Source of the DNA: Pseudomonas sp. P8_229
GTDB lineage: Bacteria; Pseudomonadota; Gammaproteobacteria; Pseudomonadales; Pseudomonadaceae
DNA: 64,000 nt
Reading direction: 5' to 3'
NCBI RefSeq assembly: GCF_034008635.1
Contig: NZ_CP125378.1
Location: 1,540,001 to 1,604,000 of the forward strand
Made by a program: the position numbers and the translations under genes. Shown piece by piece: positions 1 through 64,000 of this stretch (within the stretch, counting starts at the first letter, position 1; the number at the start of each line of letters is the position of its first letter). The notes under the pieces are model-generated. The model searched no databases. It worked only from the letters and a program-made list of their open reading frames with translations, and was not told where the DNA came from.

Positions 1-684
1 TAGAATCGCCGCCAGCACCGACGACGAACCGATGGTGCCGAAGTCCAGACCACCCTTCTCGTGAGACTTGGTCATCAAGTCGCCCAAGGTCGCACCGAAC
101 GGCCGGGTCAGCACGAACGCTACCCAGAACAACAGCACCGACGAAATCTTCGTGAAGTATTTGAGCAGCACGACCACGGCAATGGTCGAGCCGATCAGCA
201 GCGCGCCACCGGCAAAGCCCAGGCCCGAATCATCGGCCAGGTAGTCACCCAGCGCGGTGCCCAGGGTGTTGGAAAACAGAATCGCCATCCAGTAGAACAT
301 CTCGCCCCGGAAGGTCTGCACCTTGCTGACATTCAACGAGTCGCCGCTCAGACGCCAGGCCGCGAAGATCGCCAGCAGAATCGCAATCAGGATCATCGAC
401 CCGGTGGCGTAACCCAGCCCGAGGGTGCGGTCCATGAAGTCGGACATGGTGGTGCCGGCGGTGCTGGTGGACAGAATCACGATCCAGTACAGCAGCGGCT
501 TGTAGGTCTTGGCCATCAATTGGGTGATCAGCGTCAGCACGAACACGCTGATCAGGATCAGCGAGCTGAGGGCGTACCCGACGTTGAGGGTCATCGACAG
601 CAAATCCCCCGCGGTTTCCCCCAGGGTCGTCGCGCAGATTTTCATGACCCAGAACGCCAGGGTAATTTGAGGCAGTTTATTCAT
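1..684 (-). CDS. DUF347-repeat (COG4705-like) membrane protein, 3' end cut by the window
   Basis: The gene is open from an ATG at 684 to the window edge: 228 codons are visible and the C-terminus is missing. The protein is strongly hydrophobic. It repeats one motif about four times, each a hydrophobic stretch followed by TTLGETAGD, TTAGTTMSD, NTLGTALGD or PFGATLGD. That is the pattern of the DUF347 repeat family of multi-pass inner-membrane proteins, whose function is unknown. GGAG lies 11 nt before the ATG, a rather long spacing, but no other start fits better. No partner gene is visible because the neighbour lies outside the window. The family assignment is fairly secure; the role is not known. 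Confidence 0.75.
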   Translation of the reverse strand, partial: MNKLPQITLAFWVMKICATTLGETAGDLLSMTLNVGYALSSLILISVFVLTLITQLMAKTYKPLLYWIVILSTSTAGTTMSDFMDRTLGLGYATGSMILIAILLAIFAAWRLSGDSLNVSKVQTFRGEMFYWMAILFSNTLGTALGDYLADDSGLGFAGGALLIGSTIAVVVLLKYFTKISSVLLFWVAFVLTRPFGATLGDLMTKSHEKGGLDFGTIGSSSVLAAIL

Positions 685-1025
685 CGCAAGCAAAGCTCCA
701 GTGTGAGACGGCCGTTTCTTGGTTTTCTGGCCGTGGGCAGACTGGCGTTGCACCGGTGAAAAACCGGTCGGCAGCAGATGAAAAATCTGTCATATCGCGA
801 AAAACAGCGATTAATCCCCCATTAATGCTGGCCTTGCATCCTGCATGCACCTGATCGATGACCTGCGCGACGTTCGCTCCCGACAATGGAAGCCAATCAA
901 TGCGTCGCCATTAATATCTAGTTAATCGATTGTTTTTAGCATTTATTTGCGCTTTTTAATCAATTTAGTTGGCGTAGCATTAGGTCCAAGCAAGACACAT
1001 CGTCAACGAATCCGGAGTAACCGAC
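685..1025. other. Intergenic region between divergent genes
   Basis: This 341-bp stretch holds the upstream regions of the DUF347 gene (leftward) and of the small secreted protein gene (rightward). The part from about 900 to 990 is markedly AT-rich compared with the coding DNA around it, as expected for promoters. No confident -35/-10 pair, hairpin or repeat was recognised, and the short ORFs crossing it look like shadows. Confidence 0.5.
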
Positions 1026-1301
1026 ATGAAAACCCAACTGATCCTCGCCCTGACCCTGTCCGTACTGGCCGCCAACACCTTCGCTGCCGATGGCTCGGAC
1101 AAAACCAAATCGTCCGACTTCATTTCCGGCGCCAGCGCCGCCATCGAAACCAGCCATTCGGGCACTTACGCCGCTGACGGTTTCGACAAAACCAACGTCG
1201 GCAAAGCTGTGGCTGCCGATGGCTTTGACAAGACTGGCACCGCGGCCGCCATTGCCTCTGACGGTTTCGACAAAACCGGTACTGCTGCAGCCATCAGCTG
1301 A
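1026..1301 (+). CDS. Small secreted protein with ADGFDKT repeats
   Basis: A 91-residue protein with a clear Sec signal peptide (charged MKTQ, then a hydrophobic segment, cleavage likely after NTFA near residue 20). The mature part is low-complexity. ADGSDKT follows the cleavage site, then three more copies occur (ADGFDKT twice, SDGFDKT once), the last three about 17-19 residues apart, joined by Ala/Gly/Thr-rich linkers. GGAG stands 9 nt before the ATG. There is no cysteine and no membrane segment after the signal. The Asp-Gly-x-Asp pattern resembles acidic metal-binding loops, but that is only a resemblance. A GC-rich hairpin follows the stop codon. I do not recognise a characterised family; expression as an exported protein is likely, the function is unknown. 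Confidence 0.8.
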   Translation: MKTQLILALTLSVLAANTFAADGSDKTKSSDFISGASAAIETSHSGTYAADGFDKTNVGKAVAADGFDKTGTAAAIASDGFDKTGTAAAIS

Positions 1302-1320
1302 TCATCGGCAGTCTCCCCAC

Positions 1321-1340
1321 AGCCCGGCTTAGGCCGGGCT
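1321..1340 (+). terminator. Hairpin after the small secreted protein gene
   Basis: A perfect 8-bp stem (AGCCCGGC / GCCGGGCT) with a 4-nt loop begins 19 bp after the stop codon. The following run of T is poor, so termination may be partial. Confidence 0.5.
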
Positions 1341-1370
1341 TAGTCATTTCCGGGACATCACAAACAACCC

Positions 1371-1461
1371 CTGTAGGAGTGAGCCTGCTCGCGATAGCGG
1401 TGTGTCAGCTGATACACATTTGACTGGTACACCGCTATCGCGAGCAGGCTCACTCCTACAG
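1371..1461. repeat. REPIN (paired REP), 'gtaggagtgagcctgctcgcgatagcggtg' type
   Basis: Two inverted REP arms of about 30 bp (starting TGTAGGAGTGAGCC and ending GGCTCACTCCTACA) flank a variable centre of about 30 bp. The same arm type recurs at 7125-7215 and 15782-15871. It lies between two rightward genes and could fold into a long transcript hairpin. Confidence 0.9.
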
Positions 1462-1543
1462 GGGATGCGCATCCGGCTGGAAATATGCGCCGTGTGCTTG
1501 CACTATTGGCCACCTGATCCAGCCCTCTCCAGGACCACCCACC

Positions 1544-2173
1544 ATGTCCGATGACATCCACTTCTACGAACCCGCCCACGGCCACGGCCTGCCCCACGAT
1601 CCGTTCAACGCCATCGTCGGCCCGCGCCCCATCGGCTGGATCTCTTCGCAGGATGCCCACGGCCGGCTGAACCTGGCGCCTTACAGCTTCTTCAACGCGT
1701 TCAACTACATTCCGCCGATCATTGGTTTTTCCAGTGTCGGGCGCAAAGACAGCCTGAACAACATCGAGCAGACCGGTGAATTCGTCTGGAACCTCGCCAC
1801 CCGGCCACTGGCCGAGCAGATGAACCAGAGCTGCGCAATGGTCGCACCTGAGGTCAACGAGTTTGAATTGGCCGGATTGACGCCGGTGGCGTCGAAGGTG
1901 ATTGCAGTGCCACGGGTGGCCGAAAGCCCGGTGTCCTTCGAGTGCAAGGTCACGCAGATCATTCAGTTGCAGCGCGCCGATGGCGAAACCGTGCCGAGCT
2001 GGCTGATTCTCGGCGAAGTGGTCGCCGTGCATATCGCCAAGTGGCTGTTGAAGGACGGGATCTACGACACCGCCGCGGCAGAACCGATTCTGCGCGGCGG
2101 CGGGCCGGCGGATTATTTCCAGTTGGGGCCAGAGGCCTTGTTCAAGATGTGGCGCCCGGGCGCCGTCAAATAA
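1544..2173 (+). CDS. Flavin reductase-like domain protein
   Basis: A soluble 209-residue protein of the flavin reductase-like (FMN-binding split barrel, DIM6/NTAB) family. Typical features are the N-terminal NAIVGPRPIGWISS segment, then LNLAPYSFFNAF and GRKDSLNNI, matching the family pattern 'PRPIGxxST...NxAPxSFF...KDTxxNI' that binds FMN. Members reduce flavin with NAD(P)H or act as oxidoreductases; the substrate cannot be read from sequence. AGGA is 9 nt before the ATG. The gene stands alone between a REPIN and a convergent small gene. The assignment is good at family level only. Confidence 0.82.
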   Translation: MSDDIHFYEPAHGHGLPHDPFNAIVGPRPIGWISSQDAHGRLNLAPYSFFNAFNYIPPIIGFSSVGRKDSLNNIEQTGEFVWNLATRPLAEQMNQSCAMVAPEVNEFELAGLTPVASKVIAVPRVAESPVSFECKVTQIIQLQRADGETVPSWLILGEVVAVHIAKWLLKDGIYDTAAAEPILRGGGPADYFQLGPEALFKMWRPGAVK

Positions 2174-2179
2174 GCGCCG

Positions 2180-2422
2180 TTACCAGATCAGCTCGGCGTC
2201 ATCAGTGACGCCCTGCAGACGCTCCAGCTCTTGGGTGGCTGCGTCATCGGCAGCGATGGCGCCGGGGAATACCTGATCACCCAGCAGTTTGTGAAAGCGT
2301 GGCGCACCGCCATCGACCAGGGCCTTGACCGCGATTGCCGCGTGATAACCCTTGTTGCCGCCCAACTCGACGGGGACGACTGCGGAGACTGCTTCGAAGT
2401 GTTCGAACTCTTTACGTGCCAT
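2180..2422 (-). CDS. Small conserved-looking protein of unknown function
   Basis: An 80-residue protein (MARKEFEHF start, DDAELIW end) with no signal peptide or membrane segment. The start at 2422 has AGGA 8 nt upstream and is preferred over an in-frame ATG three codons earlier, which overlaps that site. It ends 7 bp from the convergent flavin-reductase-like gene and follows the monooxygenase gene on the same strand by about 40 bp, so the two may be co-transcribed. Coding is supported by the ribosome site and tight packing. I do not recognise the family. Confidence 0.65.
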   Translation of the reverse strand: MARKEFEHFEAVSAVVPVELGGNKGYHAAIAVKALVDGGAPRFHKLLGDQVFPGAIAADDAATQELERLQGVTDDAELIW

Positions 2423-2465
2423 GGCACACATCCTGGCTCAGACGAATAAGCCGGACATTAAACCC

Positions 2466-2819
2466 TCAACCGGCGAGTTTGTGTATCGGTGCCGGGCATT
2501 GTCCCAACGCCTGCGCCGCCGACACCTCTTTGAAGGTGTGGAAATCCAGGCTGTTGACCACCAGGTCCTGGACCAGTTCGGCAAAGATCTGCATCGACGG
2601 ACTGTTGAAATACGCCGTCATCGCCTGCTGATGGCTCCAGAAACCGGAGACCAGCCACAAGTCCGGATCGCATTGCGAATGCTGCAGGGCAAAGTTCAGG
2701 CAACCGGGGGCGGTGCGCGACGGTTCGATCAAGGCACTGAGACGTACACCCAGTTCGGCGGAGCGTCCGGCGCGCGCTCGAACGAAGGCCATATGACTGA
2801 CGGGAATCTGCTTGGACAT
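2466..2819 (-). CDS. Antibiotic biosynthesis monooxygenase (ABM) domain protein
   Basis: A 117-residue single-domain protein with the ABM dimeric alpha/beta-barrel pattern: a first strand (VSHMAFVRARAG), a helix, then EPSRTAPGCLNFALQHS and DPDLWLVSGFWSHQQAMTAYFNS, matching the family's 'PGCLxY...P..Wxxxe.W.d..Al..H'. Such proteins oxidise small aromatic or quinone substrates without a metal or cofactor, or work in quinone or heme detoxification. The ATG at 2819 has GGAGG 7 nt upstream; a TTG two codons earlier is less likely. The gene is divergent from an AraC-type regulator gene at 3156, which may control it. Confidence 0.78.
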   Translation of the reverse strand: MSKQIPVSHMAFVRARAGRSAELGVRLSALIEPSRTAPGCLNFALQHSQCDPDLWLVSGFWSHQQAMTAYFNSPSMQIFAELVQDLVVNSLDFHTFKEVSAAQALGQCPAPIHKLAG

Positions 2820-3155
2820 GTTCAACCCTCCCAGGGAGTCGAGTGGCAGCCGGGGGACGGGCTGCGACAGGATCCAAGGTTAAGGGCCGGGTGCGACGTG
2901 CCGTTAGTCGATTCCTGCCGCCGCGTTGCACAATCCTGCGAAACTGCACACGGCCCCTGCAACAACGGGTAAACCTTGTCACACGGCTGTCACACCGATT
3001 TCAAGCAAGTTTGCCGCCCTGCATCCTGCTATGGCTGTGCACGCCGGCAAGCCAATGCAGAATCAGGCAAGCATTTGACAGAATGTGTCTACCGCTTTCG
3101 CTTGCACAAACTTAAGCTCTGCTCCATTCCAGATCCCTTGCCGAGGATGCCGTGC
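2820..3155. promoter_or_regulatory. Divergent intergenic region between the ABM gene and an araC-type gene
   Basis: 336 bp separate the two divergent starts. A TTGACA hexamer at 3075-3080 points toward the AraC gene, but no convincing -10 follows at normal spacing. No hairpin or REPIN is present. The region should carry both promoters and any AraC operator; these cannot be placed precisely. Confidence 0.4.
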
Positions 3156-4085
3156 ATGACGTCATTCGATCGTTTCCAAGCCCCGCCCGATGCCGACATG
3201 GAGAAACAGCGCGCAGAACTGGCGGCGATCATCCGCCGCAACACCACGGACGATGGCAGTTACCAGACCGCCATCGGCTCGCTGTTCATGTCGCGTCACA
3301 CCCAGTCCCATGACTTTGCCCCGGTGCTGGCGCAACCGGCGCTGTGCATCATGGCTCAGGGGCGTAAAGAGGTGCGGCTGGCGGATGAGTACTTCAATTA
3401 CGACCCGTTGAACTACCTGGTGGTGTCGGTTTCGATGCCGCTCAGCGGCCGGGTGGTGAATGTCTCGCCAGAGGACCCTATCCTCGCCGTGCGCCTGGAC
3501 ATCGATCCGACCGAAATCACTGCGCTGATCGCCGACGCCGGCCCCATGGGCGTGCCGACCCGGCCGACCGGGCGTGGTCTGTATGTCGAGCAGATCGACA
3601 GCGCAATGCTCGACGCGGTGCTGCGTCTGGCGCGATTGCTCGATGCGCCGAAAGACATCGCCATGCTCGCGCCGCTGATCCGTCGGGAGATTCTCTATCG
3701 CCTGCTGCGCAGTCCGCAGGGCCATCGTTTGTATGAGATCGCGATTGCCAACAGCCAGAGCCACCGCATCAGCCAGGCGATCAAATGGCTCAACGGCAAC
3801 TTCGAGCAACCGCTGCGTATCGATGATCTGGCCAAGGAAGTGAACCTCAGCGTCTCGACCCTGCATCACCGCTTCAAGGCAATGACGGCGATGAGCCCGC
3901 TGCAATATCAGAAGCAGTTGCGCCTGCAAGAGGCGCGGCGCCTGATGCTGACCGAGGGGCTGGAAGCGTCGGCGGCGGGGTATCGGGTGGGGTATGAAAG
4001 CCCCTCGCAGTTCAGCCGCGAGTACAGCCGCTTGTTTGGCGCACCGCCGTTGCGGGATCTGGCGCGGTTGCGGCTGTCGGTCTGA
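3156..4085 (+). CDS. AraC-family transcriptional regulator
   Basis: A 309-residue regulator. Residues about 1-190 form the AraC N-terminal type domain (AraC_N, PF06719-like). Residues about 205-305 form the double helix-turn-helix, with LRIDDLAKEVNLSVSTLHHRFK as helix-turn-helix 1 and AAGYRVGYESPSQFSREYSRLFG as the conserved second half. AGG is about 9 nt before the ATG at 3156; the longer upstream extension of the frame reads through non-coding DNA. It is divergent from the ABM monooxygenase gene, a common layout for a regulator and its target. The effector is unknown. Confidence 0.85.
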   Translation: MTSFDRFQAPPDADMEKQRAELAAIIRRNTTDDGSYQTAIGSLFMSRHTQSHDFAPVLAQPALCIMAQGRKEVRLADEYFNYDPLNYLVVSVSMPLSGRVVNVSPEDPILAVRLDIDPTEITALIADAGPMGVPTRPTGRGLYVEQIDSAMLDAVLRLARLLDAPKDIAMLAPLIRREILYRLLRSPQGHRLYEIAIANSQSHRISQAIKWLNGNFEQPLRIDDLAKEVNLSVSTLHHRFKAMTAMSPLQYQKQLRLQEARRLMLTEGLEASAAGYRVGYESPSQFSREYSRLFGAPPLRDLARLRLSV

Positions 4086-4113
4086 TCCAGAATTTTCGCT
4101 ATCACAACTGACG

Positions 4114-4208
4114 CCTTCGCGGGCAAGCCCGCTCCCACAGGGTTTTGTGTTGAACACAAGATTGGGGGACAACACCTATCACTGTGGGAGCGGGCTTGCC
4201 CGCGAAGG
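4114..4208. repeat. REPIN, 'cgcgggcaagcccgctcccacag' type
   Basis: Inverted arms starting CCTTCGCGGGCAAGCCCGCT and ending AGCGGGCTTGCCCGCGAAGG flank a centre of about 35 bp. It sits between the convergent AraC gene and the ABC transporter ATPase gene. Confidence 0.9.
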
Positions 4209-4236
4209 GGCCAGCAGGGCCAACATCAAATCCGGA

Positions 4237-5292
4237 TCAAGCCCCCAACACCCGACACGCCTCCACCGGCAACGTCACCGACACCGGATGCCCGACTCCC
4301 AACCCAATCCCCTGACACGGCGTGCTCAACGCCGTGAACGTCACCCCGGAACATTCCACCGTGGTCTCGATGGTCGCGCCGATGTCGCGCACGAACGTCA
4401 CCTTGCCCAGCAAGCGATTGCCCGCCGTCGCCTGTGGCGCAGACAGTTGCAGGTCTTCCGGGCGAATCAGCATCTTCACCTTCTGCCCCACCACGATGCT
4501 GCTGCAGATCGGCACTTGCAGCGCGTCACCACCCGGCAGGCTGACCTTGCCATCACCGAGCGCCGTGGCCGGGAAAATGTTGCCCGAGCCGATGAAGTCG
4601 GCGACGAACTCGTTGGCCGGATGCCGGTAGATCTCGATCGGCGTGCCCACCTGCTGCACCTTGTGCTCCCCCAACACCACCACGATGTCGGCCATGGTCA
4701 TGGCTTCGCGCTGGTCGTGGGTGACCATGATCGTGGTGATGTTCAGGCGCTGTTGCAGTTGGCGGATTTCCACCTGCATCGACTCACGCAGCTTGGCATC
4801 CAGCGCCGACAACGGTTCGTCGAGCAGGAGGATTTTCGGCCGTGAGGCGATGGCCCGGGCAATCGCCACCCGTTGCCGTTGCCCACCGGAAAGCTTCGCC
4901 ACAGGACGGTCGATCATCGCTTGCAGCTGGATCAATTCCAACAGTTCCACCACCCGCGCCTGCTGCTCGGCTTTGCTCACGCCGCGCAGTTTCAGCGGAT
5001 AGGCAATGTTCTCGCCGACGGTCATGTGCGGGAACAGCGCCAGCGACTGGAACACCATGCCGAAGTTGCGCAGGTGCGCCGGGGTATGTCCGATGTTTTC
5101 GCCATCCAGGCGAATCTCGCCGCCGGTGAGGGTTTCCAGCCCGGCGATCATCCGCAGCAAGGTGGTTTTGCCGCAGCCCGACGGGCCGAGAAAACACACC
5201 AGTTTGCCTTCGGGCAAATGCAGGTTGACGTCTTGTACCGCGCAAGCCGAGCCGTAGAATTTCTCGACGTTTTCCAGAATCAGACCAGTCAT
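4237..5292 (-). CDS. ABC transporter ATP-binding protein, spermidine/putrescine (PotA-like) type
   Basis: A 351-residue ATPase with Walker A GPSGCGKTT near residue 38, Q-loop VFQSLALFPHMT, signature LSGGQRQRV, Walker B ILLLDEPLSALD and switch His in VTHDQ. A C-terminal TOBE-like region runs from about residue 245. This is the layout of the CUT1/POT-type importers that take up polyamines, amino compounds or sugars. The ATG at 5292 has GAGGT 5 nt upstream. It is the last gene of a four-gene transporter set (binding protein 7249-8352, permeases 6151-7059 and 5306-6154) and is separated from the previous permease by 13 bp. The substrate is inferred from context to be an amino or guanidino compound. 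Confidence 0.9.
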   Translation of the reverse strand: MTGLILENVEKFYGSACAVQDVNLHLPEGKLVCFLGPSGCGKTTLLRMIAGLETLTGGEIRLDGENIGHTPAHLRNFGMVFQSLALFPHMTVGENIAYPLKLRGVSKAEQQARVVELLELIQLQAMIDRPVAKLSGGQRQRVAIARAIASRPKILLLDEPLSALDAKLRESMQVEIRQLQQRLNITTIMVTHDQREAMTMADIVVVLGEHKVQQVGTPIEIYRHPANEFVADFIGSGNIFPATALGDGKVSLPGGDALQVPICSSIVVGQKVKMLIRPEDLQLSAPQATAGNRLLGKVTFVRDIGATIETTVECSGVTFTALSTPCQGIGLGVGHPVSVTLPVEACRVLGA

Positions 5293-5305
5293 GTTGCACC
5301 TCAAA

Positions 5306-6154
5306 TCAAAAGGAAACGCCGCCCTCGCCCACCAGCTTCTCCAGCGCCCAGATCAGGACGAAGTCGATCAGCACGATCAGCACGGCAAACGAGAACACGG
5401 TAGGGTCGAGCGATGACACGGTGCGGCTGTACATCCAGATCGGCACGGTCATGACATCGATGGTGTAGAGGAAATAGGTCACGGTGAATTCGTTGAACGA
5501 GACGATGAACGCCAGCAGCATCCCCGCCAGAATCCCCGACTTCATCAACGGCACCACCACGTCGACGATCGCCCGCAGCGGCGAGGCGCCGAGCATCCGT
5601 GCCGCCTCTTCGACTTCGCTGCCGATGGAGAGCATCGCAGCGGTGCAGTTTTTCACCACGAACGGCAGCGCCAGAATCACGTGGGCAATCACCAGGCGCG
5701 AAGTGGTCAGGTGGAACGGCAGGCTGTCGAACACCAGCAGCAACGCCAGGCCCAACACCACCATCGGAAACACCAGCGGCAGCGACATCAGTTGCAGCGC
5801 CACGGCTTTGCCACGGAACTCGCAACGGGTCAGCGCATAGGCGGCGGGCACCGCGATCAGCGTAGCGAAGACCATGGTCAGGCACGACACCAGCAAACTG
5901 GTGGCCATCGCCTGACCGAGGCTCAGCACGTCGCTGGCGTCCGGCGAAACGAAGGTGTGCCAGGCGGCTTTGTACCATTGCAGGCTGTAGCTGCTCGGCG
6001 GGAAGTCGAGGTTCGACGCACCGCTGAACGACATCACGATCATGGTCAGGATCGGCAACACCGCCAGCAGCAGAATGAACCCGGAAAGGATCCCGGCGAA
6101 CTTGCCGGTGTCGCCGGGCAACAGCGCCATGCGCTTCTTGGTCAGGGTACTCAT
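5306..6154 (-). CDS. ABC transporter permease, PotC-like
   Basis: A 282-residue inner-membrane permease with about six membrane segments. It has the binding-protein-dependent transport signature (EEAARMLGASPLRAIVDVVVPLMKSGI), the loop that docks on the ATPase. GGAGG precedes the ATG at 6154 by about 8 nt. The start codon overlaps the stop codon of the upstream permease (ATGA at 6151-6154), so the two are translationally coupled, as expected for a heterodimeric permease. The ATPase gene follows after 13 bp. Confidence 0.9.
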   Translation of the reverse strand: MSTLTKKRMALLPGDTGKFAGILSGFILLLAVLPILTMIVMSFSGASNLDFPPSSYSLQWYKAAWHTFVSPDASDVLSLGQAMATSLLVSCLTMVFATLIAVPAAYALTRCEFRGKAVALQLMSLPLVFPMVVLGLALLLVFDSLPFHLTTSRLVIAHVILALPFVVKNCTAAMLSIGSEVEEAARMLGASPLRAIVDVVVPLMKSGILAGMLLAFIVSFNEFTVTYFLYTIDVMTVPIWMYSRTVSSLDPTVFSFAVLIVLIDFVLIWALEKLVGEGGVSF

Positions 6155-7059
6155 TGCGAAGCCTCCAGCAGGCGCCGACGACGGCCGGTGATGTATTCGG
6201 ACAGGGTCATGATCGCCAGCGTGGTGACGATCAGCACCACCCCGGCCGCCGACGCGGCGGGCCAGTTCATCAGTGGCGCGATCTGGTCATGCACCATCAC
6301 CGCAAGCATCGGCACACGGCGGCCACCGAGCAGCAACGGCACGACAAAACTGCTGGCGTTGTAGGCGAACACCAGCGTCGCCCCGGTGATGATCCCCGGC
6401 AGACTCATCGGCAACACCACCTGACGGAACACCTGGAAACGACTGGCGCCCAGCGTTGCAGCCGCCTCTTCGTAGGTGCGCGCGACGCCACGCATGGCGC
6501 TGGCAATCGGCAGCACGGCGAGCGGAAACGCGGTCTGCACCAGCCCCATCAGCACGCCGTTCTGGTTGTACAGCAACATGATCGGGCGCTTGATCAGGCC
6601 CAGGCCCATCAGCGTCTGGTTGAGCATCCCGCCCGGGCCGAGGATCACCAGCCAGCCGTAGCTTTGCAGCAGCAGGTTGACCAGCAGCGGCAACAGCACC
6701 GCCGCGAGGAAGATCCGTCGCACAAACGGCGAGGTCAGCCGCGACATGGTGTACGCCACCGGGATCGCCAGCAGCACCGCGATCACGGCGCTGATCAGGG
6801 CCAGACGCAGGGTCAGCAGCAACGACTTGAGGTAATAGGGTTCGAGCAATTGCGCGTAGCTGGCGAGGCTGAACCCGCTCCATTCCGCGCCTTTGCTGCC
6901 GACGCTCATGCGCAGCACCAGCAGGCTGGCAGCGATCAGCACACCGAGAAACAGCATCGACGGCGTGAGGAAAAACCACGCCCGGGCGGTGGGCGAAATA
7001 CTGCGCGCCGGACGCGCGGCGGCGGCGCCGACCGGTTGGGTCAGGGATTGATGTTCCAT
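6151..7059 (-). CDS. ABC transporter permease, PotB-like
   Basis: A 302-residue permease with about six membrane segments after a cytoplasmic N-terminus of about 30 residues. The docking loop reads EEAAATLGASRFQVFRQVVLPMSLPG. The start at 7059 is chosen because it gives the usual family length; only a weak GAGA is upstream. Its stop overlaps the start of the second permease. A REPIN stands between this gene and the upstream binding-protein gene, so the operon is interrupted by a strong RNA structure. Confidence 0.88.
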   Translation of the reverse strand: MEHQSLTQPVGAAAARPARSISPTARAWFFLTPSMLFLGVLIAASLLVLRMSVGSKGAEWSGFSLASYAQLLEPYYLKSLLLTLRLALISAVIAVLLAIPVAYTMSRLTSPFVRRIFLAAVLLPLLVNLLLQSYGWLVILGPGGMLNQTLMGLGLIKRPIMLLYNQNGVLMGLVQTAFPLAVLPIASAMRGVARTYEEAAATLGASRFQVFRQVVLPMSLPGIITGATLVFAYNASSFVVPLLLGGRRVPMLAVMVHDQIAPLMNWPAASAAGVVLIVTTLAIMTLSEYITGRRRRLLEASQ

Positions 7060-7124
7060 AGCAATGATCTCGTCAATGGAAAAACAACTGACGAACACAA
7101 CTCTCCAAACCACCCCCGCCCCAT

Positions 7125-7215
7125 TGTAGGAGTGAGCCTGCTCGCGATAGCGGTGTGTCAGTCACCTAATGGGTTGACTGGTATGACGCTATCGCGAGCA
7201 GGCTCACTCCTACAG
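7125..7215. repeat. REPIN inside the ABC transporter operon
   Basis: Same arm type as 1371-1461. It lies between the binding-protein stop (7249) and the first permease start (7059), all on the minus strand. REP structures at this kind of position are known in enteric bacteria (malE-malF) to protect upstream mRNA from 3' exonucleases and so raise binding protein over permease. Confidence 0.9.
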
Positions 7216-7248
7216 AGGGTTGCGGTGTTCCGAAGACTGGTGTTCGGC

Positions 7249-8352
7249 TCAGGAAGAAAAAATTTCCGTATAACGACGAATCCATTGGTCATGCACGGTC
7301 GCCAGGAAGGCGTTGTCGTGCATGATCGCCTTCTCGGCAATCTGCTCAGGCGTGAGGATGTACGGGCTCTTGCGCGCTTCGGCGGAGATGATCGCCTTGG
7401 CGTTGACCGGGCCGTTGAAAATGTCTTCGGCCATCTTGCCCTGCACCAGCGGGTCGAGAGAGTGATCGATGAAGGCGTAGGCCAGGTCGGTGTCGCCCGG
7501 ACGGTTCTTCGGCATCACCGAGAGCATCAGGTCAGTGTAGAAACCTTCCTTCATGCCGAACGTGGCACCGAGGCCGTAGTTCGGATCGCGGATCTGCTTG
7601 GGGAAGAATGCCGGGGCGTACAAGCCACCCATGTCCAGCGAACCGGTACGGAACAACTCGGCAATCTGGTTCGGGTTCTCGCCGAGGGTGACCACGCGAT
7701 CCTTCAGCTCGGCGAGTTTCTTGAAGCCCGGTTCGATGTTGTGTTCGTCACCGCCGGCCAGTTTGGCGGCGATGATGATCAGGTCCATGGCCTCGGTCCA
7801 GTTCGGCGGCGGCAGGAAAATGTTCGGCGCCAGATCGGCGTCCCACAGCGCGGCGTAGCTGTCCGGTGCCTGTTTGAGGGTGCGGGTGCTGTAAACCAGG
7901 CTGTTGCACCACAACAGGTAACCGATGCCGTGGCCATTGGCGCCGGTGCGGTATTTTTCCGGGACGTCGATCAGGTTGGGAATGCGATTGAGGTCGGGTT
8001 TTTCCAGCAGCCCGGCGGCGGCCAGGCCTTCGGCACCGACCCCGGCCAGAGTGATGATGTCGTACTGCGGACGGTCACCGCCGGCCTTGAGTTTGGCGAC
8101 CATTTCCGAGGTACTGCCGGTGCGATCGGCGATGACCTTGGCGCCGGTCTTGGCTTCGAACGTGGCGGCAATGTTGCGCAGTGCGGCGAGGCCAGTGTCA
8201 TCCGACCAGGTCAGCAAACGCAGGGTCTTGCCGGCAAAACGCGTGTCGCTGGCGCTGGCCCGGATGAAGGGCATGCTCAGGGCCGCCGCCGCTACCGAGG
8301 CGACGCCGACGGTTTTAATGAATTGACGCCTGTTCAGATCATGCTCGCCCAT
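7249..8352 (-). CDS. Periplasmic substrate-binding protein, PotD/PotF-like, Tat signal
   Basis: A 367-residue extracellular solute-binding protein (SBP_bac_8/PotD-like). The N-terminus NRRQFIKTVGVASVAAAALS has the twin-arginine RRxFIK motif followed by a hydrophobic stretch, so export by Tat is likely. The mature start TLRLLTWSDDTGLAAL resembles the 'LxVYTWxDY' start of polyamine-binding proteins. GGGAG is 7 nt before the ATG at 8352. It heads the transporter operon and is followed by a REPIN. The enzymes encoded just upstream suggest an amine, guanidine or amino-acid ligand; the ligand itself cannot be read. Confidence 0.88.
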   Translation of the reverse strand: MGEHDLNRRQFIKTVGVASVAAAALSMPFIRASASDTRFAGKTLRLLTWSDDTGLAALRNIAATFEAKTGAKVIADRTGSTSEMVAKLKAGGDRPQYDIITLAGVGAEGLAAAGLLEKPDLNRIPNLIDVPEKYRTGANGHGIGYLLWCNSLVYSTRTLKQAPDSYAALWDADLAPNIFLPPPNWTEAMDLIIIAAKLAGGDEHNIEPGFKKLAELKDRVVTLGENPNQIAELFRTGSLDMGGLYAPAFFPKQIRDPNYGLGATFGMKEGFYTDLMLSVMPKNRPGDTDLAYAFIDHSLDPLVQGKMAEDIFNGPVNAKAIISAEARKSPYILTPEQIAEKAIMHDNAFLATVHDQWIRRYTEIFSS

Positions 8353-8527
8353 GAAGGACTCCCTTTGTTCTTTTAAGTATGAGGTTGGTCGCAACCGTTG
8401 CATCCGCGCGGCCGGATCCGCTGCAGCCCTTGTTTTCAAAGGCCTGCAGCGCTGCCGACGGGTTCATCCTGAGGTCGTGCAATACACCTGACTATCGATA
8501 AAAACTCATCGAAGCCATGACACCCAC

Positions 8528-8550
8528 GCATGCCTCGTTGCGAGGCATGC
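8528..8550 (-). terminator. Hairpin between the aldehyde dehydrogenase and binding-protein genes
   Basis: A perfect 10-bp stem (GCATGCCTCG / CGAGGCATGC) with a 3-nt loop lies just after the dehydrogenase stop. There is no T-run on the minus strand, so it may be a processing or attenuation structure rather than a full terminator. Confidence 0.5.
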
Positions 8551-8569
8551 GCTCACCGTTTTCGGGCGT

Positions 8570-10021
8570 TCAGAGCGCCCGGATCACGTGTTTGATTTCC
8601 TGAAAAGCAGCCAGGCCCCACGGTCCCAATTCGCGGCCGATGCTGCTCTGCTTGTAGCCACCCCACGCCGTCTGCGGGAAGATCACTTGCGGCGCGTTGA
8701 GCCATACAAGCCCCGCCTGCAGGGCATTAGCGACCCGCTCAGCAGTTTCGGCGTTACGCGTCACCACACTGGCGACGAGGCCGAACTGGCTGTCGTTGGC
8801 CAGGGCGATTGCCTCGGCTTCGCTGCTGAAACAGCGCACACAGAGCACCGGGCCGAAAATCTCTTCGCACCACAGCGCACTGTCGAGGGGCACGTCAGTG
8901 AACACGGTCGGCTGCAAAAAATATCCGCGCGGCAGATCCGCCGGACGATTACCGCCGCACACCAGCTTCGCGCCAGCGCTCAGGCCAAGGTCGATGTGCC
9001 CGAGCACACGCTGGTATTGCGCCTGATTCACCAGCGCGCCCATCTCCACGTCCGGATCGAACGGGTCAGCCACGCGAATCGCTTGCGCGCGTTTTTGCAG
9101 ACGCTCGAGGAATTCCTCGGCCAGCTCATCGGCGACCAGCACCCGACTGGTGGCCGAGCACATCTGCCCGGCGTTGAAAAAACCACCGCCGCAAGCCAGT
9201 TCCACCGCCAGCTCCAGATCGGCATCTTCAAGCACCAGCAGCGAAGATTTGCCACCCAGTTCCAGGCTCACGCCCTTCACGGTTTCCGCCGCGCGCTGCA
9301 TCACCTGCACACCGACGGCGTTGCTGCCGGTGAAGGAAATCTTCGCGATACGCAGATCAGCCGACAGCGGCGCACCGACCGCCAGACCGGTGCCGCAGAC
9401 CAGATTGAACACGCCTTTGGGCAGACCGGACTCGGCGATGATCGCCGCCAGTTCCAGCTCCGGCAGCGGCGTGACTTCCGACGGTTTGAGCACCACGCAG
9501 CAGCCAGCGGCCAACGCCGGTGCGAGTTTCCATGCGGTGGTGACCATCGGGAAATTCCACGGCACGATCAGCCCGACTACTCCGCACGGTTCGCGGCGCA
9601 GGCGTGCGCTGAAATCGTCGCTGGGCAGCGCTACATTGCTGTCCTGTCTGGCGTCGAGACCTTCGGCGAGTTCGGCGTAGTACTCGAACGTGGCGATGAC
9701 ATCGTCGACGTCGATCGCCGCTTCGAACTGCGGCTTGCCGTTGTTGCTCGACTGCAGTTTCATCAAATGATCGCGACCGTTGCGCACGCCATTGGCGATG
9801 TTGCGCAGAATTGCGCCGCGCTCGGCGCCAGTGGTTTTCGACCAGTCCTTGAACGCTGCCGTGGCTGCGGCGACCGCTTGATCGACCGCTTGCTCGTCAC
9901 CGCCATTGACCGTGGTCAGCAGCGCTTCGGTGGCCGGGTTGATCACCCGCAGATGCTCGCGACCGGCCGACCATTGGCCGTTGATGTACAGGCCATCGAG
10001 TGTGGTTGGGAAATTGATCAT
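8570..10021 (-). CDS. Aldehyde dehydrogenase, aminoaldehyde/betaine-aldehyde type
   Basis: A 483-residue NAD(P)-dependent aldehyde dehydrogenase. The catalytic Glu254 is in LELGGKSS and the catalytic Cys288 in GQMCSATSR. The Rossmann substrate-entry segment is VPWNFPMVTTAWKLAPAL. The stretch FEYYAELAEGLDARQ and the C-terminal GRELGPWGLAAFQEIKHV are hallmarks of the ALDH9/ALDH10 aminoaldehyde group. Its start overlaps the stop of the ThDP decarboxylase gene (ATGA at 10018-10021), so the two are coupled. I infer that it oxidises the aldehyde made by that decarboxylase, for example 4-guanidinobutyraldehyde to 4-guanidinobutyrate. Family assignment is sure; the exact substrate is inference. Confidence 0.88.
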   Translation of the reverse strand: MINFPTTLDGLYINGQWSAGREHLRVINPATEALLTTVNGGDEQAVDQAVAAATAAFKDWSKTTGAERGAILRNIANGVRNGRDHLMKLQSSNNGKPQFEAAIDVDDVIATFEYYAELAEGLDARQDSNVALPSDDFSARLRREPCGVVGLIVPWNFPMVTTAWKLAPALAAGCCVVLKPSEVTPLPELELAAIIAESGLPKGVFNLVCGTGLAVGAPLSADLRIAKISFTGSNAVGVQVMQRAAETVKGVSLELGGKSSLLVLEDADLELAVELACGGGFFNAGQMCSATSRVLVADELAEEFLERLQKRAQAIRVADPFDPDVEMGALVNQAQYQRVLGHIDLGLSAGAKLVCGGNRPADLPRGYFLQPTVFTDVPLDSALWCEEIFGPVLCVRCFSSEAEAIALANDSQFGLVASVVTRNAETAERVANALQAGLVWLNAPQVIFPQTAWGGYKQSSIGRELGPWGLAAFQEIKHVIRAL

Positions 10022-11655
10022 TGGGCCACCGCCTGCATCCATTGGGTCTGGTCGATTTCGATCAGGGTCGGGCCCTGCCGATCGGTTGCGGCACGCAGCG
10101 CGCTACGCAGTTGTTCAACCGAGTTGATCGCTTCGGCGGCGCAACCCAGGGCCTTGGCCACACCGATGAAGTCCGGGGTGTAGATGTCGACGCCAACCGG
10201 CTCGATGGCGCGGTTGACCATGTACTTCTTGATCTCTTCGTAACCCTGGTTATTCCACAGCAGGATAATCACCGGAGTACGCGCTTCGACGGCGCTCGCC
10301 AGTTCCGGCAAGGTGAATTGCAAACCACCGTCTCCGATCAGGCACACCACGGGCGGACGGGCGCCGCTCTCGATGCTGCCGCCGAGCCATGCGCCGATCG
10401 CCGCCGGCAAGGCGTAACCGAGGGTGCCGTACCCGGTGGAAGAGTTGAACCAGCGGCGTGGTCGTTCCGGGTTGAAGGTGAGGTTGCCGGTGTAGACCGG
10501 TTGCGTGGAGTCGCCGACGAACACCGCCTCCGGCAACTCGTGCAGAACGGTTTCAAGGAAACGCGTCTGGGCCAGCGTTGGCGCATCCCAGGTCGCGGCC
10601 AGATCATCGCGCAGACGCGCCGCCCGCACCTGCCCCCAATCGTTGCGACGCTCGGCCAACGACTGATGCGACAGTGCGCTGAGCAGCGCTTGTGCGGCGT
10701 TGCGCGAGTCGGCGACCAAGGCCACGTGCGGCGGATAGTTGCGCACGGTCTGATCGGCGTCGATGTCGATGCGCAGCAACTTGCCGGGGATTTCAAAGCC
10801 GCCGGCGAAGGTCACGTCGTAATCGGTTTCGGCCAGCTCGGTGCCGATCGCCAGCACCACGTCGGCATCAACCACCAGTGCACGGGTCGCGATCAGGCTT
10901 TGCGTCGAACCGATCAGCAGCGGATGGCTGGACGGCAACATGCCTTTGGCGTTGATGGTCAGCGCCACCGGGGCGTCGAGCAGCTCGGCCAGTTCGGTGA
11001 GTTCGACTGCGGCATCGATGGCACCGCCACCGGCGAGGATCAGCGGGCGCCGAGCGCCGGCCAGCAGTTCAGTCATGCGCCGTACGGCCGCCGGTGCAGC
11101 CCCGGCGCGGTCGATATTCACCGGGACGCTGGCGAGCAGTTCATCGGCTTCTTCCACCAAAACATCCAGCGGAATTTCGATGTGCACCGGACGTGGACGC
11201 CCGGCCTGGAACAGTGCGAAGGCACGGGCCAGCACGCCCGGCAACTCCGCCGCCGACATCAGGGTGTGGGAGAACGCAGCCACGCCGCCGACCAGCGCGC
11301 TCTGGTTCGGCAGCTCGTGGAGCTTGCCGCGACCGCCACCCAACTGGCTGCGCGTCTGCACGCTGGAGATCACCAGCATCGGGATCGAGTCGGCGTAGGC
11401 CTGGCCCATCGCGGTGGTGATGTTGGTCATGCCCGGGCCGGTGATGATGAAGCACACACCCGGCTTGCCGCTGGTGCGCGCATAGCCGTCAGCCATGAAG
11501 CCGGCGCCCTGTTCATGCCGTGGGGTGACGTGGTTGATGCTCGAACGGGCCAGCCCGCGATACAGCTCCACGGTGTGCACCCCGGGAATGCCGAACACCT
11601 GCTCGACCCCATAATCCTCGAGTAACTTGACCAGTACTTCGCCACACGTCGCCAT
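10018..11655 (-). CDS. aruI: ThDP-dependent decarboxylase, probable 5-guanidino-2-oxopentanoate (2-ketoarginine) decarboxylase
   Basis: A 545-residue enzyme of the acetolactate-synthase/ThDP superfamily in the usual three-domain order: N-terminal PYR domain with catalytic Glu in PRHEQGAGFMADGYAR, a central domain, and a C-terminal PP domain with the GDGGLQFTLPEL...NNQGY diphosphate motif. Close relatives in Pseudomonas are annotated as AruI, which decarboxylates 2-ketoarginine in the arginine transaminase pathway. The coupled aminoaldehyde dehydrogenase supports this reading. The transaminase partner AruH is not in the window. An alternative is another 2-oxoacid decarboxylase or a true acetolactate synthase, less likely given the neighbours. 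The ATG at 11655 has AAGGG about 9 nt upstream. Confidence 0.72.
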   Translation of the reverse strand: MATCGEVLVKLLEDYGVEQVFGIPGVHTVELYRGLARSSINHVTPRHEQGAGFMADGYARTSGKPGVCFIITGPGMTNITTAMGQAYADSIPMLVISSVQTRSQLGGGRGKLHELPNQSALVGGVAAFSHTLMSAAELPGVLARAFALFQAGRPRPVHIEIPLDVLVEEADELLASVPVNIDRAGAAPAAVRRMTELLAGARRPLILAGGGAIDAAVELTELAELLDAPVALTINAKGMLPSSHPLLIGSTQSLIATRALVVDADVVLAIGTELAETDYDVTFAGGFEIPGKLLRIDIDADQTVRNYPPHVALVADSRNAAQALLSALSHQSLAERRNDWGQVRAARLRDDLAATWDAPTLAQTRFLETVLHELPEAVFVGDSTQPVYTGNLTFNPERPRRWFNSSTGYGTLGYALPAAIGAWLGGSIESGARPPVVCLIGDGGLQFTLPELASAVEARTPVIILLWNNQGYEEIKKYMVNRAIEPVGVDIYTPDFIGVAKALGCAAEAINSVEQLRSALRAATDRQGPTLIEIDQTQWMQAVAQ

Positions 11656-11695
11656 GTCGATTGCCCTTGTTGTTTGATCAATACGCCGTGCCAAA

Positions 11696-11784
11696 TGTGG
11701 GAGCGAGCTTGCTCGCGAAAGCGGTGTATCAGCCACATCAATGCTGAATGGAAAACCGTATTCGCGAGCAAGCTCGCTCCCACA
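11696..11784. repeat. REPIN, 'tgtgggagcgagcttgctcgcgaa' type
   Basis: Inverted arms TGTGGGAGCGAGCTTGCTCG and CGAGCAAGCTCGCTCCCACA flank a centre of about 40 bp. It lies in the divergent region between the decarboxylase gene and the LysR gene, close to both starts. Confidence 0.88.
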
Positions 11785-11885
11785 TTGATTCGGGTGGAAT
11801 GGGCTCATTGAACGGGCGGCAGGTAGCGGCAACAATCGATTAAAAGTCATACTAGCCATGTCCTCACGTCATACCTTGGATCCAC

Positions 11886-12767
11886 ATGAAACGACTGCCT
11901 CCCCTGCCCGCCCTGCATACGTTTCTGATCACCGCGCAGTGCTGCAACTTCACGCGGGCAGCCGAGCAGTTGCACATCACTCAGGGTGCAGTGAGCCGGC
12001 AGATCGCCGGGCTGGAGGATCATCTGGGGTATGAGTTGTTCATTCGTCTGGCCCGAGGCCTGGAGCTGACCGCCGAAGGGCGTGAATGGCTGCCACGGGT
12101 GGAGAAGATTTTCGGCCTGATCAGCGAAGCCACCGAGCAGATTGGTCTGAAGCGTGAAACCCTGCAGCTCAAGGCACCGAGCTGCGTGATGCGCTGGCTG
12201 GTGCCGCGCTTGCTGCAATGGCAGAAGGAACGACCGGACGTGCCGGTCAAACTGACCACCACGCTGGCCCATGGCGTGGACTTTCAGCGCGAGCAATTCG
12301 ATGCGGCAGTGATCTACGGCATGCCGCCGGACAACTCATCGACCGCCCTGCACCTGTTCGACGAGCAACTGACTCCGGTGTGTTCGCCAGCGCTATTGAA
12401 AGGCCCTCCGGCGCTGTCCGAGCCGGCCGACCTGCAACAGCATCTGCTGCTGCATCCAACCCGTGACACGCAGGACTGGACCGTGTGGCTGACCGCTGCC
12501 CAATTGCAGTTGGGCAACGTCAACATGGGGCAGCATTTCGAGACTCTGGATCAGGCAATGTCGATGGCGTCCCACGGGACGGGGGTGGCGATTGGCGACT
12601 GGTCGTTGATCGGCGATGACCTGCGCGCCGGACGGTTGGTGATGCCGTTTGAGTTGAAGGTGAAGACGGGGTTGGGGTACTACGTGGTGATGCCGCAGGG
12701 CGGGAAAGCCTCGCCGCAGCTGGAGGAATTGATGATCTGGCTGGTGGAGCAGGCGCATACCCGCTGA
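11886..12767 (+). CDS. LysR-family regulator (GcvA-like)
   Basis: A 293-residue LysR regulator. Residues 1-62 form the winged helix-turn-helix (FTRAAEQLHITQGAVSRQIAGLEDHLG). The remainder is the periplasmic-binding-protein-like effector domain, with a GcvA-type MASHGTGVAIGDWSLIGDDL segment near the end. It is divergent from the decarboxylase/dehydrogenase pair, so it most likely controls that operon and perhaps the transporter. The inducer is not known; 2-ketoarginine or a related compound is a guess. Confidence 0.86.
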   Translation: MKRLPPLPALHTFLITAQCCNFTRAAEQLHITQGAVSRQIAGLEDHLGYELFIRLARGLELTAEGREWLPRVEKIFGLISEATEQIGLKRETLQLKAPSCVMRWLVPRLLQWQKERPDVPVKLTTTLAHGVDFQREQFDAAVIYGMPPDNSSTALHLFDEQLTPVCSPALLKGPPALSEPADLQQHLLLHPTRDTQDWTVWLTAAQLQLGNVNMGQHFETLDQAMSMASHGTGVAIGDWSLIGDDLRAGRLVMPFELKVKTGLGYYVVMPQGGKASPQLEELMIWLVEQAHTR

Positions 12768-12783
12768 AACACCCCAAAAAACC

Positions 12784-12873
12784 TGTGGGAGCGGGCTTGC
12801 TCGCGAATACGGTGTGTCATTCACCGTTGAGGTCGACTGACACTCCCTCTTCGCGAGCAAGCCCGCTCCCACA
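12784..12873. repeat. REPIN, 'tgtgggagcgggcttgctcgcgaa' type
   Basis: Inverted arms TGTGGGAGCGGGCTTGCTCG and CGAGCAAGCCCGCTCCCACA flank a centre of about 40 bp. It occupies the gap between the convergent LysR and reductase genes. Confidence 0.9.
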
Positions 12874-12891
12874 TTGGGTCTGCGTCGTTGC

Positions 12892-13506
12892 TTAATACCC
12901 GACCGTAAACCGCTGACGCGAATGTTTCGGCGTTTCCACTTCGTCAATCAGCGCAATCGCGTAATCGGCGAAGGTGATCCAGCTGCGACCTGCGGCACTC
13001 ACCAGCAAGTGATCCTTGCCGACACGGAAGGTGCCGGAGCGCTCACCTTCGACAAACTCTGCCGACGGCGACAGAAAGGTCCAGTCCAGGTCCTTCTCCT
13101 GATGCAGTGCATCGAGGAATGCCGCGCCAGCGCTGGCCTCGGCTTTGTACTCGGCGGGGAAACCGGCGCTGTCGATCACGCGAGTGTCGTCCGGCAGCAA
13201 CAGCGAACCGGCACCGCCGACCACCAACAGACGCTTCACGCCCGCCTGCTTCACCGGGTCGATCACGGCGCTGGCGGGTACGGTGGCGAAATGTGCGGCG
13301 CTGATCACTACATCGTGACCGGCCACTGCGGCTTGCAGCGCCGCCGAATCCAGCACATCGAGATTCTTGCTGACGACACCGGCACGCGCGCCGATCTTCG
13401 AGGTGTCACGGGCGATAGCGGTAACGCTATGGCCGCGACGCAGGGCTTCTTCCAGCAGTTGGCTGCCGGCACGGCCGGTGGCACCAATAATTGCGATCTT
13501 GCTCAT
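12892..13506 (-). CDS. NAD(P)-binding oxidoreductase, NmrA/atypical SDR type
   Basis: A 204-residue protein beginning with the Rossmann motif IAIIGATGRAGSQLLEEAL (GxxGxxG) and continuing as the short NAD(P)H-binding family related to NmrA and YwnB/YhfK-like proteins. The segment AGVKRLLVVGGAGSL is typical. The usual YxxxK pair of classical SDRs is not clear, which fits the atypical group. GGAG is 7 nt before the ATG. It follows the metallo-beta-lactamase-fold gene on the same strand with a 45-bp gap, so they probably form one transcript divergent from a LysR gene. The substrate is unknown. Confidence 0.82.
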   Translation of the reverse strand: MSKIAIIGATGRAGSQLLEEALRRGHSVTAIARDTSKIGARAGVVSKNLDVLDSAALQAAVAGHDVVISAAHFATVPASAVIDPVKQAGVKRLLVVGGAGSLLLPDDTRVIDSAGFPAEYKAEASAGAAFLDALHQEKDLDWTFLSPSAEFVEGERSGTFRVGKDHLLVSAAGRSWITFADYAIALIDEVETPKHSRQRFTVGY

Positions 13507-13551
13507 GACATTCTCCAGTTGGCTTGAGAGTGCTGCGTTTTCAGAATCGGG

Positions 13552-14430
13552 TTACCACTTCATCTCGCCCTTGGCGACTTTGGCGCTCAGCTCCAGCGAG
13601 CTTTCTTCGCCGAGTTTCGGGTAGCGCTTTTGCATGGCCTTGATCAGTGCGGCGGAATCCTTGGCCTTGGCGGTTTCTTCGTCGAAAGCCTTAATGTAGT
13701 CGGCGGTGAATTTCACGCTAGCCAGCGAGCGGCTGCTCTCGCCCAGGTAGTGACCGGGCACCACGGTTTTCGGCTTCAGGGTTTGGATCGAGTGCAGGGT
13801 TTGCAGCCAGTCGGCGTGGGATTGCGCGGTCTGGGTATCGGCCATCCACACATGGATGTTCTCGGCGACCACAACGCCACCGACCACGGCCTTGAGCGAC
13901 GGGATCCACACGAAGCTGCGATCCGGTTGTTTGCCTTCAAGGCCGACCACCTGCAGTTTCTGCCCTTCGAGCATCAGGCTGTCGCCCTTGAGCACGCCCG
14001 GCACGATGGTTTTGGCCGGCACGTCGGCGCCCATTTTCGGGCCCCAGAAAGCGAGCTTGCCTTCGACGGTTTTGTTGATGTGATCCACGGTCGGCTGCGA
14101 GGCCAAAACCACAGCGTCGGGGAAGGCCTTGGTCAGGGTGTCGAGGCCGAAGTAGTAATCCGGGTCACCGTGGCTGATGTAGATGGTGGTCAGGTGTTTG
14201 CCGCTGGCGCGGATCTTTTCCACCACTTGCTCGGCCTGGGACTTGCCGAATTGGGCGTCGACCAGAATCGCGTCTTTCTCGCCGCTGACCAGCACCGAGG
14301 TCACCGGAAAAATCGCCTGGGTGCCCGGGTTGTAGACATCCAGGCTCAAGTTGGCGGCAGCAGCGTGCGCTGCGAAACCGAGGGTGGCGGTAGCCAGCAA
14401 AACGCGCTTGAGGGTAGTGAAGCCGATCAT
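13552..14430 (-). CDS. Exported metallo-beta-lactamase-fold hydrolase with altered metal motif
   Basis: A 292-residue protein with a signal peptide (cleavage likely after AAHAAAA near residue 25) and an MBL fold: first strand SVLVSGEKDAILVDAQFG, then the metal-loop position YISHGDPDYYFGLD, later VVPGHYLGES. The canonical HxHxDH motif reads HGDPDY here, so the second His is Asp and the last His is Tyr; the third ligand His in PGH is kept. GGAG is 7 nt before the ATG. It is divergent from a LysR gene 114 bp away and upstream of a reductase gene. The hydrolysed substrate is unknown, and metal content could be one or two ions. Confidence 0.82.
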   Translation of the reverse strand: MIGFTTLKRVLLATATLGFAAHAAAANLSLDVYNPGTQAIFPVTSVLVSGEKDAILVDAQFGKSQAEQVVEKIRASGKHLTTIYISHGDPDYYFGLDTLTKAFPDAVVLASQPTVDHINKTVEGKLAFWGPKMGADVPAKTIVPGVLKGDSLMLEGQKLQVVGLEGKQPDRSFVWIPSLKAVVGGVVVAENIHVWMADTQTAQSHADWLQTLHSIQTLKPKTVVPGHYLGESSRSLASVKFTADYIKAFDEETAKAKDSAALIKAMQKRYPKLGEESSLELSAKVAKGEMKW

Positions 14431-14544
14431 CTGTTGCTCCGTTGTCTGAATGCCGTGTTTGGCGATGGGACAGAGCTTAGTTGCCTGACTCGATACAAAA
14501 AATGCGATGCTTGAACATAGTTTGTTTCTGAAAGCGGGCAAATC

Positions 14545-15450
14545 ATGGATCGTCTCCAAGCAATGCGGGTGTTTGTCACGGTGGTGGACCTGGGCAGCCA
14601 GTCGGCGGCGGCCGATCACCTGGACCTGTCGCGGCCAGTGGTGTCGCGCTATCTGGCCGAGCTGGAGGACTGGGTCGGCGCGCGCCTGATGCACCGCACC
14701 ACGCGCAAGTTGAGCCTGACTGCCGCTGGCAGCGAAATCCTGCCGCGCTGCCGGCAGATGCTCGAACTCTCGAGCGACATGCAGGCGGCGGTCAGCGAAC
14801 CCCACGATGCACCGCGCGGACTGCTGCGCATCAGCGTCAGTACCTCGTTCGGCCAAGCGCAACTGGCCGACGCCATGGCGGCGTACGTCAAGCGCTACCC
14901 CGGGGTCAGCATCGACCTGCAGATGCTCGATCGTACGGTGAACCTGGTGGATGAGCGCATCGATCTGGCGATCCGCACCAGCAATGACCTGGACCCGAAC
15001 CTGATCGCCCGACGCCTGACGGTGTGCCGTTCGGTGGTCTGCGCCGCGCCGGCTTATCTGCGGGACAACCCGCCACCGCAACGGGTCGAGGACCTGAGCC
15101 GGCACAATTGCCTGACCCACTCGTACTTCGGCAAAAGCCTGTGGCATTTCGACGAGCACGGCGAACCGGTGTCGGTGCCGGTGCAAGGCAACATCAGCGC
15201 CAACGAGGCCAGCACCCTGTTGCGCGCAACCCTGGCCGGTGCAGGCGTGGCGATGCTGCCGACCTATCAGGCCGGGGTGCACGTGCATGCCGGTGAACTG
15301 GTGCGCCTGCTGCCCGATGCCGAGCCACGGCAGATGAACATCTACGCGGTGTACGCCTCGCGCAAGCACATGCCGGCGGCGCTGCGCAGCATGCTGGATT
15401 TTCTTGTCGAACGATTCCCGGAAAATCCCAAATGGGATATGGGCCTGTAA
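14545..15450 (+). CDS. LysR-family regulator
   Basis: A 301-residue LysR protein of the large 'CrgA-like' group: MDRLQAMRVFVTVVDLGSQSAAADHLDLSRPVVSRYLAELE is the DNA-binding part, followed by the linker TTRKLSLTAAG and an effector domain containing DRTVNLVDERIDLAIR. It is divergent from the metallo-beta-lactamase-fold gene at 114 bp, so it probably regulates the 14430-12892 pair. The ribosome site is weak. The effector is unknown. Confidence 0.86.
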   Translation: MDRLQAMRVFVTVVDLGSQSAAADHLDLSRPVVSRYLAELEDWVGARLMHRTTRKLSLTAAGSEILPRCRQMLELSSDMQAAVSEPHDAPRGLLRISVSTSFGQAQLADAMAAYVKRYPGVSIDLQMLDRTVNLVDERIDLAIRTSNDLDPNLIARRLTVCRSVVCAAPAYLRDNPPPQRVEDLSRHNCLTHSYFGKSLWHFDEHGEPVSVPVQGNISANEASTLLRATLAGAGVAMLPTYQAGVHVHAGELVRLLPDAEPRQMNIYAVYASRKHMPAALRSMLDFLVERFPENPKWDMGL

Positions 15451-15581
15451 ATCCGCTCCCACAGGGTGTTATCCGTATTCTGAATGGTATGTCACATACG
15501 CGGGAGCCGTGGCTGGAAACTCTGTGCCGCTGACCTATGCTGAAAGTAATACCGCAGGGTATGCGTTCAGAGGTCCACGCC

Positions 15582-15758
15582 ATGAACATCAGAACAAGAA
15601 GGTACTTCGCGATTTTCATCACCTGCGCCGCCACGCTGGCGCTGTACGGCACCGCGGCCTGGCGGGTCGAGCAACTGCGACAACTGCCCCGCGAATACGC
15701 CAGCTGCAATTTCGAGCGCTGCATTCCGCACAACGCGACGCTCAATGCACTGCGCTGA
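15582..15758 (+). CDS. Small single-pass membrane protein
   Basis: A 58-residue protein: basic N-terminus (MNIRTRRY), one hydrophobic segment (FAIFITCAATLALYGTAAW), then a short polar tail with two cysteines (CNFERC). AGAGG lies 8 nt before the ATG at 15582, which is preferred to the longer upstream frame. The segment could be an anchor or an uncleaved signal. It is isolated between a REP remnant and a REPIN. The family is not recognised. Confidence 0.6.
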   Translation: MNIRTRRYFAIFITCAATLALYGTAAWRVEQLRQLPREYASCNFERCIPHNATLNALR

Positions 15759-15781
15759 TCGAGCAGACACGGATTTCCCCT

Positions 15782-15871
15782 TGTAGGAGTGAGCCTGCTC
15801 GCGATAGCGGTGGATCATTCAGATAAATTTTGACTGATACACCGCTATCGCGAGCAGGCTCACTTCTACAG
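15782..15871. repeat. REPIN, 'gtaggagtgagcctgctcgcg' type
   Basis: Same arms as 1371-1461, with one T substitution in the right arm. It lies between the small membrane protein gene and the convergent pobR gene. Confidence 0.9.
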
Positions 15872-15886
15872 GGAGGTGTGTTTGAA

Positions 15887-16771
15887 TTATTGTTCGGCCT
15901 TCAGCCGGTCGCGAAACGCCTTTGGCGAAATTCCAACCCTACGCCGGAACAGGCGCGTGAAGTTGGTCGGATCGGAAAACCCCAACAACTCCGACATCTC
16001 GTAAATGGTCATGCTGGTGTACGTCAGCAACCGTTTGGCTTCCAGTAACTGGCGTTCGTGCATGATCTGCAGCGCTGGCTGCCCTGCCAGTTCCCGGCAA
16101 GTACCGTTGAGGTGCGAGACCGATATGCCCAGGCGATGGGCCAGGTCTTCAACCTTCACATGCTGGCGGTAAGTCTCCTCCACCAATTGAATGAAACCGT
16201 TGAGGTATTCGCGCTGGCGTTGCGGACGCTGGCTGGCGTTATGGCGCACGAGCGCCTGACGGCTGACCCAGACCATGATCACGCTGACCAGCGAATGCAT
16301 GAGCATGTCTCGCGCCGGCTGATGGCCGTTGTATTCGGCCTGCAACGCTGAAAACAGACTGTTCAGGTACTGCGCATCCTTGCCCGCCGGGTAGTGCTCG
16401 GGCTGCGCCAGGGCGTGCACCGAGTTGCCCAGTTGCGCCTGCAGGTGATTGATCAACGGATTGGCGAGGGTGACGACAAAACCTTCGACGTCCTCGGAAA
16501 AACGAAAACCATGCACCGACAGCGGCGGCAGGATCTGAATCGCCGGTTGATCGAGCTGCGTGCGTTGTCCTTCGATTTCAAGCTCTGCCTGACCTTTGAA
16601 AACGAAGAGTAACTGGCACAAATCGGCGTGGCGGTGGGGTTTGATTTCCCATTGATGTTCGCGGCTGCGTTTGGAAATGGTTTCACAGTGCAGCAAGTCA
16701 GGGGTCGGCCAGTCCAGGCTTTCACCGTAGAGCTTGAACACCGGAATCGAAGGCAGGTCAGGCTTGTTCAT
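15887..16771 (-). CDS. pobR: PobR, AraC-type activator of 4-hydroxybenzoate hydroxylase
   Basis: A 294-residue AraC/XylS regulator. Residues about 20-100 form a cupin-like sensor domain (HRHADLCQLLFVFKGQAELE). The C-terminal 100 residues hold two helix-turn-helix units (VEDLAHRLGISVSHLNGTCRE and IYEMSELLGFSDPTNFTRLFRR). Its position divergent from pobA is the known Pseudomonas arrangement, in which PobR activates pobA with 4-hydroxybenzoate. The start at 16771 (ATG, with GGA about 8 nt upstream) is chosen; a GTG one codon earlier is possible. Confidence 0.88.
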   Translation of the reverse strand: MNKPDLPSIPVFKLYGESLDWPTPDLLHCETISKRSREHQWEIKPHRHADLCQLLFVFKGQAELEIEGQRTQLDQPAIQILPPLSVHGFRFSEDVEGFVVTLANPLINHLQAQLGNSVHALAQPEHYPAGKDAQYLNSLFSALQAEYNGHQPARDMLMHSLVSVIMVWVSRQALVRHNASQRPQRQREYLNGFIQLVEETYRQHVKVEDLAHRLGISVSHLNGTCRELAGQPALQIMHERQLLEAKRLLTYTSMTIYEMSELLGFSDPTNFTRLFRRRVGISPKAFRDRLKAEQ

Positions 16772-16927
16772 CACTTCAATCCAGGCCTCGAGGTTGCGGG
16801 CGATAATCGCACCGATTGGCAGAATGTACAGGTATCGGCTCAGTTTTCACCTTCAATTGACAGACCCGCAAGGGAAAAATGCAAGCACTCGATCCATAAA
16901 AATTATTCACCGGCTCATACCGCGTGA

Positions 16928-18142
<1,215 letters not shown>

Positions 18143-18222
18143 CCTGCTATCGACTTACACTGGCGAGCATCTCCCGCTCGCCTTGCGACCTGCGGGATCC
18201 TCACTGCCCGCAGGTTCCGCCC

Positions 18223-19740
18223 GTGACCAATCTTCACCAGCCTGAAACACCCAAACCGGCCATTCGCAGCGTGCTGGTCGCGCTGATGCTGGCGATCTTT
18301 CTCGGCGCACTGGACCAGACCATCGTCGCCGTCTCGATGCCGGCCATCTCCGCACAATTCAAGGACGTCAGCCTGCTGGCCTGGGTGATTTCCGGGTACA
18401 TGGTGGCGATGACCGTGGCCGTGCCGATCTACGGCAAGCTCGGCGATTTGTACGGACGGCGCAAACTGATGCTATTCGGCATGGGCCTGTTCACCCTCGC
18501 TTCGCTGTTCTGCGGCATGGCGCAAAGCATGGAACAACTGGTGCTGGCGCGGATTCTCCAAGGCATCGGCGCCGGCGGGATGATTTCAGTCAGCCAGGCG
18601 ATCATCGGCGACATCGTCCCGCCCCGCGAACGCGGCCGTTATCAGGGTTACTTCAGCAGCATGTACGCGGTGGCCAGCGTCGCCGGGCCGGTGCTCGGCG
18701 GCTACATGACCGAATACCTGTCGTGGCGCTGGGTGTTCCTGATCAACCTGCCGCTGGGGCTTGGCGCGTATTGGGTAGCGCGGCGCAACCTGCGTGGGCT
18801 GCCGATACCGCAGCGCAAACCGATCATCGACTACTTGGGCACCCTGCTGATGATCATCGGCCTGACGGCGTTGCTGCTGGGCATCACTCAGGTCGGCCAG
18901 GGCCATTCGTGGCGCAGCAGCGAAGTACTCGGATTGTTCGCCTGTGCGGTGCTGGTGCTGGCGGTGTTCGTCTGGCATGAACGTCGGGCGCGGGAGCCGC
19001 TGCTGCCGATGCACTTGTTCACCAACCGCAATGCGTTGCTGTGCTGGTGCACGATTTTCTTCACCAGTTTCCAGGCGATTTCGCTGATCGTGTTGATGCC
19101 GCTGCGCTTCCAGAGCGTCACCGGCGCCGGGGCCGACAGTGCCGCGTTGCACCTGTTGCCGTTGGCGATGGGCTTGCCGATCGGTGCCTATTTCGCCGGC
19201 CGGCGCACGTCGATCACCGGGCGCTACAAACCGCAGATCCTGACCGGGGCGATCCTGATGCCGCTCTCGATTCTCGGCATGGCGTTCAGTCCACCCGAAG
19301 CGACGCTGCTCAGCGGTCTGTTCATGTTGCTCAGCGGCATCGCTGGCGGCATGCAATTCCCGACGTCGCTGGTCGGTACGCAGAACTCGGTGGAACAACG
19401 CGACATCGGCGTCGCCACCAGCACCACCAACCTGTTCCGCTCACTGGGTGGCGCGGTGGGAGTAGCGTTGATGTCGGCGCTGTTGCTGGCCCTCTTGCAG
19501 GACTCGAGTTTCGCCCATCTGGCGAGCAATTCACTGATCAGCGAAGGGCACTCGGGCAACGTACTGCTCGACGGTTTGAACGCGGCCCCGGGCGATGCGC
19601 AGAACGCCTTGCGCGCCGAGCTTTCGGTGACGTTCCGGCATTTGCTGTGGGTGAGCACGGCAGTGTCGTTGCTGGGGCTGGCGGCAGCGATCGCGATGCC
19701 GAACAACCTGCTGCGCGGGCGGGAGCACGGCGCCAAATAA
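18223..19740 (+). CDS. DHA2-family (EmrB/QacA-type) multidrug MFS exporter
   Basis: A 505-residue major-facilitator protein with about 14 membrane segments. Motif D1 is LDQTIVAVSMPAI, motif A is GKLGDLYGRRK, and motif C-like GPVLGGYMTEYLSWRWVFLINLP marks the drug:H+ antiporter-2 family. It starts with GTG (18223), with AGG upstream. It follows pobA by about 80 bp and could be read from the same promoter, but a link to aromatic-acid metabolism is only inferred; QacA-type pumps usually expel hydrophobic or cationic compounds. Confidence 0.9.
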   Translation: MTNLHQPETPKPAIRSVLVALMLAIFLGALDQTIVAVSMPAISAQFKDVSLLAWVISGYMVAMTVAVPIYGKLGDLYGRRKLMLFGMGLFTLASLFCGMAQSMEQLVLARILQGIGAGGMISVSQAIIGDIVPPRERGRYQGYFSSMYAVASVAGPVLGGYMTEYLSWRWVFLINLPLGLGAYWVARRNLRGLPIPQRKPIIDYLGTLLMIIGLTALLLGITQVGQGHSWRSSEVLGLFACAVLVLAVFVWHERRAREPLLPMHLFTNRNALLCWCTIFFTSFQAISLIVLMPLRFQSVTGAGADSAALHLLPLAMGLPIGAYFAGRRTSITGRYKPQILTGAILMPLSILGMAFSPPEATLLSGLFMLLSGIAGGMQFPTSLVGTQNSVEQRDIGVATSTTNLFRSLGGAVGVALMSALLLALLQDSSFAHLASNSLISEGHSGNVLLDGLNAAPGDAQNALRAELSVTFRHLLWVSTAVSLLGLAAAIAMPNNLLRGREHGAK

Positions 19741-19759
19741 CAGCAACACCATAAAACCC

Positions 19760-19848
19760 TATAGGAGTGAGCCTGCTCGCGATGAAGGTGTGTCAGTCGA
19801 CATCACTGTTGATGACGCACCGCCTTCGGGAGCAAGCCCCCTCCCACA
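19760..19848. repeat. Chimeric, decayed REPIN
   Basis: The left arm is of the 'ataggagtgagcctgctcgcg' type, while the right arm (TCGGGAGCAAGCCCCCTCCCACA) is of the 'tgtgggagcgggcttgctcgcga' type with substitutions. The arms pair poorly. The element at 19855-19978 has inserted at its right edge. Confidence 0.7.
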
Positions 19849-19990
19849 GTAGCGCAATGCTGTTCACTCAAGGAAAAACGGCGCTTACCCCAAAATGGGA
19901 AAGCGCCGTTTTTCTTGGGCTTCGCCTCAGTACCAAAGATCAAAAACTTTCGGTCTGCGACTTAAGTGAACAGCATTGCCCACAGTAGCG
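19843..19990. mobile_element. MITE-like 124-bp element with 18-bp inverted ends and 12-bp target duplication
   Basis: The element spans 19855-19978. Its ends are CAATGCTGTTCACTCAAG (19855-19872) and CTTAAGTGAACAGCATTG (19961-19978), inverted repeats with one mismatch in 18. It is bordered on both sides by the identical 12-mer CCCACAGTAGCG (19843-19854 and 19979-19990), the sign of a target-site duplication. There is no transposase gene. Inside is a 13-bp perfect hairpin. The layout is that of a non-autonomous element moved by a transposase elsewhere; the long duplication recalls IS4-type elements, but that link is not proven. Confidence 0.78.
19874..19913. terminator. Bidirectional hairpin inside the MITE-like element
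   Basis: A perfect 13-bp stem, AAAAACGGCGCTT (19874-19886) against AAGCGCCGTTTTT (19901-19913), has flanking A and T runs. It can terminate both the exporter gene transcript and the convergent Cache-protein gene. Confidence 0.7.
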
Positions 19991-20000
19991 AGTGCTTCAC

Positions 20001-20849
20001 TCAAGGGCTGTAGTAACCCACCGCTACCAGAAAGTGCCCGACCTTCTTCAGGTAGGCATGCTTGTCCTCGACCTTGCCGGTCACCGGATTTTTCCAGCGG
20101 TATTCGTATTCGCCGTCATCCTGCTTGGCGATCAGCGCCAGGATCGGCTCGCCAACCGGTTTGCCTTCCGGGTCCTTGATCTTGCTGAAATCAGTGTTGA
20201 TCAGCCGCAGATTGGTGCCGTGGGCAACATAGCGCTGGGTGTTCAGATCGACCACGAACACGTACAGGTCATCCTGCAGATAACCGCCCTTGAGCGAGTT
20301 GATGGCCGTCAGTGTGCCCTTTTCGTCCTTGCCCAGATCGGTCGCAGCCTTGTCGAGCAGGGTCTTGGCCTGTTCTGCCGAAGCCCGTGGCAGGTAATAG
20401 CCGACCGCGAGGATCCGCTGGCCGATGCGCTGATAGTAGACATGCTTGCGCTCGACCTTGCCGTCCGCCCAATTCTGCCAGCGGTATTCGGCTTGCTGGA
20501 TGCCGTTGCCTTCGGGCACCAGCAGCGCATCCTTGAAGGCCTTTTGCAGATCCGGCCCGAGCACTTCGCTGACATCACGCCCGATCAAGGCAGAGGATGG
20601 CCCGCCGCTGGCGAGCATCACGCCCTTGGTGTCGACCACGAACACGTAGCGATCCTTGTCGACGAACTCGCCCTGACGGCTGAACGCGGCGAAGGCCTTG
20701 TCGCCGTTGTCGTGGTAATAGGCCAGGGCCTTTTCCAGCAACGCGATGGCAGCGTTGCTATCGTTTTTTTGTGTGGTGGCGGCGTTGACCTGCCCTGCCC
20801 CCACCAGAAACATCACACCGAGCCACGCCACTTTATGCAAAAACCCCAT
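20001..20849 (-). CDS. Periplasmic protein with two Cache-type sensor domains
   Basis: A 282-residue exported protein (signal peptide, cleavage near QVNA at residue 23). It has two similar halves, each with a Cache-like pattern: DRYVFVVDTKGVMLASG...VYYQRIGQRILAVGYYLP and DLYVFVVDLNTQRYVAHG...AYLKKVGHFLVAVGYYSP. Such single Cache_2 units sense small ligands in chemoreceptors and kinases, but no signalling domain is attached here, so it may be a stand-alone periplasmic binding or sensing protein. GAGGG is about 8 nt before the ATG. It is monocistronic. The ligand is unknown. Confidence 0.82.
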   Translation of the reverse strand: MGFLHKVAWLGVMFLVGAGQVNAATTQKNDSNAAIALLEKALAYYHDNGDKAFAAFSRQGEFVDKDRYVFVVDTKGVMLASGGPSSALIGRDVSEVLGPDLQKAFKDALLVPEGNGIQQAEYRWQNWADGKVERKHVYYQRIGQRILAVGYYLPRASAEQAKTLLDKAATDLGKDEKGTLTAINSLKGGYLQDDLYVFVVDLNTQRYVAHGTNLRLINTDFSKIKDPEGKPVGEPILALIAKQDDGEYEYRWKNPVTGKVEDKHAYLKKVGHFLVAVGYYSP

Positions 20850-20943
20850 AACGCATCCCTCGTTCTTGTTGGTGTTTCAAGAGCGTAGACGGCTTGGGGT
20901 GATGTATGGATATTCAGTGCATATCGAAAGATTGCAGCAGATG

Positions 20944-21096
20944 TCTGTGGCGAGGGGGCTTGCCTGTGGGGAGGGGATTTATCCCGATGGGCTGCGTAGC
21001 AGCCCCCAAACCATCAGCTCGGTGTGTCAGGAAAAATGTGTAGCCTCAATCTGGGCTGCTGCGCAGCCCATCGGGGATAAATCCTCTCGCTACAGA
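20944..21096. repeat. Long palindromic repeat, 'gtggcgaggggatttatccccgatgggctgc' family, copy 1
   Basis: The left part (GTGGGGAGGGGATTTATCCC, then GGGCTGCGTAGCAGCCC) is mirrored on the right by GGGCTGCTGCGCAGCCC and GGGGATAAATCCTCTCGC. The left outer arm carries an extra partial copy (GTGGCGAGGGGGCTTGCC). Other copies are at 33921-34059 and 51266-51402. This is a repeat family separate from the REPINs. Confidence 0.82.
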
Positions 21097-21132
21097 TGAA
21101 CCACCTGACAACAAGAGTTGCTGACCCTGGCC

Positions 21133-21987
21133 CTATGGCCGCGCATTGATCTGTTGCTGCAGGTTCTGGATCTGCGCCTGCAGGGTGTTGAGGTTGCGGG
21201 TCATCTGCCCGCGAAATGCATCGAACTCGGTGGTATTGCCGCCGCCCTGTGGCGTTGCCGGACGATTGTCCTGCTCGCTCTTGAGGACCACGATTTCCTG
21301 CTCCAGACGCTCGATCGCCGCGTTCGAGTTGCCCTGTTTTTTCAGCGCGGTGATATCAGCACCCAGGCTTTTCAGTTGGGCGTCATAACTCTTGAGCAGT
21401 GCATCGACCTTGCCGGTGTCGGCCTGTGTGCTTTTCAGGGTCGCCAGTTCGGCACTCAAGGCTTTGACCTGAGCCTGCAACTGGGTGTTGGCGTTCTGTT
21501 GCTCAGTGGTCTGCGCGGTCATCTGCGCCAGGCGCTTGTCCAGATCACTGGCCTGACCGACCACGCCCTGTTGCTGCTTGCTCTGATCCACCAGCTTGTC
21601 TTCCAGCTGCTTGATCTGCAGCTTCAACGCTTCGCTGTCGCTGTTGACGTTACTCTGACTGGCCACCACTTTGCCGGAAATGTCCTGCAGGCGCCCCGCC
21701 GCTTCCTCGCTGATACGCGCAAAGCTCTCCTGGGTCGCGACCAACTGCTGCTCCATCAGCGAAATCTGCTGGAAGCTCCACCAGGCCAGACCGATGAAGG
21801 CGAAGAACAGCGCGCCGACCAGTGCCCACAACGGCCCGGTACTCGCGGCCTTGACCTTGACCACCGGTGGCGTGCGCGAATGCACGGCAGTGCGGGCGGT
21901 GGGTGCAATGTCATCGTCGTCAAAGGTGTCGGCCCGCAGGCTCGGTACATCGTCGAAATCGTCGTTGGCATCGTTACGCATGGACAT
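21133..21987 (-). CDS. Single-pass inner-membrane coiled-coil protein
   Basis: A 284-residue protein: acidic cytoplasmic N-terminus (about residues 1-48), one membrane segment (GPLWALVGALFFAFIGLAWW, about 51-70), then about 200 residues of Gln/Ala/Leu-rich heptad-like sequence ending in LQAQIQNLQQQINARP, likely a long periplasmic coiled coil. AAAGG is 9 nt before the ATG at 21987. There is no enzymatic motif. It could be an envelope scaffold or spacer protein. It follows the epimerase gene on the same strand by about 115 bp. Confidence 0.75.
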   Translation of the reverse strand: MSMRNDANDDFDDVPSLRADTFDDDDIAPTARTAVHSRTPPVVKVKAASTGPLWALVGALFFAFIGLAWWSFQQISLMEQQLVATQESFARISEEAAGRLQDISGKVVASQSNVNSDSEALKLQIKQLEDKLVDQSKQQQGVVGQASDLDKRLAQMTAQTTEQQNANTQLQAQVKALSAELATLKSTQADTGKVDALLKSYDAQLKSLGADITALKKQGNSNAAIERLEQEIVVLKSEQDNRPATPQGGGNTTEFDAFRGQMTRNLNTLQAQIQNLQQQINARP

Positions 21988-22103
21988 TGAGGCAACCTTT
22001 GTGGAACGCGGTGATGGCTAAATGCTGCGAAGTATAACCGCCGCAGCCGCAGGGATTGACCCTCAAGCGGCGGTGCGGTTCATTGCCGGCCGGCGGACTT
22101 GTA

Positions 22104-23096
22104 TCAACGGATGTCCTGAGCTTTCCACCAACTGCAGAACTCATCGAGGGCCGACCACAGGCTGACTTTCGGATCGTAGTCCAGATAATGCCGGGCGCGG
22201 CTGATGTCGAGGGTGAAATTTTTCTTCATGACCTGCATGCCCAGCCGCGACAGCGTGGGCTCCGGACGGCCCGGCCAGAGTTTGCAGGCGCCTTCGTTGA
22301 GTGCCGCGACGCTGTAGGCCAGACCATAAGAGCGATACTTGGTGACCTGCGGCACGTCCATTTTGCGCATCACGTAATTGACCACATCCCACAACGGCAC
22401 TGGCGCGCCATTACTGATGTTGTAAGCCTTGCCCAGCGCGGAACCCGCCGCCAGCAGACTGCTGAGCAGCGCTTCGTTGAGGTTCTGCACGCTGGTGAAA
22501 TCGACCTTGTTCAAGCCGTCGCCGATGATTGCCAGACGGCCCTTGCGCTGCATGTTCAGCAGACGCGGAAAGATGCTCATGTCGCCAGCGCCGGTGACAA
22601 AGCGCGGGCGCAGGGCAATGGTTTCCAGACCGAACTCCTGCGCGCCGAAGACCTTCTGCTCAGCCAGATACTTGGTTGCGGCGTAGTGATGCTTGAAGCG
22701 CTTGGGCACTTGCTCTTCGGTCAGGCCGAGGTGATCACGGCCATCGAAGTAGATCGACGGCGACGACAGATGCACCAGCCGCCGCACATGCTGTTTGAGG
22801 CAGGCCTCAACGATGTTTTCGGTGACCTGCACGTTGCCCTGATGAAAATCCTGATAACGCCCCCACAAGCCGACAGCACCAGCGCAGTGCACCACCGCTT
22901 CGACGTCGGCGCAGAGATCGCGCGCCAGATCCGCATCGGTGAGGTCGCCCGGGACGAACTCGGCGCCACGGCGCACCAGATGCTCGACGCTTTCGGCCCG
23001 GCGACCGTTGACCCGCACGTCCAGGCCCTGCTCAAGGGCGAAACGCGCAAAGCGCCCGCCAATGAAGCCGCTTGCGCCGGTGACCAGAATTTTCAT
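22104..23096 (-). CDS. NAD-dependent epimerase / 3-beta-hydroxysteroid dehydrogenase-like protein
   Basis: A 330-residue extended SDR. The N-terminal Rossmann motif is VTGASGFIGGRFARFAL, the catalytic Tyr/Lys pair is in HHYAATKYLAEQ (YxxxK), and a conserved ALRPRFVTGAGD substrate-loop segment follows. The family includes nucleotide-sugar epimerases and 3-beta-HSD/OleD-like reductases; the LRPRxVxGxGD pattern fits the latter better. GGAG is 7 nt before the ATG at 23096. It is downstream of argP on the same strand but separated by an inverted repeat. The substrate is unknown. Confidence 0.85.
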   Translation of the reverse strand: MKILVTGASGFIGGRFARFALEQGLDVRVNGRRAESVEHLVRRGAEFVPGDLTDADLARDLCADVEAVVHCAGAVGLWGRYQDFHQGNVQVTENIVEACLKQHVRRLVHLSSPSIYFDGRDHLGLTEEQVPKRFKHHYAATKYLAEQKVFGAQEFGLETIALRPRFVTGAGDMSIFPRLLNMQRKGRLAIIGDGLNKVDFTSVQNLNEALLSSLLAAGSALGKAYNISNGAPVPLWDVVNYVMRKMDVPQVTKYRSYGLAYSVAALNEGACKLWPGRPEPTLSRLGMQVMKKNFTLDISRARHYLDYDPKVSLWSALDEFCSWWKAQDIR

Positions 23097-23111
23097 GCAA
23101 AACTCCAACAA

Positions 23112-23195
23112 AAAAGCAGCTGCGAGCGTCAAGCCTCTGGCTGCAAGTTTAAAACGGTGCGCAGCGCTCTAGTTGCCGCTTGCAGCTTGACGCTT
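23112..23195. repeat. Imperfect inverted repeat between argP and the epimerase gene
   Basis: AGCGTCAAGC (23125-23134) pairs with GCTTGACGCT (23185-23194), and GCTGCAAG (23140-23147) with CTTGCAGC (23179-23186). The right arm overlaps the argP stop codon. It may act as a terminator for argP and resembles the small 'agctgcaagcttcaagc' repeats of Pseudomonas. Confidence 0.55.
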
Positions 23196-24093
23196 ATGGC
23201 TGCTTCCAGGGCACCAGCCATTGTGACGAAGAACGTACCAATTGCTCGGTCAGCAACCCCAGCAACTGACCGCCATTGCGCCAATGATGCCAGTACAACG
23301 GCACATCGATCGGTTTATCTGGCAACAGTTCACGCAGTACGCCGCGTTGCAACTGCTCGCGCACTTGCAGTTCCGGCACCAGTCCCCAGCCCAGGCCGGC
23401 CTCGGTCAGGCGGATAAAACCTTCGGAGGACGGGCATAAATGGTGTTCGAATCCGCCATCGACGCCGAGCGATGCGAGGTAACGATGCTGGAGGAAATCG
23501 TCCGGGCCGAACACCAGCGCCGGGGTGCGCGGCAACTGCTCGGCGCGCACGCCATCAGGGAAATGCCGCTCGATGAACGCCGGACTCGCCAGCGCCCGAT
23601 AACGCATCGCCCCGAGCAACACGCTGCGCGCGCCGGCTACCGGGCGTTCGCTGGCACAGACACACGCCGCCACTTCCCCGGCACGCATGCGTTTGAGACC
23701 GACGGTCTGATCCTCCACCACCAGATCGAGCAACAGATGTTGTTCGGCGCAGAAGTCCCCCACCGCCTCGGCCCACCAAGTGGCGAGGCTGTCGGCATTG
23801 AGCGCGATGCGCAGGCGCTCCGGCAGCCCTTCTTCATCCAGCGCCGGCACCAGCGTTTGCAAATCACGTTCGAGCAGGCGCACCTGCTGCACATGGTTGA
23901 GCAGGCGCCGGCCGATCTCGGTCGGCGACGGCGGCGTGCCGCGCACCAGCACCGGTTGGCCGACTCGCGCTTCCAGCAGTTTGATCCGCTGGGAAATCGC
24001 CGATTGCGAAAGGCCCAGCACCTGCGCGGCGCGTTCGAATCCGGCTTGCTCGACCACGGCGGCCAGAGCGGACAGTAATTTATAGTCGAACAT
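23194..24093 (-). CDS. argP: ArgP/LysG-type LysR regulator of basic amino-acid export
   Basis: A 299-residue LysR protein whose N-terminus (MFDYKLLSALAAVVEQAGFERAA, then LGLSQSAISQRIKLLEARVG) matches the ArgP/IciA/LysG group. These regulators sense intracellular lysine or arginine and switch on the LysE/ArgO exporter. Here a LysE-type exporter gene lies divergently two genes away (24598), which supports the call. The start at 24093 has AGGA about 7 nt upstream. The divergent region of 96 bp is AT-rich and should hold the operator. Confidence 0.88.
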   Translation of the reverse strand: MFDYKLLSALAAVVEQAGFERAAQVLGLSQSAISQRIKLLEARVGQPVLVRGTPPSPTEIGRRLLNHVQQVRLLERDLQTLVPALDEEGLPERLRIALNADSLATWWAEAVGDFCAEQHLLLDLVVEDQTVGLKRMRAGEVAACVCASERPVAGARSVLLGAMRYRALASPAFIERHFPDGVRAEQLPRTPALVFGPDDFLQHRYLASLGVDGGFEHHLCPSSEGFIRLTEAGLGWGLVPELQVREQLQRGVLRELLPDKPIDVPLYWHHWRNGGQLLGLLTEQLVRSSSQWLVPWKQP

Positions 24094-24189
24094 CAGTTTT
24101 CCTAATGAGCGATCAGCACTATTGGTTTTTCTTATACCGCTTTCAACCGGAGAATAGCCAGCAAGCACTCTTTATCAAGGACCACTCAA

Positions 24190-24591
24190 ATGGCTGGCGA
24201 AACCTCACTCACGACCTTGCTGCGCAGCATGAGCCCGCAGCTCAACGCCGGCGAATACGTGTTCTGTACCTTGCGCGACGGCCAGTTGCCGAGCGGCCTG
24301 GAGATTGTCGGCAGCTTTCGCGAACAGGAAGGCCTGACCGTGATTCTGCAACGCGCCCTCGCCGAACAGGCCGGCTTCAGCTTCGACTATGTAGCCGCGT
24401 GGATCACCCTGAACGTGCACTCGGCGCTGGAAGCGGTCGGCCTCACCGCCGCGTTCGCCACGGCACTGGGCAAGGCCGGGATCAGCTGCAACGTGATCGC
24501 CGGCTACTACCACGATCATTTGTTCGTCGGTCAGGCCGACGCCGAACGCGCCATGCAGGTACTGCGCGATCTCGCAGCCAACGCGGAGTAA
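24190..24591 (+). CDS. ACT-domain protein
   Basis: A 133-residue protein made of tandem ACT-like units (residues about 1-65 and 66-130), with LEIVGSFREQEGLTVILQ in the first and a VGLTAAFATALGKAGISCNVIAG pattern in the second. ACT domains bind amino acids as allosteric sensors. It lies between argP (divergent) and a LysE-type exporter gene, ending 6 bp before the latter, so the two form one unit. An amino-acid-sensing role linked to export is a reasonable inference. The usual fused enzyme is absent. Confidence 0.82.
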   Translation: MAGETSLTTLLRSMSPQLNAGEYVFCTLRDGQLPSGLEIVGSFREQEGLTVILQRALAEQAGFSFDYVAAWITLNVHSALEAVGLTAAFATALGKAGISCNVIAGYYHDHLFVGQADAERAMQVLRDLAANAE

Positions 24592-24597
24592 CTCCTT

Positions 24598-25200
24598 ATG
24601 TGGCAAAGCTATGTAAACGGGCTGTTGGTGGCATTGGGGCTGATCATGGCGATCGGCACGCAGAACGCGTTTGTATTGGCGCAGAGCCTGCGCCGCGAAC
24701 ATCACTTGCCGGTGGCGGCGCTGTGCGTGGCGTGCGATGCACTGCTGGTGGCCGCCGGGGTGTTTGGTCTGGCCACGGTGCTGGCGCAGAACCCGACATT
24801 GTTGGCAGTGGCGCGCTGGGGCGGTGCGGTCTTTCTGATCTGGTATGGCAGCCAGGCGCTGCGCCGGGCGTTCTCGAAACAAAGCCTGGATCAGGGCGAA
24901 AATCAGACCGTGCGCTCGCTGCGCGCGGTCATGCTCAGCGCGTTGGCAGTGACGTTGCTCAATCCGCACGTGTATCTCGACACCGTGTTACTGATCGGCT
25001 CCCTTGGTGCGCAACAGTCGGTGCCGGGCGCTTATGTGGTGGGCGCGGCGAGTGCGTCGCTGCTGTGGTTTTTCACCCTCGCCCTCGGTGCCGCATGGCT
25101 CGCGCCGTGGCTGGCGCGACCGAGTACCTGGCGGATTCTCGATCTTCTCGTGGCGGTGATGATGTTCACCGTTGCAGGGCAATTGATTATCGCCAGCTGA
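24598..25200 (+). CDS. argO: LysE/ArgO-type basic amino-acid exporter
   Basis: A 200-residue inner-membrane protein with about six hydrophobic segments. It has the family N-terminal signature GLIMAIGTQNAFVLAQSLRREH, the CDALLVAAGVFG segment and LNPHVYLDTVLLIGSLGAQ. It exports arginine and/or lysine in relatives. Its gene follows the ACT protein gene by 6 bp and the ArgP-type regulator is divergent, so control by intracellular lysine or arginine is expected. Whether lysE or argO is the better name cannot be decided here. Confidence 0.88.
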   Translation: MWQSYVNGLLVALGLIMAIGTQNAFVLAQSLRREHHLPVAALCVACDALLVAAGVFGLATVLAQNPTLLAVARWGGAVFLIWYGSQALRRAFSKQSLDQGENQTVRSLRAVMLSALAVTLLNPHVYLDTVLLIGSLGAQQSVPGAYVVGAASASLLWFFTLALGAAWLAPWLARPSTWRILDLLVAVMMFTVAGQLIIAS

Positions 25201-25233
25201 TTTATTCCAAAAGGCTAAGGGGGCGGCCTTCAC

Positions 25234-25254
25234 TAAATGACGATCCGTCATTTA
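25234..25254. promoter_or_regulatory. Perfect palindrome after the exporter gene
   Basis: TAAATGACG and CGTCATTTA form a perfect 9-bp inverted repeat with a 3-nt centre, 34 bp after the exporter stop and about 175 bp before sodB. It is AT-rich for a terminator stem and lacks a T-run, so an operator is also possible. Confidence 0.4.
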
Positions 25255-25427
25255 ATGAGGGCATCCCCTTGAACCTCTATCCCACACAGTTGTTGCGTGG
25301 TTAAGCCTTGACCCCGGTGCTATGATCCGAACCCTGCGCCGCAAAGAGTAAAAACTCGTCGGTGCATTTCTGGCCGCCCGTGATCGGCCTTGCGCTCACC
25401 GCAACAGACCTGATTAGGAGAATCATC

Positions 25428-26024
25428 ATGGCTTTCGAATTGCCGCCGCTGCCTTATGCACACGATGCCCTGCAGCCGCACATTTCCAAGGAAACCCTGG
25501 AATTTCACCACGACAAGCACCACAACACCTACGTCGTGAACCTGAACAACCTGGTGCCAGGCACCGAGTTCGAAGGCAAGACCCTGGAAGAAATCGTCAA
25601 ATCCTCCTCGGGCGGTATCTTCAACAACGCCGCTCAGGTCTGGAACCACACGTTCTACTGGAACTGCCTGGCGCCAAACGCCGGCGGTCAACCAACCGGC
25701 GCACTGGCTGAAGCCATCAACGCTGCTTTCGGTTCGTTCGACAAGTTCAAGGAAGAGTTCAGCAAAACCTCGATCGGCACCTTCGGTTCCGGCTGGGGCT
25801 GGCTGGTGAAAAAGGCTGACGGTTCCCTGGCCCTGGCCAGCACCATCGGCGCCGGCAACCCGCTGACCAGCGGCGACACCCCGCTGCTGACCTGCGACGT
25901 CTGGGAACACGCTTACTACATCGACTACCGTAACCTGCGTCCGAAGTATGTTGAAGCGTTCTGGAACCTGGTCAACTGGAAGTTCGTTGCCGAGCAGTTC
26001 GAAGGCAAAACCTTCACCGCTTAA
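25428..26024 (+). CDS. sodB: Superoxide dismutase [Fe]
   Basis: A 198-residue cytoplasmic iron superoxide dismutase that turns superoxide into O2 and H2O2. The metal ligands are visible in [12 protein letters not shown] (His), WNHTFYWN (His) and [11 protein letters not shown] (Asp and His). The GSGWGWLV and NAAQVWNH segments favour the Fe form. The start at 25428 has AGGAG about 7 nt upstream and the usual [10 protein letters not shown] beginning. The gene is followed by a strong terminator. The lysE-type/sodB/bifA order matches P. aeruginosa as I recall it. Confidence 0.97.
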
Positions 26025-26041
26025 GCTGCGCGCCAGACAAA

Positions 26042-26067
26042 AAACCCGGCTTTTGCCGGGTTTTTTT
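26042..26067 (+). terminator. sodB terminator
   Basis: An AACCCGGC / GCCGGGTT stem with a 4-nt loop is followed by seven T, 18 bp after the sodB stop. Confidence 0.9.
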
Positions 26068-26092
26068 ATGCCCGGACAAAACCCCGGACGAT

Positions 26093-26194
26093 GATCGTTC
26101 CCACGCTCCGCGTGGGCATGCAGCCCGTGACGCTCCGCGTCACTGGACGCAGAGCGTCCCTGGAGGCATTCCCACGCGGAGCGTGGGAACGATC
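26093..26194. repeat. Nested palindromic repeat, 'gatcgttcccacgctccgcgtggg' family
   Basis: Outer arms GATCGTTCCCACGCTCCGCG and CGCGGAGCGTGGGAACGATC enclose inner inverted repeats (GTGACGCTCCGCGTCAC and GGACGCAGAGCGTCC). It is a third repeat family, present once in this window, between sodB and bifA. Confidence 0.85.
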
Positions 26195-26448
26195 AAGCCG
26201 TCTACCGCTGCTTGCTGCCGTGCCACTGCGGGCTACCATCAAAAAGAGGAAAAAATGCTGCGAACCGCTCAAGTTGAGGGCCAAAACTACCGACACAGTA
26301 CAGATAGGGCTAATACTCCAAACAGCAGCATTCTGGCCAAGGCCACGGGCAAATCATCCCCGGTCTGATTGTCCCTTTGACTGCCAACACGGGATTGCCA
26401 ATACTCATGGCAACTTGACGCTACCCGCACGGAACAAGGAATAACCCT
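26195..26448. promoter_or_regulatory. Upstream region of bifA
   Basis: This stretch follows the sodB terminator and the nested palindrome. It must hold the bifA promoter, since the terminator insulates sodB. No clear -35/-10 pair or operator could be assigned. Confidence 0.4.
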
Positions 26449-28500
26449 TTGAAGCTGGAACTCAAGAACAGCTTGTCGGTGAAGTTGCTCCGGGTCGTGC
26501 TCCTTTCGGCATTGATCGTCGGCGTAGTCTTGAGCTGCGCCCAGATCGTCTTCGATGCCTACAAGACCCGCCAGGCTGTGGCCGGCGATGCCCAACGGAT
26601 CCTCGACATGTTCCGCGACCCGTCCACTCAGGCTGTCTACAGTCTGGACCGGGAAATGGGCATGCAGGTGATCGAAGGCCTGTTCCAGGACGACGCCGTG
26701 CGCCAGGCCTCCATCGGCCATCCCAACGAGGCGATGCTCGCGCAAAAATCCCGTGAGTTGCAGCATTCCAACAGCCGCTGGCTGACCGACCTGATCCTCG
26801 GCCAGGAACGCACCTTCACCACCCAATTGGTCGGTCGCGGCCCGTACAGCGAATATTACGGTGACCTGAGCATCACCCTCGATACCGCCACCTACGGCGA
26901 GGGTTTCATCGTCAGTTCGGTGATCATTTTCATTTCCGGCGTATTGCGTGCCCTGGCCATGGGCCTGGTGCTGTATCTGGTCTATCACTGGCTGCTGACC
27001 AAACCGTTGTCGCGGATCATTGAGCACCTGACCGAAATCAATCCGGATCGCCCCAGCGAGCACAAGATTCCGCAGCTCAAGGGCCACGAGAAAAACGAAC
27101 TCGGCATCTGGATCAACACCGCCAACCAACTGCTCGAATCCATCGAGCGCAACACCCATCTGCGCCACGAAGCGGAAAACAGCCTGCTGCGCATGGCCCA
27201 GTACGACTTCCTCACCGGCCTGCCGAACCGCCAGCAACTGCAGCAGCAACTGGACAAGATTCTGGTGGACGCCGGCAAGCTGCAACGCCGGGTCGCCGTG
27301 TTGTGTGTCGGGCTGGATGATTTCAAGGGGATCAACGAGCAATTCAGCTACCAGACCGGTGACCAGTTGTTGCTGGCGCTGGCCGATCGCCTGCGCGCCC
27401 ACAGCGGCCGCCTCGGCGCCCTCGCCCGTCTGGGTGGCGACCAGTTCGCCCTGGTGCAGGCCGATATTGAACAGCCTTACGAAGCGGCGGAACTGGCGCA
27501 GAGCATCCTCGATGATCTGGAAGCGGCGTTTGCCCTCGATCATCAGGAAATCCGCCTGCGTGCGACCATCGGCATCACCCTGTTCCCCGAGGACGGCGAC
27601 AGCACCGAGAAGCTGTTGCAGAAGGCCGAGCAGACCATGACGCTGGCCAAGACCCGTTCGCGCAACCGCTATCAGTTCTACATCGCCAGCGTCGACAGCG
27701 AGATGCGCCGGCGCCGTGAACTGGAAAAAGACCTGCGCGATGCGCTGATTCGCGATCAGTTCTATCTGGTCTATCAGCCACAGATCAGCTACCGCGATCA
27801 CCGCGTGGTCGGGGTCGAAGCACTGATTCGCTGGCAGCACCCGGAACACGGCCTGGTGCCGCCGGACCTGTTCATCCCTTTGGCCGAGCAGAACGGCACG
27901 ATCATCGCCATCGGCGAGTGGGTGCTCGATCAGGCCTGCAAGCAATTGCGCGAATGGCACGATCAGGGCTTCGTCGACCTGCGCATGGCGGTCAACCTGT
28001 CCACCGTGCAACTGCACCACGCCGAGCTGCCGCGGGTGGTCAACAACCTGCTGCAGATCTACCGCCTGCCGCCGCGTAGCCTGGAGCTGGAAGTCACCGA
28101 AACCGGCCTGATGGAAGACATCAGCACCGCCGCCCAGCACCTGCTGAGCCTGCGCCGCTCCGGGGCGCTGATCGCCATCGACGACTTCGGCACCGGCTAT
28201 TCATCCCTCAGCTATCTGAAAAGCCTGCCGCTGGACAAGATCAAGATCGACAAGAGCTTCGTCCAGGACCTGCTGGATGACGACGACGATGCGACCATCG
28301 TTCGCGCGATCATTCAATTGGGCAAGAGCCTGGGCATGCAGGTGATTGCCGAGGGCGTGGAAACCGCCGAGCAAGAGTCCTACATCATCTCCGAAGGCTG
28401 TCACGAAGGTCAGGGTTACCACTACAGCAAGCCGCTGCCTGCCCGGGAACTGAGCGCCTATCTCAAACAAGCCCAGCGCAGCAACGCGGCGATCCTTTGA
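26449..28500 (+). CDS. bifA: BifA-type c-di-GMP phosphodiesterase (degenerate GGDEF plus EAL)
   Basis: A 683-residue inner-membrane protein: a membrane segment at about 13-35, a periplasmic region to about 150, a second segment at about 153-183, a HAMP-like linker, a GGDEF domain (about 250-415) and an EAL domain (about 425-680). The GGDEF motif reads GGDQF (329-333), so cyclase activity is unlikely. The EAL motif (457-459) and the DDFGTGYSS, KIDKSFV and EGVET motifs are intact, so c-di-GMP hydrolysis is expected. GGDQF with an active EAL is the hallmark of P. aeruginosa BifA, which lowers c-di-GMP and promotes swarming over biofilm. It begins with TTG; AAGGA is 7 nt upstream. sodB precedes it, as in PAO1. 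Confidence 0.9.
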   Translation: MKLELKNSLSVKLLRVVLLSALIVGVVLSCAQIVFDAYKTRQAVAGDAQRILDMFRDPSTQAVYSLDREMGMQVIEGLFQDDAVRQASIGHPNEAMLAQKSRELQHSNSRWLTDLILGQERTFTTQLVGRGPYSEYYGDLSITLDTATYGEGFIVSSVIIFISGVLRALAMGLVLYLVYHWLLTKPLSRIIEHLTEINPDRPSEHKIPQLKGHEKNELGIWINTANQLLESIERNTHLRHEAENSLLRMAQYDFLTGLPNRQQLQQQLDKILVDAGKLQRRVAVLCVGLDDFKGINEQFSYQTGDQLLLALADRLRAHSGRLGALARLGGDQFALVQADIEQPYEAAELAQSILDDLEAAFALDHQEIRLRATIGITLFPEDGDSTEKLLQKAEQTMTLAKTRSRNRYQFYIASVDSEMRRRRELEKDLRDALIRDQFYLVYQPQISYRDHRVVGVEALIRWQHPEHGLVPPDLFIPLAEQNGTIIAIGEWVLDQACKQLREWHDQGFVDLRMAVNLSTVQLHHAELPRVVNNLLQIYRLPPRSLELEVTETGLMEDISTAAQHLLSLRRSGALIAIDDFGTGYSSLSYLKSLPLDKIKIDKSFVQDLLDDDDDATIVRAIIQLGKSLGMQVIAEGVETAEQESYIISEGCHEGQGYHYSKPLPARELSAYLKQAQRSNAAIL

Positions 28501-28554
28501 TGCAGCGCATAACCCTCGGCTAAACAAGAAATATTTCCAGCCACAGCCCTTTAC

Positions 28555-28581
28555 ACATAATGCGAAAGATTTGCATTATGT
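28555..28581. promoter_or_regulatory. Perfect 9-9-9 palindrome before the imelysin gene, possible Fur-type operator
   Basis: ACATAATGC and GCATTATGT are exact inverted repeats 9 bp apart, about 60 bp before the imelysin start. The inner 19 bases partly match the Pseudomonas Fur-box pattern (about 12 of 19 by eye). The imelysin cluster is iron-linked, so Fur control is plausible. Confidence 0.5.
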
Positions 28582-28639
28582 CGCAGCTTTGCGCACCCCC
28601 GCGCCCTGTCCATTCCATTACCGAAGCAGGATGTTCGCC

Positions 28640-29983
28640 ATGATTCGTATGCCTCTGGCTACCGCCAGTCTGCTGGCCATCGCTATTTCCCTCGCCGGTT
28701 GCGGCGAAGGCAAAGACAAGGCTGCCGCCCCGGCCGCGCCGACTCCGGCCGCCAGCACCGCCGCTGCAGCAGCACCTGCCGCCGCCGGTAAAGTCGATGA
28801 AGCCGCCGCCAAGGCTGTGGTCGCGCACTACGCCGACATGGTCTTCGCCGTCTACAGCGATGCCGAATCCACCGCGAAAACCCTGCAAACCGCTATCGAC
28901 GCGTTCCTCGCCAAGCCGAACGCCGAGACGCTGAAAGCCGCTCGCGCTGCCTGGGTCGCCGCGCGCGTGCCTTATCTGCAGAGTGAAGTGTTCCGCTTCG
29001 GCAACACCATCATCGACGACTGGGAAGGCCAGGTTAACTCCTGGCCGCTGGACGAAGGCCTGATCGACTACGTCGACAAATCCTACGAGCACGCACTGGG
29101 TAACCCGGGCGCCACCGCCAACATCATCGCCAACACTGAAGTCCAGGTCGGCGAAGACAAGGTCGACGTAAAAGACATCACCCCGGAAAAACTCGCCAGC
29201 CTCAACGAGCTGGGCGGTTCCGAGGCCAACGTCGCCACCGGCTACCACGCCATCGAATTCCTGCTCTGGGGCCAGGATCTGAACGGCACAGGCCCGGGCG
29301 CCGGCAACCGTCCGGCTTCGGACTACCTGGAAGGCGCAGGCGCCACCGGCGGTCACAACGATCGTCGCCGCGCCTACCTGAAAGCCGTGACCCAACTGCT
29401 GGTCAGCGACCTGGAAGAAATGGTCGGCAACTGGAAGCCGAACGTGGCCGACAACTACCGCGCCACCCTGGAAGCCGAACCGGCTGAAAGCGGTCTGCGC
29501 AAAATGCTCTTTGGCATGGGCAGCCTGTCCCTGGGCGAACTGGCGGGCGAACGCATGAAGGTTTCCCTGGAAGCCAACTCGCCGGAAGACGAACAGGATT
29601 GCTTCAGCGACAACACCCACAACTCGCACTTCTACGATGCCAAAGGCATTCGTAACGTGTACCTGGGCGAGTACACCCGTGTCGACGGCACCAAAATGAC
29701 CGGCGCCAGCCTGTCGTCGCTGGTGGCCAAGGCCGACCCGGCTGCCGACACCGCGCTGAAAGCCGATCTGGCCGCGACTGAAGCCAAGATCCAGGTCATG
29801 GTCGATCACGCCAACAAGGGTGAGCACTACGACCAGTTGATCGCTGCCGGCAACACTGCGGGCAACCAGATCGTGCGCGACGCTATCGCATCGCTGGTCA
29901 AGCAGACCGGTTCGATCGAAGCCGCTGCCGGCAAACTGGGCATCAGCGACCTGAACCCGGACAACGCTGATCACGAGTTCTGA
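28640..29983 (+). CDS. icmP: Imelysin-family lipoprotein, IcmP-like
   Basis: A 447-residue protein with a lipoprotein signal (lipobox SLAG-Cys21), an Ala/Pro-rich linker, then an imelysin (peptidase M75) domain with the GxHxxE motif in GYHAIEFLLWGQD. P. aeruginosa IcmP at the equivalent locus was described as an insulin-cleaving outer-membrane metalloprotein; wider work on imelysins points to iron binding or uptake. The start at 28640 is chosen because it gives the short signal peptide and has AGG upstream. It heads a cluster with a di-heme oxidoreductase, a second imelysin and a DUF1513 protein, and is followed by its own terminator. Confidence 0.88.
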   Translation: MIRMPLATASLLAIAISLAGCGEGKDKAAAPAAPTPAASTAAAAAPAAAGKVDEAAAKAVVAHYADMVFAVYSDAESTAKTLQTAIDAFLAKPNAETLKAARAAWVAARVPYLQSEVFRFGNTIIDDWEGQVNSWPLDEGLIDYVDKSYEHALGNPGATANIIANTEVQVGEDKVDVKDITPEKLASLNELGGSEANVATGYHAIEFLLWGQDLNGTGPGAGNRPASDYLEGAGATGGHNDRRRAYLKAVTQLLVSDLEEMVGNWKPNVADNYRATLEAEPAESGLRKMLFGMGSLSLGELAGERMKVSLEANSPEDEQDCFSDNTHNSHFYDAKGIRNVYLGEYTRVDGTKMTGASLSSLVAKADPAADTALKADLAATEAKIQVMVDHANKGEHYDQLIAAGNTAGNQIVRDAIASLVKQTGSIEAAAGKLGISDLNPDNADHEF

Positions 29984-30001
29984 TCAACATCGTTCGATAA
30001 T

Positions 30002-30027
30002 AAGGCGACCTCCGGGTCGCCTTTTTC
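30002..30027 (+). terminator. Terminator after the imelysin gene
   Basis: An AAGGCGACC / GGTCGCCTT stem with a 4-nt loop and a T run lies 19 bp after the stop codon. Confidence 0.88.
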
Positions 30028-30049
30028 ATGCCTGCCATACACGCAACCC

Positions 30050-30139
30050 TGTGGGAGCGGGCTTGCTCGCGAAAACGCTGGGTCAGACACAGATGAATTG
30101 ACTGACACACCGCCTTCGCGAGCAAGCCCGCTCCCACAG
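30050..30139. repeat. REPIN, 'tgtgggagcgggcttgctcgcgaa' type
   Basis: Full inverted REP arms (TGTGGGAGCGGGCTTGCTCG / CGAGCAAGCCCGCTCCCACA) lie between the imelysin terminator and the di-heme oxidoreductase gene. Confidence 0.9.
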
Positions 30140-30259
30140 AGGCAACTGCGTTTCTCCAAATCACTGCGCTGTATCAAGCAAACGATAATTCCTCTTATTC
30201 AAACTCCCTCGCCCTGTTAGACTTTGCGCCTTTGTTTTCGCCCGTCTGCAGGATGTCTG

Positions 30260-31687
30260 ATGCCCTCGCTGCCTCTTCGCTTGTCCGCACTGTTTCTGGC
30301 CCTGGGCCTGAGTGCCTGCGATGACGCCCCGCGTTTTACCAAGGCCGAGCCGGGTGAAGCGCGTTCGGGCGGTGCGGCGACCGTGCGCAAGACCGATCAG
30401 AACGCGTTCTCCCTGCCCTCAGCCAACCTGCCGCCGTCGCGCCGGGTCGATTTCAGTGTCGGCAACAGTTTCTTCCGCAGCCCGTGGGTGATCGCCCCGT
30501 CGACCACCACCGCCCGCGATGGCCTCGGCCCGCTGTTCAATACCAATGCCTGCCAGGGCTGCCATATCAAGGACGGCCGTGGCCATCCGCCACCGCCCGA
30601 CGCGCCCAACGCCGTGTCGATGCTGGTCAGACTCTCGATCCCTGACACCCCGGAATTAGCCAAACTCATCGAGCAGGTCGGCGTGGTGCCTGAGCCGGTC
30701 TACGGCGGGCAGTTCCAGGACATGGCCGTGCCCGGCGTTACACCGGAAGGCAAAGTGCGTGTCGAATACACGCCAGTACCTATCCGTTTCAAGGACGGCA
30801 CTGAAGTGGAACTGCGTAAACCGGTTCTGCAATTCAGCCAACTGGGCTACGGGCCGATGCACCCGGACACGCGTTTCTCGGCCCGCGTCGCGCCGCCGAT
30901 GATCGGCCTCGGCCTGCTCGAAGCGATCCCGGAGGAAGCGATTCTTGCCAACGCCGCCGCGCAAGCTCAGAACAACAAGGGCATCAACGGGCGCCCGAAT
31001 CAGGTATGGGATGACGCGCAGCAGAAGACCGTCATGGGCCGTTTTGGCTGGAAAGCCGGGCAGCCGAACCTCAATCAGCAGAATGTTCACGCGTTTTCCG
31101 GTGATATGGGCCTCACCACCAGCCTGAGACCGTTCGATGACTGCACCGACGCGCAAACCGCCTGCAAACAGGCGCCGAACGGCAATGGTCCGGACGGCGA
31201 GCCGGAAGTCAGCGACAACATCCTGCGCCTGGTGCTGTTCTACACCCGCAACCTCGCCGTGCCTGCACGCCGTGGTGTTAACGATGCAGACGTCATCGCC
31301 GGAAAGAATCTGTTTTTCCAGGCCGGCTGCGATTCGTGCCATACCCCGAAATACACCACCGTCGCCAACGCGGCCGAACCTGAACTGGCCAATCAAGTGA
31401 TTCGCCCGTACAGCGATCTGCTGCTGCATGACATGGGCGACGGCCTGGCCGACAACCGCACTGAATTCCAGGCCTCCGGCCGCGACTGGCGCACCCCGCC
31501 GTTGTGGGGGATCGGCCTGACGCAGGCGGTCAGTGGCCACACTCAGTTTTTGCATGACGGCCGCGCCCGCAATCTGCTCGAAGCCGTGCTCTGGCATGGC
31601 GGCGAAGCACAGAAGGCGCAGCAACAGGTTTTGTCTTTCAACGCCGAACAGCGTGCCGCGCTGCTGGCGTTTTTGAACTCACTTTAA
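30260..31687 (+). CDS. Di-heme c-type oxidoreductase lipoprotein (DHOR family)
   Basis: A 475-residue exported protein with a lipobox (GLSA-Cys) after a 20-residue signal. It carries two CxxCH heme c sites: CQGCH near residue 98 and CDSCH near residue 360. The rest matches the putative thiol oxidoreductase / di-heme family (PF06537-like), with FNTNACQGCHIKDGRG and LHDMGDGLADNR segments. Such genes regularly sit between imelysin genes and are thought to handle iron redox or uptake at the envelope. AGGA is 6 nt before the ATG. The next gene follows after 27 bp, so the three genes to 33894 form one operon. Confidence 0.87.
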   Translation: MPSLPLRLSALFLALGLSACDDAPRFTKAEPGEARSGGAATVRKTDQNAFSLPSANLPPSRRVDFSVGNSFFRSPWVIAPSTTTARDGLGPLFNTNACQGCHIKDGRGHPPPPDAPNAVSMLVRLSIPDTPELAKLIEQVGVVPEPVYGGQFQDMAVPGVTPEGKVRVEYTPVPIRFKDGTEVELRKPVLQFSQLGYGPMHPDTRFSARVAPPMIGLGLLEAIPEEAILANAAAQAQNNKGINGRPNQVWDDAQQKTVMGRFGWKAGQPNLNQQNVHAFSGDMGLTTSLRPFDDCTDAQTACKQAPNGNGPDGEPEVSDNILRLVLFYTRNLAVPARRGVNDADVIAGKNLFFQAGCDSCHTPKYTTVANAAEPELANQVIRPYSDLLLHDMGDGLADNRTEFQASGRDWRTPPLWGIGLTQAVSGHTQFLHDGRARNLLEAVLWHGGEAQKAQQQVLSFNAEQRAALLAFLNSL

Positions 31688-31714
31688 ACACTAATAAAGA
31701 ATCGGGAGCCCGAC

Positions 31715-32779
31715 ATGTTCCGTCCCAAGCTACTGTTCACCAGCCTCGCCGCATTGGCACTCGGCGCGTGCTCGCCACAAGATCCGCAAGCGGTCACCTC
31801 GGCGGCCATCGCCAAATCGGTGATCCTGCCGACCTACACCCGTTGGGTCGAGGCCGACAAGCAACTGGCCGTCAGCGCCCTCGCCTACTGCCAGGGCAAG
31901 GAAACCCTGGAAACCGCCCGCGCCGACTTCCTGCATGCGCAGAAAGCCTGGGCCGAGCTGCAACCGTTGTTGATCGGGCCATTGGCCGAGGGCAACCGTT
32001 CGTGGCAGGTGCAGTTCTGGCCGGACAAGAAAAACCTCGTCGGCCGTCAGGTCGAACAACTGGTCGTTGCCCAGCCGCAGATCGATGCCGCGGCCCTGGC
32101 CAAGTCGAGCGTGGTGGTACAAGGCCTGTCGGCTTACGAATACATCCTGTTCGATGCCAAGCCTGACGTCGCCAACGACGAACAGAAAGCCAAATACTGC
32201 CCGCTGCTGATCGCCATCGGCGAACGTCAGAAGCAACTGGCTGAAGAGATTCTGCAAACCTGGAACAACACCGACGGCATGCTCGCGCAAATGAGCAAGT
32301 TCCCTAACCAGCGTTATGCCGACTCCCACGAAGCGATCGCCGACCTGCTGCGTGTGCAGGTCACCGCCCTCGACACCCTGAAGAAAAAACTCGGCACGCC
32401 GATGGGCCGCCAGAGCAAGGGTGTGCCGCAGCCGTTCCAGGCCGATGCATGGCGCAGCCAGTCGTCGCTGACATCAATGGAAGCCAGCCTCGCTGCGGCC
32501 AAAACCGTGTGGGAAGGCGTCGACAACAAAGGCCTGCGCGGTCTGTTGCCAAGCGATCAGAAACCACTGGCGGACAAGATCGACGCTGCGTACGCCGCCT
32601 CGCTCAAACTGTTCGGCAGCACCCAGCGCTCGCTGACCGAAATGCTTCAGGACGACGCCGGTCGCCAGCAGCTCAACGACCTCTACGACAGCCTCAACGT
32701 CGTCCATCGCCTGCACGAAGGCGAACTGGCCAAGGCGCTGGGCATTCAACTGGGCTTCAACGCCAACGACGGTGACTGA
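31715..32779 (+). CDS. Second imelysin-family lipoprotein
   Basis: A 354-residue protein with a lipobox (ALGA-Cys19) and an imelysin-like domain. The position of the GxHxxE motif reads GLSAYEY, so the His is replaced by Ser while the Glu is kept, a difference from the first imelysin gene at 28640. It lies 27 bp after the di-heme oxidoreductase gene and overlaps the reading start region of the DUF1513 gene, so it is co-transcribed. It probably binds iron or helps transfer it in the periplasm; peptidase activity is doubtful. Confidence 0.83.
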   Translation: MFRPKLLFTSLAALALGACSPQDPQAVTSAAIAKSVILPTYTRWVEADKQLAVSALAYCQGKETLETARADFLHAQKAWAELQPLLIGPLAEGNRSWQVQFWPDKKNLVGRQVEQLVVAQPQIDAAALAKSSVVVQGLSAYEYILFDAKPDVANDEQKAKYCPLLIAIGERQKQLAEEILQTWNNTDGMLAQMSKFPNQRYADSHEAIADLLRVQVTALDTLKKKLGTPMGRQSKGVPQPFQADAWRSQSSLTSMEASLAAAKTVWEGVDNKGLRGLLPSDQKPLADKIDAAYAASLKLFGSTQRSLTEMLQDDAGRQQLNDLYDSLNVVHRLHEGELAKALGIQLGFNANDGD

Positions 32780-32793
32780 TGAGGGCAAGTGCC

Positions 32794-33894
32794 ATGCTGC
32801 GACGCCAGGCTCTGACTTTAGGTAGTTTGCTGCTGGGAGCAGTGACTCTGGGCGGCTGGACGCTGTTCAAGCGCAAGGATCAGAGCCCGTTGCTGCTCTC
32901 GGCGCGCGATGACACCGATGGCAAGCACTACGCTGTCGGTTATCGGCTGGACGGCAGCCGGGTGTTCGCCACCGAGGTCGGCCAGCGTTGTCACGACATC
33001 ATCAACCACCCGACGCTGCCAATCGCGCTGTTCGTCGCCCGTCGCCCGGGCACCGAAAGCTACCTGATCGACCTGCGCGACGGGGCGTTGCTGCAAACCG
33101 TGACGTCGCAGCCGAACCGGCATTTCTACGGCCACGCGGTGGTACACAAGGACGGCGAATACCTGTACGCCACCGAGAACGACACCAGCGATCCGGGTCG
33201 CGGCCTGCTCGGGGTGTACAAGTTCGAAGGCGAGCGGCTGGTGTACAGCGGCGAGATCTCCACCCATGGCCTCGGTCCGCATCAGGTGTCGTGGATGCCC
33301 GATGGCGAAACCCTGGTGGTGGCCAACGGCGGAATTCGTACCGAGGCGGAAAGCCGTGTCGACATGAACCTCAACGCCATGGAACCGAGCCTGGTGCTGA
33401 TGCAACGCGACGGCACCCTGCTGAGCAAGGAAACCCTCGCCCAGCAGATGAACAGTGTGCGCCACCTGGGGATCGCCAGCGACGGCACCATCGTCGCCGG
33501 CCAGCAATTCATGGGCGCCTCTCACGAGCGCTCCGAGCTGTTGGCAATCAAGCGTCCGGGTCAGCCGTTCGTGGCGTTCCCGGTGCCGGATCATCAGTTG
33601 CAGTCGATGGGGCATTACACCGCCAGCGTCGCCGTGCACAGTGAACTGCGCCTGGTGGCGTTGACCGCGCCGCGCGGCAACCGGTTCTTCATCTGGGACC
33701 TGGACAGCGGCGAAGTGCGCCTCGACGCACCGTTGCCCGATTGCGCCGGTGTCGGTGCGGTGAAGGACGGTTTTGTCGTGACCTCGGGTCAGGGCCGTTG
33801 CCGCTACTACGATTGCCGTCAGGATGAGCTGCTGGCCAAACCGCTGGATCTGCCGGCGGGGCTCTGGGATAACCATCTGCACTTGATCGCATAA
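32794..33894 (+). CDS. DUF1513 exported protein
   Basis: A 366-residue protein starting MLRRQALTLGSLLLGAVTLGG, a twin-arginine-like export signal, followed by repeated beta-strand segments (for example LYATENDTSDPGRGLLGVYKFEG and SWMPDGETLVVANGG) typical of a beta-propeller and of the DUF1513 family. The ATG at 32794 has GAGGG 8 nt upstream; an ATG at 32779 that overlaps the previous stop has no ribosome site. It is the last gene of the imelysin / di-heme operon. Tat export suggests it binds a cofactor or folds in the cytoplasm. The function is unknown. Confidence 0.83.
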   Translation: MLRRQALTLGSLLLGAVTLGGWTLFKRKDQSPLLLSARDDTDGKHYAVGYRLDGSRVFATEVGQRCHDIINHPTLPIALFVARRPGTESYLIDLRDGALLQTVTSQPNRHFYGHAVVHKDGEYLYATENDTSDPGRGLLGVYKFEGERLVYSGEISTHGLGPHQVSWMPDGETLVVANGGIRTEAESRVDMNLNAMEPSLVLMQRDGTLLSKETLAQQMNSVRHLGIASDGTIVAGQQFMGASHERSELLAIKRPGQPFVAFPVPDHQLQSMGHYTASVAVHSELRLVALTAPRGNRFFIWDLDSGEVRLDAPLPDCAGVGAVKDGFVVTSGQGRCRYYDCRQDELLAKPLDLPAGLWDNHLHLIA

Positions 33895-33920
33895 ACCACC
33901 TGTTCTGAGTACGACTCATA

Positions 33921-34059
33921 ACCTGTGGCGAGGGGACTTATCCCCGATCGGCTGCGCAGCAGTCGCAAAACCATCGCACACGGTTCAATTGACAGACCGC
34001 GGTTTCAGGTTTTGGGGCGGCTGCGCCACCCATCGGGGATAAATCCCCTCACCACAGGT
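33921..34059. repeat. Long palindromic repeat, 'gtggcgaggggatttatccccgat' family, copy 2
   Basis: ACCTGTGGCGAGGGG at the left is mirrored by CCCCTCACCACAGGT at the right, with the inner TTATCCCCGAT / ATCGGGGATAA pair. It lies between the DUF1513 gene and the efflux-pump operon. Confidence 0.85.
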
Positions 34060-34177
34060 TCAGTGTTCAGACTTCTTCACTCCGTCCTCACCTGTAAAAA
34101 CTCGCAGTTGGAATCCGCCCCCGACTCGGAGTAATGTGCCCGACTGTCTCACCTGATTTATCCAAGGAACTGGAAAT

Positions 34178-35326
34178 ATGCTGCGTCGCCGCATGCTGAT
34201 CATGTTGGGGGTTGTCTTGCTGGTCGTCCTGGTATTGGGCGGGTACAAAGCCTTTTCGATCTACACCATGATCCAGGGCTTCTCCAAACCCAAACCGCCA
34301 ATCAGCGTCGCTGTGGCCAGCGCCACCGAACGGCCGTGGCAGATGCGTTTGCCCACCGTCGGCTCGCTGAAGGCATTGCAAGGCGTCGAGCTGAGCCTGG
34401 AAGTTGCCGGCACCGTCACTGAACTCAAATTCGAATCCGGACAGAAGGTCAAGGCCGGGCAACCGTTGCTGCAACTCGACAGCGCCGTCGAAGCCGCCCT
34501 GCTGGAAACCGCCAAGGCCGACCTGGGCCTGGCGCAACTGGACTTCGGGCGTGGCAGCCAGTTGATCGACAGCCGCGCCATCTCCAAAGGTGAATACGAC
34601 CGGCTCTCGGCAGTGCTGCAAAAGGAGCGGGCCACGGTCAATCAGCTCAATGCAGCGCTGGCGAAAAAGCGCATCGTCGCGCCGTTCAGCGGCACCATCG
34701 GCATTCGCCAGGTCGACGTCGGCGACTACCTCGCCAGCGGCACCAAAATCGCCACCCTGCAGGATCTGAGCAGCCTCTACGCCGACTTCTACGTGCCGGA
34801 GCAGTCGATACCGAAACTGGCGATCGGCCAACCAGTGCAGATCGGCGTCGCGGCCTATCCCGGGCAGAACTTCCCCGGCGCCATCAGCGCGATCAACCCG
34901 ATTGTCGAGAGCACCACGCGCAACATTCTGGTCCGCGCGACCCTGGCCAACCCAGACGGCAGGTTGTTGCCGGGCATGTTCGCCAGCCTTGAGGTGTTGC
35001 TGCCCGACCCGCAGAAACACATCGTAGTACCGGAAAGCGCGATCACTTACACCCTCTACGGCAACTCGCTGTACGTGGTCGGGCAAAAGAAGGCCGAGGA
35101 CGGCAGCGTCGAAAAAGACGACAAGGGCCAACCCGTGCTGATCGCCGAACGGCGCTTCATCGAGACCGGCGAACGCCGCGATGGTCTGGTGATGATCAAC
35201 AAGGGCGTGCACAACGGTGAACAAGTGGTGACCGCCGGCCAGATCAAACTGGACAACGGCGCACACATCGCCATCAGCGACGACAAGACCCTCGGCGAGC
35301 AGAACAGTCCGCCTCGCGCCGACTGA
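34178..35326 (+). CDS. mexV: RND efflux membrane-fusion protein, MexV-like
   Basis: A 382-residue periplasmic adaptor with an N-terminal membrane segment (about 8-27). It has a lipoyl-type domain (LELSLEVAGTVTELKFESGQKVKAGQPLLQLD), an alpha-hairpin of normal length, and the beta-barrel part (KRIVAPFSGTIGIRQVDVGDYL). It links the inner-membrane pump encoded next (13-bp gap) to an outer-membrane channel. Position after the imelysin cluster and before inaA/colRS is that of PA4374-PA4375 (MexVW) in P. aeruginosa as I recall. No outer-membrane channel gene is present, so a shared OprM-like channel is expected. The name rests on synteny. Confidence 0.85.
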   Translation: MLRRRMLIMLGVVLLVVLVLGGYKAFSIYTMIQGFSKPKPPISVAVASATERPWQMRLPTVGSLKALQGVELSLEVAGTVTELKFESGQKVKAGQPLLQLDSAVEAALLETAKADLGLAQLDFGRGSQLIDSRAISKGEYDRLSAVLQKERATVNQLNAALAKKRIVAPFSGTIGIRQVDVGDYLASGTKIATLQDLSSLYADFYVPEQSIPKLAIGQPVQIGVAAYPGQNFPGAISAINPIVESTTRNILVRATLANPDGRLLPGMFASLEVLLPDPQKHIVVPESAITYTLYGNSLYVVGQKKAEDGSVEKDDKGQPVLIAERRFIETGERRDGLVMINKGVHNGEQVVTAGQIKLDNGAHIAISDDKTLGEQNSPPRAD

Positions 35327-35339
35327 TCAAGGAATCCCC

Positions 35340-38300
35340 ATGGCTTTTACCGATCCGTTCATCCGCCGCCCGGTGCTCGCCACCGTGGTCAGCCTGCTGA
35401 TTGTGCTGCTGGGTTTCCAGGCCTGGAGCAAGCTGCCGCTGCGCCAATACCCGCAAATGGAAAACGCCCTGATCACGGTGACCACTGCCTACCCCGGGGC
35501 CAACGCCGAGACCATTCAGGGCTACATCACCCAGCCGATGCAGCAGAGCCTGGCGAGCGCCGAAGGCATCGACTACATGACCTCGGTCAGCCGCCAGAAC
35601 TTCTCGGTGATCTCGATCTACGCGCGTATCGGCTCCAACACCGACCGCCTGTTCACCGAACTGCTGGCCAAGGCCAACGAGGTGAAAAACAAGCTGCCGC
35701 AGGACGCCGAAGACCCGGTGCTGAGCAAGGAATCGGCCGACGCCTCGGCCCTCATGTACATCAGCTTCTTCAGCAAGGATTTGAGCAACCCGCAGATCAC
35801 CGACTACCTGTCGCGGGTGATCCAGCCGAAACTGGCGACTCTGCCGGGCATGGCCGAAGCGGAGATTCTCGGTAATCAGGTGTTCGCCATGCGCCTGTGG
35901 CTCGACCCGGTGAAGCTTGCCGGTTTCGGCCTCAGTGCCAGCGACGTGACCAACGCGGTGCGCCAGTACAACTTCCTCTCTGCCGCAGGCGAAGTGAAGG
36001 GCGAGTACGTGGTCACCAGCATCAACGCCAACACCGAGCTGAAGTCCGCCGAAGCCTTCGCGGCGATTCCGCTCAAGGTCAGTGGCGACAGCCGCGTGCT
36101 GCTCAGCGATGTGGCGCGGGTCGAGATGGGCGCGGAAAACTACGATTCGATCAGTTCGTTCGGCGGCACGCCGTCGGTGTACATCGGCATCAAGGCCACG
36201 CCCGGGGCCAACCCGCTGGACGTGATCCGGGAAGTGCGCAAACTGATGCCGGAACTGGAAGCCCAGTTGCCGCCCAACCTCAAGAGCGAGATTGCCTACG
36301 ACGCCACCCTGTTCATTCAGGCCTCGATCGACGAAGTGGTGAAAACCCTGTTCGAAGCGGTGCTGATCGTGATTGTGGTGGTGTTCCTGTTTCTCGGCGC
36401 GCTGCGCTCGGTGGTGATCCCGGTGGTGACCATCCCGCTGTCGATGATCGGCGTGATGTTCTTCATGCAGATGATGGGTTACTCGATCAATCTGCTGACC
36501 CTGCTGGCGATGGTGCTGGCGATCGGGCTGGTGGTGGACGACGCGATTGTCGTGGTGGAGAACATCCACCGGCATATCGAGGAGGGCAAAACGCCGCTGG
36601 AGGCTGCACTGGAAGGTGCCCGGGAAATCGCCATGCCGGTGGTGTCGATGACCATCACCCTGGCGGCAGTGTATGCGCCGATCGGTTTCCTCACCGGCCT
36701 GACCGGGGCGCTGTTCAAGGAGTTCGCCTTGACCCTGGCTGGCGCCGTGGTGATCTCCGGGATCGTGGCCCTGACCCTGTCGCCGATGATGTGCGCCCTG
36801 CTGTTGCGTCACGAGGAAAACCCCAGTGGCCTGGCGCATCGACTGGACCGCATCTTCGATGGCCTCAAGCGCCGCTATCAGAGCCTGTTGCACGGCACGC
36901 TGAACACTCGCCCGGTGGTGCTGGTGTTTGCCGTGATCGTGCTGTGTCTGATCCCGGTGTTCCTCAAGTTCACCAAGTCGGAACTGGCGCCGGATGAGGA
37001 TCAGGGCATCATTTTCATGATGGCCAACGCCCCGCAGCCGACCAACCTCGACTACCTGAGCACCTACACCGACGAATTCATCAAGATCTTCAAGGAGTTT
37101 CCGGAGTACTACTCCTCGTTCCAGATCAACGGCTACAACGGTGTGCAATCGGGCATCGGCGGCTTCCTGCTCAAGCCGTGGAACGAACGCAGCCGCACCC
37201 AGATGCAGATCCTGCCCGAGGTGCAAGGCAAACTGGGCGCCATCCCGGGCCTGCAGATCTTCGGCTTCAACCTGCCCTCCCTGCCCGGCACCGGTGAAGG
37301 CTTGCCTTTCGAGTTCGTGATCAACACCGCCAATGACTACGAGTTGCTGCTGCAAGTGGCCGACCGGATCAAGAAGCGCGCGATGGAGTCGGGCAAGTTC
37401 GCCTTCGTCGACCTCGACCTGGCGTTCGACAAGCCGGAAGTGGTGGTCGACATCGACCGCGCCAAAGCCGCGCAGATGGGCGTGTCGATGCTCGACTTGG
37501 GCAGCACCCTGGCGACGCTGCTGGGCGAGGCGGAAATCAACCGCTTCACCATCGAAGGCCGTAGCTACAAGGTGATTGCCCAGGTCGAGCGACCGTTTCG
37601 CGAGAACCCTGGCTGGCTGAACAGCTACTACGTGAAAAACACCCAGGGCGAGCTGCTGCCACTGTCGACCCTGATCAAGGTCACCGACCGGGCGCGACCG
37701 CGTCAGCTCAACCAGTTCCAGCAACTCAACGCCGCGAAGGTCTCCGGATTCCCGCTGGTCAGCATGGGCGAGGCAATCGACACCGTGTTGCAGATTGCGC
37801 GGGAGGAAGCGCCGGCCGGTTTTGCCTTCGACTACGGCGGCGCCTCGCGCCAGTACGTGCAGGAAGGCAGCGCGCTGTGGGTGACCTTCGCCCTCGCGCT
37901 GGCGATCATTTTCCTGGTGCTGGCAGCGCAGTTCGAGAGCTTCCGCGACCCGTTGGTGATTCTGGTGACGGTGCCGCTGTCGATCTGCGGTGCGTTGATT
38001 CCGCTGTTCCTGGGCTGGTCGAGCATGAACATCTACACCCAGGTCGGGCTGGTGACGCTGATCGGGCTGATCAGCAAGCACGGGATCCTGATCGTCGAAT
38101 TCGCCAACCAGTTGCGCAAGGACAAAGGCCTGACCGCGCGCGAGGCGGTCGAAGAAGCGGCGGCGATTCGCTTGCGGCCGGTGTTGATGACCACAGCAGC
38201 GATGGTGTTCGGCATGGTGCCGTTGATTCTGGCGACCGGTGCAGGCGCAGTGAGCCGGTTTGATATCGGCATGGTGATTGCCACCGGGATGTCGATCGGC

Positions 38301-38375
38301 ACGTTGTTTACGCTGTTCGTGCTGCCGTGCATCTACACGCTGCTGGCGAAACCCGATCCGCAAGAAACCACATAA
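35340..38375 (+). CDS. mexW: RND efflux pump inner-membrane transporter, MexW-like
   Basis: A 1011-residue RND (HAE1) transporter with 12 membrane segments and two large periplasmic loops. Key features: MAFTDPFIRRPVLATVVSLL start, the TM4 proton-relay aspartates in IGLVVDDAIVVVENIHRH, the GLISKHGILIVEFANQLR segment of TM10 with its conserved Lys, and the RLRPVLMTTAAMVFGMVPL segment. This is the proton-driven pump that expels drugs or other toxic compounds with the adaptor encoded upstream. Length is normal for the family. Substrates cannot be read from sequence; the MexW name rests on gene order. Confidence 0.87.
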   Translation: MAFTDPFIRRPVLATVVSLLIVLLGFQAWSKLPLRQYPQMENALITVTTAYPGANAETIQGYITQPMQQSLASAEGIDYMTSVSRQNFSVISIYARIGSNTDRLFTELLAKANEVKNKLPQDAEDPVLSKESADASALMYISFFSKDLSNPQITDYLSRVIQPKLATLPGMAEAEILGNQVFAMRLWLDPVKLAGFGLSASDVTNAVRQYNFLSAAGEVKGEYVVTSINANTELKSAEAFAAIPLKVSGDSRVLLSDVARVEMGAENYDSISSFGGTPSVYIGIKATPGANPLDVIREVRKLMPELEAQLPPNLKSEIAYDATLFIQASIDEVVKTLFEAVLIVIVVVFLFLGALRSVVIPVVTIPLSMIGVMFFMQMMGYSINLLTLLAMVLAIGLVVDDAIVVVENIHRHIEEGKTPLEAALEGAREIAMPVVSMTITLAAVYAPIGFLTGLTGALFKEFALTLAGAVVISGIVALTLSPMMCALLLRHEENPSGLAHRLDRIFDGLKRRYQSLLHGTLNTRPVVLVFAVIVLCLIPVFLKFTKSELAPDEDQGIIFMMANAPQPTNLDYLSTYTDEFIKIFKEFPEYYSSFQINGYNGVQSGIGGFLLKPWNERSRTQMQILPEVQGKLGAIPGLQIFGFNLPSLPGTGEGLPFEFVINTANDYELLLQVADRIKKRAMESGKFAFVDLDLAFDKPEVVVDIDRAKAAQMGVSMLDLGSTLATLLGEAEINRFTIEGRSYKVIAQVERPFRENPGWLNSYYVKNTQGELLPLSTLIKVTDRARPRQLNQFQQLNAAKVSGFPLVSMGEAIDTVLQIAREEAPAGFAFDYGGASRQYVQEGSALWVTFALALAIIFLVLAAQFESFRDPLVILVTVPLSICGALIPLFLGWSSMNIYTQVGLVTLIGLISKHGILIVEFANQLRKDKGLTAREAVEEAAAIRLRPVLMTTAAMVFGMVPLILATGAGAVSRFDIGMVIATGMSIGTLFTLFVLPCIYTLLAKPDPQETT

Positions 38376-38377
38376 CC

Positions 38378-38473
38378 CCTGTGGGAGCGAGCTTGCTCGC
38401 GAAAGCGGTTTTCCAGTCAACGGCAATGTTGACTGACACACCGCCTTCGCGAGCAAGCCCGCTCCCACAGGGG
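38378..38473. repeat. REPIN after the RND operon
   Basis: The left arm is CCTGTGGGAGCGAGCTTGCT and the right arm AGCAAGCCCGCTCCCACAGG, so the arms differ by one base class (gcgagc versus gcgggc). It is an intermediate between the two REPIN subtypes in this window. Confidence 0.88.
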
Positions 38474-38499
38474 ACGGTGTGATCCCGAAGACACGCAAT

Positions 38500-38530
38500 A
38501 AAAAAGGCCTCGCAACTGCGAGGCCTTTTA
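38500..38530. terminator. Bidirectional terminator between mexW-like and leftward genes
   Basis: An AAAAGGCCTCGC / GCGAGGCCTTTT stem with a 4-nt loop is flanked by A and T runs. It serves both the rightward pump operon and the leftward gene ending at 38548. Confidence 0.88.
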
Positions 38531-38547
38531 TTTGGGCTTCAATCGGT

Positions 38548-38775
38548 TCAACTCTGTGGCCTCATCCCTTGAGAAAGTCCGAACATGAACAGCAACAAAT
38601 CATGGTCGGGTTTAGTGGCCACGGAGGCTTTCGCCACCCGTGGTACTGCGCAGTGAGCATCGCCCGTGGTGGCACCGATCACCTGCATGCGGGGCTGCTC
38701 CCAGGCCGCCACCGCCAATGAAGCAACTGCCAAGGCTCCAACCAAAAACAAACCTCGTGCAATTTCGAGTTTCAT
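38548..38775 (-). CDS. Small exported protein of unknown function
   Basis: A 75-residue protein with a signal-like N-terminus (MKLEIARGLFLVGALAVASLAVA) and a polar remainder. AGG is about 9 nt before the ATG. It starts 2 bp after the stop of inaA on the same strand, so it belongs to the inaA operon; a small hypothetical protein occupies the same place in P. aeruginosa (PA4377, from memory). No motif is recognised. Confidence 0.65.
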   Translation of the reverse strand: MKLEIARGLFLVGALAVASLAVAAWEQPRMQVIGATTGDAHCAVPRVAKASVATKPDHDLLLFMFGLSQGMRPQS

Positions 38776-38777
38776 CG

Positions 38778-39491
38778 CTATAAACCTTTGATAGCGCTGC
38801 CAAACGCCGTCTCATAAAAGTAGACGAGTTTTTTCCAGTCCGTGTCGCTGAACGACGAATGGCGACGCAATTGCTTCATGTCATGGGCGGCCGCGCGATA
38901 AGCGGTCAGACGCTGGCGGCATTTTTCCAGATCGATCAATGCCACCTCGACCTGAGCCGAATCGCCCTCGCCGGTCACCCGTACAAATACGTGTTTGATG
39001 TAGATGCAGCTGTGCTGCCAACGGCCCTTGTGCATGCGCGCAAGGTTTTGTGCCAGGTCCTTCAGGACGCGTTCGTAGACCGCTTCGCCGTATTGGGCAC
39101 GACCACCAGCGGCTTCCCACTTTTCGAGTTCGTCGAAACCGTCCAGCGACTTGGTCACCAGCAGGGCACGCCACTTGTATTGCGGATCAGGCTGCGCGCC
39201 GCAGAAGACGATTTGCGGTACGCGCACACCGAGTCGGCTGACGCCGGTCAGGGCATCCAGTTCGCGCAGCACCGTCGGGCGACCGAAGGGATGCAGCCAA
39301 CTGCGGTAGATATGTCCGGTCTGGCGCTTGGCATACAGTAACTGGCCGTCTCGGCCCATGACTCGTTGCACACCACTTTCACCACCACGGCGTACGTTGG
39401 GTTCTTCCACCCATTCACCGCGCTGGTTCCAGAAGTAGTCGAAGCGATCCTGGGGAGCGACTTCCGTTTCTGCTGCTGTTTGCACCGCCAT
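38778..39491 (-). CDS. inaA: InaA-type lipopolysaccharide kinase-like protein
   Basis: A 237-residue member of the Kdo/WaaP (LPS kinase) protein-kinase-like family, with YAKRQTGHIYRSWLHPFGRPTVLRELDAL in the N-lobe and RMHKGRWQHSCIYIKHVFVRV and VALIDLEKCRQ in the C-lobe. The catalytic-loop position that is HxD in active relatives reads HSC here, while the DLEK metal-loop Asp is kept, so kinase activity is uncertain. The start at 39491 has GAGG 7 nt upstream. The methyltransferase gene ends 4 bp before it. It probably acts on envelope lipids or is a regulatory pseudokinase. Confidence 0.84.
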   Translation of the reverse strand: MAVQTAAETEVAPQDRFDYFWNQRGEWVEEPNVRRGGESGVQRVMGRDGQLLYAKRQTGHIYRSWLHPFGRPTVLRELDALTGVSRLGVRVPQIVFCGAQPDPQYKWRALLVTKSLDGFDELEKWEAAGGRAQYGEAVYERVLKDLAQNLARMHKGRWQHSCIYIKHVFVRVTGEGDSAQVEVALIDLEKCRQRLTAYRAAAHDMKQLRRHSSFSDTDWKKLVYFYETAFGSAIKGL

Positions 39492-39495
39492 CCTG

Positions 39496-40164
39496 TTACC
39501 TCTTGCGTAATACGTAAACCCGCCACATGGCATAGAGCGGAATAAAGTCCAGTTGTTCCTGAATGCGAAAACCTGCTTCTTCGAATTCCTTTTCTACTGT
39601 CACAGCCGGTAACACAAACCGGTTCTGGTAACCTTCCTGCCCGCGACGTTTCTCGGCCCGCTTGCGTTTCCAGGCCTTGAAATTACCGTCGACCCACAAC
39701 GAAATGATGACGCTGTCGCGAGTGACGCGCTCGAATTCGCGCAAAATCGCCCGCCGATGCTCGGCTTCACCGATGTGATGCAATAAACGCATGCAGAAAA
39801 TGCTGTCGACGGCGTTATCCGGCAAGGCAATGTCGAACGCTGACGTGTGCAAAGGTTGTACCCGTTTCACTACGTCGGCCGGTTGCGATTGCATCGCGGT
39901 CTTGATCATCGATTCGGAATTGTCCGCGCCGATGATCACCCGGTTGGGCTTTTCCGCCAGCAACGGCCAGAAACGCCCTGCTCCGCACGGCAGGTCCAGG
40001 ACCAAACCAGGCTCACCGGCCAGGGTCAGCGCCTTGCGAGCCACCTGCTCGTCCCGCCAATGAGACAACCGACGACCAAGACCGTCCTGATGCTTGCGCA
40101 AATATTTTTGCGCATGCTGGTCATCATACTTTTCGGAAAAATCGAGCTTGATCGGTCTGCTCAT
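39496..40164 (-). CDS. Class I SAM-dependent methyltransferase
   Basis: A 222-residue protein with the SAM-binding motif I GLVLDLPCGAGRFWPLL, motif II acidic residue in VIIGADNSESMI, and post-motif DSIFCMRLLHHIGEAEHR. AGGAG lies about 8 nt before the ATG. The gene is directly upstream of inaA (4-bp gap), so the two are co-expressed. The substrate is not known; an envelope or lipid target is possible from the neighbours. PA4379 in P. aeruginosa has the same place. Confidence 0.85.
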   Translation of the reverse strand: MSRPIKLDFSEKYDDQHAQKYLRKHQDGLGRRLSHWRDEQVARKALTLAGEPGLVLDLPCGAGRFWPLLAEKPNRVIIGADNSESMIKTAMQSQPADVVKRVQPLHTSAFDIALPDNAVDSIFCMRLLHHIGEAEHRRAILREFERVTRDSVIISLWVDGNFKAWKRKRAEKRRGQEGYQNRFVLPAVTVEKEFEEAGFRIQEQLDFIPLYAMWRVYVLRKR

Positions 40165-40315
40165 CTTCAGGGCTCCTGAATTACTGATACCCCTACCATA
40201 GGTAGTGGCATGTCAGCGTCAGGTCGTCCCTTTGTGAAAAAAACGTCAGGTAAACCGGCAATCTATTACAGGGTTTTACACAGGGAAAGCAATAGCGCGG
40301 GGCCATCAATGGGGC

Positions 40316-41590
40316 TCAGCGCAGCCCCAGCGTCACTTCGAAGCGGCAGCCATTCGGTTCCATAGTGCTCAAGGTTACTTCCCAGCCCTGGTTCTCGCAG
40401 ATCCGCTGCACCAGCGACAAGCCCAGCCCAAGGCCTTCGCCGCGCTTTTCATTGCCGCGCACGAAGGGCTGGAACATGGCTTCGCGTTTCTCCTCGGGAA
40501 TCCCGACGCCCGAGTCTTCGACGACGAATCCGTTGTCGTTGAGTGTCAGGCGAATGAACCCCTGTTCGGTGTAGTGGCAGGCATTGCGCAGCAGGTTGCC
40601 CATGACGGCGCCGAGCAGGGTGGCGTTGAAGCAGGTGTCCGGCGGATTGCCCGGCTCGAACATCAGGCGCAGTCCTTTGGACTCGATTGGTTCGCGCCAG
40701 AGACTCAACAGCCCATCGGCCACTCTGGCGATGTTCTGCTGCGGCGCGGAACCGGCGTCTTCACGCTGGGCGCGGGCGAGCATCAGGAAGGTCTGCACCA
40801 GCTCGCGCATTTCCTGGCTGGCACGGGCGATACGCTCGACCTGGGCCCGGCCGCGTTGATCCAGTCCCGGGTTTTCCAAAAGCAATTCGCAGGAACTGGC
40901 CAACACCATCAACGGTGTACGCAGTTCATGGCTGACGTCGCTGGTGAATAGCCGCTCGCGGGTCAGCGCCTGACGCAGGCGCCCGAGCGTGGCATCGAAC
41001 GCCACTGCCAGTTCGCCGACTTCGTCAGCCGCATAGTCCGGTGCCAACGGCGGCGCCAGCCCCAGCAGTTGATCGCGGTGCCGCACTTGCCGCGCCAGTC
41101 GCACCACCGGCGCCATGACCTTGCGCGCCAACACCCAGCCGAGAAACACCGCCAGCGCCAGACTGAGCACGAAGCCCACCAGCACCACGGCGAACAGCAC
41201 GCGTTCGCGCTCTTCGAAATCGCTTTGATCCTGCAGCAACACATAGCGGCGACCGTCGACGATCTCGACCATCGCGTGATACGACAGTTGTTCGCGGAAC
41301 ACTTCGTGGAAGCCCGCATCGAGGTGACGCAGGTCCTTGGGCAGCTCGAAATCACCCGGGCCGCCGCTGAAATAAAACAACTGGTCCGGTTCCGGGCGAT
41401 GGCTCCAGTCCGAGACATTGTCCATCAGCAGCAGACGCTGCAGGTCGCCGCCCAGTCCCGCCGAAATCAGTTTCTCCTCCACCAGATGCACGGTCGCCAC
41501 AATGCCCATGGCGAAGGCCCCGGCCACCAGTGCACTCATCAGCGCAAAGGCGATGATGATCCGCTGGGAAAGGCTTTGCTTAAACTCCAT
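40316..41590 (-). CDS. colS: ColS sensor histidine kinase
   Basis: A 424-residue membrane kinase: first membrane segment about 12-32, a periplasmic sensor region of about 95 residues, second segment about 140-160, HAMP linker, then the H-box TSDVSHELRTPLMVLASS, N-box GNLLRNACHYTE, G-boxes VEDSGVGIP and RGEGLGLGLSLVQRI. In Pseudomonas ColS senses excess zinc or iron and phosphorylates ColR. Its start overlaps the end of colR by 11 bp, so the two are coupled. Gene order with inaA and the methyltransferase agrees. Confidence 0.9.
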   Translation of the reverse strand: MEFKQSLSQRIIIAFALMSALVAGAFAMGIVATVHLVEEKLISAGLGGDLQRLLLMDNVSDWSHRPEPDQLFYFSGGPGDFELPKDLRHLDAGFHEVFREQLSYHAMVEIVDGRRYVLLQDQSDFEERERVLFAVVLVGFVLSLALAVFLGWVLARKVMAPVVRLARQVRHRDQLLGLAPPLAPDYAADEVGELAVAFDATLGRLRQALTRERLFTSDVSHELRTPLMVLASSCELLLENPGLDQRGRAQVERIARASQEMRELVQTFLMLARAQREDAGSAPQQNIARVADGLLSLWREPIESKGLRLMFEPGNPPDTCFNATLLGAVMGNLLRNACHYTEQGFIRLTLNDNGFVVEDSGVGIPEEKREAMFQPFVRGNEKRGEGLGLGLSLVQRICENQGWEVTLSTMEPNGCRFEVTLGLR

Positions 41591-42263
41591 CACGCCCCTC
41601 GGCCAGGCGGTAACCCACACCGTGCACGGTTTGCAGCAACGGTTTGGCGAATGGCTTGTCAATCACCTGACGCAATTGGTGGACGTGGCTGCGCAAGCTG
41701 TCGCTGTCCGGACAGTCATCGCCCCACAGCGCTTCCTCGAGAATTTCCCGACGCAGCACGTGAGGACTCTTCTGCATCAATACCGCCAGCAGTTTCAGGC
41801 CGACCGGGTTGAGTTTGAGCAGCTTGCCCTCGCGGGTCACCTCCAGAGTATCGAGGTCGTAGGTCAGATCACCGACCTGCAGCGCACGGCGTCCGCCACC
41901 CTGAGTGCGGCGCATCACGGCCTCCACTCGCGCTGCCAGTTCGGACAGGGCAAACGGTTTGACCAGGTAATCGTCGGCCCCGGACTTGAAGCCCTGCAGG
42001 CGGTCGTCCAGTTGATCGCGGGCGGTGAGCATGATCACCGGGGTGTCGCGCCGGGCGTCTTCACGCAGGCGTTTGCACAGGGTGTAGCCGTCGATCCCGG
42101 GCAACATGATGTCGAGCACGATCAGGTCGTAATGCTCGGTGGCGGCCAGATGCAGGCCCGACAAGCCGTCCTGGGCACAATCGACGGTATAGCCTTTGAG
42201 CCCCAGGTAATCGGCCAGGTTGGCCAGGATATCGCGGTTGTCTTCGACCAATAGAATTCGCAT
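41580..42263 (-). CDS. colR: ColR response regulator
   Basis: A 227-residue OmpR-type regulator. The receiver has acidic residues in LLVEDNRD, the phospho-Asp in LIVLDIMLPGIDG, and Lys in DDYLVKPFALSEL; the C-terminal winged helix ends HTVHGVGYRLAEGRD-like. It is nearly identical to ColR of P. aeruginosa. ColR controls membrane-integrity and metal-tolerance genes. The ATG at 42263 has GGAGG 8 nt upstream; the ATG two codons earlier is too close to it. The divergent gene at 42467 is a likely target. Confidence 0.94.
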   Translation of the reverse strand: MRILLVEDNRDILANLADYLGLKGYTVDCAQDGLSGLHLAATEHYDLIVLDIMLPGIDGYTLCKRLREDARRDTPVIMLTARDQLDDRLQGFKSGADDYLVKPFALSELAARVEAVMRRTQGGGRRALQVGDLTYDLDTLEVTREGKLLKLNPVGLKLLAVLMQKSPHVLRREILEEALWGDDCPDSDSLRSHVHQLRQVIDKPFAKPLLQTVHGVGYRLAEGRDGV

Positions 42264-42380
42264 TGGCATTTCCTCCGTACACAGTAACGGCCGTCTTGGC
42301 CCGCGCAGCTTAAGGCCAACGCCGGTTCAGGGCTAGGGCCGGCAAGCGCGCAGGTCGATTTGTCCAAAAAAATTAAATAT

Positions 42381-42396
42381 TTAACAAAGTTTTCAC
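42381..42396 (+). promoter_or_regulatory. Possible ColR-binding site upstream of the LTA-synthase-like gene
   Basis: TTAACAAAGTTTTCAC resembles the published ColR consensus as I recall it (YYNAsNNYTTTTTCACG), with the core TTTTCAC preserved. It lies in the AT-rich divergent region between colR and the gene at 42467, about 70 bp before the latter. Confidence 0.45.
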
Positions 42397-42466
42397 TATC
42401 GATTCACAACCTGATTACAGTGGCGCCGCGACACTCGCGCGCCATTGATATAAGGAAAACGAAACA

Positions 42467-44416
42467 ATGGACCCTTTCAAGACAGCGCCCATGCGCTTTC
42501 TGCTGCTTATCACCGGCGCCTGGCTGGTCATTTTTCTCCTCACCCGAGCGGTATTGCTGCTGACTCACCTGGATGAAGCCGGTGGCTTCGCCCTCTCCGT
42601 GTTCGGCATCGGCGCGCTCTATGACCTGGGGTTCCTGGCTTACGCGGCGCTGCCGATGGGCCTGTACCTGCTGCTCTGCCCGCCGGGCCTGTGGCGGCGT
42701 CGCGGGCATCGCGGGTTCCTGCGCGCCCTGCTGACCATCAGCCTGTTCGCGATGCTGTTCGTGGCGGTGGCCGAATGGCTGTTCTGGGACGAGTTCGGCG
42801 TGCGCTTCAACTTCATCGCCGTCGATTACCTGGTGTATTCCGACGAAGTGCTGAACAACGTCCTCGAGTCGTACCCGATCGGTAAACTGCTGAGCCTCCT
42901 CGCGGTGCTGGCCGTGGTGATCAGTTTCGCCCTGCGCAAACCATTCAATGCGGCCATGAATGCCCCGCTGCCACCGCTGCGCGCACGGCTGCTGAATGCA
43001 CTGGGCCTGTTGATCGTCGCCGGTTTGAGCCTGCAACTGCTCAGCCAGGACGCACCTCGCGCCCAGGGCGGCAACGCTTACCAGAACGAACTGGCCAGCA
43101 ACGGCCCGTATCAGTTCTTCGCCGCGTTCCGTAACAATGAGCTGGACTACGCCCAGTTCTACAAGAGCCTGCCAGCGGAAAAAGTCGCCGGTGAGATCCG
43201 TGCCGAGCTGAGTGAAAGCAACGCTCGCTTCATCGGCCAGGACCCGCAGGACATCCGCCGGGTGATCGACAACCCCGGTACTGCGCGTAAACCGAACATT
43301 GTGCTGGTGACCATCGAAAGCCTGAGCGCCAAGTACCTGGGCAGCAACGGTGACGGTCGCAACCTGACGCCGAACCTCGACGCCTTGCGCAAGCAGAGCC
43401 TGTACTTCAACAACTTCTACGCCACCGGCACCCGCACCGACCGTGGCCTGGAAGCGATCACCCTGGCCATCCCGCCGACGCCGGGTCGCTCGATCGTCAA
43501 GCGCATCGGCCGTGAAAGCGGTTTCGCCAGCCTTGGCCAACAGCTGAGCGCCGTGGGTTATGACAGTGTGTTCGTCTACGGCGGACGCGGTTACTTCGAC
43601 AACATGAACGCGTTCTTCAGCGGCAACGGCTATCGCGTCGTCGACCAGAGCAGCGTCGATGAAGCCGAAATCCACTTCAAGAACGCCTGGGGCATGGCCG
43701 ACGAGGATCTGTATCGCCAGACCCTGAAGCTGGCGGACGCCGATTACGCCAAGCAGCAACCGTTCCTGCTGCAGTTGATGACCACGTCCAACCATCGTCC
43801 TTACACCTATCCGGACAACCGGATCGACATCAAATCCGGCAACGGCCGTGATGGTGCGGTGAAGTACACCGATTACGCGATTGGTCAGTTCCTTGAGCAG
43901 GCCCGCCAGAAACCGTGGTTCGACAACACGATCTTCATCTTCGTCGCCGACCACACCGCTGGCAGCGCCGGCAAAGAAGACTTGCCGATCGCCAACTATC
44001 AGATCCCGCTGTTCATCTACGCGCCGAGAATGATCGAGGCACGCGAGAGCGCGCAACTGGCCAGCCAGATCGACCTCGCCCCGACGCTGCTGGGCTTGCT
44101 GAATCTGGACTACACCTCGACGTTCTTCGGCCGCAACCTGTTGCTGGACAACCCGCTGCCACCGCGCGTGGTAGTCGGCAACTATCAGCATCTGGGTCTG
44201 TTCGATGGCAAGGATCTGGCGATTCTCAGTCCGCGCCAGGGCTTGCGCCGGCATGACGATGCGCTGACCGAAAGCCGCGAATCACGGGTTACCAGTGACG
44301 ACCCGCTGATCACCCGCGCGATCACCTATTATCAGACCGCCAGTTATGGCTTCAAACAGCAGCTGTTGAGCTGGAAGCCTGCGAAGGACAACACGGCGCA
44401 GGTCAGCGAACAGTAA
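42467..44416 (+). CDS. LTA synthase / sulfatase-family membrane enzyme
   Basis: A 649-residue protein with about five N-terminal membrane segments (to about residue 190) and a large periplasmic sulfatase-like domain (from about 275). Motifs: PNIVLVTIESLSAKYLG (metal-binding Glu), NNFYATGTRTDRG with the nucleophile Thr, and IFVADHTAG (Asp-His metal ligands). The family transfers phosphoglycerol or phosphoethanolamine onto envelope glycans or lipids. AAGG is present before the ATG. It is divergent from colRS and probably belongs to the ColR regulon, which in Pseudomonas includes lipid A-modifying transferases. The exact donor and acceptor are unknown. Confidence 0.86.
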   Translation: MDPFKTAPMRFLLLITGAWLVIFLLTRAVLLLTHLDEAGGFALSVFGIGALYDLGFLAYAALPMGLYLLLCPPGLWRRRGHRGFLRALLTISLFAMLFVAVAEWLFWDEFGVRFNFIAVDYLVYSDEVLNNVLESYPIGKLLSLLAVLAVVISFALRKPFNAAMNAPLPPLRARLLNALGLLIVAGLSLQLLSQDAPRAQGGNAYQNELASNGPYQFFAAFRNNELDYAQFYKSLPAEKVAGEIRAELSESNARFIGQDPQDIRRVIDNPGTARKPNIVLVTIESLSAKYLGSNGDGRNLTPNLDALRKQSLYFNNFYATGTRTDRGLEAITLAIPPTPGRSIVKRIGRESGFASLGQQLSAVGYDSVFVYGGRGYFDNMNAFFSGNGYRVVDQSSVDEAEIHFKNAWGMADEDLYRQTLKLADADYAKQQPFLLQLMTTSNHRPYTYPDNRIDIKSGNGRDGAVKYTDYAIGQFLEQARQKPWFDNTIFIFVADHTAGSAGKEDLPIANYQIPLFIYAPRMIEARESAQLASQIDLAPTLLGLLNLDYTSTFFGRNLLLDNPLPPRVVVGNYQHLGLFDGKDLAILSPRQGLRRHDDALTESRESRVTSDDPLITRAITYYQTASYGFKQQLLSWKPAKDNTAQVSEQ

Positions 44417-44427
44417 CCGTTAATAGA

Positions 44428-44463
44428 AACGCCCCGGGCTGATGCACCGGGGCGTTTTTTTTT
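44428..44463 (+). terminator. Terminator of the LTA-synthase-like gene
   Basis: An AACGCCCCGG / CCGGGGCGTT stem is followed by nine T, just after the stop codon. Confidence 0.92.
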
Positions 44464-44496
44464 GCGCAACCGGTTAGTGCAGGAAACACAGATCGC

Positions 44497-44589
44497 CCTG
44501 TGGGAGCGAACCTGCTAGCGAATGCGCTGTATCTGTCACAGCAGTGGTGACGGGTGGATTGCTTTCGCGAGCAGGCTCGCTCCCACAGG
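44497..44589. repeat. Decayed REPIN upstream of the groEL terminator
   Basis: The right arm (TTTCGCGAGCAGGCTCGCTC) is intact but the left arm carries changes (GAACCTGCTAGCGAATG). It lies between two convergent terminators. Confidence 0.82.
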
Positions 44590-44619
44590 GGGACGGTGTG
44601 AAGCCTGAAATCCGGGCAA

Positions 44620-44657
44620 TAAAAAAACCCGCCTGCTCATCGCAGGCGGGTTTTTTC
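44620..44657. terminator. groESL terminator, bidirectional
   Basis: An AAAAAACCCGCCTGC / GCAGGCGGGTTTTTT stem with a short loop lies about 20 bp beyond the groEL stop on the minus strand. Confidence 0.92.
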
Positions 44658-44677
44658 GTTACAGGGGTAAGGCTGGC

Positions 44678-46336
<1,659 letters not shown>

Positions 46337-46373
46337 TTAAATACTTTGTAGTAGCGGGAAAATGAGCGGGAAA

Positions 46374-46667
46374 TCAGCCTTCCAGTACAGCGAGAATCTC
46401 GTTCTCAGCCATTACCAGCAGGTCTTCGCCGTCGACTTTCACAGTGTTGCTGCCGGAGTAAGGACCGAACACAACCTTGTCGCCGACTTTAACGGCCAGC
46501 GCACGCACTTCACCGTTTTCCAGGGTCTTGCCCGGGCCAGCAGCGACGATCACACCGTGGTTGGCTTTTTCAGCAGCCGAACCTGGCAGGACGATACCGC
46601 CAGCGGTTTTCTTTTCTTCTTCGCTGCGACGGATGACGACGCGGTCATGCAGAGGACGAAGCTTCAT
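46374..46667 (-). CDS. groS: Co-chaperonin GroES
   Basis: A 97-residue co-chaperonin that caps GroEL. The [14 protein letters not shown] start and the mobile loop [18 protein letters not shown] are typical, and the length is normal. It is first in the groESL operon. AGGAG lies before the ATG, and a possible heat-shock promoter sits about 170 bp upstream. Confidence 0.99.
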
Positions 46668-46832
46668 TGTCGATCTCTCCTAATTGTGGTTTTCATCGGC
46701 CGGTGTAGTCCCGGCGGGTTTAACAAATCCGGCCTGCGCCGGTTGCGGTTCGTCGAGCGAGCCGCGGAAGTCTGTCCGACTCAAATGTCGGAAACCTTTC
46801 GGTGACCGATACATAAGGGCGCATAAGCTTAT

Positions 46833-46862
46833 TACAAGGGCGGGGGCAGAAAATTTTTCATC
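46833..46862 (-). promoter_or_regulatory. Possible sigma-32 promoter of groESL
   Basis: On the minus strand GATGAAA and CCCTTGTA are 15 bp apart, a partial match to the CTTGAAA / CCCCATNT heat-shock pattern. The transcript leader would be about 165 nt. No CIRCE inverted repeat was seen. Confidence 0.35.
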
Positions 46863-46888
46863 GATTTGCCCCTTGAATGCCGCGCATA

Positions 46889-46913
46889 AAGAAACGGCAC
46901 CCGAAGGTGCCGT
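46889..46913 (-). terminator. fxsA terminator
   Basis: An ACGGCACC / GGTGCCGT stem, followed by a T-rich run on the minus strand, lies just after the fxsA stop. Confidence 0.8.
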
Positions 46914-46926
46914 GTCGATGCAGGGG

Positions 46927-47403
46927 TTACTTGCTGTCGCGATGTTCGAACTCGCCTTCGATCACATCACCCTCGCGGCCCAGAGGCTGGCGCGGTGCAG
47001 GACCGCCGCGGGGTTGCAGGTCGTCGGCGAACGCACGCTGACGAATCGCTTGTTCTTCAGCACGCTGGCGCATTTTGTTTGCCAGCAGACGACGGCTGAA
47101 CGGCAACAGCATCACCAGACCGACCACGTCGCTGACGAAGCCCGGCAGGATCAACAGGCCGCCGGCCAGTGCCAGCATCAGGCCTTCAAGCATGGTCTGC
47201 GCGGGCAGTTCACCGCGGTTCAGGCTTTCACGGGCACGCAGTGCCGTGGCCAGTCCGGCGACGCGCAGCACGAACACGCCGAACATCGAGCCGAGAATGA
47301 TCAGCAGCAGGGCCGGGAAAAACCCGATAGCCCCTGCCACTTTGACGAATACGAACAGCTCCAGCACCGGAAACAGCAGAAAGAGCAACAAAAAAGGGCG
47401 CAT
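46927..47403 (-). CDS. fxsA: FxsA-family membrane protein
   Basis: A 158-residue inner-membrane protein: LLLFLLFPVLELFVFVKVAG at the N-terminus, then further hydrophobic segments around AGGLLILPGFVSDVVGLVMLLP, the conserved FxsA pattern, and a polar C-terminal tail. In E. coli FxsA relieves phage-T7 exclusion by F plasmids; its normal role is not known. The ATG at 47403 has GAGG 8 nt upstream. It stands next to groESL, as in P. aeruginosa. Confidence 0.9.
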   Translation of the reverse strand: MRPFLLLFLLFPVLELFVFVKVAGAIGFFPALLLIILGSMFGVFVLRVAGLATALRARESLNRGELPAQTMLEGLMLALAGGLLILPGFVSDVVGLVMLLPFSRRLLANKMRQRAEEQAIRQRAFADDLQPRGGPAPRQPLGREGDVIEGEFEHRDSK

Positions 47404-47468
47404 CAAAGATTCCTCAACGCAAGAAATGCCTTGCAGTAAGCATTAGATGACGTCGCCCTTTCGTGAAT

Positions 47469-48200
47469 TCAAGCGTCGGCCACTGCATTTTTTGGCCAGA
47501 CCTCGGCGTGAGCCAGAGAAACCAAGGCTTCGCGCACTTGTATCGGCGTATGACAAGGCGCTTGAAACGGCAACCAGTACAGCGCCTGACCGATGCGCAG
47601 GTGCATGCCTTCGCTGTCGATCCCGGCCAGTTGTGCCGGCACGGTTTGCGGCAGGCCGGTCAATTCCACGTAGTGCGCAATGGCTTTGGCATGATCGCTG
47701 TTCATGTGCTCGACCATGCTGATCTCGGCCTTGCCGGCGAACGGGTTGGCCAGTGTCAGTTGATCGACCCAGTGAATCGCACCGAAACCGCCGATGTAGC
47801 GATGACGCACCGGATTGAGCACCCAGAAGTCGAAGTCATGGGCCTTGTGATAGTTCTGCGAATCGGGGAAATAACGGTAATAACGCTCGGCGGCAGCTTC
47901 AATGGCGAGCGGATCCTCGAGCTTTTGCGCTTCGGCCAGATAGGTCAGGCGACCAACGGCTTGAACGTCATCGGCCTCGCGTTCGCCGACCAGCAGCGAA
48001 CATTTCGCGTCCTTTTGCAGGTTATGGGTGTGCTGGGCGATGCGGCTGATCAGGATCAGCGGGCGGCCCTGCTCGTCCAGGCAATAGGGAACCACGGAGC
48101 CAAACGGGAAGCCGGGCATCGATTTGGAGTGGGTGGACAATACGCCACGGTATTCCTTGAGAAGCAATTCTCGGGCATTCTTGGCCGCTTCAACGCTCAA
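47469..48200 (-). CDS. HugZ-type heme/FMN split-barrel protein
   Basis: A 243-residue protein: an N-terminal pyridoxamine-phosphate-oxidase-like split barrel ([33 protein letters not shown]) and a C-terminal DUF2470 part ([20 protein letters not shown]). This two-part layout is that of HugZ-like heme-utilisation proteins. The start is TTG at 48200, because AAGGAG lies 7 nt upstream and no ATG fits; the longer frame upstream is not needed. It is divergent from an SDR gene. Heme binding or degradation is inferred from the family only. Confidence 0.83.
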
Positions 48201-48364
48201 TTTATGACTCCTTATATAGAATCCGTCGAAAAAACGGACAGGCGCCTGGGGATAAGTCCCGGTCACGCCATCGGGCAATGCGCATGTGCAATCGGGCCAC
48301 ACCCGCTGCAGATCGAGCGGCGCCAATAACAAAAACCACTCAGACCGGCTATCGGGGCATGCGA

Positions 48365-49123
48365 ATGCAACTCAACGACAAAGTAATCATTATCACCGGC
48401 GGTTGCCAGGGTTTGGGCCGTTCCATGGCCGAGTATTTCGCCGGCAAAGGCGCGAAGCTGGCCCTGGTGGACCTGAATCAGGAAAAACTCGACGACGCGG
48501 TAGCCGCCTGCAAGGCCAAGGGTGTCGAGGCGCGCAGCTATCTGTGCAACGTGGCCAATGAAGAACAGGTTGAGCACATGGTCGCCCAGGTGGCCGAAGA
48601 CTTTGGCGCGATCCATGGCCTGATCAACAACGCCGGGATCCTGCGTGACGGCCTGCTGCTCAAGGTCAAGGACGGCGAAATGACCAAGATGAGCCTGGCC
48701 CAGTGGCAGGCGGTAATCGACGTCAACCTGACCGGCGTGTTCCTGTGCACCCGGGAAGTCGCGGCGAAAATGGTCGAGCTGAAGAACAGTGGCGCGATCA
48801 TCAATATCTCGTCGATCTCGCGCGCCGGTAACGTTGGCCAGACCAACTATTCCGCGGCCAAGGCCGGTGTTGCTGCGGCGACCGTGACCTGGGCCAAAGA
48901 GCTGGCACGCTATGGCATTCGTGTGGCGGGTATCGCGCCGGGCTTCATCGAGACCGAGATGACCCTGGGCATGAAGCCCGAAGCGCTGGAGAAGATGACG
49001 TCGGGGATTCCGCTCAAGCGCATGGGCAAACCGGAAGAGATCGCCCATTCGGCGGCGTATATTTTCGAAAACGACTATTACACCGGGCGAATTCTGGAGA
49101 TGGATGGCGGGTTGCGGATCTAG
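48365..49123 (+). CDS. Short-chain dehydrogenase/reductase
   Basis: A 252-residue classical SDR. The cofactor motif is [11 protein letters not shown], followed by NNAGILRDG, the catalytic Ser in [11 protein letters not shown] and the YSAAKAG catalytic Tyr/Lys. The layout resembles FabG-type 3-oxoacyl reductases. The ATG at 48365 has GGGG 7 nt upstream and is preferred over the one two codons earlier. The last 15 codons lie inside the 206-bp tandem array that follows, so its 3' end is repeated four more times downstream. The substrate is unknown. Confidence 0.87.
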
Positions 49124-50099
49124 AGCGTCACCACAAACAACTGTGGGAGCGGGCTTGCTCGCGAATGCGGTGGATCAGACAACTGATGGGTTGAATGACA
49201 CACCGCATTCGCGAGCAAGCCCGCTCCCACAATGGATTGCATTCAGTCAGCTAATCAATCGTCGCTGATGGTGATCAATCACTACACCGGGCGGATTCTG
49301 GAGATGGATGGCGGGTTGCGGATCTAGAAGCGTCACCACAAAACAACTGTGGGAGCGGGCTTGCTCGCGAATGCGGTGGATCAGACAACTGATGGGTTGA
49401 ATGACGCACCGCATTCGCGAGCAAGCCCGCTCCCACAATGGATTGCATTCAGTCAGCTAATCAATCGTCGCTGATGGTGATCAATCACTACACCGGGCGG
49501 ATTCTGGAGATGGATGGCGGGTTGCGCATCTAGCAGCGTCACCACAAAACAACTGTGGGAGCGGGCTTGCTCGCGAATGCGGTGGATCAGACAACTGATG
49601 GGTTGAATGACACACCGCATTCGCGAGCAAGCCCGCTCCCACAATGGATTGCATTCAGTCAGCTAATCAATCGTCGCTGATGGTGATCAATCACTACACC
49701 GGGCGGATTCTGGAGATGGATGGCGGGTTGCGGATCTAGAAGCGTCACCACAAAACAACTGTGGGAGCGGGCTTGCTCGCGAATGCGGTGGATCAGACAA
49801 CTGATGGGTTGAATGACGCACCGCATTCGCGAGCAAGCCCGCTCCCACAATGGATTGCATTCAGTCAGCTAATCAATCGTCGCTGATGGTGATCAATCAC
49901 TACACCGGGCGGATTCTGGAGATGGATGGCGGGTTGCGCATCTAGCAGCGTCACCACAAAACAACTGTGGGAGCGGGCTTGCTCGCGAAGGCGGTGGATC
50001 AGACAACTGATGGGTTGAATGACGCACCGCATTCGCGAGCAAGCCCGCTCCCACGATGGATTGCATTCAGTCAGCTAATCAATCGTCGCTGATGGTGAT
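49079..50099. repeat. Five-copy 206-bp tandem array made of two gene ends and a REPIN
   Basis: Units start at 49079 (204 bp), 49283, 49489, 49695 and 49901 (206 bp each; the last ends at 50099 without the 7-bp joint). Each unit holds the final 15 codons of the SDR gene, a REPIN (49142-49231, 49348-49437, 49554-49643, 49760-49849, 49966-50055) and the final 7 codons of mrp read from the other strand. A 7-bp joint CAATCAC links copies. Units 2 and 4 look identical; units 3 and 5 share GCGCATCTAGCAGCG. Unit 1 keeps the true SDR end and unit 5 the true mrp end. Confidence 0.95.
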
Positions 50100-51173
50100 A
50101 TTCGGCATCGCCGGCGTCGCCGCTTCCTGCAACACAATCCGCGCGCCGACATGGCGGGCCAGTTCCTGGTAGACCATGGCGATCTGGCTGTCCGGCTCGG
50201 CGATCACCGTCGGCTTGCCGCCATCGGCCTGTTCGCGGATCAGCATCGACAGCGGCAGCGAGGCCAGCAGTTCGACGCCGTACTGAGTCGCCAGCTTCTC
50301 ACCACCGCCCTCACCGAACAGATGCTCGGCATGACCGCAGTTCGAGCAGATGTGCACCGCCATGTTTTCCACCACGCCCAGCACCGGAATGTTGACCTTG
50401 CGGAACATTTCCACGCCTTTGCGTGCGTCCAGCAACGCCAGATCCTGCGGGGTGGTGACGATCACGGCGCCGGCCACCGGGACTTTCTGCGCCAGGGTCA
50501 GTTGGATGTCGCCGGTGCCTGGCGGCATGTCGATCACCAGATAGTCCAGATCGCCCCACGCGGTTTGCGTGACCAGTTGCAGCAACGCGCCGGAGACCAT
50601 CGGCCCACGCCAGACCATCGGCGTGTTGTCGTCGGTCAGGAACGCCATCGACATGACTTCGACACCGTGGGCCTTGAGCGGCACGAACCACTTCTGGTCC
50701 TTGACCTCAGGACGGGTGCGCTCGGGGATGCCGAACATGATGCCCTGGCTCGGGCCATAGATATCGGCATCGAGAATCCCCACCTTGGCGCCTTCGCGGG
50801 CCAGGGCCAGCGCGAGGTTGGCGGCGGTGGTCGACTTGCCCACACCACCCTTGCCGGACGCCACGGCGACCACGTTCTTGACGTTGGCCAGCCCCGGAAT
50901 CTGCGCCTGGGCCTTGTGCGCAGCGATCACGCTATTGACCTCGACCTTGGCAATGACCACGCCATCGATATTCTCGATGGCCAGTTGCAGCAATTGCGCC
51001 CAGCCGCTCTTGAACAGACCGGCGGCGTAGCCGATTTCCAGCTGAACCTTGACGCGGTCGCCATCGATCTCGATGTTCTTCACGCATCCGGCGCTGACCG
51101 GGTCCTGGTTCAGGTAAGGGTCGGTGTATTGGCTGAGGACGGCTTCCACCGCTGCGCGAGTGACGGCGCTCAT
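50079..51173 (-). CDS. apbC: Mrp/ApbC iron-sulfur cluster carrier ATPase
   Basis: A 364-residue P-loop NTPase that carries and transfers Fe-S clusters. N-terminal MIP18-like domain (about 1-90), then the deviant Walker A ASGKGGVGKSTTAANLA, the Switch/Walker B segment LDYLVIDMPPGTGD, and the CxxC cluster site in HICSNCGHAEHLFG. GGAG is 7 nt before the ATG at 51173. The last 7 codons are in the tandem array. It is divergent from metG, as in other pseudomonads. Confidence 0.93.
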   Translation of the reverse strand: MSAVTRAAVEAVLSQYTDPYLNQDPVSAGCVKNIEIDGDRVKVQLEIGYAAGLFKSGWAQLLQLAIENIDGVVIAKVEVNSVIAAHKAQAQIPGLANVKNVVAVASGKGGVGKSTTAANLALALAREGAKVGILDADIYGPSQGIMFGIPERTRPEVKDQKWFVPLKAHGVEVMSMAFLTDDNTPMVWRGPMVSGALLQLVTQTAWGDLDYLVIDMPPGTGDIQLTLAQKVPVAGAVIVTTPQDLALLDARKGVEMFRKVNIPVLGVVENMAVHICSNCGHAEHLFGEGGGEKLATQYGVELLASLPLSMLIREQADGGKPTVIAEPDSQIAMVYQELARHVGARIVLQEAATPAMPNITISDD

Positions 51174-51495
51174 GGGCAACTCCGATAACAAGACTGGGAA
51201 AAGATGGCGGGTATCGTACGCTGGACGCAGATTTGTGGCGAACTGATTACTTGAGCCCGTTAACCCCTGTGGCGAGGGGTTTTATCCCCGATCAGCTGCG
51301 AAGCAGTCGCAAAACCATCACCCGCGGTGTGTCTGATAGGCCCTGACATCTGGTTTGGGGGCGGCTTCGCCACCCATCGGGGATGAATCCCCTCGCCACA
51401 AATGCTCTCAAAGTAGGCAGCGGCACAGGGGTGAAAAATATGCGCCGGCGCTTTATAGTGGCCGACCTCCGTTTCATCAAGTAGCGAAGCCCCAC
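51174..51495. promoter_or_regulatory. Divergent mrp-metG region containing a long palindromic repeat
   Basis: About 320 bp separate the two starts. Most of the central part (51266-51402) is a palindromic repeat, leaving about 90 bp on each side for promoters. No clear -35/-10 pair was recognised. Confidence 0.5.
51266..51402. repeat. Long palindromic repeat, 'gtggcgaggggatttatccccgat' family, copy 3
   Basis: CCTGTGGCGAGGGG at the left is mirrored by CCCCTCGCCACA at the right, with inner ATCCCCGAT / ATCGGGGAT arms. It is closest to copy 2 (33921-34059) and lies between divergent promoters. Confidence 0.86.
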
Positions 51496-53547
51496 ATGTC
51501 CGAACCACGCAAGATCCTCGTCACCAGCGCCCTGCCCTACGCCAACGGTTCGATTCACCTTGGCCATATGCTGGAATACATCCAGACCGATATGTGGGTG
51601 CGCTTCCAGAAGCATCGCGGCAACCAGTGCATCTATGTCTGCGCCGACGACGCCCACGGTTCGGCGATCATGCTGCGCGCGGAAAAAGAAGGCATCACCC
51701 CGGAACAACTGATCGCCAACGTGCAGGCTGAACACAGCGCCGACTTTGCCGAGTTCCTCGTTGATTTCGACAACTTCCACTCCACTCACGCTGAAGAAAA
51801 CCGTGAGCTGTCGAGTCAGATCTACCTCAAGCTGCGTGACGCCGGGCACATCGCCCAGCGCTCGATCACCCAGTATTTCGACCCGGAAAAGAAAATGTTC
51901 CTGGCCGACCGCTTCATCAAGGGCACCTGCCCGAAATGCGGCACCGAAGACCAGTACGGCGACAACTGCGAAAAATGCGGCGCGACCTACGCCCCGACCG
52001 ATCTGAAGGATCCGAAGTCGGCCATCTCCGGCGCCACCCCGGTGCTCAAGGATTCCCAGCACTTCTTCTTCAAGCTCCCGGACTTCCAGCAGATGCTGCA
52101 GACCTGGACCCGCAGCGGCACCCTGCAGGACGCCGTTGCCAACAAGATCGCCGAGTGGCTGGATGCCGGCCTGCAGCAGTGGGACATCTCCCGCGATGCG
52201 CCGTACTTCGGTTTCGAGATCCCGGACGAGCCAGGCAAATATTTCTACGTGTGGCTGGACGCGCCGATCGGCTACATGGCGAGCTTCAAGAACCTGTGCA
52301 ACCGCACGCCGGAGCTGGACTTCGACGCGTTCTGGGGCAAGGACTCCACCGCCGAGCTGTACCACTTCATCGGCAAGGACATCGTCAACTTCCACGCCCT
52401 GTTCTGGCCAGCCATGCTCGAAGGCGCCGGCTTCCGCAAGCCTACCGGGATCAACGTGCACGGCTACCTGACGGTCAACGGCCAGAAGATGTCCAAGTCC
52501 CGCGGTACTTTCATCAAGGCCCGTACTTACCTGGATCACCTGTCGCCGGAATACCTGCGCTACTACTACGCGGCCAAACTGGGCCGTGGCGTCGATGACC
52601 TCGACCTGAACCTCGAAGACTTCGTGCAGAAGGTCAACTCCGACCTGGTCGGCAAAGTGGTCAACATCGCCAGCCGTTGCGCCGGTTTCATCCAGAAAGG
52701 TAACGGCGGCCTGCTGGTCGACAACAATGCCGCGCCAGAGTTGACCGAGGCTTTCCTCGCGGCTGCGCCAGGCATTGCCGACGCCTATGAAGCCCGCGAC
52801 TTTGCCCGCGCCATGCGTGAAACCATGGCCCTGGCCGACCGCGCCAACGCGTGGATCGCCGACAAGGCCCCATGGTCGTTGAACAAGCAGGAAGGCAAAC
52901 AGGATGAAGTCCAGGCGATCTGTGCCACCGCCATCAACCTGTTCCGCCAACTGGTGATCTTCCTCAAACCGGTGCTGCCGCTGCTGGCCGCCGATGCGGA
53001 GGCGTTCCTCAACGTCGCCCCGCTGACCTGGAACGACCACACCACGCTGCTGGCCAACCACCAGTTGAACGAATTCAAGCCGTTGATGACCCGCATCGAC
53101 CCGGTAAAAGTACAAGCCATGAGCGACGCCTCGAAAGAAGACCTGACCGCCAGCCAGACCGACACCGGCGCTGCCGCACCTGCGGGCAACGGCGAACTGG
53201 CCAAGGATCCGCTGTCGCCGGAAATCGACTTCGACGCTTTTGCCGCCATCGACCTGCGCGTCGCCCTGATCGTCAAGGCCGAGCACGTGGAAGGCGCCGA
53301 CAAGCTGCTGCGCCTGACGCTGGACATCGGTGACGAGCAACGCAACGTGTTCTCCGGGATCAAGAGCGCTTACCCGGACCCGTCCAAGCTCGACGGTCGC
53401 CTGACCATGATGATCGCCAACCTCAAGCCACGAAAAATGAAGTTCGGCATCTCCGAAGGCATGGTGATGGCCGCCGGTCCCGGCGGTGAAGAAATCTACC
53501 TGCTGAGCCCGGACAGCGGCGCCAAGCCGGGTCAACGCATCAAGTAA
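51496..53547 (+). CDS. metG: Methionyl-tRNA synthetase
   Basis: A 683-residue class I synthetase that charges tRNA-Met. The HIGH-type motif is HLGH in [10 protein letters not shown], the zinc knuckle is [18 protein letters not shown], the signature KMSKS lies in [11 protein letters not shown], and a C-terminal tRNA-binding OB domain (about 575-683) contains [19 protein letters not shown]. The ATG at 51496 gives the normal [18 protein letters not shown] start although the ribosome site is weak. It is divergent from mrp and followed by a clear terminator. Confidence 0.98.
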
Positions 53548-53564
53548 GGCCCAGCGGTAAAACG

Positions 53565-53602
53565 ATCCCACAGGCATGTTCCGCAGGCCTGTGGGATTTT
53601 TC
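53565..53602 (+). terminator. metG terminator
   Basis: An ATCCCACAGGC / GCCTGTGGGAT stem followed by T residues lies just after the metG stop. Confidence 0.9.
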
Positions 53603-53661
53603 ATATCTGGCCGGATAATGCCTAACCTTAAGAGACACTCGCCCGTTTCGCTGGCAGAACC

Positions 53662-54231
53662 ATGACCGAACTTGCGCTTACGCTGATCAGTGCCGCCCTG
53701 CTCAACAACTTCGTGTTGCACTGGCCGCTGGGCGTCGATCCGTTGTTGGCCGGCAGCCGCCGCCAGGTGCATGCGTTGGGGCTGGCGACATCGTGCCTGA
53801 TGCTGGTGACGGGCGTTACCGGTCACGCGATCTGGCATTGGCTGCTGGTGCCGTTGCAACTGCAGGCACTGCACCTGTTTGTGTTCCTGCCGCTCAGCGT
53901 GTTGCTGATCGCGCCGATGCTGAAACTGCTGGCGCGCTGGCTGCCTGACTGGCCCTTCGACGGACTGTGGCCGCTGTTGCTGGGCAATGCCGGCGTGCTG
54001 GGCCTGGCCTTGATCAATGCGCAAAATGATCGAGGCTTGTTGCAGGCAACGGCGCTGAGCATCGGCGCCGGGCTGGGTTTCTGGCTGGTGCTGAGCCTGT
54101 TCCGCGATTTGCGTGAGCGCACGGCCGACAACGACATTCCCCTGCCCTTTCGCGGCCTGCCGATCGATCTGATCGGCGCCGGACTGATCGCAGTGATTTT
54201 TCTCGGATTCAGTGGACTGATCAAAACATGA
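53662..54231 (+). CDS. rnfA: RnfA-like inner-membrane subunit lacking cluster cysteines
   Basis: A 189-residue membrane protein with about six segments, aligned along its whole length with RnfA/RsxA (for example [36 protein letters not shown]). In usual RnfA one Cys in 'LGLCP' and one in 'TTNCAVLG' help hold the intramembrane [2Fe-2S] cluster. Here these positions read LGVDP (Asp26) and GNAGVLG (Ala), so both ligands are gone. The stop overlaps the rnfB start (ATGA). It belongs to a coupled rnfA-B-D-G-E-nth operon with no rnfC. The membrane electron path is therefore not the standard one. Confidence 0.85.
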
Positions 54232-55448
54232 GTCTGATTCAACTCATCGATGCCCTCCTGCCGCAGACCCAATGCGGCAAATGCGGTCACCCCGGCTGCA
54301 AGCCCTATGCGCAAGGCATCGTCGACGGCGAACCGATCAACAAATGCCCACCGGGCGGCGACGAAACCATTGCCGCCCTGGCTGAGCTGTTGAATGTGCC
54401 GGTGCTGGAGCTGGACATCAGCCGGGGTTCGGCACCGCCACAAGTAGCCTACATCCGCGAAGCCGAGTGCATCGGCTGCACCAAGTGCATTCAGGCCTGC
54501 CCGATCGATGCCATCGTCGGCGCCGCGAAACTGATGCACACCGTGCTGATCGACGAATGTACCGGTTGCGACCTGTGCGTGGCGCCCTGCCCGGTCGATT
54601 GCATCGAGATGCATCCGCTGCCGCTCGGCACCTTGCCGGTGGTCGGCGGTCTGGCGTCCAGCCTGGAAGAGCAACGCGCGCGCACCGCCAAACGTGACCA
54701 TGCTCGCCAGCGCTTCGAACGACGCAACGCCCGCCTGCAACGCGAAGAACAACAGAAACAGGCTGAGCGCGAAGCCCGGGCGCAACGTGCAGCGCAACCG
54801 GCTGTGGCAACCCTCGATCCGGTACAGGCGGCCCTGGAACGCGTGCGCGCGCAGAAAGCCGCGACCGCCGACGCGGCGCTGAAAAAAGCCAGGATTGATG
54901 TCGCCATGAGCCGCGCGCAGTTGCACAAATCGCTGAAAGCCTTCGGCCATCCACCGACGTTCGAACAGCAGTCGCAACTGATTGTATTGCAACAGCAGTT
55001 CGAAGCTGCCGAACAGGCGTTGGCAAAACTCGAAAGCAGCGCCCCCAGCGCACCAGCAACTGCGACCCCGGCTCCGGCTCCGGCGAAAGACGCGGACCTG
55101 AAACGAGCAAAAATCCAGCTGGCCATGCGCCGCGCCGAACTGAAAAAGGCCCAGACCGCCGAGGCGCCGCCGGAGCAGATCGCCACGCTGGAACAGGCCT
55201 TGCGTGACGCCGAGCAGGCGCTTCACGCTGCCGAAGCCGCCAGTGAGCAGCCGGCACCTGACCTCATGCGCGTGGAAAAACGTCCGATCGACAGCCAACT
55301 GCGCCAGTTGAAAACCGAACTGGCCTACGCCCGCGCCGACCTGAGCAAACTCGAACGCCGCGCCGACACACCGAGCGAAGTCCTCGACAAGGCCCGCGCC
55401 CGTCTGCACGACGCCGAGCGTCAGGTACACGACCATGTCGCCCCGTGA
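54228..55448 (+). CDS. rnfB: RnfB-like ferredoxin subunit with no membrane anchor and an RnfC-like tail
   Basis: A 406-residue protein, about twice the usual RnfB. Residues 1-45 hold the RnfB Fe-S domain (Cys16, 19, 24, 40); 75-125 hold two 4Fe-4S ferredoxin motifs (Cys81/84/87/91 and 111/114/117/121). The usual N-terminal membrane helix is missing: the protein begins [20 protein letters not shown]. Residues about 150-406 are charged, Ala-rich helical repeats ([54 protein letters not shown]), like the C-terminal tail of RnfC proteins. I infer a fusion left by loss of the RnfC catalytic part. Its start overlaps rnfA by 4 bp and its end overlaps rnfD by 14 bp. Confidence 0.86.
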
Positions 55449-56418
55449 CGCACCGGATGATCGCCTGCAACAGGCGATGAAACAGGTGCTGCTCGCCACG
55501 CTGCCGGGGCTGCTGGCGTTGTTCTGGCTGTACGGCTGGGGCGTGTTGATCAATCTGCTTCTGGCGGCGAGCACCGCGTTACTCGTCGAGGCAGGCGTCA
55601 CCCGCCTGCGCCGACAGCCGCTGCAACCGACGCTGAGCGACGGCAGCGCACTGGTCAGCGCCACCCTGTTGGCGGCGGCCCTGCCGCCTTATTGCCCGTG
55701 GTGGTTGACCGTTATCGCGATCGCTTCGGGCCTGCTGTTCGGCAAACACCTGTACGGTGGCATCGGCAAGAATCCGTTCAATCCGGCCATGCTCGGCTTT
55801 GCGCTGGTGATGGTGCTGTTCCCGCAACCGATGACGCACTGGCCCGCGCACGGCATGAATCTGCTGGCAGCGTTTGAACAGGTTTTCAACCCGGGTCAGG
55901 CGCCGGACGCCTGGGTCCAGGCCACGGCGCTGGACAGCCTGCGCATCAACAAAAGCCTGACGATGGATGAGCTGTTCGCCGCCAGCCCGGCGTTCGGGCA
56001 TTTCGGCGGACGCGGCGTTGAGTGGGTCAATCTGGCGTTTCTCGCCGGGGGGCTGTTGCTGTTGCAACGCCGGGTGATTGGCTGGCAAGCACCCGTCGGC
56101 ATGTTGGTCAGCCTGTTTGTCGTCAGCCTGCTCTTTTGGAACGGCTCGGGTTCCGACTCCCATGGCTCGCCGCTGTTTCATCTGCTGAGTGGAGCGACCA
56201 TGCTCGGCGCGTTCTTCATCATTACCGAACCGGTGTCCGGCGCAAAAAGCCCGTTGGCCCGACTGCTGTTCGGCGTCGGTGTCGGCTTGCTGACCTACCT
56301 GATCCGCACATGGGGCGGCTACCCGGACGGCGTTGCGTTTGCCGTGTTGCTGATGAATCTCTGTGTGCCGGCGCTGGAACGCTTCGCCGCTGCCCGCCAG
56401 GCACGGGTGACCCCATGA
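55435..56418 (+). CDS. rnfD: RnfD-like membrane subunit
   Basis: A 327-residue membrane protein of the NqrB/RnfD family. The conserved [20 protein letters not shown] is present, and the site of covalent FMN is probably Thr164 in [24 protein letters not shown] near the C-terminus is also conserved. It should carry electrons across the membrane. Its start overlaps the end of rnfB by 14 bp, where rnfC would lie in other genomes; there is no room for one. The rnfG start overlaps its stop. Confidence 0.88.
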
Positions 56419-57020
56419 ACCGCGCGACCTCGGTCATCACGCTGGCGCTGATAGCCGCTGCCGGTCTCGGCCTGGTCTATGGGGTGCAACGCGCCAGTGC
56501 GCCGCAGATTGCCATCGAGCAACACCTGCTCGACAGTCGCAAACTGCTGGATGTACTCACCGCCGACGCTTACGACAATCAGCCCCTGGAGCAACCGCTG
56601 GCGTTGGTTGACACGACGTTGCGCCGCAGCACGCTGCTGGGTGCTTACCGCGCCAGCAAAGCCGGGCAACCGGTGGCGGTGTTGTTGCGTACGCAGACCG
56701 AGGGGTATGCCGGCGCTATCGAATTGCTGATCGCCATTGATACCAATGGCAGACTGCTGGGCGTTAAAACCCTGCGGCAAAACGAAACGCCGGCGCTCGG
56801 CGGGCACGTCGGCGACTGGCCGAACAACTGGCTGGCAGGTTTTTCCGGAAAATCTGGCAGTGCACCCGATGATGCGGGCTGGGCATTGAAAAAGGATCAG
56901 GGACAGTTCGACCAGTTGGCGGGCGCAACCATCACTTCCCGTGCCACCGTCGATGCCATCCATGACGCCCTGCGCTACTTTGATGAGCACCGGTCAACCT
57001 TGCTGGGGATCGCACCATGA
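56415..57020 (+). CDS. rnfG: RnfG-like FMN-binding subunit
   Basis: A 201-residue protein with one N-terminal membrane segment (about 7-23) and a periplasmic FMN-binding domain. Segments TEGYAGAIELLIAIDTNGRLLGVKTLRQNETPALG and DQLAGATITSRATVDAI follow the RnfG pattern, and Thr172 in AGATITS is the expected covalent FMN site. Its start overlaps the rnfD stop and its stop overlaps rnfE, both by ATGA. It is the part of the complex that looks most normal. Confidence 0.88.
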   Translation: MNRATSVITLALIAAAGLGLVYGVQRASAPQIAIEQHLLDSRKLLDVLTADAYDNQPLEQPLALVDTTLRRSTLLGAYRASKAGQPVAVLLRTQTEGYAGAIELLIAIDTNGRLLGVKTLRQNETPALGGHVGDWPNNWLAGFSGKSGSAPDDAGWALKKDQGQFDQLAGATITSRATVDAIHDALRYFDEHRSTLLGIAP

Positions 57021-57598
57021 AGCGGCCGACGAATCCGGGCAACGCCTTGATGCTGGCGCTGTTGTTGGGCACCAGCACCACACTGGCCGGCGCGCTGGGG
57101 ATGCTGTTGATGTCGAGCGTTGTCGTGACGATTTACGCGGTGTGTATCGCTCCACTGCGTTCACGACTGCATGACAGCGCCGCGTTGCTGGCCAGCTTGC
57201 TGCTGGCCGCCACCCTGACCAGTTGCGCGAATATCCTCGCGCAGCGCTGGGCGTTGCAGTGGCACCAGACACTCGGCCTCTATGCCGGGCTGATCGCCTT
57301 GCAGTGCGTGGTGCTGGAATACAATGGATTCTTTCGTCAGGCGCTAACCGAACGCCTGAAGTTTTTTGGCCTGTCGAGTGGACTGCTACTGATGCTGGCG
57401 GTTTTGCGTGAGCTGTTCGGTCAGGGCCATCTCGGTCGTGGTCTGTCAGAGCACTGGCAAGGTCTGATCCTGTTCAACGAAGGGCTGCACCTGGTCACAC
57501 TGGTTCCCGGCGCGCTCATATTACTGGGACTGCTGCTGGCTGCCCGCCAGGCATGGACTCGCTCGAACGCTCTCTCCAAGGAAACACATCACCCATGA
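57017..57598 (+). CDS. rnfE: RnfE-like membrane subunit, mostly lacking cluster cysteines
   Basis: A 193-residue membrane protein aligned with RnfE/RsxE, but diverged. The N-terminal 'LGLCPLLA' cysteine position reads LMLALLLG (Ala14), while the second ligand is kept as Cys97 in LIALQCVVLEY. The conserved LREIIGNG segment appears as LRELFGQG. With RnfA lacking both its cysteines, only one of the four ligands of the usual [2Fe-2S] cluster remains in the pair. The stop overlaps the nth start (ATGA). Confidence 0.8.
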   Translation: MKRPTNPGNALMLALLLGTSTTLAGALGMLLMSSVVVTIYAVCIAPLRSRLHDSAALLASLLLAATLTSCANILAQRWALQWHQTLGLYAGLIALQCVVLEYNGFFRQALTERLKFFGLSSGLLLMLAVLRELFGQGHLGRGLSEHWQGLILFNEGLHLVTLVPGALILLGLLLAARQAWTRSNALSKETHHP

Positions 57599-58233
57599 AT
57601 GCCGCAAAACGCCTTGAGATTTTTCGTCGACTGCATGAAGACAATCCCGAGCCGAAAACCGAACTGGCCTACTCCTCGCCCTTCGAATTGCTGATAGCGG
57701 TGATTCTGTCGGCGCAGTCGACTGACGTCGGCGTCAACAAGGCCACGGCCAAACTGTTCCCGGTTGCCAATACCCCGGCAGCGATCCATGCGCTGGGCGT
57801 CGAAGGGCTGTCCGAATACATCAAGACCATCGGCCTCTACAACAGCAAAGCCAAGAACGTGATCGAGACCTGCCGCATGCTGGTCGAGTTGCACAATGGT
57901 GAGATCCCGCAAACCCGTGAAGAGCTGGAAGCCCTGCCCGGTGTGGGCCGCAAGACCGCCAACGTGGTGCTCAACACCGCGTTTCGCCAGTTGACCATGG
58001 CGGTCGACACGCACATTTTTCGCGTGAGCAACCGCACCGGCATCGCCTCAGGTAAAAATGTGCTCGAGGTGGAAAAGAAGTTGATGAAGTTTGTTCCTAA
58101 AGACTACCTGCTGGATTCTCACCACTGGTTGATTCTGCACGGTCGCTACGTGTGCCTCGCCCGCAAGCCGCGCTGTGGCAGCTGTCGGATCGAAGATTTG
58201 TGTGAGTACAAACACAAAACCTCGGACGATTGA
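57595..58233 (+). CDS. nth: Endonuclease III
   Basis: A 212-residue DNA glycosylase / AP lyase that removes oxidised pyrimidines. The helix-hairpin-helix is LPGVGRKTANVVL with the catalytic Lys, the catalytic Asp is in VDTHIFRV, and the 4Fe-4S loop at the C-terminus has the spacing C-x6-C-x2-C-x5-C (CLARKPRCGSCRIEDLC). The start at 57595 overlaps the rnfE stop, which links it to the rnf operon, a common arrangement in Gammaproteobacteria. Confidence 0.97.
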   Translation: MNAAKRLEIFRRLHEDNPEPKTELAYSSPFELLIAVILSAQSTDVGVNKATAKLFPVANTPAAIHALGVEGLSEYIKTIGLYNSKAKNVIETCRMLVELHNGEIPQTREELEALPGVGRKTANVVLNTAFRQLTMAVDTHIFRVSNRTGIASGKNVLEVEKKLMKFVPKDYLLDSHHWLILHGRYVCLARKPRCGSCRIEDLCEYKHKTSDD

Positions 58234-58340
58234 GTGGCTATTGGAATTATTGATTCGTCGATTGAAAAAATCTTTTTTACCCGCAGCAGGAATATCGATA
58301 TAAGGAGCGCCAAAGGCAGTCTTAGCCTGGAGTTCACCTT

Positions 58341-58520
58341 ATGACTGACAGCAAAGAACAACTGGATGTAGATGAGGATTTCACCGCTGCAGAAACCGAC
58401 GACGCCGAACCGGTGGTCGAAGTCGCCAAGACCAACCTGAGCAAACGCCGCACCATCGATAACCTGCTTGAGGAGCGCCGACTGCAAAAGCAATTGGCCG
58501 ATTACGATTTTGATCTCTGA
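58341..58520 (+). CDS. Small PA3496-family protein
   Basis: A 59-residue acidic-then-basic protein (MTDSKEQLDVDEDF start, RRTIDNLLEERRLQKQLADY and DFDL end). GGAG is 8 nt before the ATG and a terminator follows at once, which marks it as a real gene. A small protein of the same length and position is known next to nth in P. aeruginosa (PA3496), described as a putative envelope-integrity protein. There is no signal peptide or membrane segment. It is too short for many gene finders. Confidence 0.78.
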   Translation: MTDSKEQLDVDEDFTAAETDDAEPVVEVAKTNLSKRRTIDNLLEERRLQKQLADYDFDL

Positions 58521-58526
58521 CACTTG

Positions 58527-58552
58527 AAAGCCTCCCGAACCGGAGGCTTTTT
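58527..58552 (+). terminator. Terminator after the PA3496-type gene
   Basis: An AAAGCCTCC / GGAGGCTTT stem and T run lie 7 bp after the stop codon. It can also end the leftward response-regulator transcript. Confidence 0.9.
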
Positions 58553-58607
58553 ACTGTCTGAAGAACCTGCCACCGGGCATCCCATGATCCTTCGGCAGTC
58601 CGGACCA

Positions 58608-59234
58608 TCAGACAAGCCCGTTGCGTTGTGCCAGCTCGATCAGGTCCACCAGCGACCGGGCGTTGAGCTTCAATAACAGACGAGTCTTGTAGGTACTGAC
58701 GGTCTTGTTGCTGAGAAACATGCCATCGGCAATTTCCTTGTTGGTCTTGCCACGTGCCAATTGCTGCAACACCATCATTTCGCGCCCCGAAAGACGGTCC
58801 ACCATATCGGACTCACTGGCATTCCCCAGGCTGGTACGCACGGTATGCAGGGCCTGGTTCGGAAAATAGCTGTAACCGGACAGCACAGCTTTGATCGCAC
58901 TGAGCAACTCTGTCAGATCCTGTTGTTTACAGACATACCCCGCCGCACCCGACTGCATGCAGCGCATCGAAAAGTGCCCAGGCGCCTGCGAAGTCAGTAC
59001 CAGAACTTTCAAGGGCATGGCTGTCGCGTTCAAGCGTGCAATAACTTCCAGACCATCCAGTTTCGGGATTCCAATATCCAGAATGACGATATCCGGCATC
59101 TGGTCGCGTGCAAGTTGTAACGCATCCACACCGTTATCTGTTTCGGCAATAACTTCGTAGCCATGACGTTCCATCAGCATACGCACAGCAAGACGAATGA
59201 CGGGGTGATCATCCACGATCAGCACTTTATTCAT
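58608..59234 (-). CDS. NarL/FixJ-type response regulator, BvgA/EvgA-like
   Basis: A 208-residue regulator: receiver with LIVDDHPVIRLAVRML, phospho-Asp in DIVILDIGIPKLDGLEV and the Lys region GYVCKQQDLTELL, then a LuxR-type helix-turn-helix (LSGREMMVLQQLARGKTNKEIADGMFLSNKTVSTYKTRLLLKL). The receiver resembles BvgA/EvgA/RocA proteins. The start at 59234 has GGA about 8 nt upstream. No histidine kinase gene is nearby, so it is an orphan. Targets are unknown. Confidence 0.87.
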   Translation of the reverse strand: MNKVLIVDDHPVIRLAVRMLMERHGYEVIAETDNGVDALQLARDQMPDIVILDIGIPKLDGLEVIARLNATAMPLKVLVLTSQAPGHFSMRCMQSGAAGYVCKQQDLTELLSAIKAVLSGYSYFPNQALHTVRTSLGNASESDMVDRLSGREMMVLQQLARGKTNKEIADGMFLSNKTVSTYKTRLLLKLNARSLVDLIELAQRNGLV

Positions 59235-59718
59235 GGGCAAGTCCAGTTTCGCTGTTCGAATTTTTAGAGCACGCACAATAGCGTAGTCGTCTACTGGGTG
59301 GCACATCAGAGCGATCCGGCACTTGCAGCGAAAGACATCCCCTACAAGCATTGAGGATTAATCCTACAAAAAACCTCTAGTTTGCTTGTGCGATTGAAAA
59401 AATATTCTCAACCTTCTCATTTCGCCGAGAAAATTTGCCGCGAAGTGTTTAAAGAACAGCCCCCTCCACTCAAACTTCAACTTGATTAAACACTTCCGAC
59501 ACCCAAGTCATCCAGCTGCGCCCCACAGCCTGCCTTGAGGGTTGCCATCTGTACTCACGGCACGAAACCCATAGCAACTTCATAATTTACAGTCAGAACA
59601 TTACAAAACTTCTAACCAGTAACTTTACTTGCTATAAACACCCACAAGACTTACAACAAAAATTCTTCACCAAACACCCCACTAAACCTTCACTCGAAAG
59701 AATGAGCAAACTATAAGC
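59235..59718. other. Long AT-rich intergenic region
   Basis: 484 bp with no ORF that looks coding. It is clearly AT-rich compared with the rest of the window, especially 59350-59718. It holds the upstream regions of the leftward response-regulator gene and the rightward orphan membrane-protein gene. No hairpin, REPIN or inverted element was found. Confidence 0.6.
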
Positions 59719-60420
59719 ATGCTGAAACTCAAAAGAAAAATCACTAATCCAATGACAGTCATCGCCATATTTGCGGTTATATCCGAAACCTCTGCGGCGG
59801 TATCCCTACCCTTTCTCGCCAACAAGGAGCGTGAAATCTACGTCTGGTTTTTGATCAGTTTCCCGGTTTATCTATTGTTTCTTTTTTTTGTCACGCTGAA
59901 CTTCAATTACCGGTCCCTTTATGCGCCCTCTGATTTCGGCAAAGACAAGAACTTTCTCAAGGCCGGAAAAGGGAGCCTCGACAAGCGCCATCCCGGCAAT
60001 AAATCGCATCACGAGGATAAAGCATCACAAGGCGGTGCAATCTACCGGCGCACACAGCCGCAAGCCCCAGGCCATGGTGGTGACATGCGGCGCCCTCATA
60101 GCGTGCCTGATCCTCCAGAACCCGACGCACTGCCCCATGCCATCCTTCAACACCTGATTCACTTGCCGGCCTCAAAGAGTGATTTGTGTTTTATCGATGC
60201 ACGCCAGACAACGCTCAAGAGCGATCTTGCCGCCATTCTGGCAAACACCGGTTCCCCGCATAAGAGAGCGACACGGGTCATCGTGTTGCTGTCCTGCCAC
60301 ACGTCGAACGAGTTGCTCAAACGCCATGTGGCCCGGCAACTCAAACAGCCAAGGAAAGGCACGATCACAACGCTCTGTATTATTTACAACGTGTGTTCGC
60401 AGGAACTGACGATACTGTGA
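59719..60420 (+). CDS. Membrane protein of unknown function with two N-terminal membrane segments
   Basis: A 233-residue protein. N-terminus: short basic segment, two membrane segments (about residues 12-33 and 40-62) in MTVIAIFAVISETSAAVSLPFL and VWFLISFPVYLLFLFFVTLNF, then NYRSLYAPSDF. This N-terminal pattern recurs in proteins from many bacteria whose downstream parts differ. The C-terminal part (about 140-233) is cytoplasmic and contains SDLCFIDARQ and RVIVLLSCHTSNELL. The gene is AT-rich and isolated, with an AT-rich leader. I cannot name a function; a horizontally gained accessory gene is likely. Confidence 0.65.
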   Translation: MLKLKRKITNPMTVIAIFAVISETSAAVSLPFLANKEREIYVWFLISFPVYLLFLFFVTLNFNYRSLYAPSDFGKDKNFLKAGKGSLDKRHPGNKSHHEDKASQGGAIYRRTQPQAPGHGGDMRRPHSVPDPPEPDALPHAILQHLIHLPASKSDLCFIDARQTTLKSDLAAILANTGSPHKRATRVIVLLSCHTSNELLKRHVARQLKQPRKGTITTLCIIYNVCSQELTIL

Positions 60421-60492
60421 AAACGCTGACGCCAACCTGTATCTGTGAGCAGAACGATTGAAAACCGATAAGCCGTATCGACCAAACAACGC

Positions 60493-60533
60493 AAAAAAAA
60501 TGGCGGCCTGTTCGAAAACAGAGCCGCCATTTC
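60493..60533 (-). terminator. argG terminator
   Basis: An ATGGCGGC / GCCGCCAT stem is followed by eight T on the minus strand, just beyond the argG stop. It can also end the rightward gene at 60420. Confidence 0.88.
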
Positions 60534-60551
60534 TTAATGCGCCTGACGGTA

Positions 60552-61769
60552 TCAGAACAACTTGCGACCCTTGTTGGCAGCAATACGCATGCGCAGCGCG
60601 TTGAGCTTGATAAAGCCCGCCGCGTCGGCCTGGTTGTAAGCGCCACCGTCTTCTTCGAAGGTCGCGATGTTGGCGTCGAACAGCGAATCGTCGGACTTGC
60701 GGCCGGTCACGATCACGTTGCCCTTGTACAGCTTCAGGCGAACCACGCCGTTCACGTTGACCTGCGAAGCATCGATCATCTGTTGCAGCATCAGACGCTC
60801 CGGGCTCCACCAGTAACCGGTGTAGATCAGGCTGGCGTATTTCGGCATCAGCTCGTCTTTGAGGTGAGCGACTTCACGGTCCAGAGTGATCGATTCAATG
60901 GCGCGGTGAGCGCGCAGCATGATGGTGCCGCCCGGGGTTTCGTAGCAGCCACGGGACTTCATGCCGACGTAACGGTTCTCGACGATGTCGAGACGGCCGA
61001 TACCATGAGCACCACCGATCTTGTTCAGCGTCGCCAGTACGGTGGCCGGGGTCATTTCGACGCCGTCCAGCGCAACGATGTCGCCGTTACGGTAGGTCAG
61101 TTCCAGATACTGCGGCTTGTCAGGAGCGTTCTCTGGCGAGACGGTCCAGCGCCACATGTCTTCTTCGTGCTCGGTCCAGGTGTCTTCCAGCACGCCACCT
61201 TCATAGGAGATGTGCAGCAGGTTGGCATCCATCGAGTACGGGGATTTTTTCTTGCCGTGACGCTCGATAGGGATCGCGTGCTTCTCGGCGTAGTCCATCA
61301 GCTTCTCGCGGGACAGCAGGTCCCACTCGCGCCATGGAGCAATCACTTTCACGCCTGGCTTGAGTGCGTAGGCACCCAGTTCGAAACGCACCTGGTCGTT
61401 GCCTTTGCCGGTAGCGCCATGGGAAATGGCGTCGGCGCCGGTTTCGTTGGCGATTTCGATCAGGCGTTTGGCGATCAGCGGACGTGCGATGGAAGTACCC
61501 AGCAGGTACTCGCCTTCGTAAACGGTGTTGGCGCGGAACATCGGGAACACGAAATCGCGCACGAATTCTTCGCGCAGGTCATCGATGTAGATTTCTTTGA
61601 CGCCCATGGCCTGAGCCTTGGCGCGAGCCGGCTCGACCTCTTCGCCCTGACCCAGGTCAGCAGTGAAGGTCACCACTTCACAGTTATAAGTATCCTGCAG
61701 CCACTTGAGGATCACCGAAGTGTCCAGGCCGCCGGAATACGCCAGAACGACCTTGTTTACGTCCGCCAT
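60552..61769 (-). CDS. argG: Argininosuccinate synthase
   Basis: A 405-residue enzyme that joins citrulline and aspartate with ATP in arginine synthesis. The N-terminal P-loop [15 protein letters not shown] and the segments [15 protein letters not shown] and [14 protein letters not shown] are highly conserved. Length is normal. The P. aeruginosa neighbours motY and pyrC follow in the same order. No oddities were seen. Confidence 0.98.
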
Positions 61770-61898
61770 GCCATCACTCCACGGGGTTCTACGGAAAGCC
61801 GAGGAGTCTACCGCTCAAATGCGATAATTTACAGAGGCGCGACAGCTTAAGACGACAAAGCGACAGAATCTGTCGAGAGCGCGACGATGACCGGCGAG

Positions 61899-62819
61899 TC
61901 AGGAAGTCGCCGCAGCATTGGCAGGCGTACTGGCTTGCGGCGCTGGAGCGGTGGTCGGTGCCACCCGAGCCAGCTTCACGCTGACCCGACGATTCTTCGC
62001 CCGGTTGGCCGCGCTGGTGTTCGGAACCAGCGGGTATTGCTCGCCATGGAAGCGCACGGTGATCTGCGATTCAGCGATGCCGTTGGCCTTGAAGAAGTCG
62101 ACTACCGCCAGTGCGCGGCGACGCGACAGTTCGCGGTTGGTCAGCCGGTTGCCGCTGTTGTCGGAATGGCCGTCGAGTTCGATGTGATTGACCGTCGGAT
62201 CGGCCTTCATGTACTCGAGCATCACTTGCAGCCTGGCCTTGGCGTCGGCATCCAGATCGGTGCCTTCGCCAGGGAAGCCTATCTGCGACTGTTTGACCTG
62301 ATCGAAATTCTGCGGCAGCAATTTCGCCACACACGTCTGGTATTCGTTGAAAGCCTTGCTGAACTTGACGGGCAACAGGCGCACTTCAGACACCCTGCCA
62401 TCCCCGGAAGCACGGCGCACCACCGGGCTGCGACCGTCGAGCAAACCGCTGATCAAGCCACCGGCCTGAGATTGCGAACTGTTGAACAGCACATTGCCGG
62501 TGCCGATCCTGACACTGCCCAGATTGATATCGTTGCGTCCTGGCTGCCATGGCGCCGCCGCCGCGAGCAAGGTCGCCGAACCACCGCCGAGCATGGCGTT
62601 GAACGCGTTCAGGCGAAAAGTCGCCTGCTCGCCGGCCTTGCGCACGAACTGGCCCGAGCCGAAATCGGTGATCGGCTGGGTCAGACGGCACTCGAACTTG
62701 TCGCCCTCGACCGTCCACTCAATGTTCTCCAGACGAGTCTGGTAGGTCAGCGCCATCGCGGGGAGGCTGGCAAACACACTGAGCAAGGCTAAATATCGCT
62801 GGCGCACGGGAGGCTCCAT
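61899..62819 (-). CDS. motY: MotY-like OmpA-family flagellar protein
   Basis: A 306-residue exported protein: signal peptide (cleavage near SLPAMA), an N-terminal MotY-type domain (YQTRLENIEWTVEGDKFECRL) and a C-terminal OmpA peptidoglycan-binding domain with ELDGHSDNSGNRLTNRELSRRRALAV. In Vibrio and Pseudomonas MotY forms the T ring around the flagellar motor and helps anchor the stators. The C-terminal tail is Pro/Ala-rich. The ATG at 62819 has a weak ribosome site. It is divergent from pyrC by about 150 bp. Confidence 0.88.
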   Translation of the reverse strand: MEPPVRQRYLALLSVFASLPAMALTYQTRLENIEWTVEGDKFECRLTQPITDFGSGQFVRKAGEQATFRLNAFNAMLGGGSATLLAAAAPWQPGRNDINLGSVRIGTGNVLFNSSQSQAGGLISGLLDGRSPVVRRASGDGRVSEVRLLPVKFSKAFNEYQTCVAKLLPQNFDQVKQSQIGFPGEGTDLDADAKARLQVMLEYMKADPTVNHIELDGHSDNSGNRLTNRELSRRRALAVVDFFKANGIAESQITVRFHGEQYPLVPNTSAANRAKNRRVSVKLARVAPTTAPAPQASTPANAAATS

Positions 62820-62967
62820 TGGCTTCTGTAACACAAAGACCGATTCACACTATGTTTACGGCATACCTACGGGATATCGGAAGGTTCCTGCAAAACTTGA
62901 TAGCGAGTGCCTGCAAGAGTCTTTTCCGGTAGCATTCCCCTCAGTTTGACCCGCCTGGAATCCCCTC

Positions 62968-64000
62968 ATGTCCGACCGCCTGACCCTGCTGCGTCCCGAC
63001 GACTGGCACATTCATCTTCGCGATGGTGCCGTGTTGACCAATACCGTTGCCGATGTTGCGCGCACCTTTGGCCGCGCCATCATCATGCCCAACCTGGTAC
63101 CACCGGTGCGCAACGCCGCCGAAGCCGACGGCTATCGCCAGCGGATTCTCGCTGCCCGCCCGGCCGGCAGTCGCTTCGAACCGCTGATGGTGCTGTACCT
63201 CACCGACCGCACCCAGCCCGAAGAAATTCGTGAGGCCAAGGCCAGCGGTTTCGTGCACGCTGCCAAACTGTACCCGGCCGGCGCCACCACCAACTCCGAT
63301 TCCGGGGTGACCAGCATCGACAAGATCTTCCCGGCGCTGGAAGCCATGGCCGAAGTCGGCATGCCGCTGCTGATCCACGGTGAAGTTACCCGTGGCGATG
63401 TCGACGTCTTCGACCGCGAAAAGATTTTCATCGATGAGCACATGCGCCGTGTGGTCGAGCGTTTCCCGACGCTCAAAGTGGTGTTCGAACACATCACCAC
63501 CGGCGACGCCGTGCAGTTCGTCAACGAGGCTTCGGCCAACGTCGGCGCAACCATCACCGCGCATCACCTGCTGTACAACCGCAACCACATGCTGGTGGGC
63601 GGAATCCGGCCGCACTTTTACTGCCTGCCGATCCTCAAGCGTAATACGCATCAGGAAGCCCTGCTCGACGCCGCCACCAGTGGCAGCGCGAAATTTTTCC
63701 TCGGTACCGACTCGGCGCCACACGCCCAGCACGCCAAGGAAGCCGCCTGCGGCTGCGCCGGCTGCTACACCGCCTACGCCGCTATCGAGATGTACGCCGA
63801 AGCGTTCGAACAGCGTAATGCACTGGACAAGCTCGAAGCGTTCGCCAGCCTCAACGGCCCGCGCTTCTATGGCCTGCCGACCAACACCGATCACATCACC
63901 CTGGTTCGCGAAGAATGGACCGCCCCGACCAGCCTGCCATTCGGCGAGCTGAACGTTATCCCGCTGCGCGCCGGTGAAAAACTGCGCTGGCGCCTGCTGG
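62968..64000 (+). CDS. pyrC: Dihydroorotase, 3' end cut by the window
   Basis: 344 codons are visible and the reading frame is open at the window edge; the class II PyrC family is about 348 residues, so only a few codons are missing. It closes the dihydroorotate ring in pyrimidine synthesis. Metal ligands and motifs are WHIHLRDG, the carbamylated Lys in [30 protein letters not shown] and the catalytic Asp in [14 protein letters not shown]. The start at 62968 has GGA 9 nt upstream. Confidence 0.97.

Follow-up and report, generated by a model that had tools for sequence, protein, structure and literature searches.

A Pseudomonas rnf operon without rnfC, predicted to encode a flavin-only membrane module and a separable soluble RnfB

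Introduction

Rnf complexes (RnfABCDGE) are ferredoxin:NAD+ oxidoreductases. Among their described representatives are A. vinelandii Rnf1 (8ahx) and the C. tetanomorphum complex (7zc6); E. coli has the related RsxABCDGE. According to a review (PMC12174285), the known route leads from RnfB to the [2Fe-2S] cluster of RnfA and RnfE. Na+-NQR has a related membrane core, in which NADH enters via NqrF and quinone is the acceptor. Its four cluster cysteines are present according to the same review. Reduced forms have been described among the NQR/RNF-like flavinylated systems (Meheust et al. 2021, PMC8238504). In these, the RnfD/NqrB domain is fused to the NAD-binding domain of NqrF, and the systems came chiefly from Actinobacteria and CPR. 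That paper proposes that such a partial NQR/RNF, with a single transmembrane path, transfers electrons in one direction only, onto an FMN domain outside the cytosol.

The window analysed here is a stretch of 64,000 nucleotides of Pseudomonas sp. P8_229 (contig NZ_CP125378.1, positions 1,540,001 to 1,604,000), and coordinates are given within it. It carries an rnf operon that shares with RnfABCDGE and RsxABCDGE the homologous A, B, D, G, and E genes, their order, and the flavin positions in RnfD and RnfG, and with the E. coli system also the adjoining nth. In contrast to both, it lacks RnfC, the membrane helix of RnfB, and the full set of [2Fe-2S] ligands, and no RseC was found in the genome. 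Like the systems of Meheust et al., it is predicted to have kept one transmembrane path; unlike them, its RnfD is unfused (PF03116 only) and RnfA, RnfE, and RnfG are retained. Under the rule of that paper that counts RnfB in the cluster, the operon would presumably be classified as plain RNF.

Results

An operon without rnfC that is widespread in Pseudomonas

The operon consists of six genes on the forward strand: rnfA (53662..54231, 189 aa, an Rnf-Nqr membrane subunit matching PF02508), rnfB (54228..55448, 406 aa), rnfD (55435..56418, 327 aa, the membrane flavoprotein subunit), rnfG (56415..57020, 201 aa, the FMN-binding subunit), rnfE (57017..57598, 193 aa, with a shortened N terminus in alignments), and, downstream of and adjoining rnfE, nth (57595..58233, endonuclease III, TIGR01083, 284.5 bits). 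All start with ATG, none has an internal stop, and successive genes overlap by 4, 14, 4, 4, and 4 bp, which agrees exactly with the order and overlaps given in a previous sequence-only reading. RnfB, RnfD, and RnfG exceeded their family cut-offs (210.5 versus 68.7 bits for TIGR01944, 361.7 versus 207.05 for TIGR01946, and 150.8 versus 102 for TIGR01947). RnfA and RnfE fell below theirs (110.6 versus 229.3 bits for TIGR01943 and 66.2 versus 213.4 for TIGR01948), with homology clear by alignment. The order metG-rnf-nth was found in all 49 fetched loci containing metG and nth.

The absence of rnfC claimed by that reading was borne out. A search of the genome, which is a single contig of 6,365,050 bases, with the rnfC model gave nothing above the 246-bit cut-off; the only two matches, of 57 bits (an open frame of 509 aa) and 26 bits, lay far below it. 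The suggestion that the gene set characterizes a lineage also held. Among 298 genomes of the genus, which are species representatives and not independent samples, canonical long RnfC (>600 bits) occurred in 37, with 6 further genomes having only other RnfC types entered as rnfC-less. RnfD, our proxy in this table for the membrane module, occurred in 216 (E ≤ 0.001; 211 over the cut-off), a few of the matches near 1e−55 possibly being NqrB; the complete ADGE set was observed in the fetched loci. The rnfC-less gene set was present in 49 of the 80 named loci, the remaining 31 having rnfB alone. These counts rule out an oddity of a single genome; the trait belongs to an entire clade of Pseudomonas. 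In an RnfD tree of 36 sequences, the 30 rnfC-less ones formed a single clade (SH-aLRT 99).

The C-terminal tail of RnfB derives from RnfC

Alignment showed that RnfB begins straight at its Fe-S domain (residues 1 to 126, 54228..54605, PF04060 and PF14697), with no counterpart to the N-terminal membrane helix that RnfB has in E. coli and in canonical Pseudomonas operons; the sequence-only reading had already stated that the helix is missing. The four N-terminal cluster cysteines were present in all 76 sequences accompanied by RnfD. The rest of the protein (residues 127 to 406, 54606..55445) is a tail of 280 residues, 21% of them alanine. That reading had pointed to its resemblance to the end of RnfC, and a profile search turned the resemblance into homology: an HMM of 27 RnfC tails matched it with 197 bits (E = 3.6e−57, Z set to 100,000). 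The same HMM matched 26 of 26 fused RnfB tails and none of their 26 reversed versions, and its maximum on 520 local shuffles was 5.7 bits. Local shuffles, reversal, and unfused RnfB controls thus exclude a likeness due to composition alone. On this homology, the tail of RnfB is derived from that of RnfC, so that the body of RnfC was probably deleted in frame. Import of the fusion with an RnfB of other gammaproteobacteria is not favored, since its alignment with the RnfC tails of Pseudomonas extends through to the C terminus. In a tree of the Fe-S domain, from which 9 of 53 sequences, E. coli included, were omitted since the start pattern missed them, the Pseudomonas rnfC-less sequences grouped together (SH-aLRT 92). 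This tree has long branches and did not discriminate between canonical RnfB and the other fused RnfB as their closest relatives.

Two loci of other gammaproteobacteria (L132 and L133) have likewise lost the RnfC body and carry its C-terminal part on RnfB. Unlike the operon in the window, they keep the ferredoxin domain of RnfC, the RnfB membrane helix, and the complete set of four cluster cysteines; RseC is also retained in the genomes they come from. Such fusions of RnfB with the RnfC ferredoxin domain are labelled RsxB or RnfB by their sources. The top NCBIfam match of the window RnfB was soluble RsxB (NF005415, PRK06991), over residues 2 to 269 and below the cut-off (245.1 versus 281); this model is of betaproteobacterial lineage.

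The membrane part has lost cluster ligands and kept its flavin sites

The cysteines that ligate the membrane [2Fe-2S] cluster were located by alignment to solved chains, including that of RnfA. RnfA lacks both of its two: Asp26 (53737..53739) replaces the first (E. coli RsxA Cys26) and Ala110 (53989..53991) the second (RsxA Cys114). Among 79 rnfC-less sequences (77 distinct, since two loci duplicate named ones), the first site was Asp in 74 and the second Ala in 70, and neither was ever Cys; the first was Cys in 8 of 8 canonical sequences. RnfE keeps one of its two cysteines, Cys97 (57305..57307), which aligns with RsxE Cys109 and was conserved in 79 of 79, the other being found in none. Hence one of four ligands was retained in all 79 rnfC-less sequences, versus four of four in the 8 canonical ones. 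The loss of these cysteines had not been mentioned in the sequence-only reading. With three of four ligands gone, RnfB cannot supply the membrane part via the usual route, and the proposal of that reading that a soluble RnfB feeds the membrane part thus lacks support as far as the known route is concerned.

The flavin sites behave differently. RnfD Thr164 (55924..55926) aligns with E. coli RsxD Thr187, the FMN-attachment residue, and the position was Thr in 78 and Ser in 1 of the 79 sequences. The Thr position of the RnfD SGAT motif (E. coli Thr279) likewise has Thr or Ser in all 79. In RnfG, the FMN-attachment position is Thr172 (56928..56930, aligned with RsxG Thr174), Thr in 77 and Ser in 2; this protein is the sole PF04205 (FMN_bind) match of its genome. 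Both RnfD and RnfG are therefore predicted to have intact sites for flavin attachment. The genome encodes one flavin transferase ApbE (C1:863304-864146). Within the 80 of 298 genus genomes tested, ApbE was found in 40/40 with RnfD versus 8/40 without (P = 7e−15); all three independent pairs agreed with this link, a number too small to reach P < 0.05, and the eight RnfD-less genomes with ApbE speak against it. The kept flavin sites, the presence of ApbE, and low dN/dS suggest that the membrane part is functional, in line with the sequence-only reading. Conservation of the flavin part alongside ApbE suggests that its job is probably unlike that of the known complex.

RseC was not found over its cut-off in the sampled rnfC-less genomes

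No match to RseC (PF04246), which belongs to the E. coli-type SoxR-reducing system, was found in this genome at E values up to 0.01. In the 80 of 298 genomes tested, RseC exceeded the cut-off in none of 56 sampled rnfC-less genomes versus 24 of 24 canonical ones. Two genomes run counter to the idea of RseC as a maturase for every Rnf: in G022, whose Rnf1-type operon (L077) retains the four cysteines, RseC matched below the cut-off only, and G393 has RnfC and RnfD and no RseC match. According to the review PMC12174285, insertion of the NQR [2Fe-2S] cluster seems to need NqrM; RseC may be a parallel to this factor.

Discussion

A proposed flavin-only membrane module and a soluble Fe-S protein

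The sequences show that an ancestor of a large Pseudomonas clade lost the RnfC body and that the RnfC tail joined the RnfB Fe-S domain, for which an in-frame deletion is the simplest explanation; the membrane helix of RnfB is missing as well. RnfA and RnfE have dropped three of their four [2Fe-2S] cysteines, and RseC was not found in the sampled genomes of the clade. Two modules are left that can occur separately. One is RnfB with the tail of RnfC, a soluble Fe-S protein; the other is RnfADGE in the membrane, which is flavin-only, has retained its sites for flavin attachment, and travels with ApbE. Of two electron paths, only that of RnfD would remain, from riboflavin to the FMN of RnfD and then that of RnfG, and RnfADGE would thereby act as a one-way, cluster-free conduit to a periplasmic acceptor, with a donor located in the membrane or on its cytoplasmic side. 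The broken cluster ligands and the kept sites of RnfD and RnfG fit such a one-path design. RnfB would have its own separate function and may serve as one donor where RnfADGE is also present. The retention of RnfA and RnfE in the absence of a cluster counts against this picture. We consider this reading, a cluster-free, flavin-only one-way conduit with a separable soluble RnfB, somewhat more probable than its negation from sequence comparisons. A more specific version is tentative: RnfADGE would work without any Rnf cytoplasmic partner, from quinol or a reductase to the periplasm, and RseC, to which the joint loss of the cluster and of RseC points, would be the NqrM-like builder of the RnfA/RnfE cluster.

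Alternatively, RnfB could still be the donor, held by its tail under RnfD at the former place of the RnfC ferredoxin domain and reducing riboflavin directly. The overlapping genes of a single operon are consistent with this, as are the RnfB of L132 and L133, fused with both the RnfC ferredoxin domain and the tail, and the long RnfC helix of A. vinelandii, which contacts RnfB and RnfH according to the review PMC12174285. However, the distribution of the two proteins argues against it. Among 261 genomes with no canonical RnfC, 154 had RnfB and RnfD, 69 RnfB only, 25 RnfD only, and 13 neither, which is no association (odds ratio 1.16; P = 0.71). RnfB was retained upon loss of RnfD in 4 of 4 independent pairs, RnfADGE persisted without RnfB in three fetched loci, and RnfB without RnfD kept its tail in 18 of 18 cases. 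Since each occurs alone, the membrane part does not require RnfB as a partner, and an obligate complex of the two is unsupported. We regard RnfB as the donor as unlikely; RnfB and RnfD may be in direct contact where both occur.

The operon could also be a relic, the pump having become useless after the loss of RnfC and the remainder decaying piecewise. RnfD presence changed at least 4 times among 51 loci, rnfB presence likewise changed repeatedly, and the model match of rnfB runs across a stop codon in two genomes (G207 and G195). RnfE is divergent and its dN/dS was raised (0.23 to 0.29, versus 0.01 to 0.03 for nth), and its fast evolution and the repeated changes in RnfD presence also fit slow decay. 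Nevertheless, dN/dS was far below 1 for every subunit (0.06 to 0.29 for RnfA, B, D, G, and E in five pairs, with dS > 1 in some pairs and RnfG of one pair covering 129 codons), the RnfE cysteine and the Thr or Ser of the FMN sites were invariant in 79/79, and every one of the 40 genomes with the module had ApbE. We thus hold a relic to be improbable. Very improbable is that RnfA and RnfE, free of the cluster, have turned into a transporter or ion channel in which Asp26 and Cys97 occupy the former cluster site and the flavins have a regulatory role only: the frequent Asp at one former cluster site and the invariant Cys at another would suit it, but RnfE is otherwise poorly conserved. Finally, an artefact of assembly or annotation, or an RnfC encoded elsewhere, is refuted for this genome by its single contig, the overlapping genes, and the rnfC-model search, and the named loci speak against it too.

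Implications

What stands of the sequence-only reading is that rnfC is gone, that the RnfB tail comes from RnfC, and that this is a lineage trait; feeding by RnfB via the known route does not. The operon can be seen as a natural dissection of Rnf, in which the NADH module, the cluster ligands, and RseC (as judged by its family model) are gone and the flavin part stays with ApbE in a large group of Pseudomonas. Such a reduced Rnf is likely to have a function other than that of the known complex. The dissection opens to direct testing the abilities of the flavin half by itself, the purpose of the long tail of RnfC, and the role of RseC. It also calls for caution, since genomes annotated with RnfB and RnfD, or assigned to RNF by the RnfB rule, may be without a ferredoxin:NAD+ pump.

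An rnf operon without rnfC and an RnfB with the tail of RnfC

The genes rnfA, rnfB, rnfD, rnfG, rnfE and nth occupy positions 53662-58233 of the window with overlaps of 4, 14, 4, 4 and 4 bases, all starting with ATG and with zero internal stops, in agreement with the order and overlaps given by the sequence-only reading. Since the order is that of E. coli rsxABCDGE-nth save for rnfC, this is the sole gene missing from the operon. The absence claimed for the window extends to the whole genome (one contig, 6,365,050 bases), where no rnfC exceeded the model cut-off of 246 bits and two weak matches reached 57 and 26 bits. Among the named relatives listed, the most similar RnfB proteins are those of Pseudomonas sp. 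RIT288 (94%) and P. parakoreensis (93%), which places this Pseudomonas near them. We found no description of an rnfC-less Pseudomonas operon in the literature searched (titles and abstract openings, with subscription journals mostly outside coverage).

The resemblance previously noted between the tails of RnfB and RnfC proved to reflect kinship. We built a profile from 27 RnfC tails, all from canonical Pseudomonas genomes, here meaning those with a long RnfC (>600 bits). It matched 26 of 26 fused RnfB tails, with a lowest score of 34.5 bits, a median of 90, and 197 for the tail in the window. Of 520 local shuffles of the tails, 5 scored at all (maximum of 5.7 bits). None of 26 reversed tails, 26 RnfB Fe-S domains, and 6 unfused RnfB proteins matched. 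Pseudomonas RnfC tails showed 36-46% identity to the RnfB tail in blastp, and the alignment extends to the C-terminus. The E. coli RsxC tail did not match the profile and was 26-29% identical to the RnfB tail (blastp without composition correction). These comparisons identify the RnfB tail as that of RnfC, and the simplest history would be that the RnfC body was deleted in frame, joining tail to RnfB.

Two other loci, L132 and L133, encode an RnfB that carries both the ferredoxin domain and the tail of RnfC. This RnfB retains its membrane helix, and all four RnfA/RnfE cysteines that hold the membrane [2Fe-2S] cluster are present. With the L133 protein as query, 7999 candidates were scored (E up to 1e-20), under a length rule that admits unfused RnfB; the RnfC ferredoxin motif was present in all five whose C-terminal parts were inspected. 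Loss of the NADH part of RnfC while its end stays on RnfB therefore looks recurrent. In A. vinelandii the long RnfC helix touches RnfB, according to a review (PMC12174285). This contact may explain the retention. Fusions of this kind, labeled RsxB or RnfB in database sources, occur at L132 to L136, in three gammaproteobacterial families (f95, f137, and f112).

Distribution in Pseudomonas

Canonical RnfC was found in 37 of the 298 genus genomes, RnfD in 216, and RnfB in 260. The 261 genomes without canonical RnfC, six of which carry an RnfC of another type, comprise 154 with RnfB and RnfD, 69 with RnfB only, 25 with RnfD only, and 13 with neither. Whatever the gene set (ABCDGE, ABDGE, ADGE, or B), metG and nth flank the rnf genes on one strand in all 49 fetched loci holding both. 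The window's gene set, for which the sequence-only reading had proposed a survey, recurs elsewhere in the genus: among the named loci surveyed, the best 80 of 585 relatives, 49 had rnfABDGE, including strains of P. fluorescens, P. protegens, P. chlororaphis, P. alkylphenolica, and P. resinovorans, and 31 had rnfB alone, including another P. fluorescens strain. In two genomes (G207 and G195; loci L126 and L112), the rnfB match to the model spans a stop codon, by sequencing error or as a recent pseudogene, and in three (G034, G262, and G268) RnfD is split into two matches with a best score below the usual, perhaps as broken copies.

RnfB and RnfD were unassociated among the 261 genomes (odds ratio = 1.16; P = 0.71). 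The minimum number of changes on a species tree of 51 loci was 1 for RnfC, 4 for RnfD, and 2 for RnfB, and RnfD was lost with RnfB retained in 4 of 4 independent pairs. All 18 fetched loci with lone RnfB retain the tail, and the Fe-S part of these proteins has 13 cysteines. RnfB and the membrane part thus each seem to have a role independent of the other.

Another half-Rnf could be the rnfC-rnfD pair of loci L084 to L088, which have no adjacent match to rnfA, rnfB, rnfG, or rnfE. Its type of RnfC (about 370-400 bits) is present in 11 of the 298 genomes, five of them without canonical RnfC. In L088 (3592-7200), a divergent 338-aa frame (3592-4605) coincides in part with the position at which ApbE was matched in genome G057.

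Lost membrane-cluster cysteines and the distribution of RseC

As described in the same review, electrons leave RnfB for a [2Fe-2S] cluster whose ligands are four RnfA/RnfE cysteines, and proceed to FMN on RnfG, to FMN and riboflavin on RnfD, and to RnfC (PMC12174285). The sequence-only reading overlooked that the cluster cysteines are lost. Across the 79 Pseudomonas rows that have RnfD and lack rnfC (77 of them distinct), neither RnfA position holds Cys: the first (window 53737-53739) is Asp in 74 and the second Ala in 70. In RnfE, the first is absent and the second, invariant cysteine (57305-57307) is retained in all 79. Canonical rows have all four (8/8). At the FMN site, RnfD has Thr in 78 rows and Ser in one, and RnfG has Thr in 77 and Ser in two. 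The RnfA/RnfE path thus cannot work in its known form, while the RnfD/RnfG path retains its sites.

RseC, a partner of the SoxR-reducing Rsx complex of E. coli, interacts with RsxB and RsxD in two-hybrid assays and has an N-terminal part able to form an Fe-S cluster (PMC11729352). It exceeded the cut-off in 24 of 24 canonical and 0 of 56 rnfC-less genus genomes tested (8 of the latter with weak matches of 18-20 bits), a loss that counts as one event within this sample. Among 80 other gammaproteobacteria, it did so in 24 of the 25 genomes carrying both RnfC and RnfD, in 0 of 45 with RnfB and without RnfC and RnfD (G569 has a weak RnfD match), and in 6 of the remaining 10; in G432 it fell below the cut-off. 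Of these ten, two draft genomes of one genus (G390 and G511) lack RnfC and have the four cysteines and RseC, and two genomes of another genus (G407 and G524) have His at the first RnfA cysteine, only part of the gene set in the sequence retrieved, and no match to RseC. In most genomes examined, RseC tracks the cluster cysteines rather than RnfC, which fits a service to the membrane cluster rather than to RnfC, as NqrM seems to serve NQR (PMC12174285). Two exceptions speak against such a role: G022 has an Rnf1-type operon and all four cysteines but RseC only below the cut-off, and G393 has RnfC but not RseC.

Retained flavin sites and a possible electron route

In five pairs with relatives, dN/dS was 0.13-0.28 for rnfA, 0.06-0.16 for rnfB, 0.07-0.16 for rnfD, 0.16-0.23 for rnfG, and 0.23-0.29 for rnfE, compared with 0.01-0.03 for nth. 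The enzyme ApbE, which attaches the flavins, was found in every one of the 40 rnfC-less genomes sampled that have RnfD (RnfB is present in 25 of them and absent from 15), and in 8 of 40 lacking RnfD (P = 7e-15). The species tree offers three independent pairs, all of which agree with this link but are too few for significance. The genome of the window encodes one ApbE, and RnfG is its only FMN_bind match.

Lacking RnfC and an intact cluster path, the Pseudomonas membrane module would at most pass electrons via the riboflavin and FMN of RnfD and the FMN of RnfG. Meheust et al. 2021 (PMC8238504) made a like argument for partial NQR/RNF systems of a different make-up.
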